Shown here piece by piece: positions 1-39,130 of a stretch of 39,130 nt of DNA. Origin of the DNA: Deltaproteobacteria bacterium. GTDB lineage: Bacteria > Desulfobacterota > Binatia > DP-6. Both the position numbers and the translations under genes were made by a program. Positions within the stretch are counted from its first letter, which is position 1; every line of letters starts with the position of its first letter. The stretch is from contig VBKJ01000137.1 of the NCBI GenBank assembly GCA_005879795.1, forward strand, positions 1 through 39,130. Reading direction: 5' to 3'. Under the pieces are notes generated by a model. It had not been told where the DNA came from. It ran no database searches and saw only the letters and a list, made by a program, of their open reading frames with translations.

Positions 1-21
1 GTCACATGTGTCACGCCCGCG

Positions 22-933
22 CTACGGATTCCCTGCCGCCAGCCAGCCGGTCAGCCGGCCGAGCTCCTCGCGCCCGCCCTCCCAGAGGAGGGTGCGGGCC
101 TCGCGGGGGCGCCAGACGCCGCCCGACTCGCCCACCAGCCCGGGCGCCGGATCGCGCAACACGGCGGCGCGCAGGAACGGGAACTCGTCGATCAGCGCCG
201 CCACCTCCGAGTCTGCAAAGAAGGGCGCCGTCATGGTCTCGGCGGGCAGGTGGCGCGGACGGCGTTCGCGCTCGCGCTGGGTCTCCTCGCTCGCCCACGC
301 GACCGCCGCCCCCTCGTAGTACCGGAGGACGGTGCGGAGCCCGCCCAGCACCGCCGCGGGGGCCGCCTCGCGCCCAGCGAGGGTCTCGACCTGGCGGCGC
401 ACCCGGAGGACGTCCTCCTGGTAGGCGCCGAGGCGGCTGCCGCCGGCGAGCGCGGAGAGTCCGCGCGTCACCTCCTCGACGCTCACGTGCGTCCCGGGGG
501 GCAGCGGCGGGGGCGGCAGCGTGGCGACCAGCGTGCGCACGCTCGGCGCCTCGGCCGGTGCCGGCGGGACGGCCGCCGCGAGGGCGCGCTCCCAGGTGCT
601 CGGGCCGAGCGCGAGCGGGACCTCGGCGGCGGCGCGGCGCACGAGGAGCAGCACGGCCTTGTGCTCGCGGCGCGCCTCGCGCACCACGCGTGCGTACTCG
701 GCGCAGCTCGGCGCGAGCGCGCCGTTCGCCTGCACCACCGTGTCGCCGACCCGGAGGCCGGCCGCCGCCGCGGCCGACTCGCCGTCCACCGCCGCGACCG
801 CGAGCCCGCTCGACGCAGCCGCCGCGAGCGCGAGCCCCGTCTGGCCCCGGTCCTCTTCGCACGGACCCGCCGCGCGGGCGCTCCCCGCGGTGGCCAGCAC
901 GAGCCCGAGGGTCAGGAGACGAGCGTGCGCCAT
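22..933 (-). CDS. Exported PDZ-domain protein
   Basis: A 303-residue protein. Residues 1-21 (MAHARLL, then a hydrophobic run ending SARA) look like a Sec signal peptide. Residues about 30-100 read as a PDZ fold: GLAVAAVD, then AAAAGLRVGDTVVQANG, the usual carboxylate-binding turn and 'A..AGL..GD.I...NG' signature. The rest is Ala/Pro-rich and helical with no protease motif, so it is probably a periplasmic scaffold rather than an enzyme. The ATG at 933 is chosen because the signal peptide starts exactly there; the open frame continues upstream but is low-complexity Arg/Gly. The start overlaps the 3' end of coaE by 22 nt on the same strand, so the two are probably co-translated. The specific role is unknown. 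Confidence 0.75.
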   Translation of the reverse strand: MAHARLLTLGLVLATAGSARAAGPCEEDRGQTGLALAAAASSGLAVAAVDGESAAAAAGLRVGDTVVQANGALAPSCAEYARVVREARREHKAVLLLVRRAAAEVPLALGPSTWERALAAAVPPAPAEAPSVRTLVATLPPPPLPPGTHVSVEEVTRGLSALAGGSRLGAYQEDVLRVRRQVETLAGREAAPAAVLGGLRTVLRYYEGAAVAWASEETQRERERRPRHLPAETMTAPFFADSEVAALIDEFPFLRAAVLRDPAPGLVGESGGVWRPREARTLLWEGGREELGRLTGWLAAGNP

Positions 934-1514
934 GCGTCCTCCACCGCGGCCTGCAGGGCCGCGGGCGGACCGTCGTTTTCGATCACCAGGTCGGCCTGCC
1001 GCCGCCGCTCGGCGTCGGACAACTGCGCGTCGAGGCGGCGCTCGACCTCCTCGCGCGTGAGTCCGCGCGCGGCCACGATGCGCGCGATCGCGTGCTCGCG
1101 CCGGGTGGAGACCACCCACACCCGATCGACGAGCGGCCGCCAGCCGGCCTCGAGCAGGACCGCCGCCTCGACCACGAGCGGCCCGTCGAACCCCTCGGCG
1201 CGCGCGGCGGCGATGCGGCGGCCGACCTCGGCCGCGATGAGCGGGTGCACGAGCGCGCCCAGGCGCGCGCGGGCCGCCGGGTCGGCGAACACGCGCGCGC
1301 CGAGCGTGCGGCGATCGATCGCGCCGTCCGCGCCGACGACGCCCGGGCCGAAGGCCTCGACCACGCGCGCGAACCCCTCGCTGCCCGGACGGTAGACCTC
1401 GTGCCCGATCCGGTCGGCGTCGATGACGCGCGCCCCGAGCTCGGTCAGGATCGCCGCTACGGTGCTCTTGCCCGCGCCGATCCCGCCCGTGAGCCCCACG
1501 ATCGGAGCCGCCAT
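912..1514 (-). CDS. coaE: Dephospho-CoA kinase
   Basis: A 200-residue protein, the normal CoaE length. It transfers phosphate from ATP to the 3'-hydroxyl of dephospho-CoA, the last step of coenzyme A synthesis, in the cytoplasm. The P-loop is at residues 9-18 (TGGIGAGKST), followed by the family-typical IDADRIGHEVY at about 31-41 and the lid-region sequence RLDAQLSDAERRRQADLVIENDG near the C-terminus (residues about 160-185). The ATG at 1514 directly precedes the P-loop strand; longer in-frame starts would add unrelated Arg-rich sequence. It is the first gene of a minus-strand pair with the PDZ protein and diverges from the alpha/beta hydrolase gene at 1596. Confidence 0.95.
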   Translation of the reverse strand: MAAPIVGLTGGIGAGKSTVAAILTELGARVIDADRIGHEVYRPGSEGFARVVEAFGPGVVGADGAIDRRTLGARVFADPAARARLGALVHPLIAAEVGRRIAAARAEGFDGPLVVEAAVLLEAGWRPLVDRVWVVSTRREHAIARIVAARGLTREEVERRLDAQLSDAERRRQADLVIENDGPPAALQAAVEDAWRTLVS

Positions 1515-1548
1515 CGCCGCCGTCGCTATCCCAAGCCGGGCGGCAAGT

Positions 1549-1577
1549 CGAGGTTCCCCGCGCCCGCGTGCTATAGA
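1549..1577 (+). promoter_or_regulatory. Possible promoter of the alpha/beta hydrolase gene
   Basis: TATAGA at 1572-1577 is a good -10 box in otherwise GC-rich DNA, with a weak -35 candidate (about 1549-1554) 17 bp upstream. The ATG at 1596 lies 18 nt after the -10 box, so the leader would be short. It lies in the divergent gap shared with coaE. Confidence 0.35.
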
Positions 1578-1595
1578 GGCGCGCCGCGCTCCCCC

Positions 1596-2288
1596 ATGAA
1601 GCTCGCCAGCCACCGCCGTCGGATCGCGCTCCCTGGGGGCGGGGCGGTGTCGGCGGTGGTCGCGCTGCCGCCGGGCTTCCGGCGCGGCGGCCGCACGCCC
1701 GCCGTGATCCTGGCGCACGGCGCCGGCGGCGACATGACGAACCCGTTCCTCTCGAGCGTGCAGACCGGCCTCGCCCGCGAGGGCTTCGTGGCGGTCAAGT
1801 TCAACTTCCCCTACACGGAGGCCCGCCGGCGCGCGCCCGACCCGCGCCCCGTGCTCGAGCGCTGCTACCGTGCGGTCGTGGACGCCGTGCTCGCCGATCG
1901 CTCGCTCGGGCCGCCCTGGATCGCGATCGGGGGCAAGTCACTGGGCGGCCGGATCGCCTCCCACCTCGCCGCCGCCGGCGCCCCCGCGCGCGGCCTCCTC
2001 TTCCTCGGCTATCCGCTGCACCCTGCCGGGCGGCCGGAGCAGCTCCGCGCCGACCACCTCCCGGGCGTGGCGCTCCCGATGCTGTTCGTGCAGGGCACGC
2101 GCGACACCCTCTGCGACCTGGAGCTGCTTCGCCCCGTGCTCGCCCGGCTGCCGCGCGCGACGCTCCACACCATCGAGGGTGGCGACCACTCCTTCCGCGT
2201 CCCGCGCCGCGCGGGACGAACGGACGCCGACGTGTGGACGGAGATCGTCGCGGTGGCCGCGCGCTGGCTGCGGGGGCTCGGCGCGTAG
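1596..2288 (+). CDS. Alpha/beta hydrolase of the KANL3/Tex30 (COG3571-like) type
   Basis: A 230-residue cytosolic protein with no signal peptide. The fold landmarks are in order: PAVILAHGAGGDM near residue 38 (oxyanion loop), VKFNFPYTEARRR near 68, the nucleophile elbow GGKSLGGRIAS near 112 (G-K-S-L-G, catalytic Ser), FLGYPLHPAGRPE after it, an acid-bearing VQGTRDTLCDLELL, and the C-terminal GGDHSFRVPRR carrying the catalytic His. This set (GKSLGGR, GYPLHP, GGDHS) is the usual signature of the KANL3/Tex30-like dienelactone-hydrolase relatives, whose substrates are generally unknown. The ATG at 1596 is the first residue of the conserved domain. The 3' end converges with the ferritin-like gene across 19 bp. 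Confidence 0.85.
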   Translation: MKLASHRRRIALPGGGAVSAVVALPPGFRRGGRTPAVILAHGAGGDMTNPFLSSVQTGLAREGFVAVKFNFPYTEARRRAPDPRPVLERCYRAVVDAVLADRSLGPPWIAIGGKSLGGRIASHLAAAGAPARGLLFLGYPLHPAGRPEQLRADHLPGVALPMLFVQGTRDTLCDLELLRPVLARLPRATLHTIEGGDHSFRVPRRAGRTDADVWTEIVAVAARWLRGLGA

Positions 2289-2292
2289 CGGG

Positions 2293-2323
2293 CGCGCCGC
2301 GCCGCCACTACCCGCGCGGCGCG
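2293..2323. terminator. GC hairpin between convergent genes
   Basis: Perfect 9-bp inverted repeat (CGCGCCGCG at 2293-2301 against CGCGGCGCG at 2315-2323) with a 13-nt loop, across the stop codons of the hydrolase (+) and the ferritin-like gene (-). There is no U tract. It could stop transcription in both directions, but GC-rich DNA yields such stems easily. Confidence 0.35.
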
Positions 2324-2793
2324 AGCGCGGGTCGGACGAGGCCGGCGTGATACGCGCGCAGCCAGGCGACGGTCGCCGTCTCGCCCTCGGCCACGAGGCG
2401 GAGGATCTCGCGCGTCTCGAGGTCCTGGTCGAGCCGCTCGAGCACGTCGGCTATCGGCCGGGTCGCGGCTGCGTCGTCGGGGTAGCGAGCGAGGAAGAGC
2501 GCGAGCTTCTGCTCGTCGGAGACCTGCGCCGAGCCGAAGCGCTCGACGGCGGCGGCGCGCACGGGCTCGGCGAGCTGCGCGCTCGGCCGAACGCCCATCT
2601 CGCCCAGGCGCTCGGCCAGAAGCTCGGCGTGGGCGGCCTCCCGCTCCGCGATGACGCGCAGCCCGCCGCGGAGGCCGTCGAGGGCGCAGACGGCGATCCA
2701 CGCCGCCAGCACCTCGGCCGAGGCCGCCTCGGCCGCCCGCAGGTCGTCGAGGAAGCGGATCACCCACTCGCGCTCGGGCTCGGGAGCGCTCAC
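2308..2793 (-). CDS. Ferritin-like four-helix protein (paralogue with intact metal motif)
   Basis: A 161-residue, almost entirely helical protein. Candidate di-metal ligands are E22 in helix 1, E52-x-x-H55 in helix 2 (EAAH), and E136/E138 in the last helix, the arrangement expected of ferritin/rubrerythrin-like domains. No signal peptide or membrane segment. It is a tandem paralogue of the gene just upstream (2798-3268): both share 'LDDLRAAE/LDAFQAAE', 'LRGGLRVI', 'VSD..KLAL.L.R' and a C-terminal 'E..TA/RASL(A/R)WLR'. The start is GTG at 2793, 4 nt after the stop of the upstream gene, so the pair is one operon. The function (metal storage, peroxide reduction or an oxygenase-type activity) cannot be told from sequence. 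Confidence 0.6.
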   Translation of the reverse strand: MSAPEPEREWVIRFLDDLRAAEAASAEVLAAWIAVCALDGLRGGLRVIAEREAAHAELLAERLGEMGVRPSAQLAEPVRAAAVERFGSAQVSDEQKLALFLARYPDDAAATRPIADVLERLDQDLETREILRLVAEGETATVAWLRAYHAGLVRPALAPRG

Positions 2794-2797
2794 GGCT

Positions 2798-3268
2798 TCA
2801 CGCCCCTTCCCGCTCGAGCGCGTCGCGCATGCGCCTCAGCCAGCGGAGGCTCGCCCGCTCGTCGTCGACGATCGTTTCGAGGAGCGCCTGGGTCTCGGCG
2901 TCGCCCTGCGCCCCGCGCACCAGCTCACCGAGTCGGGCGTCCTCGCCCGCAGGCAGGCGTCCGAGGAGGAGGGCCAGCTTCGAGCGGTCGGAGACGCCCG
3001 GATCGGCGACCACGCCGCACAGCGCGGCCAGATCGCGACTCGGCCGCGCGCCGGGAACGCCGCCGAGCGAGCGCAGGCGCGCCTCGGCGAGGGCGGCGTG
3101 CCGCCGATCCCGCGCGCGGATGACACGCAGCCCGCCGCGGAGGCGCACGTCCGCGCAGGCGACGATCCAGCGCCCGATCGCCTCGGCGCCCGCCCACTCG
3201 GCCGCCTGGAAGGCGTCGAGGAGCCCGAGCACCCGCGCTGGCTCGGAGCCGGGAAGCGGCCGGAGCAT
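2798..3268 (-). CDS. Ferritin-like four-helix protein (paralogue with degenerate metal motif)
   Basis: A 156-residue helical protein, first gene of the ferritin-like pair. It aligns end to end with its neighbour, but the helix-2 ExxH motif has become D54-R-R-H57. Helix 1 retains E24 and the last helix has D135-D-E137. One ligand has thus moved from Glu to Asp and the site may be altered or lost, so a heterodimer with one active and one structural subunit is possible. The ATG at 3268 lies directly behind a TTGACA / TAGCCT promoter, which predicts a leaderless message and supports this start. The family call rests on residue pattern only. Confidence 0.55.
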   Translation of the reverse strand: MLRPLPGSEPARVLGLLDAFQAAEWAGAEAIGRWIVACADVRLRGGLRVIRARDRRHAALAEARLRSLGGVPGARPSRDLAALCGVVADPGVSDRSKLALLLGRLPAGEDARLGELVRGAQGDAETQALLETIVDDERASLRWLRRMRDALEREGA

Positions 3269-3305
3269 CGCACGAAGGCTACGGCTTCCGTGCCGGGAGT
3301 GTCAA
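3269..3305 (-). promoter_or_regulatory. Leaderless-type promoter of the ferritin-like pair
   Basis: On the minus strand: TTGACA (3305-3300), an 18-bp spacer, TAGCCT (3281-3276), then 7 nt (3275-3269) and the ATG at 3268. The predicted transcription start coincides with the start codon. No Shine-Dalgarno sequence is present. Confidence 0.6.
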
Positions 3306-3314
3306 ACTTCGCGC

Positions 3315-6095
3315 CTACTTGCGGCCGACGACGCGGATCTTGTGCCGGCGCTCGACGGGCGGCGCCTCGCTGCGCGTGAGCACGGCCGCGAGCAGCTGCC
3401 CGAGCCGCAACGCGCCCCCGGCGTGCACGGGGTCGGCGAGCGCGGCAGCGAAGGCGGCCGCGGCGTCGTCGGGGCCGGGCACGAGGATCACGCTCGGCGG
3501 CGGGTCGAGCGCGGCGAGCCGCGCCACGATCCCGTAGCCGTCGCGGCGGGGCAGGGCCAGATCCACCACCACCACCTCCGGTCGCACCACCTGGAGGAGG
3601 TCGCCAGCCTGCTTCGCGTCCCAGGCCATCGACACCGAGAGGCCCCCGCGCGCGAGCGCCTGACGGAGGCTCATGAGCGCATCCACCTCGGCGCCCGCCG
3701 TGACCACCCGCGTGCCGCGCACGGCGTAGCGCGCGAGCGTCGCCACCACCTCGTCGGGATCGATCGGGCTCCCGACCGCCTCGATCATGCCGAGCATGAG
3801 CGCGCGGTCGGCGCCGGGATCCGCCAGACAGCCCCAGAAGCGCGCCCCGTAACCCGCCGCGCGCGCCGCGGCGACCGCGCCGAGCGCACCGGGCGCGAGC
3901 AGGTTCACGACGATCCGCGCCGGCGAGAGCTCCGCGAGCTGCTCGGCCAGGTCGTCCGCCGGCGGCATCACCTCCACGTGATGCTCGTCGAGGGCCCTCT
4001 CTCTCCAGCTGTCCGCGACGTCGACCACGAGGATCGGCCGCCGTCCGGTCTCCATCTCGCGCACGCGCGGCCGCGCCGCGGCCGGCGCCGTCACCGTCAC
4101 CACCCGCACCGGCTCGCTTGCGGGCGGAAGTGGGGCCGGGGGCGGCGCCGCGGCGGGCGGGGCCTTCAGCCGATCCCCCTCTGCGCGCAGCCGCTCGAGC
4201 TCGGCCGCCTGGGCCTTCACCTCCGTGGCGCGCCGCGCGAGGCTGGCCTCGAGCTCGCCGAGCGCCGCCTGTGCCGAGCCGAGCGCGCTCGTGAGCTGCG
4301 CCCGCTCCTCCCGCTCGCGGGCGAGCGCCTCGCGCAGGTGGGCGTCGGCGCCCGAGGCCGCGGCCGCGTCGGCGGCCAGACGATCGCGCTCCGCCTCCGT
4401 CGCCGACAGCGACTCGCGCAGGCGGTCGCGCTCGGCGGCGAGCGACTCGAGGCGTGCGGCGAGCGTGGCCATGTCGGCGTCCCGCTCGCGGCCCGCGCTG
4501 GTCGTCCGCCCCGCCTCCTCGCGCAAGCGCTCCGCCTCGCGCGTCAACTCGCCCAGGCGCGCGGTGGCCGCCAGCTCGCGCGCCCGTCCCTCGCCGAGGG
4601 CGATCTCGAGCCGGTCCTGCTCGGCGCTCGCGGCCCGTCCGGCCGCCACCAGGCGCTCGATCTCCGCGTTCGCGCGCGCCGCCTCGTCCTCGAGCGCGCC
4701 CGTGATCGCGCGCGCCGAGCCGAGCGCCCCGCCCAGCATCTCGACCTCGGCCGTCGCCGCCGCCAGCGCGTCCTCCGCCCTCCGCGCACGCTCGCGCGCC
4801 TCGTGCACGGCCTCCTCGCCCTGCAACCGCTCGCGCCCGCCCGCCGTCTCGAGCTCCTCGCGCAGGCGCTGCTCGCGCGCCGCCGCCGCGCGGAGCTCGC
4901 TCGCGAGCGCCGCGTGTCCCTGCTCCCGCTCGCGGAGCTGGGCGCGGGCGCCAGCCACGGCCTCCTCGGCCTCCTCCGCCCGCGTGCGCAGGCGCTCGAC
5001 CTCGGCCGCCCGCTCCGCGGCGCGCGCCGCCGCCGTCGCCTCGTTCGCCGCGGCCGCCCGGCGCACCCCCTCGAGGTCGGCGATCGCGCTCGCCGTCGCA
5101 CGCTCGGCCGAGGCACGCGCCGCCTCGAGCGCCGCCTCGGCGCGCGCCCGCGCGGCGCGCTCGGCCGCCGCGGTCTCGAGCGCCGCGGCCAGCCGCGCCC
5201 GCTCGCGCTCGGCGCCCGCCAGCGCGGCGGCGAGCGTCTCGGCGCGCTCCGCGTCCCGCTTCGCCTGCTCGAAATCAGCGGCCAGCCGCGTCCGGTCGGC
5301 CGCGGCGAGCTCGAGGGCCGCGCGCAGGCGATCGGTATCACCGCTGCGCGCCGCGAGCTCGGCGGCGAGCACGGCGCGCTCGGCGCTCCGCGCCGCCACC
5401 TCGCCGCGCAGCTGCTCGCGGTCGGCCACGAGCGCCGTCACCTCGGCAGCCGGCTTGGGGACCGGAGCGGCGACCGGCGCCCGCGGCGCGCCGACCGGCT
5501 CGACGCCGCCCCGGCGCCGCACCGCCTCGATCATCGCCGCCAGCTCGCCGAGCGGGCGCTCGAGCGTGCGCACGTCGCGCTCCGCGAACGAGCGCGGCGC
5601 GAGAGCGATCAGCACGAGGCTGCCGACCGGCGTCGGTCCGGCGTGCAGCGGGATACACGCGATGGTGCGCACCGCCGCCGCATGCTCGACCAGGCGCGGG
5701 ACGTAGCGGTTCCGCGCCACGCTCTCGATCAGGTAGGCGCGGCGGTTCAAGAGCCCGTTGAGCGGCATGTCCCACGCCGTCGGGTCGGTGCGGCGCGCGT
5801 TGCGCAGGCGGCGGCAGCCCTCCTCGGAAAGGCCGACCTCTGCGACCAGACGGAGGAGCCCCTGCCGCTGGTCGAAGAGGCAGAGGGCGCCGGCCTGCGC
5901 CCGGCTCGCCTCGAGGATGGCGCGCAGCGCGGGCTCGAGCGCATCCTCGGGCGCCGCGGCGTCGGCGGCGATCTCACGCAGCCGCTCGCGCAGCGCCTCC
6001 CCCACCGCGGGCGGCCGAGCCGCGGGCGGGGCCGACGTCTCCGGCACCGCGTTCCGCCCCCCGGGGCGGCGAGGCTTGCGGGGGAAGATCGCCAT
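3315..6095 (-). CDS. GAF domain / long coiled coil / receiver-like domain protein
   Basis: A 926-residue cytosolic protein. Residues about 40-195 resemble a GAF sensor domain (AGALCLFDQRQGLLRLVAEVGL, later IACIPLHAGPTPVGSLVLIAL). Residues about 220-660 are an uninterrupted Ala/Glu/Arg coiled coil. After a Pro-rich hinge the C-terminus holds two receiver-like folds. The first (about 705-810) lacks a recognisable phospho-acceptor. The second (about 810-905) has VVVVDLALPRRDGYG with the usual Asp, but the acidic pair at strand 1 is replaced by VVTAGAE. There is no histidine-kinase, cyclase or DNA-binding domain, so this looks like a scaffold or polarity-type signalling protein. The start ATG is preceded by AAAGG at about 7 nt. 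It diverges from the TPR gene. Confidence 0.75.
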   Translation of the reverse strand: MAIFPRKPRRPGGRNAVPETSAPPAARPPAVGEALRERLREIAADAAAPEDALEPALRAILEASRAQAGALCLFDQRQGLLRLVAEVGLSEEGCRRLRNARRTDPTAWDMPLNGLLNRRAYLIESVARNRYVPRLVEHAAAVRTIACIPLHAGPTPVGSLVLIALAPRSFAERDVRTLERPLGELAAMIEAVRRRGGVEPVGAPRAPVAAPVPKPAAEVTALVADREQLRGEVAARSAERAVLAAELAARSGDTDRLRAALELAAADRTRLAADFEQAKRDAERAETLAAALAGAERERARLAAALETAAAERAARARAEAALEAARASAERATASAIADLEGVRRAAAANEATAAARAAERAAEVERLRTRAEEAEEAVAGARAQLREREQGHAALASELRAAAAREQRLREELETAGGRERLQGEEAVHEARERARRAEDALAAATAEVEMLGGALGSARAITGALEDEAARANAEIERLVAAGRAASAEQDRLEIALGEGRARELAATARLGELTREAERLREEAGRTTSAGRERDADMATLAARLESLAAERDRLRESLSATEAERDRLAADAAAASGADAHLREALAREREERAQLTSALGSAQAALGELEASLARRATEVKAQAAELERLRAEGDRLKAPPAAAPPPAPLPPASEPVRVVTVTAPAAARPRVREMETGRRPILVVDVADSWRERALDEHHVEVMPPADDLAEQLAELSPARIVVNLLAPGALGAVAAARAAGYGARFWGCLADPGADRALMLGMIEAVGSPIDPDEVVATLARYAVRGTRVVTAGAEVDALMSLRQALARGGLSVSMAWDAKQAGDLLQVVRPEVVVVDLALPRRDGYGIVARLAALDPPPSVILVPGPDDAAAAFAAALADPVHAGGALRLGQLLAAVLTRSEAPPVERRHKIRVVGRK

Positions 6096-6231
6096 CGCGC
6101 GCCTTTTGCAACGCCTGTGCCGGGTGGAGGCGATCCTCCTCCCGGCCCGAAGGCGGCCGGATGGTCAAAAACGCACACCCGGCGGTACGATTGCGTCGCA
6201 GGACGGAGGCGCTCCCAACGGCCGCGAAGAG

Positions 6232-6270
6232 TTGACTTCGGGCGGCCCAATGGGCATGGTCCCTGCTTTC
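6232..6270 (+). promoter_or_regulatory. Promoter of the TPR-glpD operon
   Basis: TTGACT at 6232-6237, a 17-bp spacer, CATGGT at 6255-6260, then 10 nt and the ATG at 6271. The two upstream in-frame ATGs (6250, 6256) fall between or inside the promoter boxes, which argues against them as starts. The -10 match is modest. The remainder of the 175-bp divergent gap (6096-6231) shows only a small GGAGG-CGAT-CCTCC hairpin. Confidence 0.4.
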
Positions 6271-6906
6271 ATGCGCTCTTTCCGCGCCAGTCAGGTCCTC
6301 ATGGCACTCGCCTGCTGGAGCCTGGCGACCCCGGCCCGCGCCTGGGACGATCCGGTCGCGGGCCTCGCCGCCCGCGCGCGCGCCGAGTGCGAGACCGGCC
6401 GCCGCGCGACCGATCGGCAGGTGCGGAAGGATCACTTCGACCGCGGCCAGGCGCTCGCCGAGCGCGCCGTCGCGCTCAACGACACGAGCGCCGACGCGCA
6501 CTTCGCCCTCTTCTGCAACCTGGGCGAGCTCATGCGCCTCGACGGCGAGACCCTCTCCCAGGTCTTCCAGCTCCGCCGCCTGATGGCGGAGGTCAACCGC
6601 ACGCTCGAGCTCGATCCGAATCACGTCGATGCGATGGCCGCCAAGGGCACGCTCCTCGTCCGCCTCCCGCGCCTGCTCGGTGGCGACGCCGTGAGGGGCG
6701 AGGCGATGCTCCGCCAGGTGATCCTGCGCGACCCGAGCGCGGTCAGCTCGCGTCTCGCGCTCGCCAACGTGTGCGAGGCGCGGGGCGACCGCGACGAGGC
6801 GCTCGCCTTCGCCACCCGCGCGCTCCAGATCGCGCGCGAGCAGGGCCGCGCCGACAAGATCGCCGAGGCACAGGCGACGCTCGCCGAGCTGCGCGCGGCC
6901 CGCTGA
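6271..6906 (+). CDS. Exported tetratricopeptide-repeat protein
   Basis: A 211-residue protein. Residues 1-24 (MRSFRASQVLMALACWSLATPARA, then WDD) form a clear Sec signal peptide, so it is periplasmic. TPR-type helix pairs follow, for example FDRGQALAERAVALNDTSADAHF, VNRTLELDPNHVDAMAAKG and ILRDPSAVSSRLALANVCEARGDRDEALAFATRALQIA. It resembles TPR proteins that tether partners and has no catalytic motif. ATG 6271 is chosen over in-frame ATGs at 6250 and 6256 because the promoter boxes surround those two. The stop codon lies 10 nt before glpD, so the two are probably co-transcribed. Confidence 0.75.
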   Translation: MRSFRASQVLMALACWSLATPARAWDDPVAGLAARARAECETGRRATDRQVRKDHFDRGQALAERAVALNDTSADAHFALFCNLGELMRLDGETLSQVFQLRRLMAEVNRTLELDPNHVDAMAAKGTLLVRLPRLLGGDAVRGEAMLRQVILRDPSAVSSRLALANVCEARGDRDEALAFATRALQIAREQGRADKIAEAQATLAELRAAR

Positions 6907-6916
6907 TCGCGCCGCG

Positions 6917-8530
6917 ATGGCCTCGCCGTTCTCCGCCGAGACGCGCGAGGCGATGCTCGCCGCCCTCCCCGGCACGGCGCTCGATCTCCTGGTCATCGGC
7001 GGCGGCATCACGGGCGCCGGCGTGGCGCGTGACGCGGCGCTGCGCGGTCTCCGGGTGGCGCTCGTCGAGCGCCTCGACTGGGCCGCCGGCACCTCGAGCC
7101 GGAGCTCGAAGCTCATCCACGGCGGCGTGCGCTACCTCGAGCAGGGCGACCTCGGCCTGGTGCGCGAGGCGGCGAGGGAGCGCAGCGTGCTGCGCCGCCT
7201 GGCGCCCCACCTGGCGCTCCCCGTCCGCCTGCTCATGCCGACCTACGGCCGCGCGGGGCACGCGAAGCTCGGCCTCGGTCTCTGGACCTTCGAGCACATC
7301 GCCACCGTCGCGCCCGAAGAGCGGCACGCGATGTGGAGCCGCGAGGAGGTCCTCGAGCGGGAGCCGACGCTCGACGGCACGCGCCTCCACGGCGCCGCCA
7401 CCTTCCTCGAGTACCAGACCTGTGACGCGCGCCTCGTGCTCGAGACCGTGCTCGGCGCGCACGTCGCGGGCGCGCGCTGCGTGAACCACGTCGAGGCGAC
7501 CGGGATCGCGGACGGCGAGGTCGCCCTGCGCGACACGCTCACGGGCCGGAGCACTCGTGCGCGCAGCCGGATCGTCGTGAACGCCGCCGGCCCGTGGGTG
7601 GACGAGGTGCGGCGGCGCGCGGGCGCGCTCGCGGGGCCGAGGCTCCACCTCACCAAGGGCATCCATCTGGTCGTGCCGCACGGGCGGCTCCCGGTGCGCC
7701 ACATCGTCGTCATGCAGGCCCGCGACCGCCGCGCGGTCTTCGCCGTGCCGCGCGAAGGCGTCACCTACCTCGGCACGACCGACACCGACCACGGCCCGCC
7801 CACCGACCATCCCGCGGTGACGGGCGAGGACGCGGACTACCTGCTCGAGGCCGCCAACCGCACCTTCGCCGGGCCCCCGCTCGCGCGCACGGACGTGGTG
7901 GGGGCGTGGGCCGGGCTCCGGCCGCTGCTCCACGAGGAGGGCAAGCGCGCATGGGAGATATCGCGAAAAGACGAGATCATGGTGAGCGACACCGGCCTGG
8001 TCTCGATCGCCGGCGGCAAGCTCACCACCCACCGCCGCATGGCGGAGCGGGTCGTCGACCTGGTCGTCGAGCGCCTCGGACGGGCGGCCGGCGCCTGCCG
8101 CACCGCGAGCGTGCCGCTGCCGGCCGGCGCGCTCGCTCCGGAGGAGCTGCCGCACCTGGTCGATCGGGTGCGCGCGGGGCTCCCGCAGCTCGCGCCGGGC
8201 GGGGCGGAGCGCCTGGTCGCGCTCTACGGCGCGGGCGCCGAGCGCATCGTCGCCCGCGGCCGGGCCGAGCCGGCGGCCGGCGAGGTGCTGCCCGGCGGCA
8301 TCCTGCGCGCGGAGGTCGCCCACGCCCTCGACGAGGAGATGGCGCTGACGCTCGAGGACCTCCTCGAGCGGCGCACGCGCCTCCTCCTCTTCGATCCCGG
8401 GCAGGGGCTCGCGTGCGCCGCGGCGGTCGCGGACATGGCTGCCGCGCGCCTCGGCTGGGACCGGGCGCGCACGGCGGCGGAGCTCGAGGGCTACCGCGCC
8501 CTGGCGGCGAGCTCGAGGGGGTTCGCATGA
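6917..8530 (+). CDS. glpD: Glycerol-3-phosphate dehydrogenase (FAD-dependent)
   Basis: A 537-residue protein of normal GlpD length. It oxidises sn-glycerol-3-phosphate to dihydroxyacetone phosphate and passes electrons to the quinone pool at the inner membrane. The FAD-binding GGGITGAG lies at about residues 28-35, followed by the family signature TSSRSSKLIHGGVRYLEQGD (about 59-78), FAVPREGVTYLGTTDTDHG, AGLRPLL and the C-terminal alpha-helical DAO_C domain (about 400-530). The stop overlaps the next start as ATGA, so it is translationally coupled to the alkylglycerone-phosphate-synthase-like gene. GlpD could supply DHAP to an ether-lipid route through that neighbour. Confidence 0.95.
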   Translation: MASPFSAETREAMLAALPGTALDLLVIGGGITGAGVARDAALRGLRVALVERLDWAAGTSSRSSKLIHGGVRYLEQGDLGLVREAARERSVLRRLAPHLALPVRLLMPTYGRAGHAKLGLGLWTFEHIATVAPEERHAMWSREEVLEREPTLDGTRLHGAATFLEYQTCDARLVLETVLGAHVAGARCVNHVEATGIADGEVALRDTLTGRSTRARSRIVVNAAGPWVDEVRRRAGALAGPRLHLTKGIHLVVPHGRLPVRHIVVMQARDRRAVFAVPREGVTYLGTTDTDHGPPTDHPAVTGEDADYLLEAANRTFAGPPLARTDVVGAWAGLRPLLHEEGKRAWEISRKDEIMVSDTGLVSIAGGKLTTHRRMAERVVDLVVERLGRAAGACRTASVPLPAGALAPEELPHLVDRVRAGLPQLAPGGAERLVALYGAGAERIVARGRAEPAAGEVLPGGILRAEVAHALDEEMALTLEDLLERRTRLLLFDPGQGLACAAAVADMAAARLGWDRARTAAELEGYRALAASSRGFA

Positions 8531-9930
8531 GCGAGATCGGCGAGGCCCTCGCCCGCGAGCTGGGGCGCGATCGCGTGGCCGAGGACGCGGCGACGCTCGC
8601 CGCGCACCGCACCGACTACTGGATCCTGGCGCACCTGCGCGCGCGCCAGGGCCGCCTGGCCGGCGGGCCCGCCTGCGTGGTGAAGCCGCGGAGCACGGCC
8701 GAGGTGGCGAGCGCCATCCGCCTGGCGAAGCGCCACGGCGTCCCCGTCGTCCCCTACGGTGCGGGCTCCGGCGTGGTCGGCGGCGCGACACCGCCGGCGG
8801 GATCGCTCGTCGTCGACCTGACCGCCATGAGCCGCCTCCTCGAGCTGAACGAGCCCGCACTCTACGCCCGCGCCGAGGCCGGGATGCTGGGCGGCGCGTA
8901 CGAGGCAGCCATCGGCGCGCGCGGTTACACCAGCGGGCACTACCCGCAGTCGATCGACCGCTCGACGGTGGGCGGCTGGGTCGCGACGCGGGCCGCGGGG
9001 CAGTTCTCCACCCGCTACGGCAACATCGAGGATCTCTGCCTCGGCCTCGAGGCGGTGCTACCGACCGGCGAGGTGGTGCGCACGGAGCCCGTGGTGCCGC
9101 GCGCGTCGGTCGGCCCGAACCTGCGCGAGCTCTTCCTCGGCAGCGAGGGAGCGCTCGGCGTGGTCACCGAGGTCGCGCTGCGCGTGCACCCGCTGCCCGA
9201 GGTCCGTGCGCTCGCGAGCTTCGCCTTCCCGAGCATGGGGGCCGCGCTCGACACCGTGCGCCGCGTGCTCCGCGTCGGGTGGCGGCCGGCCGTGCTGCGC
9301 GCCTACGACCAGATGGAGACGGAGCGCCAGTTCTCCGCCTGGGCGCCGGCGGACACTTGCCTGCTCCTCGTGGTCTCGGAGGGCCCCGGCGCGCTCGTCC
9401 AGGCCGAGAGCGGGGCGTGCGCCAGCGAGGCGGCGACGGCCGGCGGCAAGGCGGTCGGGACCGGGCCGGTGGCGCACTGGCTCGAGGCGCGGAACAAGGT
9501 GCCTTCGTGGGACTTCTTCCTGGACCGTGAGATGCTGGCCGACACGATCGAGGTGGCGGCGACCTGGGACCGGATCGGGACCGTCTACGAGACCGTGGTC
9601 GCGGCGCTCGCCGGCGCGCGGGGCGTCATCGTCGCGAGCGGGCACAGCTCGCACGGCTACCCGCAGGGGACGAACATCTACTTCACCTTCGTCATGAAGC
9701 CGGAGCCGTTCGCGGACGCCGAGGCGGCCTACCTGGAGGCGTGGGGGCGCGCGCTCGGCGCCACGGTCGCCGCGGGCGGCACGATCTCGCACCACCACGG
9801 CATCGGACGGCTGCGCGCGCCGTGGCTGGAGCGGGAGCTCGGGAGCGCGTACCCGCTCCTGCGCGCGCTCAAGCGCGCCCTCGATCCGAGCGGGATCATG
9901 AACCCGGGGGTGCTGCTCACGCACGTGTAG
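8527..9930 (+). CDS. Alkylglycerone-phosphate synthase-like FAD enzyme
   Basis: A 467-residue FAD_binding_4 / FAD-oxidase_C protein. Features specific to AGPS rather than to glycolate or lactate oxidases are the PQSIDRSTVGGWVATRAAGQ segment (about 140-159) with RYGNIEDL after it, IYFTF (about 384-388, containing the likely catalytic Tyr), and the triple-His motif SHHHGIGRLR (about 421-430). AGPS swaps the acyl chain of acyl-DHAP for a fatty alcohol, forming the ether bond of plasmalogen-type lipids. Coupling to glpD by ATGA fits, because GlpD makes DHAP. I see no acyltransferase or fatty acyl-CoA reductase nearby, so the pathway is not complete here. The less specific alternative is a general FAD-linked oxidase. 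Confidence 0.8.
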   Translation: MSEIGEALARELGRDRVAEDAATLAAHRTDYWILAHLRARQGRLAGGPACVVKPRSTAEVASAIRLAKRHGVPVVPYGAGSGVVGGATPPAGSLVVDLTAMSRLLELNEPALYARAEAGMLGGAYEAAIGARGYTSGHYPQSIDRSTVGGWVATRAAGQFSTRYGNIEDLCLGLEAVLPTGEVVRTEPVVPRASVGPNLRELFLGSEGALGVVTEVALRVHPLPEVRALASFAFPSMGAALDTVRRVLRVGWRPAVLRAYDQMETERQFSAWAPADTCLLLVVSEGPGALVQAESGACASEAATAGGKAVGTGPVAHWLEARNKVPSWDFFLDREMLADTIEVAATWDRIGTVYETVVAALAGARGVIVASGHSSHGYPQGTNIYFTFVMKPEPFADAEAAYLEAWGRALGATVAAGGTISHHHGIGRLRAPWLERELGSAYPLLRALKRALDPSGIMNPGVLLTHV

Positions 9931-9941
9931 GCGCCCCGGGT

Positions 9942-10010
9942 TTCACGTCCCGCCCGCGCCCTGGTATCGTGGCGTCGATGGCGTCGAGTCCCGTGGCCCG
10001 ACCCGGATGA
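9942..10010 (+). promoter_or_regulatory. Leaderless promoter with 10-codon mini-ORF before the DAO gene
   Basis: TTCACG (9942-9947), a 17-bp spacer, TATCGT (9965-9970), 7 nt, then ATG at 9978. That ATG opens a 10-codon frame (MASSPVARPG) whose TGA (10008-10010) overlaps the ATG of the next gene (10007) as ATGA. The arrangement predicts a leaderless mini-ORF translationally coupled to the flavoprotein gene. Confidence 0.5.
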
Positions 10011-11158
10011 GGGGTGGTGAGCAGGCGAACGTGACCGCCGGCCGCCGCTTCGAGGTGATCATCGTCGGCGGCGGCATCGCCGGCGCCTCGCTGGCCTACT
10101 TCCTCGCCGAGCGGGGCGTGACCGACGTCCTCCTCCTCGAGCGCGAGCCGCAGGCCGGCTACCACGCCACGGGGCGCAGTGCGGCGACGCTGGCGGAGCT
10201 GGATCCGATCACGACCCTCCACGCCCTCAAGGTCATGGGCGGCCATTTCCTTCGCCAGCCGCCCGCCGGCTTCGCGGAGACCCCGCTCCTCGTGCGCTCG
10301 GGGGTCATGGTCCTCTTCAAGGAGAAGACGTGGGACGCGATCCGCGCAGCGGCGCCGGCGATCGAGCAGCTGGGAACACGGCTCATGCTTCTCTCGCCCG
10401 CCGAGGCGATCGCGCGCGTGCCCGCCCTCCTCGCCGACCGCTTCGCGGGCGCGGCACTCCTTCCCGACGACGGCCACATCGACGTGCACGCACTCCTCTG
10501 GGGCTACCTCGGCCACGCGAAGCGGCGCGGCGCCGAGCAGCGCTTCGGCGTCGAGGTGTGCGCCGTGCGGGTCGAGGCGGGGCGATGCGTCGGTGTGGTG
10601 ACGGCGGGGGGCGAGATCCACGCGCGCTGGGTGGTGAGCGCCGCCGGCGCCTGGGCAGGGAAGCTCGCCGCTCTCGCCGGCGCGGCGCCCATCCCGATCG
10701 TGCCCCACCGGCGTACGATCGTGACCTTCGCCGCGCCGGTCGACGTGCGCGGCTGGCCGATGGTGCACAGCGACGACGACCGCCTCTACTTCGCGCCCGA
10801 GTCGGGCGGCCTGCTGCTGAGCCCGATGGACGAGGACCCGATGGAGCCGTGTGACGCGCGGCCCGACGACGAGGTGATCGCGCGGGGCCTCGCGCGGCTG
10901 GCCGGGCTCGCGCCGTCGCTCGTGCCCCAGACGCTGCGCCGCAAGTGGTCGGGGCTGCGCACCTTCGCCCCCGACCGCATCCCCGTGGTGGGCGAGGACC
11001 CGCGCGTGCGCGGCTTCTTCTGGCTCGCGGGCCAGGGTGGCGCCGGCATCGAGACGAGCGGCGCGCTCGGGCCGATCGCCGCCGACCTGATCGTGGACGG
11101 GAAGACCGAGCGGTTCGACGCGCGGGCGCTCGCCCCCGCGCGGTTCGCGGCCAGCTGA
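10007..11158 (+). CDS. DAO-family FAD-dependent oxidoreductase (amino acid dehydrogenase-like)
   Basis: A 383-residue flavoprotein. The FAD motif VIIVGGGIAGASLAYFLAERG is near residues 17-37, with the acidic end of strand 2 at LLLEREP. HATGRSAATLAE, DDGHIDVHALLWGYLGHAKRRG and the C-terminal GFFWLAGQGGAGIETSGALG are typical of the D-amino-acid / D-arginine / glycine oxidase family. The substrate cannot be assigned; the closest pattern is D-arginine dehydrogenase-like. ATG 10007 is coupled to the upstream mini-ORF, and GTG 10031 is an in-frame alternative just before the domain. It lies 76 bp downstream of the AGPS-like gene but has its own promoter. Confidence 0.8.
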   Translation: MRGGEQANVTAGRRFEVIIVGGGIAGASLAYFLAERGVTDVLLLEREPQAGYHATGRSAATLAELDPITTLHALKVMGGHFLRQPPAGFAETPLLVRSGVMVLFKEKTWDAIRAAAPAIEQLGTRLMLLSPAEAIARVPALLADRFAGAALLPDDGHIDVHALLWGYLGHAKRRGAEQRFGVEVCAVRVEAGRCVGVVTAGGEIHARWVVSAAGAWAGKLAALAGAAPIPIVPHRRTIVTFAAPVDVRGWPMVHSDDDRLYFAPESGGLLLSPMDEDPMEPCDARPDDEVIARGLARLAGLAPSLVPQTLRRKWSGLRTFAPDRIPVVGEDPRVRGFFWLAGQGGAGIETSGALGPIAADLIVDGKTERFDARALAPARFAAS

Positions 11159-11192
11159 CGCTTTCGAGCGACGGGCCGGAGAGACCGGGGAG

Positions 11193-11256
11193 TGGGGCGC
11201 CAGGGTCCGATGGGTGCGGGTTCGGTCATTCCGCCCTTCGTGGGGACCCTGCCCCA
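11193..11256. terminator. Inverted repeat between convergent genes
   Basis: TGGGGC-gcc-AGGGTCC (11193-11208) pairs with GGACCCT-GCCCCA (11244-11256): 13 bp with a 3-nt bulge and a 35-nt loop. The left arm lies after the DAO stop codon, the right arm inside the last codons of the opposing gene. Probable bidirectional terminator, without a T tract. Confidence 0.45.
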
Positions 11257-12512
11257 TCCGTGCTGCCGAAGACCCGCGCGTTCTCGAATTTGAAGACGTC
11301 GTAGTGGGCCGTGTTGCCATCGAGCGAGTTCCCCTGCCAGTCCCAACTGAAGATGAAGGAGCCCTCCATGCGAGAGCTCGCCCAGTGATCGAACTCGGTC
11401 TTCAGCTCGTCGGGGCTCGGACGGCGCCAGGTGGAGTCTTCGAAGTCCTGAATGACGGCATAGTAGTGCGGGACACCCTGGCTGCTGGCCGCGGCGATGG
11501 CCCGGTCGATGTCGGCGAAGTCACAGGGCGAGCTCGCCGGTTGACGGCAGGGATAGATGTCCAGGCCGATGATGTCCGCCGTCCCGACGAAGTAGTGGTA
11601 CGGATACCACTCGATCGTGCCGCCGGGCACGTAGGCCGAGTTCGAGACGACGATGTAGGTCGGCTTGGCCGGATCGTGCAGCCTGATAAGGTCCGAGCGC
11701 GCCTTGAGTTGCTGCGTCAGGTCGGGGCAGTTCTGGTGCGCCTGCTCCGGCTCGTCGGCCACGTAGTAGCCGAGGACCGCCGGAGGTCCCTTGATGGCGT
11801 CGACCGCGGCCGCGATCGCCGAGTCGGAGCTCGTGAACGCGCAGGTGTCCCCGTCGTAGTCGCCCACCCAGACCATCGCCTGCATCCCGAGCGCGGCCAC
11901 GCTGTCGAGCGCGCTCTTGCTCGCCACCGAGTTGACGGCGTTGAAGCCGAGCGACTGGAAGAGCGCGTCGTGCACGCCGTGGGTAGTCTCGTACATGCCG
12001 CGCGGGAAGAAGCCGCCCGGCGGGGCGAGGGTCGTGGTCGTGGTGCTGGTGCTGGTCGTGGGGGACGTGCTGGTCGTGGTGGGCGTCCGGGTGGTCGTCG
12101 TCGTGCTCGTGGTCGAGGTCGTCGTGGTCGGGGGGGCCAGACAGTCCAGAGCCGACTTCCCCTCCTCACAGCACGTGCGGCAGGAGCGGGCGCCATCCTC
12201 ACAGCGCAGCCTGCCGTCCCGGGACGCTCGATCCGCAGCCTCGATGCAGAGACGCTTCTGGCGGCGGGCCCCCTTGCGACAACGGCGGCTCCTCCCGCAG
12301 CTCTTCAGACCTTGGCGAGCCGTCCGTCGGCAGGCGCCTCTCGCGCCGAATCGCTCATCCTGAACCTGCGCAGCGCAGCTTGCCCTCTCCCTGACGCAAG
12401 CTCGCCGGCACTTTTGGTCGTTCGAATCTCCTCGGGCCGCGCCGGGCGAGGCTTCGACCGCAACCGATACGGCGCACAGAAGGGAAAGGAGCGCGGCTTT
12501 GCCGAGACGCAC
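11226..12512 (-). CDS. Secreted Cys-rich protein with Thr/Ser linker and glycosidase-like domain
   Basis: A 428-residue protein with three parts. Residues 1-28 are a signal peptide (MRLGKAALLSLLCAVSVAVEA). Residues about 30-125 are Arg/Lys-rich with 12 or more cysteines, suggesting a disulfide-stabilised surface module. Residues about 126-163 are an almost pure Thr/Ser/Pro linker (nucleotides about 12024-12140). Residues 166-428 look like a TIM-barrel glycoside hydrolase-like domain: GGFFPRGMYE, LGYYVADEPEQAH (E-P-E a candidate acid), IIGLDIYP and GSFIFSWDWQGNS. The start codon is GTG. The enzymatic role is inferred only from the barrel-like pattern; no family is assigned with confidence. The linker explains the repetitive DNA here. 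Confidence 0.65.
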   Translation of the reverse strand: MRLGKAALLSLLCAVSVAVEASPGAARGDSNDQKCRRACVRERASCAAQVQDERFGARGACRRTARQGLKSCGRSRRCRKGARRQKRLCIEAADRASRDGRLRCEDGARSCRTCCEEGKSALDCLAPPTTTTSTTSTTTTTRTPTTTSTSPTTSTSTTTTTLAPPGGFFPRGMYETTHGVHDALFQSLGFNAVNSVASKSALDSVAALGMQAMVWVGDYDGDTCAFTSSDSAIAAAVDAIKGPPAVLGYYVADEPEQAHQNCPDLTQQLKARSDLIRLHDPAKPTYIVVSNSAYVPGGTIEWYPYHYFVGTADIIGLDIYPCRQPASSPCDFADIDRAIAAASSQGVPHYYAVIQDFEDSTWRRPSPDELKTEFDHWASSRMEGSFIFSWDWQGNSLDGNTAHYDVFKFENARVFGSTDGAGSPRRAE

Positions 12513-12983
12513 GGACTCTGTCCGGTCGGCTCCGAACTCAGGTGGGTCCTCGTGGCTACCAGAGGCGAGTTTCTCCCCTCGAGCTCACTCGCGCAACTCG
12601 TCACCCGGGTCATCCCGGAGTGACGGGGGACCCGCCTCGGTGCAACGAGAGCAGGAGCGCCGGCAGGTGATCGGCCTGCCAAAGCGAGCCCGGGCCGCAA
12701 GGCGGCAGGTGGTGAGGCGAATCGCCACATTGTGACCTCCCGCCTCATTGTCGAGACAGACCGTCACCGGCAGGCGCCGCGAGCCCCCGAGTTCTCTAGG
12801 CGGCTGGCGGGCACCGTTCCTGCATGCTACGGGCCTCGCAGCGGACCCTCGCGCTCTCCGAGCGCGAGATGGAGGGGACTCCTGCTACTGCCCTCACTAC
12901 GAAGATGCAGGCGGGGTGGGGGAGGTCGTCCGCCGCCTCTCCGCCGCCATGGCGGCGCGCAGCGCCGGCCGCGAAGCCGCACT
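12513..12983. other. 471-bp divergent gap with no supported gene
   Basis: Between the start of the Cys-rich protein (-) and the phosphatase fusion (+). It holds short inverted repeats (GGCAGG 12662-12667 with CCTGCC 12675-12680; TGAGGCG 12713-12719 with CGCCTCA 12741-12747) and a 12-codon frame at 12949-12987 (starts MAARSAG) whose TGA overlaps the proposed CTG start of the next gene. Longer open frames here are Arg/Pro-rich and look non-coding. I see no convincing promoter. Confidence 0.4.
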
Positions 12984-14051
12984 CTGAAGGCGAACGCATG
13001 CATCGCGGCTCTGGTGGGCGCGCTGGTGGCCGCGCCGCTGGCGGCCGCGCCGCCGACGCCCGCCGCCGTGCCACGGGATATCCACGCCGGCGTCCGGGTC
13101 AGGCTGGAGGCCACGATGACGAGACCCAGGACGGTCGTGGCGGAGGGGGTCGAAATCGTGGCGGGCGCCGAGGGCGAGGACGGTCTGAAGGCGGTCATCG
13201 AGACCGTGGACCCGGAGGCAAAGACGCTGACGGCGCTCGGCATCAAGATCGTCGCATCGGACGCGACGGTGCTCCGGGGGGAGAGCCAGGAGTGCCTCCC
13301 GTTCTCGGCGATACGGCCCGGCCGGCGGGTCTCCGCGAGGGGGACGTTCCGCGGCGACGCGACGCTCGTCGCCTCGAAGCTCAGGATCAGGCCCGAGAAG
13401 CCCGAGAAGGCGCGGGACGTCACGCTCGAAGGACCGGTCCAGCAGGTGGATTCCGGGAGCACGAGCTTTGCGGTGCTCGGGGTGACCGTGATGCTGACGC
13501 CGCAGACGAAGATCGAGCGCGGCGGGCGCGGAGGAGAAGGGCTCGCGCGAAGAGTCGTGACGGGTGCTCCCCGAGGGGAGGCGCCTCCGTCCATTCCGAG
13601 CTACGGGGTGATCTGGAAGGAGAGGCTCACGCGCTCCGGTGAGCCCAGGGATGAGGCCGGATGGACCTGGCTCCGCACTCATGGCGTCCGGTCCGTCGTC
13701 AACTTCCACTTCCTCCCGGAGGACAAGGAGGCGTCCGAACGGGCCAGGTTCGAGCACTACCTGTCGCTGCCGTTCGAGGAAAAGGAGCCCCCCACGGACG
13801 CCGAGGCGGAGACGTTCCTCGCCTTCGTCCAAGACCCGCAGCACTGGCCCGTCCACATCCACTGCAAGGAAGGGAGATACCGCACGGGGCTCATGGCTGC
13901 CCTGGCGCGATACGCCATCGATGGCTGGTCGATCGACGAGGCGCTGGCGGAGGCGAGGCGCTACACCAGGGGCAAGGACCTGTACGCGCGGGACGTCAAC
14001 TGGCTCCGCCGCTGGGCTGCCAAACACAAGCCCGGCAGCCACCCCCTCTGA
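12984..14051 (+). CDS. Exported DUF5666-like plus dual-specificity tyrosine phosphatase fusion
   Basis: About 355 residues. If started at CTG 12984 the N-terminus is KANACIAALVGALVAAPLAA, a convincing signal peptide; no ATG or GTG lies nearby in frame. GTG 12732 would add 84 unrelated residues, and ATG 13114 would lose the signal. Residues about 50-185 hold two DUF5666-like beta units (GLKAVIETVDPEAKTLTALG... and VTLEGPVQQVDSGSTSFAVLG). Residues about 200-345 are a cysteine phosphatase: GVIWKERLTRSGEP, GVRSVVNFHFLPED, and the catalytic loop VHIHCKEGRYRTGLMAAL with C-x5-R (H-C-K-E-G-R-Y-R-T-G). It would remove phosphate from protein or another substrate, apparently in the periplasm. It converges with the DAHP synthase gene. 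Confidence 0.7.
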   Translation: MKANACIAALVGALVAAPLAAAPPTPAAVPRDIHAGVRVRLEATMTRPRTVVAEGVEIVAGAEGEDGLKAVIETVDPEAKTLTALGIKIVASDATVLRGESQECLPFSAIRPGRRVSARGTFRGDATLVASKLRIRPEKPEKARDVTLEGPVQQVDSGSTSFAVLGVTVMLTPQTKIERGGRGGEGLARRVVTGAPRGEAPPSIPSYGVIWKERLTRSGEPRDEAGWTWLRTHGVRSVVNFHFLPEDKEASERARFEHYLSLPFEEKEPPTDAEAETFLAFVQDPQHWPVHIHCKEGRYRTGLMAALARYAIDGWSIDEALAEARRYTRGKDLYARDVNWLRRWAAKHKPGSHPL

Positions 14052-14161
14052 CAGCACGCGACCCGGATCAAGTGCGTGGTGGGGAAGCGTGATGCGGCGA
14101 GTAGGAGTCGATCCAACGCCCGACCACGACCTGCGGCAACAAAAACGGCGGGGCGGGCGAG

Positions 14162-15325
14162 CTAACCGGGCGATTTTCCATGAGGCGGCCCCGCCCCAAG
14201 AAACAACCGCCGCTTGTCCGCTTCCATGCGCGCCAGGTAGCCCTTCTCGACGGCCGCCGACGCGAGGTAGCTGCGGTCGAGCTCGCGCCGGAGCCGCCAC
14301 GTCTCGCGCGCCGCGCGCACGAGGGCGCGGAGCTGCTCCGGGAAGAGGCCCTGGAAGCCGTCGGACTTGGCGATGAGCGGGTTCGGGTGCGCTTCGACCA
14401 GGACGACCGCGGCGCCCGCCATGATGCCGGCGAGCGTCGCGGGGTGGACGAGGTCACGAATGCCGGTCCCGTGCGAGGCATCGACGGCGACCGGGAGGCC
14501 CGAGAGCTGGTAGCGGAAGGCGGCGATCGAACCGCAGTCGAGGGTGTTCCGCGTGTAGCGGTTGGCGCTCGTGATACCGCGCTCGCAGAGGATCACGTTC
14601 TCCTTGCCGCCGGTCATGATGCGCTCGACCCAGAGGAGGTAGGCCTCCGTGTCCAGCGAGTTGCCGCGCTTGTGGATGACCGGCAGCGGCGTCGTGCGCA
14701 GACGGTTCAGCAGCGCCTGGTTCTTGCTGTTCGGCTCACCGATCTGGATGCAGTCGACGCCCGCGTCCTCGTAGACGGGCACGTCGGCCGGGTCGAGGAT
14801 CTCGACCACGGTCGGGAGCCCGAACTCGCGCCCGGCCTTGACGATGAGACGGAGCCCGCGCTTCAGCGACTCGGCGTCCGAGGCGCCGAGCCCCTCCCAG
14901 CCGCTGTACGGGCTCGAGCGGTACTTGACCACGCCGCCGCGCAGCGCGTTCCCGCCCGCCTCCTTCACCAGGCGGGCGGCCTCCGTGATCTGCGCCTCGC
15001 TCTCGACCGAGCACGGGCCCGAGATGAAGACCAGCTCGTCGCCCCCGCACACCACGTCACCGATCCTGACCGTCTGGTAGATCGGGCGGTCGGGCGCACC
15101 CTTCTGCGCCGCGCGCTTGTAGGCGCGCGAGATGGGGATCAGCTGCTCGACGCCGGGGAGCTCCTCGATCTCCCCCACGGGGAGCGTCGAGATGTCGCCG
15201 TACACCCCGACCAGCGTGATCTCCTCCCCGACCATCTTGCCGGTCTTGAAGCCGAGGCCGTGGAGCTTGTCCTCGACGGCCGCGACCTCGTCGCGGGTCG
15301 CGTCGCGTCGCATCTTGACCAGCAT
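14162..15325 (-). CDS. aroF: 3-deoxy-7-phosphoheptulonate (DAHP) synthase, type I-beta with N-terminal regulatory-type domain
   Basis: 387 residues. Residues 1-75 are a ferredoxin-like domain typical of Thermotoga/Bacillus-type enzymes (MLVKMRRDATRDEVAAVEDKL, GEIEELPGVEQLIPI). The barrel condenses PEP and erythrose-4-phosphate, the first step of aromatic synthesis. Metal ligand candidates are retained: Cys in GPCSVES, His in DASHGTG, Glu in VEAHPNP, Asp in SDGFQGLF. Compared with the usual family text, KPRTSPYS is KYRSSPYS and QIGARN is QIGEPN, so the active site is somewhat divergent. The promoter is TTGACG-N18-TGCAAT with a real leader and AAGGAGAG 7 nt before ATG, unlike the leaderless genes around it. 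Confidence 0.85.
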   Translation of the reverse strand: MLVKMRRDATRDEVAAVEDKLHGLGFKTGKMVGEEITLVGVYGDISTLPVGEIEELPGVEQLIPISRAYKRAAQKGAPDRPIYQTVRIGDVVCGGDELVFISGPCSVESEAQITEAARLVKEAGGNALRGGVVKYRSSPYSGWEGLGASDAESLKRGLRLIVKAGREFGLPTVVEILDPADVPVYEDAGVDCIQIGEPNSKNQALLNRLRTTPLPVIHKRGNSLDTEAYLLWVERIMTGGKENVILCERGITSANRYTRNTLDCGSIAAFRYQLSGLPVAVDASHGTGIRDLVHPATLAGIMAGAAVVLVEAHPNPLIAKSDGFQGLFPEQLRALVRAARETWRLRRELDRSYLASAAVEKGYLARMEADKRRLFLGAGPPHGKSPG

Positions 15326-15396
15326 GGCGACTCTCTCCTTGCCGGCGGCTTTGCCGGCGGGGGGTCATTGCAATAGAACCGGTGCCGATGCGTCAA
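15326..15396 (-). promoter_or_regulatory. Promoter and leader of the DAHP synthase gene
   Basis: On the minus strand: TTGACG (15396-15391), an 18-bp spacer, TGCAAT (15372-15367), then about 35 nt of leader with two GCCGGC palindromes that can pair with each other, and AAGGAGAG (15340-15333) 7 nt before the start codon. The -35 box lies inside the first codons of the divergent kinase gene, so the two promoters overlap. Confidence 0.5.
15351..15387 (+). promoter_or_regulatory. Leaderless-type promoter of the FGGY kinase operon
   Basis: TTGCCG (15351-15356), a 17-bp spacer, TAGAAC (15374-15379), 8 nt, ATG at 15388. The same layout with the same TAGAAC box occurs upstream of the VOC gene at 20388. 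It overlaps the divergent aroF promoter. Confidence 0.55.
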
Positions 15397-16857
15397 GAGG
15401 CCGCGCCAGCGCTCGTGGTGGCGCTCGACGAGGGCACGAGCGGGGTGCGGGCGGTCCTCGTCGATGCGACGGGCACGCCCCGGGCCGAGGCCTACCGCGA
15501 GGTGCTGCCGGCCTGCCCGGCGCCAGGCCGTGTCGAGCACGAGCCCGAAGCGCTCTGGCGCGCCACGCTCGCGGTCCTCGGCGCCGTCGTCGCCCCGGCA
15601 CCCGCGGAGCGAGTGTGCGGGCTCGGCATCGCCACCCAGCGCGGCACGGCGCTCGTATGGGAGGCGGCGACGGGGCGCGCGGTCGCGCCGGCGCTATCCT
15701 GGCAGGACGGCCGCACCGCCGCGCGCTGCCGGGCGCTCATGGCCGACGGAGTGTTCGTGAGCCCGCTCGCCGCGGCGACCAAGATCGAGTGGATCCTCGA
15801 TCGCGTCGACCCGGATCGTGCCGGCGTGCGCAGCGGGCGGCTCCGCTGCGGCACCGTGGACGCGTGGCTCGCCTGGCGCCTCACCGCCGGGCGCGTCTTC
15901 GCCACCGACGCGTCCAACGCGTCGTGCAGCGGCTTCTACGACCTCCTCACGCTCGGCTGGAGCGCGCCGATCCTCGAGGCGCTCCGCGTCCCGGCGCCGG
16001 CGCTGCCCGCGATCGTCGACTCGAGCGCGGTGCTGGGACGGCTCGACACGCCCGGCCTGCCGCCGATCCCGCTCGCGGCGCTGGTCGGCGACCAGCAGGC
16101 GGCGATGATGGGGCAGCTCCGCCTCGCCCCGGGCGAGGTGAAGATCACCTGCGGCACCGCCGCGATGCTCGATCTGAATGCCGGCGCCGAGCCGCTCTGG
16201 TCGACGCGCGGCGCCTACCCGCTCGTGCTCTGGCAACAGGGCGGCCTGCCCACCTTCTGCCTCGAGGGCACCGCCATCACGGCCGGCGCCGCGATCACCT
16301 GGCTGCGCGACGGCCTCGGCATCATCCGCGATCCGGCGGAGAGCGCGGCGCTCGCCGCGAGCGTCGCGGACAGTGGCGGGGTGTGGGCGGTGCCCGCCTT
16401 CCAGGGGCTCGGCACGCCGTACATGGACGCGAGTGCGCGCGCCGTGGTGGGCGGGCTCTCGCGCGCGACGACGCGGGCTCACCTCGCGCGCGCCGTGCTC
16501 GAGGGCATCGCCTGGCGCTGCCGGGAGGTGTACGACGCGCTGCGCGCCGACGTCGCCCACCCGCCCCCGGCCACGCTGCGCGCCGACGGGGGCGCGGCGA
16601 AGAACGACATCCTCCTCCAGCTCCAGGCCGACGCCCTCGGCCTCCCCGTCGAGCGCCCCGCCGTTCTCGAGGCAGGCGCGCTCGGCGCCGCCTACCTGGC
16701 GGGACTCGCCACGGGCGTGTGGACGGGGACGGACGAGCTTCGCGCGTGCTGGCGGCGCGAGCGGCTCTTCGCTCCGAGCCTGGCCCCGGCGGAGCGCGAG
16801 GAGCGTTTCGCCGCCTGGCAGCGTCACGTGGCCGCCGCGCGGGAGACGCCGCCGTGA
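15388..16857 (+). CDS. Glycerol-kinase-like FGGY carbohydrate kinase
   Basis: 489 residues. It has the FGGY two-domain actin fold: DEGTSGVR (residues 14-21), GTVDAWLAWRLTAGRVFATDASNAS (about 155-179), catalytic D235 in GDQQAAMMGQ, VPAFQGLGTPYMD, LRADGGAAKNDILLQLQAD and ALGAAYLAGLATG. Most of these match GlpK more closely than xylulokinase. However, the E. coli glycerol-contact pair R83-E84 (NQRET) is TQRGT here (Glu replaced by Gly86) and Tyr135 is replaced by Leu127, so the substrate may be another polyol or sugar. ATG 15388 is preferred over GTG 15382 because of promoter spacing. The stop overlaps the next start as GTGA. Confidence 0.8.
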   Translation: MRQEAAPALVVALDEGTSGVRAVLVDATGTPRAEAYREVLPACPAPGRVEHEPEALWRATLAVLGAVVAPAPAERVCGLGIATQRGTALVWEAATGRAVAPALSWQDGRTAARCRALMADGVFVSPLAAATKIEWILDRVDPDRAGVRSGRLRCGTVDAWLAWRLTAGRVFATDASNASCSGFYDLLTLGWSAPILEALRVPAPALPAIVDSSAVLGRLDTPGLPPIPLAALVGDQQAAMMGQLRLAPGEVKITCGTAAMLDLNAGAEPLWSTRGAYPLVLWQQGGLPTFCLEGTAITAGAAITWLRDGLGIIRDPAESAALAASVADSGGVWAVPAFQGLGTPYMDASARAVVGGLSRATTRAHLARAVLEGIAWRCREVYDALRADVAHPPPATLRADGGAAKNDILLQLQADALGLPVERPAVLEAGALGAAYLAGLATGVWTGTDELRACWRRERLFAPSLAPAEREERFAAWQRHVAAARETPP

Positions 16858-18230
16858 CACTCGCCGAGCAGGTCGGACACGAGGTCGTCGAGATGCGCGA
16901 CGGAGCGCTGCCCCCGGACGTCCTCGCGCGCGCGCTCGACCTGCTGCGCGACCACCTCGGAGTCGCGCTCGGCGGCGCGCGCGAGGAGTCGAGCGTCGTC
17001 CTGCGCCGCGGGCTCGCGGCGCTCGGGCTCCGCGGCACGGCGACCGTGCTCGGCGCCGCCGAGCATCTCCCCGCGCCGCACGCCGCGCTCGCCAACGGCG
17101 CGGCGGCGCATGCCCTCGAGATGGACGACACGCACCAGGGCGGATCCATCCACCTGGGCGCGACCGTCTTCCCCGCGGCGCTCGCCGCGGCCGAGCTGGG
17201 CGGCGCGAGCGGCGAGCGGGTGCTGCGGGCCGCGGTGGCGGGCTACGACGTCGCCGCCCGCCTCGCGATGGCGCTCGGCCCGGCGGCACACTACCGGCGC
17301 GGTTTCCACCTGACCGCCACCTGCGGCGCGTTCGGCGCCGCCGCCGCCGCGGGGGCCGTGCTCGGGCTCGACGCGGCGGCGATCACCGCCGCGCTCGGCA
17401 TCGCCGGCAGCCAGGCCGCCGGCTCGATGGAGTTCCTCGCCGACGGCTCGTGGACCAAGCGCTTCCAGACCGGCTGGGCGGCGTGCGCGGGCCTGCACGC
17501 CGCGGCGCTGGCGCAGGCGGGCTTCTCGGGACCGGCCACCATCCTCGAGGGCCGCTTCGGATTCCTCCATGCCTACTCGGATGGCGCCACGACCGCGCCG
17601 CTCGCCAGCCGCGACCGCTACGAGCTCATGCAGACCAGCGTCAAGCCGCACGCCTGCTGCCGCTACATGCAGGGACCGATCGACGCGGTCCTGGCGCTCC
17701 GCGCCGCGCACCCGATCGAGCCCGGGGAGGTCGAGCGGGTCGAGGTCGGCATGCTCGCCGCCGGCATGCCGATCGTGTGCGAGCCGGCGGCGGCGAAGCG
17801 CCGTGCGGCCTCGGTGGTGGAGGCGCAGTTCAGCCTGCCCTTCGGCATCGCGGTGGCGCTCGCGCGCGGTGCGGCCTCGCCCGCGGAGTTCGCGCCCCCG
17901 CTGCTCGCGGACCCCGCCGTCGGCGGGCTCATGGAGCGCGTGGTCGGCGTGCCCGACGCGGCGCTCGACGCCGTCTTCCCGCGCGCCTGGCCCTGCTGGG
18001 TCCGGATCACGCTCCGCGGCCGGCCGCCGCTCGAGGCGCGCGTCGAGCATCCGCGCGGCGACCCCGAGCGCTTCCTGACCGCGGCCGAGCTCGAGCGGAA
18101 GTTCCGGACGCTCGCGTCCCGCGCGCTGCCAGCGGCGGCGCTCGGGCGGCTCGAGGCCGCGCTCGCGGACTTCCCGCGGGCGCCGAGCGTCGCGCCGCTC
18201 CTCGCGGCGGCCGTCCCCAGGGGTCTGTAG
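16854..18230 (+). CDS. MmgE/PrpD family protein
   Basis: 458 residues, the usual length for this fold, whose known members are 2-methylcitrate dehydratase (PrpD), cis-aconitate decarboxylase and imine hydrolases. Family text includes HALEMDDTHQGGSIHLGATVFPAALAAAE (about 83-111), GYDVAARLAMALG, GFHLTATCGAFGAAAAAG, GSWTKRFQTGWAA, KPHACCRYMQGPIDAVLALR and VVEAQFSLPFGIAVALA. The start is GTG, overlapping the kinase stop by 4 nt (GTGA), so the two are co-translated. No methylcitrate-cycle genes are present, so PrpD itself is unlikely; a role in handling the product of the kinase is possible but unproven. Confidence 0.85.
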   Translation: MTLAEQVGHEVVEMRDGALPPDVLARALDLLRDHLGVALGGAREESSVVLRRGLAALGLRGTATVLGAAEHLPAPHAALANGAAAHALEMDDTHQGGSIHLGATVFPAALAAAELGGASGERVLRAAVAGYDVAARLAMALGPAAHYRRGFHLTATCGAFGAAAAAGAVLGLDAAAITAALGIAGSQAAGSMEFLADGSWTKRFQTGWAACAGLHAAALAQAGFSGPATILEGRFGFLHAYSDGATTAPLASRDRYELMQTSVKPHACCRYMQGPIDAVLALRAAHPIEPGEVERVEVGMLAAGMPIVCEPAAAKRRAASVVEAQFSLPFGIAVALARGAASPAEFAPPLLADPAVGGLMERVVGVPDAALDAVFPRAWPCWVRITLRGRPPLEARVEHPRGDPERFLTAAELERKFRTLASRALPAAALGRLEAALADFPRAPSVAPLLAAAVPRGL

Positions 18231-18250
18231 CCGCCACGGTTCCTCGGAAG

Positions 18251-18284
18251 CCGCCGGGTAGCGGCACTTAATTGCCGCCGGCGG
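18251..18284 (+). terminator. Compound hairpin after the MmgE/PrpD gene
   Basis: Inner stem GCGGCA (18261-18266) with TGCCGC (18273-18278), loop CTTAAT; outer stem CCGCCG (18251-18256) with CGGCGG (18279-18284). It starts 20 nt after the stop codon. No T tract. The rest of the gap up to 18421 shows nothing clear. Confidence 0.5.
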
Positions 18285-18421
18285 ACAGCGACGCGCACGA
18301 CGCGCGGTCGCGGCCTGCGATCGCCGCTCGAAGGCCCCGAATCCCGTGCCTCGCCGGCTCGTGCGGCGCCTGGCACCCGGGTTGCTGAGCGGCACAGCGC
18401 TCGCCTTCCGCGGGCGCCCGT

Positions 18422-20191
18422 ATGCCCGCCGTTGCAGGAAGACCGCTCGCCGCCCTGATAGTGCTCGTCATGTTGGCGGGGCCGGCGCGGGCCACCACGT
18501 TCGTCGGCGTGAGCGAGCGCACGCTGGTCCGGGCCGCGGACGCGATCGTGATCGGCACGATCGCGCAGATCGAGACGGTCGCCGGCGCCGACGGGACGAT
18601 CAGCACGCTGGTCACGCTCGACGTCGAAGAGACCGTGAAGGGCCACGTCGAGCGGCGCCTCGCCCTCAAGGAGCCGGGTGGCCGCATCGGCGGCCGCACG
18701 CTCTGGATCGCGGGCGCACCGCGCTTCCGGACGGGCGAGCGGCAGCTCCTCTTCCTCTCCGCCGCCGCGGACGGGACGGCCCACACGACGGCCCTCGGCA
18801 TGGGGCAGTTCGTGCTGGGGCGGCACCCGCGTACCGGCGCCGCGCTCGCCGAGCGGCGCGTCGACGGCCTCGTCGTCGGCGACCGCCCGCTCCGGCGCGT
18901 GGCGCTCGCGCGCCTGCGGCGCACGCTCGCGCGCGCCGTCGCGCAGGGGGGCGGCGCTGCCGCTCCGCTCCTCGCCACCCCGCCCGAGCTCCTCGACCCC
19001 GGCCGCGAGCGCGCTCCGGTCGCCGAGTTCACCCTCTTGGAGGACCCCCCGGGCCGCTGGTTCGAGGCGGACAGCGGCCAGCCGGTCGTCTACCAGACCG
19101 CCGGCCACGACGCCGCCCTGGGCGAGGGCGCCTCGCTCGCGGCCATCGACGCCGCGCTCGCCGCGTGGACGAACGTGAGCGGCGCGAGCATCGTCCTCGA
19201 GCGCCAGGGGACGACCGTGCCCGCGCCGCTCAGCTGCGACGGGATCTCGCAGATCGTCTTCGCCGATCCCTTCCGCGAGATGCCGGACCCGGTCGCGTGC
19301 AGCGGCGTGCTCGCGCTCGGCGGCTACTGCACGTCCGCGGATACGGACGCGGTCGACGGCAAGACCTTCTATCGCATCACCGAAGGCAACATCACCTTCA
19401 ACCGGGGCTTCGCCGGCTGCCCCTTCTGGAACGCGACCAACCTGGCCGAGGTCGCAACCCACGAGCTCGGCCACACGATCGGCATCGGCCACAGCTCCGA
19501 GAGCGACGTCGCGCCGCCGGTGCTGAAGGACGCCACCATGTACTACCGGGCGCACTTCGACGGACGCGGCGCCTCGGTGCACGCCGACGACATCGCGGCG
19601 GTGCGCTTCATCTACCCCGGTCCGGGCGGCGGCGACCCGAGGGTCGAGGACATCGACGGCGACGGCCTCCCCGACGCCGAGGACGACTGCCCCGCGATTC
19701 CGAACCCGGCGCAGACCGACACCGACGGCGACGGCCTGGGTGACCTCTGCGATCCGTGCCCGCTCGCGCCCGGCGGCGAGGGAGCCTGCCAGCCGATGTA
19801 CGTGGGCCGGCTGCGCATGACGCTCGCCGGCCCGCGGAGCCGGCTCGTGTGGCGCGGCTCGCTCGATCTGCCCGACGGCACGCCGCCGTCCGCCGCCCGG
19901 GTGCTCCTGGTCGACGCGCGCGGCGTCGTGGTGGACACTGCGACCGGGAGCCCGCTCGCGCGTGCGGGCTCCCCCCGCCGACGCCTCCGCTACCGGAGCG
20001 GTCGCGCTCTGATCACGCTCCGTCCCCGCCGCGGGGGCCGCTACCGGGTCCGGGTCGCGGTGCGCGGCCTCGACCTCGGCGCGGACGGCATGTCGCTCCT
20101 GAGCGCGAGCCTCCAGGTCGGCTCCCAGAACTTCGCCGACTCGCTCAGCTGCGAGCGCCCCCGCCACCGCCACGTCACCTGCCGCGACTGA
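18422..20191 (+). CDS. Secreted matrixin-type metalloprotease with thrombospondin type 3 repeats
   Basis: 589 residues. Signal peptide 1-24 (PLAALIVLVMLAGPARA). The zinc motif HELGHTIGIGHS at 347-358 is HExxHxxGxxH with catalytic Glu348, and ATMYY at 371-375 supplies the Met-turn Met373, both as in matrixins (peptidase M10). Upstream, ASLAAIDAALAAWTNVSGASI is the usual pre-catalytic helix. Residues 409-447 form two calcium-binding Asp-rich repeats (DIDGDGLPDAEDDCP, TDTDGDGLGDLCDPCP) of the thrombospondin type 3 kind. A basic beta-rich tail follows. It probably cleaves extracellular protein. No obvious cysteine-switch pro-peptide is visible. The start ATG has weak upstream signals. A structured 123-nt element follows the stop by 30 nt. 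Confidence 0.88.
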   Translation: MPAVAGRPLAALIVLVMLAGPARATTFVGVSERTLVRAADAIVIGTIAQIETVAGADGTISTLVTLDVEETVKGHVERRLALKEPGGRIGGRTLWIAGAPRFRTGERQLLFLSAAADGTAHTTALGMGQFVLGRHPRTGAALAERRVDGLVVGDRPLRRVALARLRRTLARAVAQGGGAAAPLLATPPELLDPGRERAPVAEFTLLEDPPGRWFEADSGQPVVYQTAGHDAALGEGASLAAIDAALAAWTNVSGASIVLERQGTTVPAPLSCDGISQIVFADPFREMPDPVACSGVLALGGYCTSADTDAVDGKTFYRITEGNITFNRGFAGCPFWNATNLAEVATHELGHTIGIGHSSESDVAPPVLKDATMYYRAHFDGRGASVHADDIAAVRFIYPGPGGGDPRVEDIDGDGLPDAEDDCPAIPNPAQTDTDGDGLGDLCDPCPLAPGGEGACQPMYVGRLRMTLAGPRSRLVWRGSLDLPDGTPPSAARVLLVDARGVVVDTATGSPLARAGSPRRRLRYRSGRALITLRPRRGGRYRVRVAVRGLDLGADGMSLLSASLQVGSQNFADSLSCERPRHRHVTCRD

Positions 20192-20220
20192 GGGCGGCGG
20201 GGTCACGCCGCTGCGATCGC

Positions 20221-20343
20221 CGCGGCGGCGGGGGGCGGCGTCGGCGGCGACCTTCGAGGGCGCCGCGCGCGGCGCTCGCGGCAGGGCTGGCGACGGCCGC
20301 CGGCGCCCGAGCGGGAGCGCCGATGCCGCCCCCCGCCGCCGCG
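20221..20343 (+). repeat. Structured 3'-end element, copy B
   Basis: A 24-bp stem (20221-20244 with 20320-20343; all pairs Watson-Crick except one G-U) encloses a 75-nt loop with a second 8-bp stem (GGGCGCCG 20258-20265 with CGGCGCCC 20301-20308). The loop begins with GCGACCTTCGA and ends with GAGCGGGAGCG. The minus strand at 32287-32166 has the same two loop-edge sequences but a different, equally paired stem. Both copies lie in the same orientation just after a stop codon. Probable 3'-UTR element, terminator or structured RNA. Confidence 0.6.
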
Positions 20344-20351
20344 CACCGACG

Positions 20352-20387
20352 TTGCGGCCCACGTCCCCGCCCAGTAGAACGAACGCA
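20352..20387 (+). promoter_or_regulatory. Leaderless-type promoter of the VOC-pcs-DUF4838 operon
   Basis: TTGCGG (20352-20357), a 17-bp spacer, TAGAAC (20375-20380), 7 nt, ATG at 20388. It begins 8 nt after the end of the structured element, so termination and re-initiation are packed together. No Shine-Dalgarno sequence. Confidence 0.6.
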
Positions 20388-20774
20388 ATGAACCCGGCGG
20401 TGCGCGTTCGTGGCCTCCGCCACCTGGCGCTCCGGGTGCGCGACGTGCGCGCCGCGGCGCGCTTCTACACGGAGACCTTCGGCATGCGCGTCGTGTGGGA
20501 GCCCGACGGCGAGAACGCCTACCTGAGCACGGGGAGCGACAACCTGGCGCTGCATCAGGACCCGCACGCGGCGCCGGGAGGCGCGCTCGACCACCTGGGC
20601 TTCCTCGTGGCGACGGCGGACGAGGTCCACGCGGCGGCCGAGCAGCTGCGGGCGCGTGGCGTGCCCGTCGCGCACCCGCCCGCCGTCCACCGCGACGGCT
20701 CGGTCTCGTGCTACTGCCGCGATCCGGACGGCAACCTGATCCAGGTCCTCTACCTGCCCGGGATCGAGGCGTGA
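20388..20774 (+). CDS. VOC (glyoxalase/bleomycin-resistance) family protein
   Basis: 128 residues, one vicinal-oxygen-chelate domain made of two beta-alpha-beta3 halves: LRHLALRVRDVRAAARFYTETFGMRV at the N-terminus and ALDHLGFLVATADEV starting the second half. Likely metal ligands are His12 and His69. The usual C-terminal Glu in 'DPDGN.IE' is Gln here (DPDGNLIQVLYLP), so metal binding or activity may differ from glyoxalase I. The substrate is unknown. The stop overlaps the start of the phosphatidylcholine synthase gene as GTGA. ATG 20388 is fixed by the promoter spacing. Confidence 0.85.
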   Translation: MNPAVRVRGLRHLALRVRDVRAAARFYTETFGMRVVWEPDGENAYLSTGSDNLALHQDPHAAPGGALDHLGFLVATADEVHAAAEQLRARGVPVAHPPAVHRDGSVSCYCRDPDGNLIQVLYLPGIEA

Positions 20775-21472
20775 GCGAAGCCCGCCCGCTGCGGACCATC
20801 GCGGCCTGGGGCGTGCACCTCCTCACGGCGAGCACCGCACCCGCGGGCGTGCTCGCGATCCTCGCCGCCGAGCGGGGCGACGCGGCCGCCGCCATGGGCT
20901 GGATGGCCTACACCCTGGCCGTCGACTCGATCGACGGGACGCTCGCGCGCGCCGTCGGCGTGAAGCAGGTGCTGCCCTTCTTCGACGGAACGCGGCTCGA
21001 CGACATCGTGGACTACTTCACCTACGTGATCGTGCCCGTGCTCTTCGTCCTCCGCTTCGACCTCCTGCCGCCGGCGCTCGGCGTGCCGGTGGCGCTCTGC
21101 CCGGTCATCGCCAGCGCCTACGGCTTCTGCCGCACCGACGCCAAGACGGCCGACCACTACTTCACCGGCTTCCCCTCGTACTGGAACATCATCGCCTTCT
21201 ACCTCTACACGCTCGGGTGGCCGCAGGCGCTGAATGCCGCCGTCGTGCTCGTCTTCTCGGTCGGGGTGTTCGTGCCGATCCGCTACCTCTACCCCTCGCG
21301 CACGCCCGTGCTCCGCCCGCTCACGGTCGGGCTCGGCCTCGTCTGGGGCGGCGCGGTGGTCTGGTCGCTGGCGCACCTGGCGACCGTGCCGCGCACGCTG
21401 GTGGTCGCCTCGCTCGCCTTCCCGGCCTACTACGTGGGGCTCTCGCTCGCCCTCCACGTGCGGCGCGCGTGA
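20771..21472 (+). CDS. pcs: Phosphatidylcholine synthase (CDP-alcohol phosphatidyltransferase)
   Basis: 233 residues with about eight hydrophobic segments; an inner-membrane enzyme. The CDP-alcohol motif is D55-G-T-L-A-R60, then G73-x3-D77-x3-D81, with 12 residues between the two halves. VKQVLPFFDGTRLDDIVDYFTY and the later FCRTDAKTADHYFTGFP, then SYWNIIAFYLYTLG, match the bacterial phosphatidylcholine synthase pattern, which joins choline to CDP-diacylglycerol in one step. Whether free choline or another alcohol is used cannot be told from sequence. The GTG start overlaps the VOC stop by 4 nt, and its own stop overlaps the DUF4838 start by 4 nt, giving a three-gene translationally coupled operon. 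Confidence 0.85.
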   Translation: MSEARPLRTIAAWGVHLLTASTAPAGVLAILAAERGDAAAAMGWMAYTLAVDSIDGTLARAVGVKQVLPFFDGTRLDDIVDYFTYVIVPVLFVLRFDLLPPALGVPVALCPVIASAYGFCRTDAKTADHYFTGFPSYWNIIAFYLYTLGWPQALNAAVVLVFSVGVFVPIRYLYPSRTPVLRPLTVGLGLVWGGAVVWSLAHLATVPRTLVVASLAFPAYYVGLSLALHVRRA

Positions 21473-23274
21473 GCGCGGATCTCGCGCGGCTCGCGGCGGG
21501 CGTGCTGCTCGTGCCCGAGGGCGCGCCCGAGCCGGTCGCCTTCGCGGCCGAGGAGCTGGGCGCGTACCTCGGGCGGATGTTCGGGCCGAGCCCGGTGCAG
21601 CGGAGCGTGGCGGGCCCGGGCGGGGCCTGGCTCTGCCTCGCGCCGGCGGACGCCCCGGTCGCGGTGCGGGCGCTCGCGGTGCCGGCGGGCGCGGAATGGG
21701 TCGTCCGACCGGCGGACGACGCGGCGGTGGTGAGCGGTGCGTCGCCGCGCGCACTCCTCGCCGGCGTCTACGGCCTCCTCGAAGCGGCCGGCTGCCGCTG
21801 GGCGCCACGCGGGACGCACGAGGAGCACGTTCCCCGCCCGGACACGGCGCGGCGCCCGGTGGCGGCGCTCGAGCTGCGGCCCGCCTTCGCCCGCCGCGCC
21901 TTCGCCGCCGACCTCGCGACCTGGCACTACGGCGTGCCGGAGCGGCTCGCCGCGCGCCTCCCCTCCGACGTGGCGTTCGTCGACTGGATGGCCAAGCGCG
22001 GCGCGACCGGGCTCCTCTTCATCCGCCACGCGAACGACACGCAGTGGGTCATCCCGGAGCTGGTGCCGGAGCTCCGCCGGCGCGGGCTCGACGTCGAGGG
22101 CGGCGGCCACGTGCTGGTCGAGCTGCTGCCCCGTTCGCTCTTCGCGGCGCACCCGGAGCGCTTCCCGCTCGCGCCCGACGGACGCCGCTCCGACCTGGGG
22201 AACGTGTGCGCGGCGAGCGCCGCGGCGCTCGCCGTGGTGCGCGAGCGCGCGGCGGCGGCGCTCGCTGCGCTCCCGGGCGCGACCGATTTCCATCTCTGGG
22301 GGCTCGATCTCCCGGGTGGCGGCTGGTGCGCGTGCCCGTCGTGCGCCAGGCTCTCGCCCGCCGACCAGGCGCTCAGCGTGTGCAACGCGGTCGCAGAGAC
22401 GCTCGGCGCGGGCACCCGCGTCCTTCACCTCGCCTACCACGACACGCTCGAGTCGCCGCGCGCCGTGCGGCCCCACCCGCGCGTCTGGGCGGAGTTCGCA
22501 CCGCGCGAGCGCTGCTACGCGCACCCGCTCGAGGACCCCGCGTGCGCGACGAACGCCCCCTACCGCCGCGCCCTCGACGCGCACCTGACGCTCTTCGCGG
22601 GCCGCGTCCACGTGTTCGAGTACTACGGCGACGCGATCCTCTTCGGAGGCTGCGCGGTGCCGCTCGCCGAGGTCGTGCAGCGGGACCTCGACTACTACGC
22701 CCGCGCGGGCGTGCGCGGCGTCTCCTGCCTCGTCTTCGGACAGTACAGCCTGTGGGCGTACGGCGTGAACGTGGAGGCGTTCGCACGCGGAGCGGTTTCG
22801 CCTGCCGCCGCCGCGAGCGCGCGCGGCACGCACGCCGCCGGCTTCGGGCGGGCGGCCGAGCCCGTGGCGCGTTACCTGGCGGCGCTCGAGCGCGTCATGG
22901 CCGGGGTGGTGACCTACGGCGACGTGCTCCTGCCGCCGGCCGAGGCCGAGCGCGCGGCCGCCGTCCGCGCCGCGCTCGCGGCCGCACGCCGGCAGGCCCC
23001 CGAGCTACGCCGCCTGCTGGCGGCGGCGCCGGTCCGCCTCGCCGCCGAGGAGCACCTCCTCGACTACACGTTCGCCGTGCTGGGGGCCCTCGAGCGCTGG
23101 CTCGCCGCGGCCGATGCGGAGGCCCGCGAAGCCGCGCTCGCCGCCCTGGCCGGCGCGGTCCGTCACGTGCGGGCGGCGGGGCTCGTGGGCGCCGGCACCT
23201 GGGGCCTGCACGACCTCGAGATCACGCACCACTTCTTCGCCGGCGCGCTGCGCGCACGCGGCGCCGGTCAGTAG
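21469..23274 (+). CDS. DUF4838 domain protein (glycosidase-like)
   Basis: 601 residues without a signal peptide. The N-terminus (residues about 10-125) resembles the small domain that precedes family 67-type barrels: PEPVAFAAEELGAYLGRMFG, SPRALLAGVYGLLEAAGCRWAPRGTHEEHVP. The middle carries the DUF4838 signature LWGLDLPGGGWCACPSCARL with C287, C289 and C292, then LSVCNAVAETL, and later VFEYYGD. The C-terminal part is helical. Such proteins are predicted carbohydrate-active, but no reaction is known to me. The GTG start overlaps pcs by 4 nt. The 3' end overlaps the opposing cytochrome/monooxygenase gene tail-to-tail by 7 bp. Confidence 0.75.
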   Translation: MSADLARLAAGVLLVPEGAPEPVAFAAEELGAYLGRMFGPSPVQRSVAGPGGAWLCLAPADAPVAVRALAVPAGAEWVVRPADDAAVVSGASPRALLAGVYGLLEAAGCRWAPRGTHEEHVPRPDTARRPVAALELRPAFARRAFAADLATWHYGVPERLAARLPSDVAFVDWMAKRGATGLLFIRHANDTQWVIPELVPELRRRGLDVEGGGHVLVELLPRSLFAAHPERFPLAPDGRRSDLGNVCAASAAALAVVRERAAAALAALPGATDFHLWGLDLPGGGWCACPSCARLSPADQALSVCNAVAETLGAGTRVLHLAYHDTLESPRAVRPHPRVWAEFAPRERCYAHPLEDPACATNAPYRRALDAHLTLFAGRVHVFEYYGDAILFGGCAVPLAEVVQRDLDYYARAGVRGVSCLVFGQYSLWAYGVNVEAFARGAVSPAAAASARGTHAAGFGRAAEPVARYLAALERVMAGVVTYGDVLLPPAEAERAAAVRAALAAARRQAPELRRLLAAAPVRLAAEEHLLDYTFAVLGALERWLAAADAEAREAALAALAGAVRHVRAAGLVGAGTWGLHDLEITHHFFAGALRARGAGQ

Positions 23275-24890
23275 TAGGTCCCCGTGAGCACGCACATCTC
23301 GTCGTCGGTGGTGACCCCGAAGGTGAGCGTGGTCGGATTGCCCGACCCGTCGCGCTTGACCGGCCGGGTGACGCCGTTGTCGTGCAGGCACTCGAAGTCG
23401 ACCCAGTCGCCGGGTACCAGCACGACGGGCGGCTCGAACGGCCGGCTCACGGGGTGCGACCAGTCGAAGTTCTCGTAGGCCTTGCTGCCGTCGGACCACC
23501 GGGCGGTGAAGCGGAGCCCGCGCTTGTGCATGTGGCCGGAGAGGCCGAGCAGGTAGATCGGCGTCGTGCCGCCGTTGGTGAAGCGCCCGGGCTGCACCTT
23601 CTGCGTGAAGGGCGGCACGCTGATCGTGAACATGTCGTTGAAGTCGGTGAGCGTCTTGGCGATGTGCTCGGGCGTGCCCGGGTAGGGGTAGACGTTCGTC
23701 CACACCTTCATCTGGATGGGCACGTCGAAGTTGTTCGCGTAGTGGGCGTTGAGGCCGACGTAGGTCCCGGCCCGCAGGAGGCGCGCGATGCCGGGCGCGT
23801 AGAGGTCGATGTAGTACGGGGCCTGCGGTGACCCGGAGAGCGAGTTGCCGAACATCGCGCCCGAGGTGCAGCCGGTGTCACCCGCCTTCCACACGCCGAC
23901 GGGCGGCGTGCCCTCCCTGTCCCACGGGAAGATCGCGAAGTGGTGCGTGCCAGGGTTCAGGAAGAACTCCCACTTGCCGACCGCGAGGTCGGTCGGGTTG
24001 GGGACCGCCATCCAGAGGCAGCCCTCCAGCTCCTCGCCGGGCGCGAGGGTCGGGCCGTCGAGCACGAGCTGGTAGCCGCCGGGCGGCGGCGGCGTGGGCG
24101 TGGTCGGCACGTAGTCGGGCTCCAGCAGGCAGGGCGCCGCCGCGACCACGCCCGTGCGCGGCGCGCCGGCGTCGATCCAGGCATCCACCAGGTCGATCTC
24201 GCTCTGCGTGAGGGCGAGGCCGACGAGCGGCATGCGCGCGCCCTCGCCGTCGGCGAGCGTGCCGTGGAGCTTCTGCGAGAGGAAGCTCTCGGCGGCGTGA
24301 CCCGGGAGGACGCGGAGCTTCCCCGCGGCGGCAGCGGCCGGGTTCGAGGCGGGCACACCGACCAGGCTCTCGTAGGAGCTGCCGGGGAGGAGGTCGAGGC
24401 TCGCCTGACCGAAGACGCCGTGGCAGCTCGTCACCGTGCAGCCCCGGAAGGCGAGCACGCGTTGCTCGATCACCGCGTAGGTGTCGTCGCCCCGCGTGCA
24501 GGAGGTGGAGATCTGGGCCCGCGTCGCGCTGAAGCGTCGCCGGTACCTCGAGCGCCCGAGGCGAAGCGCGCCGGTCATCGTCCCGCAGGTGGCCGCGTCG
24601 ACGGTGGCATTGAGACGGACCCGCGCGTTGTACTGGCCGCAGCCGCGCCAGTCGGCCCTGATGCGCGTGCCCCGCTTGGCCGCCCACACGTGCGCTTCCA
24701 CCGGCGCGCAGCCGCTGCGGATCGAGACCTGAGGCGTCTCGAGGATGACCGCGTCGGTTCCCGGGCGCCCGGATCCCAGGAGCGGGGACCCCGGCAGGAC
24801 GAAGCGCCCCGGCGCGCAGAGGGGTCTCACGGCGCTCGCAGCGGGCGAGGCGAGGAGCGCGATCAGCGGTAGCAAAACCCGGAGGGACAT
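23268..24890 (-). CDS. Exported cytochrome c / copper type II monooxygenase-like fusion
   Basis: 540 residues. Signal peptide 1-20 (LLPLIALLASPAASA). Residues about 25-140 form a Cys-containing beta module. Residues about 145-245 are a cytochrome c-like domain with C151-x4-C156-H157 and axial Met220 (ARMPLVG, then LTQSEIDLVDAWIDAGAP). Residues about 270-540 resemble the peptidylglycine/dopamine monooxygenase fold and keep all six copper ligands: H316-H317 (GTHHF), H383 (NAHYAN), H453-x-H455 (GHMHKRG) and Met532 (DEMCVLTGTYY). It would hydroxylate a C-H bond using copper and O2, with the haem domain perhaps donating electrons. AGGAGGT lies 7 nt before the ATG. Confidence 0.8.
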   Translation of the reverse strand: MSLRVLLPLIALLASPAASAVRPLCAPGRFVLPGSPLLGSGRPGTDAVILETPQVSIRSGCAPVEAHVWAAKRGTRIRADWRGCGQYNARVRLNATVDAATCGTMTGALRLGRSRYRRRFSATRAQISTSCTRGDDTYAVIEQRVLAFRGCTVTSCHGVFGQASLDLLPGSSYESLVGVPASNPAAAAAGKLRVLPGHAAESFLSQKLHGTLADGEGARMPLVGLALTQSEIDLVDAWIDAGAPRTGVVAAAPCLLEPDYVPTTPTPPPPGGYQLVLDGPTLAPGEELEGCLWMAVPNPTDLAVGKWEFFLNPGTHHFAIFPWDREGTPPVGVWKAGDTGCTSGAMFGNSLSGSPQAPYYIDLYAPGIARLLRAGTYVGLNAHYANNFDVPIQMKVWTNVYPYPGTPEHIAKTLTDFNDMFTISVPPFTQKVQPGRFTNGGTTPIYLLGLSGHMHKRGLRFTARWSDGSKAYENFDWSHPVSRPFEPPVVLVPGDWVDFECLHDNGVTRPVKRDGSGNPTTLTFGVTTDDEMCVLTGTYY

Positions 24891-24903
24891 GGTGCCACCT
24901 CCT

Positions 24904-24920
24904 CGCCCGCGGAGCGGGCG
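24904..24920 (-). terminator. Tight hairpin between the unknown gene and the monooxygenase gene
   Basis: CGCCCGC / GCGGGCG with a 3-nt loop, directly after the TAG of the upstream gene and just before the AGGAGGT of the next. There is no T tract; it may be an attenuator or a stabilising stem. Confidence 0.4.
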
Positions 24921-25496
24921 CTACCCGACCAGCCACTCGAGCAGTGAGCGGATCTCCTTCTCGCCGAAAGGAGGCGGTGGCGCCTCGCCCTCGGCTCCCT
25001 TGCGTATCCAGCTCCCGTCCTCGCGGAGCAGGAGGTCGTACCAGTCCGCACCGGCAGGGTCGGCCGGATCGTATTGAATGACCGACGCCGTCGCGAGCGC
25101 CCCCACCGGCACCGGCCGCCCGCCCAGGTTGACGAGCGGGCTCACCACCACCTCGAGGCGGCGGTCGAGGAACTTGAGGACGAGCCGCGCACCGTCCGGG
25201 ACCTCGATCCCCCCCAGGTTCTTCGGGTTCAGGATCCTCTCGATCACGAGGAGCGGGGTCCCCGCCTCCTTGTTGACCGCCGCGGTCAAGGTCTCGAGGC
25301 TCCGGAAGAGCGCCTTCACGTGCTGGGCACGGAGCGCGAAGCGCTCCTTCTCGCGGTTGCCGCGGCGGCCGGGGACTGGGGAGGCGTGGGCGCGGTCGAG
25401 GGCCCGCTCGGCCATCTCCTTCGTCCACTCCCGCAACGCCGGGGAGCGAGCCGGCTCCGCGGCGCCCGCCTTCTGGCTGCGCGGCGCCTCGTGCAC
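24921..25496 (-). CDS. Conserved-looking protein of unknown function
   Basis: 191 residues if started at GTG 25496, which lies 6 nt after a TACTTT -10 box (leaderless). ATG 25415 gives 164 residues and is the alternative. The N-terminus is charged and helical (EWTKEMAERALDRAHA). The middle and C-terminus are beta-rich (ARLVLKFLDRRLEVVVSPLVNLGGRPVPVG, IQYDPADPAGADWYDLLLREDGSWIRKG) and end in FGEKEIRSLLEWLVG. No signal peptide or membrane segment, and no family recognised. Its position between the DUF1302 genes and the cytochrome/monooxygenase gene on the same strand suggests a shared pathway, but this is only context. Confidence 0.6.
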   Translation of the reverse strand: MHEAPRSQKAGAAEPARSPALREWTKEMAERALDRAHASPVPGRRGNREKERFALRAQHVKALFRSLETLTAAVNKEAGTPLLVIERILNPKNLGGIEVPDGARLVLKFLDRRLEVVVSPLVNLGGRPVPVGALATASVIQYDPADPAGADWYDLLLREDGSWIRKGAEGEAPPPPFGEKEIRSLLEWLVG

Positions 25497-25532
25497 GAAA
25501 GCAAAGTACGGGAGGCCGCTGCGGCGTGTCAA
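25497..25532 (-). promoter_or_regulatory. Leaderless-type promoter of the unknown gene
   Basis: TTGACA (25532-25527), an 18-bp spacer, TACTTT (25508-25503), 6 nt, GTG at 25496. The predicted transcription start falls on the GTG. Confidence 0.55.
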
Positions 25533-25588
25533 GGCGAAGGCCCTGCCCGGCCGCGACGCTCGTACGGGGACGAGCCCGGCGAGCCCCT

Positions 25589-27484
25589 TCAGTTGAGCTG
25601 CGCCTGGACCTTGAGCTGCAGGATGTCGTGCCCCCGGAACGTGGCCAATCCGGCCCGCCGCGAGCCTTCGATGGCGACGTAGCTGGCGGCCAGGAGGACG
25701 TTGTCGGTCAGGCGGTAGACCACCGACGGCGCGAAGCCGAAGATGCCGCTCACATCGAGGATGGCCACGACGCGCGGCTCGAGCCTGCCGTGCAGGTAGT
25801 CGGTCTGGAGCGCGATCTGCATGAACTGGTTGTCGAACTTGTACTGGTCCTCGAAGCCCTTCGTGTTGGCCTTCTGGCAGGTGATGAAGAACTTGCCGTT
25901 GGGTCCGGGCTTGTCGCAGTCGGGGGTGCCCGGGATGCGTCCGAGCACGGTCGCCGGCTTCCCCGGCTTCTGCTCGCCCAGGTAGCGGAAGTCCATTCCG
26001 CGCCGCTCGAGGAGGTTCCACTGCCCGTGCCAGGCGGTCACCAGGACGAAGGAGTTCGTCGGGTTGAGGGGGCGGAAGAAGAAGAAGGTGTCGTAGCCGA
26101 TCACCCAGCGCAGGTAGTCGGTCTTCGGGATCGTGTTGACGATCGGGCTCCCGTCGGGGTTCCTCGCGGTCGGCACCTGCCCGCGGGGGTTCAGGTTCTT
26201 CTCCGGGATGAAGGCGAGCTCGTCGATGAAGGCCTCCGCCTCGGTGCGGATCACGCCGCGCACCGTCGGTGAGAACCAGCTCGCGGAGACGCCCGCGACC
26301 GACTCCAGGCGCCGCTCGAGGATGGTGACCAGCGCGAGGGCCTTCGAGCACGGCCGCCCGGACGGCGTGAACCCCGCCTTGCTGCACACCGGCACGCGGA
26401 AGCCCCGATCGTCGATCTGGATCGGGACGATGCCGTTCGGGTTGCTCGCGCTCCGCGTGTTGTTCAGGCCGCCCGGGGTCGACAGCAGGGGGACGGGCGC
26501 CTGATTGAAGGTCCGGTAGAACCACCCCTGGAGCGTGTACTCCCGGAGGAGGAGGCTCTGCAGCCTCACCCCCCAGCGGGTGTTCGCCCAGCTCATGGCG
26601 GGCTGATGGCTCACGAGGTCCAGGTGCAGCAGCTTCCCGATCGCCGGCCCGCCGAGGGCGGTCACCTGGTTCTGCGGATCCGGGACGTCCGGGTTGAAGG
26701 GGCTCACCCCGGCCGTGATCGGATCGGTCGGCACGGTGGTGTCGACGACGCCCGGAATGACGTACGTGTCCAGGAAGCCGCTCGAGAGCGAGCCCCAGTC
26801 GTCGAACATCTTCACGGTGTTGCGGAGCGCCCAGGCCGGGATGCGGGCCTCCTCGAGATCCTGGATGAGGCCAGGGACGCCGAGGGTCAGGTCGAAGAGG
26901 TTGGTCACGTCGAGCAGCGCGATGTCGTCCGACTCGCCCCACGAGATCGCCTGCCGCCCCACGCGCGTGAACAGCCGGCCCTTGGTGTAGTCGAGGTAGA
27001 GCTCGTTGATCCGGTTGCGGCTCGCGTAGATGTGGCGCGGGTTCTTGTTCTGGTCGTTGAAGACGAAGGAGTCCTTGTTCACCTTGTCGGTCTCTGCGAA
27101 GCGCGCCTTGTACGCCTTGCGCGCGTCGTTCCACTCGGGGTCGAGGTAGTCGTAGAGCCCGTCGTAGAAGCCCCACCACGCGAAGCGGAACTTGAACTCA
27201 TCGGGGGAGAGGAGCGAGAGACCCGGAACGTTGTCCGTCCAGTGCATGTAGTCGGTGAGCCGCGCGTCGAACTCGGGGTTGTAGAAGTTCCGGTGCTGCG
27301 CCAGGTCGCCGATCTTGTAGCGCGTCGGCTGGTCCTTCTCGGCGTCGTCCATCATGATGCCGAGCTGGGAGTAGACGCGCGCCCGGAGGTCGAAGTTGCG
27401 GTTGCCTCCCAGAAAGTAAGACTGCGCCGACGATCCGACCCCGAGGACGAGGCCGAGCACCAGCCAACCTGTCCAGGTCCGCAT
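25589..27484 (-). CDS. DUF1302-like outer-membrane protein, copy 1
   Basis: 631 residues. Signal peptide about 1-22 (MRTWTGWLVLGLVLGVGSSAQS). The mature protein is beta-rich and aromatic, with GRLFTRVGRQAISWGESDDIALLDVTNLFDLTLGVPG, the pattern expected of DUF1302-type barrels that are often linked to uptake or handling of hydrophobic compounds. It is close to full-length identical in layout to the protein at 27801-29702, with most residues unchanged. It ends in QLKVQAQLN rather than a terminal Phe. Two conserved Cys pairs (VPVCSKAGFTPSGRPCSK and DCDKPG...TCQ) could form disulfides. It was probably made by tandem duplication. No DUF1329 partner gene is seen. Confidence 0.7.
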   Translation of the reverse strand: MRTWTGWLVLGLVLGVGSSAQSYFLGGNRNFDLRARVYSQLGIMMDDAEKDQPTRYKIGDLAQHRNFYNPEFDARLTDYMHWTDNVPGLSLLSPDEFKFRFAWWGFYDGLYDYLDPEWNDARKAYKARFAETDKVNKDSFVFNDQNKNPRHIYASRNRINELYLDYTKGRLFTRVGRQAISWGESDDIALLDVTNLFDLTLGVPGLIQDLEEARIPAWALRNTVKMFDDWGSLSSGFLDTYVIPGVVDTTVPTDPITAGVSPFNPDVPDPQNQVTALGGPAIGKLLHLDLVSHQPAMSWANTRWGVRLQSLLLREYTLQGWFYRTFNQAPVPLLSTPGGLNNTRSASNPNGIVPIQIDDRGFRVPVCSKAGFTPSGRPCSKALALVTILERRLESVAGVSASWFSPTVRGVIRTEAEAFIDELAFIPEKNLNPRGQVPTARNPDGSPIVNTIPKTDYLRWVIGYDTFFFFRPLNPTNSFVLVTAWHGQWNLLERRGMDFRYLGEQKPGKPATVLGRIPGTPDCDKPGPNGKFFITCQKANTKGFEDQYKFDNQFMQIALQTDYLHGRLEPRVVAILDVSGIFGFAPSVVYRLTDNVLLAASYVAIEGSRRAGLATFRGHDILQLKVQAQLN

Positions 27485-27520
27485 GGCGGGCCCTATCGAA
27501 GACTCCGCTGCGCTTGTCAA
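27485..27520 (-). promoter_or_regulatory. Promoter and candidate operator of DUF1302 copy 1
   Basis: TTGACA (27520-27515), a 17-bp spacer, GATAGG (27497-27492), 7 nt, ATG at 27484. The -35 box sits inside the palindrome GCTTG-A-CAAGC, also present with one change at copy 2. A repressor bound there would block the -35; the nearby TetR protein is the natural candidate. Confidence 0.5.
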
Positions 27521-27800
27521 GCTTGGAGCGAGTGGGCGCGCTGGTCACCCGCTGCCGCAGCGTGTCGACGGAGCGAGCAGACGGGCCCCGAGTCCGACCT
27601 TCCGGGACCATCGCTTCCCATGAAGCAGAGCCCCGGAATGCCGTACCGCGCGCCGTCCCCATCCCGTCCTGCCCCCGCGCCACCCGCCGGGCCGGTGGGT
27701 TAGGAACCCTCTCCCGCCGGCCAGGTCAGCCACTGTGGTGTCCGCGAGGATGAGGGGCCGAGGCCATCCCTCCGGCTCGAGGGGCACGCGCCCGACGGAT
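27521..27800 (-). other. Intergenic relic of the tetR 3' end between the DUF1302 copies
   Basis: The sequence GTCGACACGCTGCG (27569-27556, minus strand) is identical to the last codons of tetR (29788-29775) and lies at the same distance (71-72 nt) from the DUF1302 start. This shows that the duplicated segment included the tetR tail. The remaining DNA from 27570 to 27800 shows no gene, no clear further tetR similarity and no strong hairpin. Confidence 0.55.
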
Positions 27801-29702
27801 TCAGTTGAGCTGCGCCGTGACTCTCAGCTGCAGGATGTCGTGGCCACGGAACGCGCCGAATCCCGCCCGCCGCGAGCTCTCGATGGCGACGTAGGTCGCG
27901 CTCAGGAGGACGTTGTCCGTCAGGCGGTAGATCACCGACGGATTGAAGGCGAACATGCCGCTCACGTCGAGGAGCGCCACGATGCGCGGCTCGAGGAGGC
28001 CGTGCATGTAGTCGGTCTGGAGCGCGACCTGCAGGAACTGGTTATCGATCGTGTAGAGGTCCTCGAAGTTCTTCGGGTTCACCGTCTGGCACGTGAGCCC
28101 GAACTTGCCGTTGGCCCCGGGCTTGTCGCAGTCCGGGGTGCCCGGGATGCGTCCGAGCACCGTCGCCGGCTTCCCCGGCTTCTGCAGGCCGGCGTAGCGG
28201 AAGTCCATCCCGCGCCGCTCGAGGATGTTCCACTGGCCGTGCCAAGCGGTCACGAGGGTGAAGGAGTTCGTCGGGTTGAGCGGGCGGAAGAAGAAGAAGC
28301 GGTCGTAGCCGATCACCCAGCGCAGGAAGTCGGTCTTCGGGATCGTGTTGATGATCGGTCTCCCGTCCGGGTTCTTCCCGAAAATCGGCACCTGCCCGCG
28401 GGGGTTCAGGTTCTTCTCCGGGATGAAGCCGAGCTCGTCGACGAAGGCCTCCGTCTCGAGGCGGATGACGCCGTCCACCCGCGGGCTGAACCAGCTCGCG
28501 GAGACGCCGGCGACCGACTCGAGGCGCCGCTCGAGGGTCACGACGGTCGCGAGGGCCTTCGAGCACGGCCGCCCGGACGGCGTGAACCCGGCCTTGCTGC
28601 ACACCGGCACGCGGAAGCCCCGGTCGTCGATCTGGACGGGGGTGATGCCGTGCGGATTGCTTGCGCTCTTCAAAATGTTGAGGCCGCCCGGCGACGAGAG
28701 CAACGGGACGGGCGCTTCGTTGAACGTCCGGTAGAACCACCCCTGCAAGGTGTAATCGCGCAGGAGCACACCTTCGAGCCGGGCTCCCCAGCGGGTGTTC
28801 GCCCACGTCATCGCCGGCTGATGGCTCACGAGGTCCAGGTGGAGCAGCTTCCCGACCGCCGGGCCGCCGACCGCGGTTATCTGGTTCTGCGGATCCTGGA
28901 CGTCCGGATTGAAGGGGCTGACGCCCGCCGTGATCGGATCGATCGGCACGGTCGTGTCGACCACGCCGGGTACGACGTAGGCGTCGGCGAAGATGCTCGA
29001 CAGCGGGCCCATCGTCTCGGCCACCTTCACCGTGTTGCGGAACGCCCACACGGGGATGCGCGCCTCGTCGAGGTCCTGCATCAGGCCCGGCACGCCGAGG
29101 GTCAGGTCGAAGAGGTTGGTCACGTCGAGGAGCGCGATGTCGTCCGACTCGCCCCACGCGATCGCCTGCCGGCCCGCCCGCATGAAGACCCGCCCCTTGC
29201 TGTAGTCGAAGTAGAGCTCGTTGATGCGGTTGCGGCTCGCGTAGATGTGGCGCGGGTTCTTGTTCTGGTCGTTGAAGACGAAGGAGTCCTTGTTGACCTT
29301 GTCGGTCTCTGCGAAGCGCGCCTTGTACGCCTTGCGCGCGTCGTTCCACTCGGGGTCGAGGTAGTCGTAGAGCCCGTCGTAGAAACCCCACCACGCGAAG
29401 CGGAACTTGAACTCCTCGGGGGAGAGCAGCGAGAGGCCCGGGACGCGATCCGTCCAGCGCATGTAGTCGGTGAGCCGCGCGTCGAACTCGGGATTGTAGA
29501 AGTTCCGGTGCTGCGCCAGGTCGCCGAAGCTGTAGCGCGTCGGCTGGTCCTTCTCGGCGTCGTCCATCATGATGCCGAGCTGCGAGTAGACACGCGCGCG
29601 GATGTCGAAGTTCCGCCCCTTGTCCAGAAAGTAAGCCTGCGCGGTCGATCCGGCCCCGAGGACGGCGAGGCCGAGCACCAGCCAACGGGACCAGGTCCGC
29701 AT
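27801..29702 (-). CDS. DUF1302-like outer-membrane protein, copy 2
   Basis: 633 residues, with a signal peptide of about 23 residues (MRTWSRWLVLGLAVLGAGSTAQA). It aligns throughout with copy 1 (25589-27484), sharing long blocks such as LTLGVPGL.QDL, WWGFYDGLYDYLDPEWNDAR and GRIPGTPDCDKPG. Differences cluster in loops: FGKNPDGRPI against TARNPDGSPI, and ILKSASNPHG against NTRSASNPNG. Such loop divergence fits two porin-like proteins with different ligands. This copy is adjacent to tetR and likely keeps the ancestral arrangement. As in copy 1, there is no C-terminal Phe. The family name rests on pattern and architecture. Confidence 0.7.
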   Translation of the reverse strand: MRTWSRWLVLGLAVLGAGSTAQAYFLDKGRNFDIRARVYSQLGIMMDDAEKDQPTRYSFGDLAQHRNFYNPEFDARLTDYMRWTDRVPGLSLLSPEEFKFRFAWWGFYDGLYDYLDPEWNDARKAYKARFAETDKVNKDSFVFNDQNKNPRHIYASRNRINELYFDYSKGRVFMRAGRQAIAWGESDDIALLDVTNLFDLTLGVPGLMQDLDEARIPVWAFRNTVKVAETMGPLSSIFADAYVVPGVVDTTVPIDPITAGVSPFNPDVQDPQNQITAVGGPAVGKLLHLDLVSHQPAMTWANTRWGARLEGVLLRDYTLQGWFYRTFNEAPVPLLSSPGGLNILKSASNPHGITPVQIDDRGFRVPVCSKAGFTPSGRPCSKALATVVTLERRLESVAGVSASWFSPRVDGVIRLETEAFVDELGFIPEKNLNPRGQVPIFGKNPDGRPIINTIPKTDFLRWVIGYDRFFFFRPLNPTNSFTLVTAWHGQWNILERRGMDFRYAGLQKPGKPATVLGRIPGTPDCDKPGANGKFGLTCQTVNPKNFEDLYTIDNQFLQVALQTDYMHGLLEPRIVALLDVSGMFAFNPSVIYRLTDNVLLSATYVAIESSRRAGFGAFRGHDILQLRVTAQLN

Positions 29703-29739
29703 GGCGGCGCCTATCGAATGATTCCAAAGCCCTTGTCAA
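29703..29739 (-). promoter_or_regulatory. Promoter and candidate operator of DUF1302 copy 2
   Basis: TTGACA (29739-29734), an 18-bp spacer, GATAGG (29715-29710), 7 nt, ATG at 29702. The -35 box lies within CAAAGC-N9-GCTTTG, a perfect 6-bp inverted repeat, and within the shared core CTTGACAAG. It lies directly downstream of the tetR stop. Confidence 0.5.
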
Positions 29740-29767
29740 GCTTTGGTGCCCGCCCCGGAGCCGGCGA

Positions 29768-30346
29768 CTAACGGCGCAGCGTGTCGACCAGGGTGGCCTT
29801 CAGATGCTGGAGGAGGGTCTCGGAGCTGCCCGGGGCGTCGCTGCCGAGAAAGCCCTGCACGAGGACGCCGTAGAGGGCCGTCATGATGAGTCGAGCGTCC
29901 AGGTCAGGCTTCACGGTCGGGCGAAATACCCCCTTTTGGCGACCGCTGTCGAGGATGTCGGCGAGGAGGTTCCGATACACCCGCTGCAGCTCGTACATGT
30001 GCCCGACCACGTCGTCGGGATGCTTCTCGTCCCGCAGGATGAGGCTCACCACGAACTTGACCGAGTAGATGTTCTCGGAGACGAACGCGTAGTAGGCGTC
30101 GATCAGCTTCTTGATCTGATCGGTCTCGGAGAGGCCCTCGAGGTCGTCGAGCACGTTCACGACGTAGGGCTCGAGCGTGCGCTGGAGGGCGGTCCGGAAG
30201 AGCTTCTCCTTGTTCTCGAAGTGCCAGAAGATGAGCGCCTTCGAGACCTGGGCCTCCTTCGCGACCTGCGAGAGGGACGTGTTCGAGTAGCCGTGGGTCG
30301 AGAACAGGCGGGTCGCCGTCTCGAGGATCTTCTCCCGGGTGTCCAC
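29768..30346 (-). CDS. TetR/AcrR family transcriptional regulator
   Basis: 192 residues. The N-terminal helix-turn-helix is typical: TREKILETATRLFSTHGYSNTSLSQVAKEAQVSKALIFWHFENKEKLF. The C-terminal ligand domain is unassigned (residues about 60-190). It lies immediately upstream of DUF1302 copy 2 on the same strand, and the palindromes over both DUF1302 promoters are probable targets. GTG 30346 is chosen because a TTGACA-N18-CAGCCT promoter ends 9 nt before it. TTG 30385 (13 residues longer, with GGAG about 9 nt upstream) is the alternative. The 3' tip of this gene is duplicated between the DUF1302 copies. Confidence 0.88.
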   Translation of the reverse strand: MDTREKILETATRLFSTHGYSNTSLSQVAKEAQVSKALIFWHFENKEKLFRTALQRTLEPYVVNVLDDLEGLSETDQIKKLIDAYYAFVSENIYSVKFVVSLILRDEKHPDDVVGHMYELQRVYRNLLADILDSGRQKGVFRPTVKPDLDARLIMTALYGVLVQGFLGSDAPGSSETLLQHLKATLVDTLRR

Positions 30347-30385
30347 CGCCCGGCCAGGCTGCCCCAACCCCGCGCGGCCTGTCAA
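30347..30385 (-). promoter_or_regulatory. Possible leaderless-type promoter of tetR
   Basis: TTGACA (30385-30380), an 18-bp spacer, CAGCCT (30361-30356), 9 nt, GTG at 30346. It overlaps a possible TTG start, so only one of the two readings can be right. Confidence 0.4.
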
Positions 30386-30401
30386 TTGCGTCCGCTCCAG
30401 C

Positions 30402-31055
30402 TCACGCCCAGCGCGGGGCCGAGCGCCGCTCGCGCAGCGCGGGGCCCAGCGCCATGCCGGCCACGAAGCCGCCGATGTGGGCCCAGAAGGCGACCCCCCC
30501 CACGGCCGCGCGGCTGCCGAGGGTCGCCACCCCGGACATGAGCTGCCACAGGAACCAGATGAGCAGGAAGAAGACCGCCGGGATCTCGACCACCTGCAGG
30601 AAGAGGAAGATCGGCACCAGGGTCACGACGCGCGCGGTGGGAAAGAAGAGGAAGTAGGCCCCCGACACCCCGGCGATCGCCCCGCTCGCGCCCACCATGG
30701 GGACGTTCGAGCCGGGGCTCGAGAGGGCCTGGGTCGCGCCGGCCGCGGCGCCGCACAGGAGGTAGAAGAGGAGGTAGCGCAGGTGTCCGAGCCGGTCCTC
30801 GACGTTGTCCCCGAAGATATAGAGGTAGAGCATGTTGCCGAGGACATGGAGCCAGCCCCCGTGGAGGAACATGCTGGTGAGGAGCGTCTCGACCGCAAAG
30901 TTGCTCGGCACCAGGCCCCAGTGCTTGATGAGCAGCTCGGCCTGCCGGCCGCCGAGCGACACCTCGTAGCAGAACACGAGCACGTTGGCCGCGATGACGG
31001 CGTAGTTGACGATCGGGACCCGGGCGGACGGGATGGTGTCGCGGAGCGGGATCAT
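30402..31055 (-). CDS. Rhomboid family intramembrane serine protease
   Basis: 217 residues with six to seven membrane segments. The catalytic Ser124 lies in GASGAIAGV, and the partner His193 in FWAHIGGFVAGMALG; the LHGGWLHVLGNMLYLYIFGDNVED loop (about 65-87) is the conserved oxyanion-region HxxxN motif. It cleaves membrane proteins within the bilayer. No cytoplasmic accessory domain. The start ATG lies in a 68-bp gap divergent from the PGPGW gene. The stop is 16 nt before the possible TTG start of tetR, so read-through into tetR is possible. Confidence 0.93.
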   Translation of the reverse strand: MIPLRDTIPSARVPIVNYAVIAANVLVFCYEVSLGGRQAELLIKHWGLVPSNFAVETLLTSMFLHGGWLHVLGNMLYLYIFGDNVEDRLGHLRYLLFYLLCGAAAGATQALSSPGSNVPMVGASGAIAGVSGAYFLFFPTARVVTLVPIFLFLQVVEIPAVFFLLIWFLWQLMSGVATLGSRAAVGGVAFWAHIGGFVAGMALGPALRERRSAPRWA

Positions 31056-31066
31056 GCCGCCGGCCC

Positions 31067-31113
31067 ACCATGCCCGGCCGGTGGTGGCGCCACAATGCCC
31101 CGCGGGCTAGACT
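31067..31113. promoter_or_regulatory. Divergent promoter region, rhomboid / PGPGW
   Basis: The perfect palindrome GTGGCGCCAC (31084-31093) covers the -35 positions on both sides. Plus side: TAGACT at 31108-31113, 10 nt before ATG 31124. Minus side: TTGTGG (31095-31090), 17 bp, CATGGT (31072-31067), 11 nt before ATG 31055. Both matches are weak to moderate. Confidence 0.35.
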
Positions 31114-31123
31114 GCCGCCCCCT

Positions 31124-31342
31124 ATGCTCCGGCACACCATCCGCGCGAGCCGGATCGTGCTCGGCCTGGCACTCGTGATCCTGGGCGTGGTCCTCGCGCT
31201 GCCGGGTGTCCCGGGGCCCGGGCTGCTCGTCATCTTCGTGGGGCTCACCGTGCTCGGCGGCGAGTTCGAGTGGGCGCGGCGGCTGCGCGACCGCCTGCAG
31301 GGGCTGCTCCGCCGCGCCAGCGGGAGGGTCGATGTCCAATAG
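31124..31342 (+). CDS. Small PGPGW-type membrane protein
   Basis: 72 residues. One or two hydrophobic segments surround the family signature PGVPGPGLLVIFVGLTVLGGEFEWARRLRD, as in the PGPGW putative transmembrane family. The N-terminal helix is RIVLGLALVILGVVLALPG. Inner-membrane, function unknown. The stop overlaps the next gene's start by 11 nt, so the zinc-ribbon protein and riboflavin synthase are probably in the same transcript. Confidence 0.75.
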   Translation: MLRHTIRASRIVLGLALVILGVVLALPGVPGPGLLVIFVGLTVLGGEFEWARRLRDRLQGLLRRASGRVDVQ

Positions 31343-31553
31343 CGAGAAAGACCGCCTGGGCGAGAAGCTGCACCAGAAGGAGAAGGCCGAGGAGGACCGC
31401 TACTTCGCCGAGCGCGACAAGGCGCTGCTCGAGAAGCTCCGGGGCGAGAAGGCCGCCGGGCGCTGCCCCACCTGCGGCACCGCGCTCGTGGAGGTCGAGC
31501 GGCAGGGCAAGACCAGCCACGAGTGCCCGGCCTGCCGGGGGCCGGCGCGATAG
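31332..31553 (+). CDS. Small zinc-ribbon (zf-TFIIB-like) protein
   Basis: 73 residues: a charged helical N-terminal half (SEKDRLGEKLHQKEKAEEDRYFAERD) and a C-terminal ribbon with C-P-T-C-G at about 45-49 and C-P-A-C-R near residue 67, spaced as in zf-TFIIB proteins. It probably binds one zinc. It overlaps the PGPGW gene by 11 nt and abuts ribE with no gap. Its role is unknown. Confidence 0.75.
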   Translation: MSNSEKDRLGEKLHQKEKAEEDRYFAERDKALLEKLRGEKAAGRCPTCGTALVEVERQGKTSHECPACRGPAR

Positions 31554-32150
31554 TTGTTCACCGGCATCATCCAGGCGACCGGCCGCGTCGAGCGGCGCGG
31601 GACGAGCGGCAGCGGAGCGCGTCTCACCATCGCCACTCCGCGGCCCCTCCCGCGCCTCGCGCTCGGCGAGAGCATCGCCGTGAACGGCGCCTGCCTCACC
31701 GTCGCCGCGCGGCGCGACCGGCGCTTCACGGTCGACGTTTCGCCCGAGACGCTGCGCCGCACCACGCTCGGCCGCATGGCCCCCGGGGCGCGTGTCAACC
31801 TCGAGCGCGCGCTCCGCATGGGCGACCGCATGGGCGGCCACATCGTCCAGGGCCACGTCGACGGCGTCGGACGCCTCGAGAAGGTGACGCGCGACGGCGA
31901 CTGGCTCCTCTACCGCTTCCGCGCCCCCCGCACCCTCGTCCCCTACCTGGTCGAGAAGGGCTCGATCGCCGTCGACGGCGTGAGTCTCACGGTGTCCGCC
32001 TGCCGCGGCCCGAGCTTCACGGCGGCGCTCATCCCGCACACGCTCGAGCAGACGACGCTCGGCGAGCGCAAGCCGGGCGACCGCGTCAACCTCGAGGCCG
32101 ACGTCCTCTTGAAACAGATCGAGCGTATGCTGCGCGCCCGGAGGCCGTAG
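31554..32150 (+). CDS. ribE: Riboflavin synthase, alpha subunit
   Basis: 198 residues, two lumazine-binding repeats. It dismutates two 6,7-dimethyl-8-ribityllumazine molecules to riboflavin. The N-terminal MFTGIIQATGRVE is diagnostic. Repeat 1 has GESIAVNGACLTV and DVSPETLRRTTLG; repeat 2 has GGHIVQGHVDGVG, GSIAVDGVSLTV and LIPHTLEQTTLG. The start is TTG at 31554, immediately after the TAG of the zinc-ribbon gene (no gap), so translation depends on coupling. No other rib genes are here. Flavin supply fits the flavoprotein-rich window, but that is only context. Confidence 0.95.
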   Translation: MFTGIIQATGRVERRGTSGSGARLTIATPRPLPRLALGESIAVNGACLTVAARRDRRFTVDVSPETLRRTTLGRMAPGARVNLERALRMGDRMGGHIVQGHVDGVGRLEKVTRDGDWLLYRFRAPRTLVPYLVEKGSIAVDGVSLTVSACRGPSFTAALIPHTLEQTTLGERKPGDRVNLEADVLLKQIERMLRARRP

Positions 32151-32165
32151 CTCGCGGCCTCGCGT

Positions 32166-32287
32166 GCGGGCGAGGGTGGGGACGCCGCCGGCGCTCCCGC
32201 TCCTCGGCCGACGGCCGGGCGAGCACGACCGGGCGGGCGTTCGGCCTCGTCGAAGGTCGCGGCGGCGGCGTCCCCACCCTCTCCCGC
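32166..32287 (-). repeat. Structured 3'-end element, copy A
   Basis: A 25-bp inverted repeat with one mismatch (32166-32190 with 32263-32287) around a 72-nt loop. Read on the minus strand it starts 7 nt after the stop codon of the ABC1 kinase gene. Its loop begins with GCGACCTTCGA and ends with GAGCGGGAGCG, the same as copy B at 20221-20343, while the stem sequence differs. It also separates convergent genes, so it may end transcription of ribE too. Confidence 0.6.
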
Positions 32288-32294
32288 TGGCGTC

Positions 32295-33593
32295 TCAGGC
32301 CTCCGGACGCGCCGCACCCGCTGCGAGGTAGGGGAGCAGGGTGGCACCGAGGTCGATGTGGGTGCCGAGCTGCTTGCCGATGCCGGAGAGCAGTCCCATG
32401 ACGCGGCCGACGAGCAGGACGTCGGAGGGGACCTCCACGAGCGGGTTGGCGCGCATGATGCGCGGCAGGTCCGCGCCGAACTGCGCGATCATCTCGGGGT
32501 CGGCGAAGGATCGCCCGTTGCGGAGCGCCCAGCCGAGGAACGCCTCGCCCAGCCAGGCGAGGCTCTCGTCGGACTGCTCGCGCGTGCGAAAGCCGAGGGC
32601 GCGGAAGGCGGCCGCGACCGCGGCCCGATCGCCGCCCACGATGGCGGCCGTCAGGCGCGCGACGCCGTCGCGGAAGGCGGGCGGAAAGTCCTTGGCCAGG
32701 CCGAAGTCGAGCAGCACGAGCCGCCCGCCGGGCTGGACCAGGATGTTCCCCGGGTGCGGGTCGGCGTGGAAGAAGCCGTGGAGCAGTATCTGCTCGCAGA
32801 AGAGGTCGATCAGGCGCCGCGCGACGTCGGCCGGGTCGAGGCCGAACGCGCGCAGGCCCACGACGTCGGTCACGCGCACGCCGAGCGCGTACTCCATCAC
32901 CAGCACGCGGCGCGTGCTGAGCTCGCGCACGATGGCGGGCACCAGGATGTCCGCCCGGCCGCTCAGGTGCGCGGCCATGCGCTCGGCGTTGTCCGCCTCG
33001 TGCACGAAGTCGAGCTCGAGCGGCACGTACTTCTCGACCTCGCGGATGAGGGCGCGGAAGTCGAAGTCGCGCTCGAGGCGCGCGAGGACGCCGATCAGCA
33101 CGGCGAAGCTCCGGAGGTCCACGCGCACAACGCGTTCGATGTCCGGGTACTGCATCTTGACCGCCACCTCCCGCCCGTCTTGCAGCCGGCCGCGATGCAC
33201 CTGCGCGAGCGAGGCCGAGGCGAGAGGCGCGGGATCGAGCTCCGCGAAGGCCGCCTCGACCGGCCGCCCGAGCTCCCGGCGGAGGAGCGGCAGGAAGGTA
33301 GCAAGCGGCCGCGGCGGCACCCGGTCCTGGAGGCGGGAGAGGACCTCCACGTATTCGGCGGGCAGGATGTCGGCGCGTGAGCCCAGGAACTGGCAGACCT
33401 TGATGGGCAGCCCCTCGAGGCGAGTCGCCAGGCGGTAGGCGGCCTCGGCGCTGCGGCGATGATGGCGGGCGAGACGCGCTCCGTCGCCGCACGCCGGGGC
33501 GACGCCGCGGCTGAGCTGGATCAGCTTGTAGCCGCCGTAGATACGCGCCACGAGGGCCGCGAGGGCGGAGAAGCGCCGCGCCGCCAGGAGCAT
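32295..33593 (-). CDS. ABC1/AarF (UbiB) family atypical kinase
   Basis: 432 residues. Kinase-like landmarks: the Ala-rich loop ASASLAQVHRG (about 126-136), Lys146 in VAVKMQYP, the HADPHPGNIL catalytic segment (about 276-285) and the metal-binding LLDFGLAKDF (about 294-303). The family-specific KxGQ motif is K65-V-C-Q68 here, with Cys in place of Gly. UbiB-type proteins support quinone and lipid metabolism through an ATPase-like activity. No clear transmembrane tail is visible at the C-terminus. ATG 33593 is chosen because a TTGCGT-N17-CACAAT promoter ends 6 nt upstream; an upstream TTG at 33641 would lie above the promoter. Confidence 0.9.
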   Translation of the reverse strand: MLLAARRFSALAALVARIYGGYKLIQLSRGVAPACGDGARLARHHRRSAEAAYRLATRLEGLPIKVCQFLGSRADILPAEYVEVLSRLQDRVPPRPLATFLPLLRRELGRPVEAAFAELDPAPLASASLAQVHRGRLQDGREVAVKMQYPDIERVVRVDLRSFAVLIGVLARLERDFDFRALIREVEKYVPLELDFVHEADNAERMAAHLSGRADILVPAIVRELSTRRVLVMEYALGVRVTDVVGLRAFGLDPADVARRLIDLFCEQILLHGFFHADPHPGNILVQPGGRLVLLDFGLAKDFPPAFRDGVARLTAAIVGGDRAAVAAAFRALGFRTREQSDESLAWLGEAFLGWALRNGRSFADPEMIAQFGADLPRIMRANPLVEVPSDVLLVGRVMGLLSGIGKQLGTHIDLGATLLPYLAAGAARPEA

Positions 33594-33628
33594 GCGCGCA
33601 TTGTGCGGGCTCGCCACCGGCGACGCAA
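33594..33628 (-). promoter_or_regulatory. Leaderless-type promoter of the ABC1 kinase gene
   Basis: TTGCGT (33628-33623), a 17-bp spacer, CACAAT (33605-33600), 6 nt, ATG at 33593. Confidence 0.5.
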
Positions 33629-33673
33629 CGTCGCCTTGCAATCTCGCGCATCGGGCGGCAAGCTCCCGCCGCC

Positions 33674-33862
33674 GTGAGCGGCGAGCCCACCATCCGGATC
33701 GGTGACCGCGTCGTGCACCTCCAGGTGCCCGGCGTGTTCACCGTCGTCGCCCAACGCGGCCGGTTCTTCGAGGTGGAGAACGCGCGCGGCCTCCGCATGA
33801 CCATCCACGAGGTCGCGCTCCGCCGCCTCGACGGCCCACCCCCGCCCCCCAGAGATACGTAA
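33674..33862 (+). CDS. Small protein of unknown function (SH3/Tudor-like strand pattern)
   Basis: 62 residues from GTG 33674. The sequence alternates short strands with turns (IRIGDRVVHLQVPGVFTVVAQRGRFFEVENARG), then LRMTIHEVALRRLDG and a Pro-rich tail. The G-D-R-V start and FTVV...RFFEVE layout resembles small SH3-like barrels, though I recognise no family. It diverges from the ABC1 kinase gene by 80 bp. Codon use fits the neighbourhood, and the frame is free of Arg/Pro runs until its end, which supports a real gene. Confidence 0.5.
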   Translation: MSGEPTIRIGDRVVHLQVPGVFTVVAQRGRFFEVENARGLRMTIHEVALRRLDGPPPPPRDT

Positions 33863-33885
33863 CGTCGCGGGCGGCGCAGCCCGGC

Positions 33886-33901
33886 GCGGGGACGTCCCCG
33901 C
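33886..33901. terminator. Perfect 16-bp palindrome between convergent genes
   Basis: GCGGGGAC-GTCCCCGC, symmetric, in the 48-bp gap between the small unknown gene (+) and the Etf gene (-). The core GGGGACG...CGTCCCC also occurs in the arms of the element at 32166-32287. Probably a bidirectional stop or a REP-like unit. Confidence 0.35.
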
Positions 33902-33910
33902 CCCCGCAAG

Positions 33911-35710
33911 CTACGAGCCGCGCAGCGCCGCCTCGAGCAGCGGGAGGAGCGGTGCGTAGTCGGAGACGATCCCCAGGTCGGCGGCCTTGAAGATCGGCGC
34001 CTTCGGGTTCTTGTTGATGGCGACGATCACGCCCGCGCGGCGGAGCCCGACCACGTGCTCGGGCGCGCCGCTGAGCGCGATGGCGACGTAGAGCCTCGGC
34101 GCGATGGCGCGGCCGGTCAGCCCGACCTGGTGCTGCTTCGGGAGCCAGCCCGCGTCGGTCACGTCGCGCGTGGCCGCGACCGCCGCGCCGAGGCGCGCCG
34201 CGAGGGCCGTGATCGCCGGCAGCGCCGCCGGCCCGCCGACGCCGTGCCCGACGCCGAGCACGATGTCGGCCGCTTCGAGCGTCGCGCCCGTTGCGTCGCC
34301 GAGCGAGCGCTCGGAGACGACGCGCACGCGCCCCGGCACGGCGGGCACGGCGAGGCGCTCCACCGCCGCCCGGCGGGTCGCATCCGGCCGCGCCGGACGC
34401 AGGATCCCCGGCCGCACGGTCGCCATCTCCGGCCGCGTGTGGGAGAGGATGGGCGCCACGATCGCGCCGCCGAAGGCGGGTTTCATCTGGCGCACGCGGC
34501 CCTCGGCGTCGAGGTCCAGGTCGATCGCGTCGCCGGTCAGCCCGAGGCCGAGCCGCGCCGCCACGCGCGGCGCGAGGTCGCGCCCGCGCGCCGTCGACGG
34601 GACGAGCACGAGGCGGGGGGCGCGGGCGCGGATCGCCTCGGCGAGGACGGCGGCATGCGCATCGGTCGTGTAGGGGACGAGCCCCGGGCCCTCGGCGACC
34701 AGCACGCGGTCGGCGCCGGCAGCGGCGAGCGCGCCCGCATGCTGCGCGCCGTCGCCGAGGACCAGCGCCTCGACCGGCGCCCCGAGCTGCACCGCCAGTT
34801 CCGCCGCCTTGGCGAGCAGCTCGGCCGTGACCTGCTTCGGCCCCCCCGGGCCGATCTCGGCGACGACCCACACCGGCGGGCCGTTCGCGGCGCCGCGCGC
34901 AGGGAGGGCAGGCCGGTCGTCGCGAGCCGGCGCGAGCTGGCGCAGGCGCTCCCCGAGCGCGCGCGCGAGCGCCGCGGGGGAGTCGCCGGCCAGGATCTCG
35001 CCGCGGCGCACGCTCGGGACGTGCTCGATGCCGGCGACCCAGGTGGGCGAGCCCCTGGCGCCGACCTCCTCGGCCAGAAGGCCCACCTCGGCGGCGCCGA
35101 GGCTCGCGATCGGCTTGGCCTCGGCCGCCTGCCGCTCGGCCTTGGTCGGAAAACGCTCCTCGGCGAGATCCTCGGCCGCGGTCACGACCGCGGGCAGCGG
35201 CCCGGTCACGGTCTCGAAGCCCTCGTCGGTCTCGCGCTCGGCGACGAAGGTGCGCGCCGCCGGATCGAGCTCGAGCCGGCGCGCGCCGGTCACCTGCGCC
35301 AGCCCCAGCAGCTCCGCCACCTCGGGCCCGACCTGCCCCGTCTCGGCGTCGGTGCTGGCGCGGCCGAAGAGGACGAGATCGGGCGCCTCGCGCTCGAGCG
35401 CGGCGGCGAGCGCGCGCGCCGTCGCGAGCGTGTCGGAGCCGGCGAGCACCGCGTCGACGAGATGGAGCGCGCGGTCGGCGCCGAGCGCCAGGCACTCGAC
35501 GAGCCCGTCGCGCGCGCCCGGCGGGCCCATGGTGAGCGCCACCACCTCTCCCCCGTGCGCGGCGCGCAGCGCCACGGCGGCGCCGAGGGCGCGGAGGTCG
35601 AAGGAGCTCACCTCGCCCGGCACGCCCTCGCGCACGAGCCGGCGGGTCTCCGGGTCGAAGCGCAGCGAGCCGAGCGCCGGTACCCACTTGACGCACACGA
35701 CGATCCGCAT
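33911..35710 (-). CDS. Electron transfer flavoprotein, beta-alpha fusion
   Basis: 599 residues. Residues 1 to about 255 are the beta subunit (MRIVVCVKWVPALG, FDLRALGAAVALRAAHGGEVVALTMGP, LFGRASTDAETGQVGPEVAELLG). Residues about 280-599 are the alpha subunit, with the FAD-binding end GLTGRAIAPRLYVAIALSGAPEHVVG (about 530-555) and VIVAINKNPKAPIFKAADLGIVSD. Normally these are two genes (etfB, etfA); here they are one chain in B-A order. It carries electrons between flavin dehydrogenases and the quinone pool or ferredoxin. The start lies 10 nt after the stop of the FAD dehydrogenase gene, so that enzyme is its likely partner. Confidence 0.93.
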   Translation of the reverse strand: MRIVVCVKWVPALGSLRFDPETRRLVREGVPGEVSSFDLRALGAAVALRAAHGGEVVALTMGPPGARDGLVECLALGADRALHLVDAVLAGSDTLATARALAAALEREAPDLVLFGRASTDAETGQVGPEVAELLGLAQVTGARRLELDPAARTFVAERETDEGFETVTGPLPAVVTAAEDLAEERFPTKAERQAAEAKPIASLGAAEVGLLAEEVGARGSPTWVAGIEHVPSVRRGEILAGDSPAALARALGERLRQLAPARDDRPALPARGAANGPPVWVVAEIGPGGPKQVTAELLAKAAELAVQLGAPVEALVLGDGAQHAGALAAAGADRVLVAEGPGLVPYTTDAHAAVLAEAIRARAPRLVLVPSTARGRDLAPRVAARLGLGLTGDAIDLDLDAEGRVRQMKPAFGGAIVAPILSHTRPEMATVRPGILRPARPDATRRAAVERLAVPAVPGRVRVVSERSLGDATGATLEAADIVLGVGHGVGGPAALPAITALAARLGAAVAATRDVTDAGWLPKQHQVGLTGRAIAPRLYVAIALSGAPEHVVGLRRAGVIVAINKNPKAPIFKAADLGIVSDYAPLLPLLEAALRGS

Positions 35711-35720
35711 GCGGGTCTCT

Positions 35721-37076
35721 TCACCACATCTTGCCTGGGTTGAGAATCCCGTGCGGGTCGAAGAGCTGCTTCACCCCCCGCATGAGGGCGAGCGCCGCGC
35801 CATGCTCGCGCGCCGCGTAGCGCCGGTTGCCGAGCCCCATGCCGTGCTCCCCCGAGCACGACCCGCCGAGCGCGAGCGTCTCGTCCACGAGCGCGTCGCG
35901 TGCCGCCTCCGCCTCCGCGCGCTCGGCCGCATCGGCGAGCACGAGCGCGTGCAGGATGCCGATGCCGGCGTGCCCGAAGAGGTGCACGGCGAGGCCGTGC
36001 TCGGCGGCGACCGCCTCGCAGCACGCGACCAGCCGCGGCAGCGCGCCGATCGGGATGGCGAGGTCGGCGCGCACGGTGGCCGCCTCGGGACGGAGCGCCG
36101 CGATGGCGCGCGTGGCCTGCTCGCGAATCGACCACGCGTCGCGGCCGTCGGGGAGCACCAGCCGCTCGCCGCCCGCGCCCCGGAGCACGTCCTCCGCCGC
36201 CGCCCACGCCTCGGCCACGCCCGCCTCGCTGCCATGCACCTCGACCAGCAGCGTCGGCGTCTCGGCGAGGCCGAACCGACCGAAGCAGTTGAGGGCCGCC
36301 ACGGTCCGCGCGTCTAGGAACTCGACCGCCGCCACGTCGACGCCGAAGCGGACCAGCTCCGCCGTCGCGCGCGCCGCCGCGCCGCTGTCCGGGAAGCGGA
36401 ACCCGCCCTGCCGACGCGCCTGCGGCAGGCCGGCCAGCGCGAGCGTCAGCTCGGTCACGATCGCGAGCGTGCCCTCGGAGCCGACCACGAGCCCGAGGAG
36501 GTGGTAGCCGGACGCGCTCTTGCGCGCGCGGTTGCCGAGGCGCAGCACCTCCCCCGTTCCCGTCACCACGGTCGCCGCGCGCACGTGGTCGCGGGTGCCC
36601 CCGTACTTGATTGAGTAGATGCCGCTCGCGTTGTTGGCCGCCATGCCGCCAGTGGTCGCGACGTCGGCGCTGCCGCCCGGCGAGGGCGGGAAGAAGAGGC
36701 CGTGCGGGCGGAGCTGGCGGTTGAGCGCCGCGTAGACGACGCCCGGCTGCACGTCGGCCTGGAGGTCCTCGGGACGGATCGCGACCACATCCGCCATGCG
36801 CGAGACGTCGAGCACGATGCCGCCGCGGACGGGGATGGGGTTCCCCTCGAGGCTCGAGCCCGCGCCGCGCGCGGTGAGCGGGATCGCGTGCTCGGCGCAG
36901 AGCTTCACCACCGCGACCACGTCGCCGGTCGCGAGCGGCCAGACGACGGCGTCGGGGCGTGCACCGGGGAGCGAGGAGGCGTCGCGGGCCGCGGTCTCCA
37001 GGTCGCCGGGGCGGGTGGAGCAGCGGTCGGGGAGGTGATCGGCGAGGGCGCGGAGGAGGGCCGCGTCGAGGGCCAT
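35721..37076 (-). CDS. FAD-linked 2-hydroxyacid dehydrogenase (GlcD / D-lactate dehydrogenase-like)
   Basis: 451 residues. FAD_binding_4 domain (about 38-210): ARGAGSSLEGNPIPVRGGIVLDVSRM, PPSPGGSADVATTGGMAANNASG, then GLVVGSEGTLAIVTELTL. C-terminal oxidase domain (about 215-450) with GHAGIGILHALVL, GSCSGEHGMGLGNRRY and FDPHGILNPGKMW. The usual GHAGDGN(L/I)H is GHAGIGILH here, so one conserved Asp is replaced. With the Etf fusion next door it probably oxidises lactate, glycolate or a similar acid using Etf as acceptor. No Fe-S subunit (GlcF) is present. ATG 37076 lies 6 nt after a candidate -10 box. Confidence 0.88.
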   Translation of the reverse strand: MALDAALLRALADHLPDRCSTRPGDLETAARDASSLPGARPDAVVWPLATGDVVAVVKLCAEHAIPLTARGAGSSLEGNPIPVRGGIVLDVSRMADVVAIRPEDLQADVQPGVVYAALNRQLRPHGLFFPPSPGGSADVATTGGMAANNASGIYSIKYGGTRDHVRAATVVTGTGEVLRLGNRARKSASGYHLLGLVVGSEGTLAIVTELTLALAGLPQARRQGGFRFPDSGAAARATAELVRFGVDVAAVEFLDARTVAALNCFGRFGLAETPTLLVEVHGSEAGVAEAWAAAEDVLRGAGGERLVLPDGRDAWSIREQATRAIAALRPEAATVRADLAIPIGALPRLVACCEAVAAEHGLAVHLFGHAGIGILHALVLADAAERAEAEAARDALVDETLALGGSCSGEHGMGLGNRRYAAREHGAALALMRGVKQLFDPHGILNPGKMW

Positions 37077-37111
37077 GGTGCGGGCGTAGCGATTCCGGCG
37101 CGCGAGGACAA
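37077..37111 (-). promoter_or_regulatory. Leaderless-type promoter of the dehydrogenase-Etf operon
   Basis: TTGTCC (37111-37106), a 17-bp spacer, TACGCC (37088-37083), 6 nt, ATG at 37076. Its -35 box overlaps the -35 of the divergent GFA gene. Confidence 0.4.
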
Positions 37112-37140
37112 GGGTCGTGTCATGTGCTAGGGAGCCGTTG
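37105..37140 (+). promoter_or_regulatory. Possible promoter of the GFA-family gene
   Basis: AGGACA (37105-37110), a 17-bp spacer, TAGGGA (37128-37133), 7 nt, GTG at 37141, which is in frame with the ATG at 37156. GGAAG at 37143-37147 could serve the ATG as a ribosome site. Confidence 0.35.
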
Positions 37141-37155
37141 GTGGAAGTAAACGCG

Positions 37156-37617
37156 ATGTCGGAAGCCAAGGTTCCGGGTTCGTGCTTCTGCGGAGCCGTG
37201 CGCTTCTCGGCGCAACTGCCGAGCCTCTTCTGCGGGCACTGTCACTGCTCGATGTGTCGCCGCAGTCACGGCGCCGGCTATGTCACCTGGTTCGCAGTGC
37301 CGCGGGATCAGCTCCTGCTCGAGGCGGGCGAGGCCGAGCTGGCCCGGTTCCGCTCATCCGACCACGGCACGCGATCGTTCTGCAGGCGCTGCGGGAGCTC
37401 GCTCTTTTGCGAGTCGACCCGCCACCCCGACCAGATCGACATCGTTCTGGCCAACATGCACGGTCCGATCGACCGGCCGCCCCAATTTCACGTCTACTTC
37501 GACGATCGGGCCGACTGGGTCGTCGTCAACGACGGCCTTCCGCGGCTTGGGGGTCCTACGGGTCTGGAGCCGATCACCATGTCGACCCGGGACGCAAGCA
37601 AAGCCGATGAATCGTGA
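37156..37617 (+). CDS. GFA / CENP-V domain zinc protein
   Basis: 153 residues from ATG 37156; GTG 37141 would add five residues. It has the Zn-binding pattern of the glutathione-dependent formaldehyde-activating (GFA) family: GSCFCGAVRF (C10, C12), FCGHCHCSMCRRSHGAG (C26, C29, C31, C34), FCRRCGSSLF (C76, C79). It ends with HVYFDDRADWVVVNDGLPRLGG, usual for the family. Most members lack proof of formaldehyde activity, so function is open. It diverges from the dehydrogenase-Etf operon and converges with the VapC gene across 8 nt. Confidence 0.88.
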   Translation: MSEAKVPGSCFCGAVRFSAQLPSLFCGHCHCSMCRRSHGAGYVTWFAVPRDQLLLEAGEAELARFRSSDHGTRSFCRRCGSSLFCESTRHPDQIDIVLANMHGPIDRPPQFHVYFDDRADWVVVNDGLPRLGGPTGLEPITMSTRDASKADES

Positions 37618-37625
37618 ACGCGAGC

Positions 37626-38057
37626 CTACGCTGCCCCCGGCACGACCTGGAGCGAGAAGCGCCTGAGCGCGCGGATCGCCTCGAAGTCACCGGCATCGGC
37701 GGTGACCAGCGTGGCGCCGATCGTGCGTGCTGTTAGGGCGATCAGGACGTCGTGGACGAGGGAGGCGCGCCGCACATCGCGTCCCGACGCCCGAAGGCGC
37801 CGGAGCACCTCGCCTGCGTCGGCGAAGATCCCGGTCGTTGGGGGCACGATGCGCGCCGCCGCCATGTAGCCGTGCACGGCGCGTTCCAGAGCCCGGCGAC
37901 CGGAGCGCGTGTGCGCCCCGGCGCGCAGCTCCATCTCGACGACGGCGCTCAGGTAACGAAGGGAACCCCTGCCCATGACCAGCTCGGGTCTGAGATCGCG
38001 ACGCAGCCAGTCGACGTAGATGTTGGTGTCCAGGAGGACCTTCTCAGGAGCGGCCAA
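37626..38057 (-). CDS. VapC-like PIN-domain toxin
   Basis: 143 residues, PIN fold ribonuclease. Acidic residues are in place: Asp in LLDTNIYVDWLRR (about residue 10), Glu in VVEMELRAG, Asp in VHDVLIALTARTIG, and Asp/Asp in LVTADAGDFEAI. Such toxins cleave specific RNAs unless bound by their antitoxin. The start is TTG at 38057, overlapping the end of the antitoxin gene by 14 nt, the usual VapBC coupling. TTG is the only start that fits the domain closely. Longer in-frame starts run antisense-like through the antitoxin gene. Confidence 0.88.
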   Translation of the reverse strand: MAAPEKVLLDTNIYVDWLRRDLRPELVMGRGSLRYLSAVVEMELRAGAHTRSGRRALERAVHGYMAAARIVPPTTGIFADAGEVLRRLRASGRDVRRASLVHDVLIALTARTIGATLVTADAGDFEAIRALRRFSLQVVPGAA

Positions 38058-38229
38058 AGACGTCCTCGATCCCGCCCGTCCCTCCGGCGCGACGGAGCGC
38101 GCGCCGGACCTGCTCCTCCGCGAGAACGGTGTCGAGTGCGCGCTCGATCGTCTCTCGGTTGGTCTTGGTCCCAAGCAGACGCCGCGCCCGCTCGATCTTA
38201 CGCTTGAGGCGCCGGTCCCGCGTGGTCAT
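38044..38229 (-). CDS. VapB-type antitoxin
   Basis: 61 residues. It is basic at the N-terminus (MTTRDRRLKRKIERARRLLG), then TKTNRETIERALDTVLAEEQVRRALRRAGG, the helix pattern common in VapB proteins paired with PIN toxins, and a short toxin-binding tail (GIEDVFGRS). The usual N-terminal beta strand is not obvious. ATG 38229 is 5 nt after a TAGCCT box. As in other VapBC pairs it would bind its own promoter; no clear palindrome is seen there. Confidence 0.75.
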   Translation of the reverse strand: MTTRDRRLKRKIERARRLLGTKTNRETIERALDTVLAEEQVRRALRRAGGTGGIEDVFGRS

Positions 38230-38264
38230 GCGCCAGGCTACCGTCCTCCTCGCGCCAGAGGCAA
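38230..38264 (-). promoter_or_regulatory. Leaderless-type promoter of vapBC
   Basis: TTGCCT (38264-38259), an 18-bp spacer, TAGCCT (38240-38235), 5 nt, ATG at 38229. The -10 is identical to that of the ferritin-like pair. GAGGAGG in the spacer would not be in the message. Confidence 0.45.
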
Positions 38265-38346
38265 GACCTGGGGCCGCACGTCGTCGAGACAACAGGGGAA
38301 GAAGGGCGCAGGAGCACCCGCAGGATCGCGTGGCTCGGCACCCGGG

Positions 38347-38679
38347 TCAGGGCGCGACGATCCCCAGGTTGACGCCTGCGATGCCGATGACGAACAGGAC
38401 GATCACGAACAGCACCGGCGCGAGCACGATGGCAAGGCCCGAGCGGTGTCTCAGCAGACCAGCGAGCTCCAGAAGCGAGACCGTCGCCCCGAAGGCCACC
38501 AGGTAGAACATGATCGTGCTCAGCTCGCGCGCCGACTGAGCGTGACCAAGGTGGTGCTCGATCAGGGCTGTCGCAAGAACGGGGAACGCGAAGGCGGCGC
38601 AGATCGTCCAACACAACCGGATCGGCCTCCGCTCGAGCGAAAGGAGGCGTCGTTCGACCGCTCTCGAAGGTGTCCCCAT
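38347..38679 (-). CDS. Three-helix membrane protein downstream of ccmD
   Basis: 110 residues from ATG 38679 (GGAG 8 nt upstream). Three hydrophobic stretches are visible: LCWTICAAFAFPVLATALI, TIMFYLVAFGATVSLLELAGL and LAIVLAPVLFVIVLFVIGIAGV. The N-terminal 25 residues are basic, so probably inside. No family recognised; it is not CcmE, which would be expected here. It starts 2 nt after the ccmD stop, so it is in the same operon and might be linked to haem or redox membrane processes by context only. The 117 bp between it and the VapBC promoter end show nothing more. Confidence 0.6.
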   Translation of the reverse strand: MGTPSRAVERRLLSLERRPIRLCWTICAAFAFPVLATALIEHHLGHAQSARELSTIMFYLVAFGATVSLLELAGLLRHRSGLAIVLAPVLFVIVLFVIGIAGVNLGIVAP

Positions 38680-38681
38680 CT

Positions 38682-38819
38682 CTATCGCTCCAGCAGCCGC
38701 CTTAGCTCCCGCACCTCCTCCTCCAGCTCGCGGCTCCGCCGCTCCAGCCGGAGGAGATACGCGAAGAGCCCGATCCACACCGCGGCATACGCCGCGAACA
38801 GGTACGGCAGGTTCGTCAC
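38682..38819 (-). CDS. ccmD: Haem exporter protein CcmD
   Basis: 45 residues. A single membrane helix (LPYLFAAYAAVWIGLFAYLLRL) with the AYAAVW(I/L)G pattern followed by a basic coiled tail (ERRSRELEEEVRELRRLLER), as in CcmD of cytochrome c maturation System I. CcmD helps release holo-CcmE from the CcmABC complex at the inner membrane. The GTG start overlaps the ccmC stop as GTGA, which supports the call despite its small size. Confidence 0.8.
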   Translation of the reverse strand: MTNLPYLFAAYAAVWIGLFAYLLRLERRSRELEEEVRELRRLLER

Positions 38820-39130
38820 GCTGCCTCCCCTCCGCGCGCCAGCGTCTCGCGCCGGAGCGCCGTGACCTCCTCGCCGAGGCGCGCGGCGCGCATGCGAAGC
38901 GTGATCAGCCAGCCGGCCAGCAACACGAGCGCCAGCGCCGACACCGCGAGCCCCGCGCGCATCCACGGATCCACCAGCCCCGAGCCGCCCTCGTTGCGCG
39001 TGATGACCGCCGGGTGGATGCCGCGCAGCAGGCGCACCGACACCATGATGATCGGGATGTCGAGCACGCCGATGATGCCGAGCACGGCGGCGTAGCGGCG
39101 GACGGCCTCCTCCTCGCCGCCGAAGGCGCG
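38816..39130 (-). CDS. ccmC: Haem exporter protein CcmC, C-terminal part (cut by window edge)
   Basis: Only the last 104 residues are inside the window; the 5' part lies beyond 39130. AVRRYAAVLGIIGVLDIPIIMVSVRLLRGIHPAVI is typical of the last third of CcmC, including the conserved P and the His of LRGIHP. A final membrane helix (AGLAVSALALVLLAGWLITL) and a charged tail follow. CcmC hands haem to CcmE in the inner membrane. The WWD haem-binding motif would be in the missing part. It is coupled to ccmD by a 4-nt overlap. Confidence 0.88.
   Translation of the reverse strand, partial: RAFGGEEEAVRRYAAVLGIIGVLDIPIIMVSVRLLRGIHPAVITRNEGGSGLVDPWMRAGLAVSALALVLLAGWLITLRMRAARLGEEVTALRRETLARGGEAA

What the first reader, a model, noticed from the sequence alone, without database searches (positions are those of the whole stretch)
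20221..20343. Two 122-123 nt hairpin elements with conserved loop edges and different paired stems
This element and the minus strand of 32166-32287 share GCGACCTTCGA at the loop start and GAGCGGGAGCGCCG across the loop end. Their outer stems (24 and 25 bp) differ in sequence but both pair almost perfectly. Conserved unpaired sequence with covarying stems is the mark of a structured RNA or mobile 3'-end element. Both copies have the same orientation relative to the gene before them (30 nt and 7 nt after a stop).
Basis: seen in the sequence. Interest (0 to 1): 0.75.

Follow-up and report, generated by a model that had tools for sequence, protein, structure and literature searches.

The report
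Dispersed hairpin family at gene ends
The two hairpins belong to a previously unlisted family of about 120-base stem-loop elements, scattered at the ends of genes in one group of uncultured soil-type bacteria, whose inner loop never changes while the stem letters change in matching pairs, which suggests a working folded RNA with an unknown partner.

Summary
Both hairpins are where stated and fold far better than shuffles (z about -6). The window's genome holds about a dozen copies with the same core (type A, GCGACCTTCGA../..GAGCGGGAGC), and related types B, C and D share the architecture: a 20-29 bp outer stem of variable sequence, an invariant internal loop, an inner stem and a variable apical loop. 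About 45 elements were read in the genomes of one bacterial family; another family holds one more. Stem changes are compensatory (12 and 18 covarying pairs; 0 of 500 shuffles). In 35 of 43 the 3' arm lies 4-38 nt from the stop of an opposite-strand gene, mostly between convergent genes. One site is occupied in three genomes and empty in three; the window's second site is empty in five relatives, so copies come and go. Rfam has no match; the own genome has no RAYT-type transposase; no U-tract follows. Best reading: a dispersed, lineage-specific 3'-end RNA element, probably blocking read-through or antisense transcription through a protein-bound loop. That function is inferred, not shown.

The parts
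20221..20343 (+). Element 1, type A, whole hairpin
20221..20246 (+). Element 1, 5' arm of the variable outer stem (G-rich)
20247..20257 (+). Element 1, conserved internal loop, 5' side: GCGACCTTCGA
20258..20265 (+). Element 1, inner stem 5' strand GGGCGCCG
20301..20308 (+). Element 1, inner stem 3' strand CGGCGCCC
20309..20321 (+). Element 1, conserved internal loop, 3' side: GAGCGGGAGCGCC
20318..20343 (+). Element 1, 3' arm of the outer stem (C-rich; overlaps the end of the conserved box)
32166..32287 (-). Element 2, type A (inner-stem variant CGAGGCCG/CGGCCGAG), whole hairpin
32250..32260 (-). Element 2, conserved internal loop, 5' side: GCGACCTTCGA
32242..32249 (-). Element 2, inner stem 5' strand CGAGGCCG
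32203..32210 (-). Element 2, inner stem 3' strand CGGCCGAG
32190..32202 (-). Element 2, conserved internal loop, 3' side: GAGCGGGAGCGCC
18461..20191 (+). Gene ending 29 nt before element 1 (Peptidase_M10-like, thrombospondin type 3 repeat)
20388..20774 (+). Gene after element 1 (glyoxalase family); one of the few cases where the gene on the 3' side is co-directional
32295..33593 (-). Gene ending 7 nt before element 2 (ABC1 atypical kinase)
31554..32150 (+). Convergent gene, riboflavin synthase-like (Lum_binding); its stop lies 15 nt from the 3' arm of element 2

Best explanation
The two hairpins are copies of a lineage-specific family of dispersed, structured 3'-end elements that act as RNA. 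Each is a 20-29 bp outer stem, constrained mainly to pair, that presents an invariant internal loop built of short pairs, a U.C mismatch and G.A-type mismatches, capped by an inner stem and a mostly free apical loop. The hairpin, together with a protein (or another factor) that reads the internal loop, ends or blocks that transcript before it runs antisense into the 3' end of the neighbouring gene. Copies arise by occasional duplication or transposition and are kept or lost locus by locus. The protein partner and the copying machinery are unknown.
For: Copies: 10 exact core matches in the own genome; 12 strong covariance-model hits, of which 11 are type A and one type B; own-genome types B, C and D read by hand. 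Covariation: type A has 12 of 30 pairs with double changes, score 0.279 against 0.091 shuffled, 0/500, and sliding the partners destroys it. Type C has 18 of 29 pairs, 99.5% of cells paired, 0/500. No intact copy has turned the loop mismatches into a plain helix. Strand: G.T 25 against A.C 6 in the outer stems of 45 elements, p about 0.001. Position: 3' arm 4-38 nt from an opposite-strand stop in 35 of 43; in four places two elements face outwards, one next to each of two convergent genes. Site kept across genera: a B element just after the stop of the same patatin-like gene in the own genome, G002 and G005, with changed but still pairing arms. Deep core: one type-C core with its outer stem, its inner stem shrunk to a triloop, in another family (G054). 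The surveyed own-genome sequence has almost no other hairpin of this stem quality.
Against: No expression data; transcription is inferred. There is no U-tract after the stem and no conserved promoter before it, so intrinsic termination is not the textbook kind. If the tight anchor to the opposite-strand stop reflects that gene's own 3' UTR, the sense strand would be the other one, against the G.T signal. Compensatory changes in long palindromes can also arise by template-switch repair without selection; only the uncorrected internal loop and the G.T bias argue against that. The G.T count is small and closely related copies are not fully independent. Gene calls are from a simple codon-usage script.
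Confidence: 0.5

Rival explanations
1. A non-autonomous mobile DNA repeat (REP/ERIC/MITE-like) whose hairpin is recognised as single-stranded or cruciform DNA by a transposase; it accumulates between convergent genes because insertions there are harmless, and any RNA effect is secondary.
For: Copies lie at different loci in different genomes. The window's second site is empty in G001, G002, G003, G005 and G006, although the convergent gene pair is kept in all five. The patatin site is empty in G001, G003 and G004. Several G004 type-C copies share flanking sequence beyond the stem. Damaged copies exist (L192, L035).
Against: The own genome, 99.6% complete, has no Y1_Tnp/RAYT gene. Paralogous type-A right arms differ on average at about 6 of 20 positions yet still pair, not the near-identity of fresh copies, although one pair has identical right arms. 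A one-strand wobble bias is not expected of a double-stranded DNA signal. Target-site duplications were not tested.
Confidence: 0.3
2. An ordinary bidirectional transcription terminator or mRNA 3'-protecting hairpin of convergent genes in a high-GC genome, the conserved loop being a leftover of shared ancestry.
For: Position after stops and between convergent genes; very stable GC-rich stems.
Against: No U-tract. The loop is invariant while the stem varies, the reverse of a plain terminator. The randomly chosen contigs of the same genome have no such hairpin.
Confidence: 0.12
3. An independently transcribed small RNA gene present in many copies.
For: Conserved structure, and intergenic spacers of 50-300 nt upstream in tandem contexts.
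Against: No conserved promoter-like sequence at a fixed distance upstream; upstream flanks differ between most copies; no promoter match found in the window region.
Confidence: 0.06
4. Chance: GC-rich sequence that happens to fold.
For: The genome is about 71% GC.
Against: 0 matches in shuffles and reversed-pattern controls, fold z about -6, covariation.
Confidence: 0.01

Closest known systems
REP / REPIN / BIME palindromic repeats (GTAG and CGTC super-families; PMC3733652, PMC3116915, PMC8266576)
   Same: Dispersed intergenic palindromes, mostly downstream of genes and between convergent or unidirectional ORFs, often in inverted pairs; transcribed effects and mobility proposed.
   Different: REPs are 20-40 bp with 5-13 bp (GTAG) or 8-9 bp (CGTC) stems and an unpaired GTAG or CGTC tag (PMC3733652). 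These are about 120 nt with 20-29 bp variable stems and a large conserved internal loop. No RAYT gene in the own genome.
ERIC-type imperfect palindromes and other stem-loop sequence families (PMC2267715, PMC1590033)
   Same: From general knowledge ERIC is about 127 bp; an imperfect inverted repeat, intergenic, with a single long predicted stem-loop.
   Different: ERIC copies are conserved along their length (general knowledge). Here the stem letters vary with compensation and only the internal loop is fixed; several core types share one architecture.
Intrinsic (Rho-independent) terminators
   Same: GC-rich hairpin shortly after a stop codon, shared by convergent genes.
   Different: No U-tract; far longer; invariant internal loop; found at only a few dozen gene ends.
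Structured cis-regulatory RNAs (Rfam families)
   Same: Covarying helices framing conserved unpaired nucleotides.
   Different: No Rfam family matches even at E <= 1; positioned at 3' ends, not 5' leaders.

Membership tests
REP/RAYT elements | 20-40 bp unit with a short stem and an unpaired GTAG or CGTC tag at one end | tested here: not met
   About 120 nt, 20-29 bp stems, no common tag at the stem foot
REP/RAYT elements | Cognate Y1 (HUH) transposase in the genome, element flanking its gene | tested here: not met
   PF01797: 0 matches in the own genome; 1-7 in five relatives, none in G003; flanks of those genes not examined
REP/RAYT elements | Preference for 3' intergenic and convergent positions | tested here: met
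ERIC / stem-loop repeat families | Dispersed intergenic repeat with a shared long stem-loop | tested here: met
ERIC / stem-loop repeat families | Sequence homologous to ERIC or another described family | not tested
   No library of DNA repeats at hand; only Rfam searched, without match
MITE | Terminal inverted repeats shared between copies | tested here: not met
   Outer arms differ between most copies
MITE | Target-site duplication | not tested
   Empty sites found but spacers too diverged to align base by base
Intrinsic terminator | GC hairpin followed directly by a U-tract | tested here: not met
   Downstream flanks of 45 elements show no T run directly after the stem; terminator scan found none at either element
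Structured RNA family (new) | Compensatory base-pair changes above shuffled controls | tested here: met
Structured RNA family (new) | Strand asymmetry of wobble mismatches | tested here: met
   G.T 25, A.C 6
Structured RNA family (new) | Transcription and folding in the cell | not testable with these tools
   No transcriptome available
Rfam 15 families | Match to any covariance model | tested here: not met

The most novel reading that the evidence does not exclude
A new class of RNA insulator: a set of 3'-end hairpins with several interchangeable loop types (A-D), each read by a cognate RNA-binding protein, which stop antisense or read-through transcription at the ends of chosen genes in an uncultured bacterial lineage and spread by being copied between gene ends.
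Probability: 0.2. Interest if true: 0.75.

Novelty: new variant of a known kind. Interest (0 to 1): 0.5.

Why it matters
Repeated intergenic palindromes are common, but here the letters of the stem are nearly free and only an internal loop is fixed, in several alternative versions. That pattern points to a specific partner that reads the loop. It would give a concrete handle on how high-GC bacteria with few U-tract terminators protect gene ends, and on how 3'-end RNA elements spread. If it is only a mobile repeat, it is still a repeat family whose copies stay foldable on one strand, which needs explaining.

Tried and rejected
Coding origin of the core (it reads ATFEGAERG in one frame): rejected, because the matched cores differ in length by one or two bases (71-75 nt) and differences follow pairing. 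Mobile unit inserted into pre-existing perfect palindromes: rejected, because the surveyed own sequence (about 655 kb) holds hardly any empty long hairpin. RAYT/REP: no Y1 transposase in the own genome. Independent sRNA gene: no conserved promoter. Hits of the core pattern in Pseudomonas and a Clostridia MAG: chance, no stem arms. Viral contigs: no match. The EttA locus was uninformative because the neighbour gene differs in relatives. Rfam: nothing.

Full report
WHAT WAS CLAIMED AND WHETHER IT IS THERE. Element 1 (20221-20343, +) and element 2 (32166-32287, -) are exactly as described. They fold with z = -6.1 and -6.5 against dinucleotide shuffles. The joint pattern GCGACCTTCGA..GAGCGGGAGCGCC is not expected in the window by chance.

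MORE COPIES. The window is contig C137 of a 4.1 Mb genome in 280 contigs. The exact pattern occurs ten times in it, with none for the reversed control, and in none of 57 relatives. A covariance model built on the ten finds 12 strong copies in the own genome (11 of type A, one of type B) plus weaker ones. Reading the hits one by one shows that several belong to sister types with the same plan but another core. Type A is GCGACCTTCGA/GAGCGGGAGC. Type B is GCGATCTCTCG/GAGCGTGAGC. Type C is GCGCCTATGA/GAATCGAAGCGGAG. A hairpin survey adds type D, GCGACCTCC[AG]CAGGCCCGC/GAGGACGCGGGA. A type-C model over 148 genomes of the class finds copies only in this family (own 3, G001 2, G003 4, G004 21, G006 1) and one in another family, G054. 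In G054 the core and outer stem are kept but the inner stem is reduced to a triloop, so the unit that lasts is core plus outer stem.

ANATOMY. From outside in, type A has a 20-29 bp outer stem (G-rich 5' arm, C-rich 3' arm), a C.C mismatch in most copies, 3 bp, a GA/A loop, CCU/GGG, a U.C mismatch, one C-G pair, tandem GA/GA, an inner stem of about 8 bp and a variable apical loop. In element 2 and its sister on C205 a second GA/GA replaces two inner-stem pairs. Type C has GGA/GGA, GC/GC, GC/AA, C-G, U.C, AU/AU, GA/GA and then the inner stem. Type B keeps the U.C mismatch.

SELECTION ON PAIRING. Type A: 12 of 30 pairs change on both sides and still pair; covariation 0.279 against 0.091 in shuffles (0 of 500), lost when partners are slid. 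Type C: 18 of 29 pairs, 99.5% of cells paired, 0 of 500. Long palindromes can correct themselves by template switching, which also makes paired changes. But that process would equally heal the internal-loop mismatches, and no intact copy shows that.

WHERE THEY SIT. With genes called by a simple codon-usage script, 35 of 43 elements have their 3' arm 4-38 nt from the stop codon of a gene on the opposite strand; 12 of 45 have the 5' arm within 40 nt of a same-strand stop (counted by hand, leaving out two false pattern hits). Most lie between convergent genes. In four places two elements face outward, one beside each convergent gene (G002 C462, G005 C140, G004 C49 and C73). Neighbouring genes are ordinary (kinase, riboflavin synthase, ABC-F, FKBP and so on). 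No U-tract or conserved promoter adjoins them.

HISTORY. A type-B element lies just after the stop of the same patatin-like gene in the own genome (contig C199), G002 and G005, with arms that differ and still pair. The site is empty in G001, G003 and G004. The kinase/riboflavin-synthase pair around element 2 is intact but without the element in G001, G002, G003, G005 and G006. So copies are stable for a while and are gained or lost by locus. Several G004 type-C copies share flanking sequence, and truncated copies exist (L192, L035). Dispersal is real. The usual mobiliser of palindromic repeats, a Y1/RAYT transposase, is absent from the own genome.

ORGANISM. The Binatota paper reports that Binatota sequences are classified as unclassified Deltaproteobacteria by one scheme (PMC8262859). 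That this family is Binatota is my guess and was not tested.

MECHANISM. Shown: the sequence facts above. The main rival is a mobile DNA hairpin that lives in harmless 3' spacers. The two are not exclusive, as REP repeats show.

KNOWN OR NEW. Rfam has no match. The nearest kinds are REP/REPIN/BIME and ERIC-like stem-loop families (PMC3733652, PMC3116915, PMC2267715), which share position and dispersal but not size, tag, transposase link or the fixed-loop/free-stem pattern. I rate it a new variant of a known kind.

Noticed in passing
L066:2876-3059 and L077:15482-15683 (own genome C131 and C199): A separate pair of about 190 bp palindromic, MITE-like elements with terminal repeats CTAGGAGTCCGTCCGGGTAATCATGG; the interior of one is largely the reverse complement of the other.
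   Followed up: partly
window 25589-27460 and 27801-29702: Two neighbouring minus-strand genes contain an identical 25-base stretch (27019-27043 and 29234-29258), so they look like tandem paralogues.
   Followed up: no
L071 around 4692-4762: A type-C element lies between two tandem paralogous genes (70% identical proteins), as if the spacer had received the element after or during the duplication.
   Followed up: no
G000 C199:1-344 and C210:802-2106: The own genome carries two patatin-like genes related to the G002 gene (79% and 76% identical); one may be a contaminant contig (assembly contamination 3.9%).
   Followed up: no
G002:C460 after the ABC1 kinase gene (L197): At the site where the own genome has element 2, G002 has different inverted repeats around CGACCCGAGA..TCTCGGGTCG, perhaps another repeat family at gene ends.
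   Followed up: no
G002, G005, G006: Five to seven Y1_Tnp (RAYT-like) matches per genome in genus g3, none in the window's genome; their flanks were not examined for palindromes.
   Followed up: no

Follow-up and report, generated by a model that had tools for sequence, protein, structure and literature searches.

The 39,130-nucleotide stretch of DNA analyzed here (the window; contig VBKJ01000137.1 of a deltaproteobacterial assembly) carries a gene, P0001, whose product joins a cytochrome c domain to a dicopper core of the PHM/DBM type in one chain, and sequence comparison places this fusion in a family, so that it is not an isolated case. Animal enzymes of the PHM/DBM type make amidated peptides and noradrenaline. 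We consider it probable (roughly 0.6) that the bacterial protein is an exported, O2-dependent hydroxylase of the PHM/DBM fold equipped with its own haem reductase domain, which would replace ascorbate. Searches of an open-access library turned up no publication describing a protein in which cytochrome c and PHM are fused.

The domain order, the fold of the core, its six ligands, the haem motif with its distal Met and the recurrence of fused, unfused and split forms were all recovered computationally. The reading frame bears out the gene, strand and length given in a preliminary description of this DNA, and a script located every residue that it had named (C151-x4-CH, M220, H316, H317, H383, H453, H455, and M532) in the translated protein (Table 1). 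A strong Shine-Dalgarno sequence (aggaggtg) lies directly upstream of the ATG. The N-terminal module is replaced by a different one in the orthologue from genome G005 and is met again in further secreted proteins that these genomes encode.

Table 1. Features of the fusion gene and its upstream neighbors, with positions in the window
Feature	Position	Strand	Basis or remark
Fusion gene P0001, 540 aa	23268..24890	-	Signal peptide, N-terminal module, cytochrome c domain, PHM/DBM-type dicopper core
Sec-type signal peptide, residues 1-20	24831..24890	-	Assigned by eye
N-terminal module, residues 21-128	24507..24830	-	Variable part of the fusion
Cytochrome c domain, residues 129-250	24141..24506	-	Alignment A4, AF2 model, profile, Z scores
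Haem attachment motif C151-TVTS-C156-H157 (CX4CH)	24420..24440	-	Script and alignment A4
M220 of an MP motif, presumed distal ligand of the haem	24231..24233	-	Alignments A1 and A4
PHM/DBM-type dicopper core, residues 268-540	23271..24089	-	Profile and structure match
CuH ligands H316-H317	23940..23945	-	Script and alignments
CuH ligand H383	23742..23744	-	Script and alignments
CuM ligands H453-x-H455	23526..23534	-	Script and alignments
CuM ligand M532	23295..23297	-	Script and alignments
Small gene just upstream of the fusion	24921..25499	-	No Pfam match; not found beside other fusions
DUF1302 porin-like protein	25589..27520	-	Same strand as fusion; link not conserved elsewhere
Second DUF1302 porin-like protein	27801..29702	-	Link not conserved elsewhere

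The dicopper core and its relation to PHM and DBH

When the window protein was aligned with four relatives of full length (A1; 55, 49, 46, and 32% identical), both its haem and its copper ligands were invariant in all five rows, M220 included, as were C291, C341, C501, and C533. A wider set of 90 distinct copper cores, 76 with a haem domain in front, was taken from fetched loci that had been found by profile similarity and is therefore biased towards conserved members. Within it, homologues retained the copper ligands: all six were present in 64 of the 76 fused cores, Met was replaced by His in two, and ten had a gap at one site, attributable to alignment or truncation, with no other residue at any ligand site. 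The ligand spacing of the window protein (HH-66-H-70-HxH-77-M) resembles that of rat PHM (107/108-172-242/244-314), in which we take H242/H244 to be the remaining ligand pair. The other rat PHM positions, H107, H108, H172, and M314, are given as copper ligands in PMC6123673. Judged from the aligned residues, this agreement with the PHM/DBM pattern is far above chance.

A profile of 11 fused proteins matched PHM (E 2.5e-12) and DBH (E 4.9e-9) over the entire core, with the HH, H, HxH, and M columns aligned; seven of the 11 family members matched PF03712 at E ≤ 0.1 (best 6.7e-10), while the window protein alone scored 12.7 bits, below the curated cut-off of 23. The AF2 (AlphaFold) model of residues 129-540 (pLDDT 84, pTM 0.74) contains two jelly-roll domains in the PHM topology, superimposing on PHM chain 6ala_C with Z 19.9 (3.1 Å, 245 residues) and on DBH chain 4zel_A with Z 19.2, whereas chains other than PHM/DBH reached at most 8.4; the best Foldseek match was DBH 4zel. 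Profile, model and alignments thus support the dicopper monooxygenase-type core with six ligands behind a haem domain that had been proposed beforehand, and neither of the outcomes named there as refuting it, a model devoid of the jelly-roll pair or homologues losing copper ligands, was observed; fold and ligands are computed features, and the sites would presumably be loaded with copper.

C291 and C341 were jointly absent in two alignment rows, and C501 and C533 in one, so that each couple behaves, in the alignments, as a disulfide pair; the four cysteines match two core disulfides of PHM at the positions we assumed for these. The fusion core shares with PHM the two-domain jelly-roll, the HHH and HHM copper sites and a similar ligand spacing, but it is bacterial, has a cytochrome c domain in front and is ~17% identical. 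PHM R240, N316, and Y318, which we take to be the residues that hold the peptide, align in the profile alignment to S451, V534, and T536 of the window protein, and because these peptide-binding residues are absent, peptide amidation appears unlikely. According to PMC4846438, DBH likewise has an additional N-terminal domain ahead of the same core, described there as a DOMON domain without the typical haem ligands. The domain preceding the core of the fusion is not a DOMON domain, as it would be in DBH proper, but matches cytochromes c, and the fusion protein lacks the dimerization tail of DBH.

Electrons could also run in the opposite direction, with the copper core oxidizing a substrate and the haem passing electrons to the respiratory chain, in which case the protein would act as an oxidase or a dehydrogenase and would be no monooxygenase. 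FoxE, a "putative iron oxidase" according to its PDB entry, is among the nearest solved cytochromes, and the subfamily with His in place of Met532 hints that classic PHM chemistry is not universal among members. We nevertheless regard such a reverse flow as unlikely, given that every ligand of the PHM/DBM set, the Met among them, is retained in the window protein and that the chemistry of PHM/DBM cores consumes electrons, DBH being ascorbate-dependent (PMC4846438).

Fused, unfused and split forms

The family occurs in relatives of the window genome and in Myxococcota, Latescibacterota, and Poribacteria. Its members are fused, unfused or split over an operon, and two genomes each encode 19-20 diverged fused copies. 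Fused and unfused states alternate in the tree, whose supported branches require at least four changes between them. In G401, separate genes for a cytochrome and a copper core share a strand, the end of one meeting the start of the other (the split operon). One tree row labeled as lacking the cytochrome (L145) is preceded by a CXXCH domain of another kind, which makes the count of unfused cores a slight overestimate; L145 and the fused L063 pair join the tree on long branches. The relatives were recovered by an alignment-based contig search, and none was found when the contigs of the genomes were searched with the single window protein. The preliminary description had suggested a built-in electron donor in place of ascorbate; this idea is plausible and is strengthened by the repeated fusion and fission and by the one split operon, whereas the transfer itself is something we infer.

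It is quite unlikely, in our view, that the two domains work independently, the haem serving as a generic modular cytochrome for docking or redox sensing and the copper being reduced by other periplasmic reductants. The same cytochrome domain does occur in proteins that have no copper core (L015, L018-L022, L041, and L043). Beside unfused copper cores, a related cytochrome was found nearby only next to a degenerate copy (G000:C202) and at none of the other loci checked; several haem-less relatives have no related cytochrome gene within ~6 kb, so that not every copper core depends on the haem. Against independence stand the conserved domain order, the repeated fusion, the split operon and the 19-20 fused copies that two of the genomes each encode.

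The neighborhood gave no hint of a substrate. A role in oxidizing a substrate imported through the adjacent DUF1302 porins had been thought conceivable, but this link was not supported: phmmer searches with both window DUF1302 proteins found none at 13 fusion loci, and none of six other genomes had a DUF1302 gene on its fusion contig (some of these contigs are short, such as that of G004 with 12 kb, and others span 142-243 kb), all PF06980 matches being on other contigs. Nor did a conserved operon emerge: 20 ORFs flanking fusions shared no function in Pfam.

The haem domain and its motif

The domain has the CXnCH motif and presumed distal Met of class I-like c-type cytochromes: C, C, and H of the motif were present in all 35 rows of the cytochrome-domain alignment (A4) and the Met in at least 90%. 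The domain was modeled with a pLDDT of 88.6, and its profile matched FoxE, hydrazine synthase, and cytochrome c6. Modeled without haem, it reached Z 7.9 to 5c2v_D and 7.8 to 5mab_C, values in the grey zone, although all six entries listed at Z ≥ 2 are haem proteins; Foldseek gave no match better than E 0.13, and Pfam returned no cytochrome model for the window protein, only a sub-threshold Cu2_monoox_C. By profile and fold, the cytochrome domains of FoxE and hydrazine synthase alpha are the nearest solved relatives, but these proteins lack the copper core and have other functions.

The CX4CH spacing, earlier called unusual, is indeed rare in general (usually n = 2) but is the norm in this family, being found in 70 of 76 fused relatives (CX5CH in four, CX2CH in two). 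CX2CH, CX3CH, CX4CH, and CX5CH interchange at the same site across homologues, and the CX2CH relative L057 aligns there as well. The genome encodes cytochrome c assembly (three PF01578 matches above the cut-off); the CX4CH pattern occurred at 10 places in its DNA, against 14 in a backward control, and this count is uninformative as evidence. The domain would, from its conserved residues, carry covalently bound haem. That CX4CH is instead a haem-free disulfide or structural element, and the protein just a copper-binding protein or a common copper monooxygenase of the unfused type, is very improbable, for although the motif is non-canonical and escapes the Pfam cytochrome models, C, C, H, and Met stay conserved while the spacing alternates, and CX4CH is listed among haem c motifs in a published survey (PMC5566968).

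Proposed function and significance

If the direction of electron flow, the transfer, the O2 chemistry and the type of substrate are as we infer for a hydroxylase with its own reductase, the fusion protein would be secreted to the periplasm or the cell surface, where a carrier in the periplasm or the respiratory chain would supply the covalently bound haem c with electrons one at a time, for delivery to CuH. With CuH and CuM reduced, O2 would bind at CuM, a C-H bond of a small molecule or polymer would be hydroxylated, and re-reduction of the haem would close the cycle, so that the haem domain would stand in both for ascorbate and for the DOMON domain of DBH. Haem domains that reduce copper monooxygenases are known from fungi, in which that of cellobiose dehydrogenase (haem b, DOMON fold) reduces LPMO, a separate partner enzyme with one copper and a different fold. 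The idea of a haem-to-copper donor has a bacterial precedent as well, because CjX183, a c-type cytochrome domain (Cbp2D/CjX183 of Cellvibrio japonicus), reduces and activates a bacterial LPMO (PMC8981238); donor and LPMO are separate proteins in C. japonicus, whereas the fusion is one chain.

PHM and DBH require ascorbate, and there is continuing debate about how electrons arrive at their two coppers and pass from one to the other. With haem and copper naturally combined in one chain, electron delivery would become optically trackable and testable by mutation. The PHM/DBM core, given as eukaryotic only in a table of one metalloprotein review (PMC7435645), is thus present in several bacterial phyla, together with its own likely reductase, and for soil bacteria the fusion is a candidate system of oxidation. 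Tentatively, and with somewhat less than even confidence, these proteins may form a large and hitherto undescribed class of haem c-dicopper monooxygenases, secreted by bacteria, that run on respiratory electrons and not on ascorbate, spread over several phyla and diversified in some uncultured bacteria to ~20 diverged copies per genome, which would amount to an arsenal for extracellular or periplasmic oxidation.

Gene, protein and neighbourhood in the window

The gene begins at an ATG with a strong Shine-Dalgarno sequence immediately upstream, and its product carries a Sec signal peptide at the N-terminus, as judged by eye. All residues named in the preliminary description were found at the positions claimed, i.e., C151-x4-C156-H157 and M220 in the haem domain, H316, H317 and H383 as CuH ligands, and H453, H455 and M532 as CuM ligands. 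The window protein by itself is almost undetectable with family libraries: its PF03712 match reached 12.7 bits (cut-off 23), and the haem part of TIGR03806 matched residues 135-240 weakly.

Among seven genomes of the same family, full-length orthologues are present in G001, G004 and G005 besides the window's own genome (G000), while the G002 copy is interrupted by a contig end; G001 bears a second copy that is 32% identical. In a five-sequence alignment all haem and copper residues are invariant, together with C291, C341, C501 and C533, so that these homologues keep the copper ligands. As residues 1-125 are variable in this alignment, and the N-terminal module is swapped for another in the G005 orthologue and also found in unrelated secreted proteins, the cytochrome and the copper enzyme were considered the core of the protein. 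In the window protein the module matches no Pfam family, and it heads several such secreted proteins in these genomes (L004, L005, L009, L016, L023, and L027).

No conserved neighbour of the fusion was shared across the flanking genes examined, and the conceivable role linked to the neighbouring DUF1302 (porin-like) genes was not supported, as DUF1302 is not linked with the fusion in the 13 loci and six other genomes searched.

Features read in the window
Feature	Position	Strand	Remarks
Fusion ORF	23268-24890	minus	540 residues; ORF reading
N-terminal module of the fusion	24507-24830	minus	~110 residues
DUF4838 protein	21217-23274	plus	3' end overlaps the fusion-gene 3' end by 7 bases, convergent
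Matrixin (M10) protease	18422-20191	plus	thrombospondin type 3 repeat match
DUF5666 repeats and tyrosine-phosphatase-like domain	12732-14051	plus	single ORF

Copper core and haem domain

A profile (A3) built from 11 fused proteins matched peptidylglycine alpha-hydroxylating monooxygenase (PHM, E 2.5e-12) and dopamine beta-hydroxylase (DBH, E 4.9e-9) over the full length of the core, with the HH, H, HxH and 'DEMC' motifs in register. The AlphaFold2 model (412 residues, 35 rows, pLDDT 84, pTM 0.74) retrieved DBH 4zel and PHM entries as top Foldseek matches (1.5e-13 to 1.3e-10), and VIA-align gave Z 19.9 (3.1 Å, 245 residues) to PHM and Z 19.2 to DBH, the next-best folds being PNGases and capsid-type double jelly rolls (Z ≤ 8.4); the two PHM-type jelly-roll domains proposed earlier are thus predicted. 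C291 and C341 are jointly absent in L057 (Latescibacterota) and L058 (Poribacteria), and C501 and C533 in L057; lost together, they behave as disulfide pairs, and their positions correspond to two core disulfides of PHM. Positions R240, N316 and Y318, which bind peptide in PHM, align to S451, V534 and T536 of the window protein in the profile alignment, which makes peptide amidation unlikely.

In the haem domain, C, C and H are present in 35/35 aligned sequences and Met in at least 90%, and profile matches comprised FoxE (1.3e-9), hydrazine synthase alpha (4.1e-5) and cytochrome c6 (0.0016). For the domain model (pLDDT 88.6) the best structural alignments were with 5c2v_D (Z 7.9) and FoxE (Z 7.8), and the few matches listed were haem proteins throughout; since Foldseek alone reached no better than E 0.13, this is supportive of a cytochrome fold, but not decisive. 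The CX4CH spacing, regarded as unusual in the preliminary description, is in fact the family rule, being carried by 70 of 76 distinct fused proteins (CX5CH in four, CX2CH in two). The spacing varies at a single site, with CX5CH in four fused proteins of one lineage (L111, L112, L114, and L115; G328 and G248), CX2CH in L057, and CX3CH in L006 and L054. Cytochrome c assembly proteins are encoded in the window genome (three PF01578 matches over the cut-off).

Distribution, expansion and fusion state

An alignment-based scan of genome contigs returned 55 loci, the majority matching the cytochrome part only, and fusions were read in L055, L056, L059 and L060, and also in L057 (Latescibacterota), L058 (Poribacteria) and L063 (Sandaracinaceae). 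In the phylum of G405 (a Sandaracinaceae record, i.e., Myxococcota), matches at E ≤ 1e-40 occur in at least 43 of 235 genomes, and in at least 11 of these a single match covers both halves (lower bounds, up to seven candidates scored per genome); of the 14 loci read there, nine are fusions, each carrying CX4CH. For the phylum of the window genome the figure at the same threshold is at least 4 of 395 genomes, the window genome included (a lower bound, up to four candidates per genome). The long cytochrome-containing proteins of two records (L098, L105) are unlike the species given in the titles (MAGs of Klebsiella pneumoniae and Akkermansia muciniphila); the records may be mistitled.

At E ≤ 1e-15, 35 matches were counted in G403 and 28 in G404, the whole genomes from which L059 and L060 come; cytochrome-only matches are included in these figures. 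Of 20 places read in each, 19 and 20 gave profile-matching frames > 450 residues, and the genome behind L055 (G400) has nine such matching frames; a strict motif script found all sites in 15/20, 15/20 and 7/9 frames, respectively. With a median pairwise identity of ~45%, the copies are old paralogues and not assembly duplicates. Diverged fused copies are L146-L185 (G403 and G404; uncultured, OFTM293 and Co_bin.122) and L186-L194 (G400).

For a tree, 76 copper cores were thinned to 45, with 1/4 of the G400/G403/G404 frames retained, and its supported branches require no fewer than four changes of the fused state. This count carries two reservations: L145, scored unfused, bears a different CXXCH domain, and two long branches join. 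A split version occurs in G401, with the copper core (346 aa) and the cytochrome (167 aa, CALSSCH) in two frames of one strand, the second starting where the first ends; at this locus (L195, G401:C164) both genes, the copper core followed by the CX4CH cytochrome, are lipoprotein-like. No related cytochrome was found within ~6 kb of other unfused cores at loci with that much flanking sequence. L197 (G000:C135:55361-58251) is a pair of adjacent, co-oriented unfused copper-core genes that lack a related cytochrome. In L006/L203 (G000:C202) and L054, a CX3CH cytochrome domain is joined to an apparent copper core devoid of histidine motifs, and next to this degenerate fusion HxH and EDEMC are found in a second core-like gene.

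Novelty and proposed electron path

The haem-copper fusion is established by computation in its architecture, copper-core fold, ligands and recurrence. Its component parts are already known, and no description of the one-chain cytochrome c-PHM combination, its spread or its expansion was found in the open-access literature. Uncharacterised database entries of the same architecture probably exist. A table in a metalloprotein review places PHM and DBM under eukaryotic copper proteins only (PMC7435645).

In the proposed mechanism, haem c would accept electrons singly from the periplasm and pass them to CuH in place of ascorbate, O2 would be activated at CuM, and a substrate C-H bond would be hydroxylated. 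The nearest precedent for this path is cytochrome CjX183, described as reducing bacterial LPMOs (PMC8981238). The nearest structural parallel is DBH, in which a haem-less DOMON domain is described ahead of the same type of core (PMC4846438). The DOMON domain is absent from the window protein. A subfamily with E-H-C/A instead of E-M-C at the CuM Met spans fused (L059, L060), unfused (L002/L008, L050) and split forms, and also comprises L137, L213, L216 and L218. As His takes the place of the CuM Met in this subfamily, the chemistry may differ among branches.
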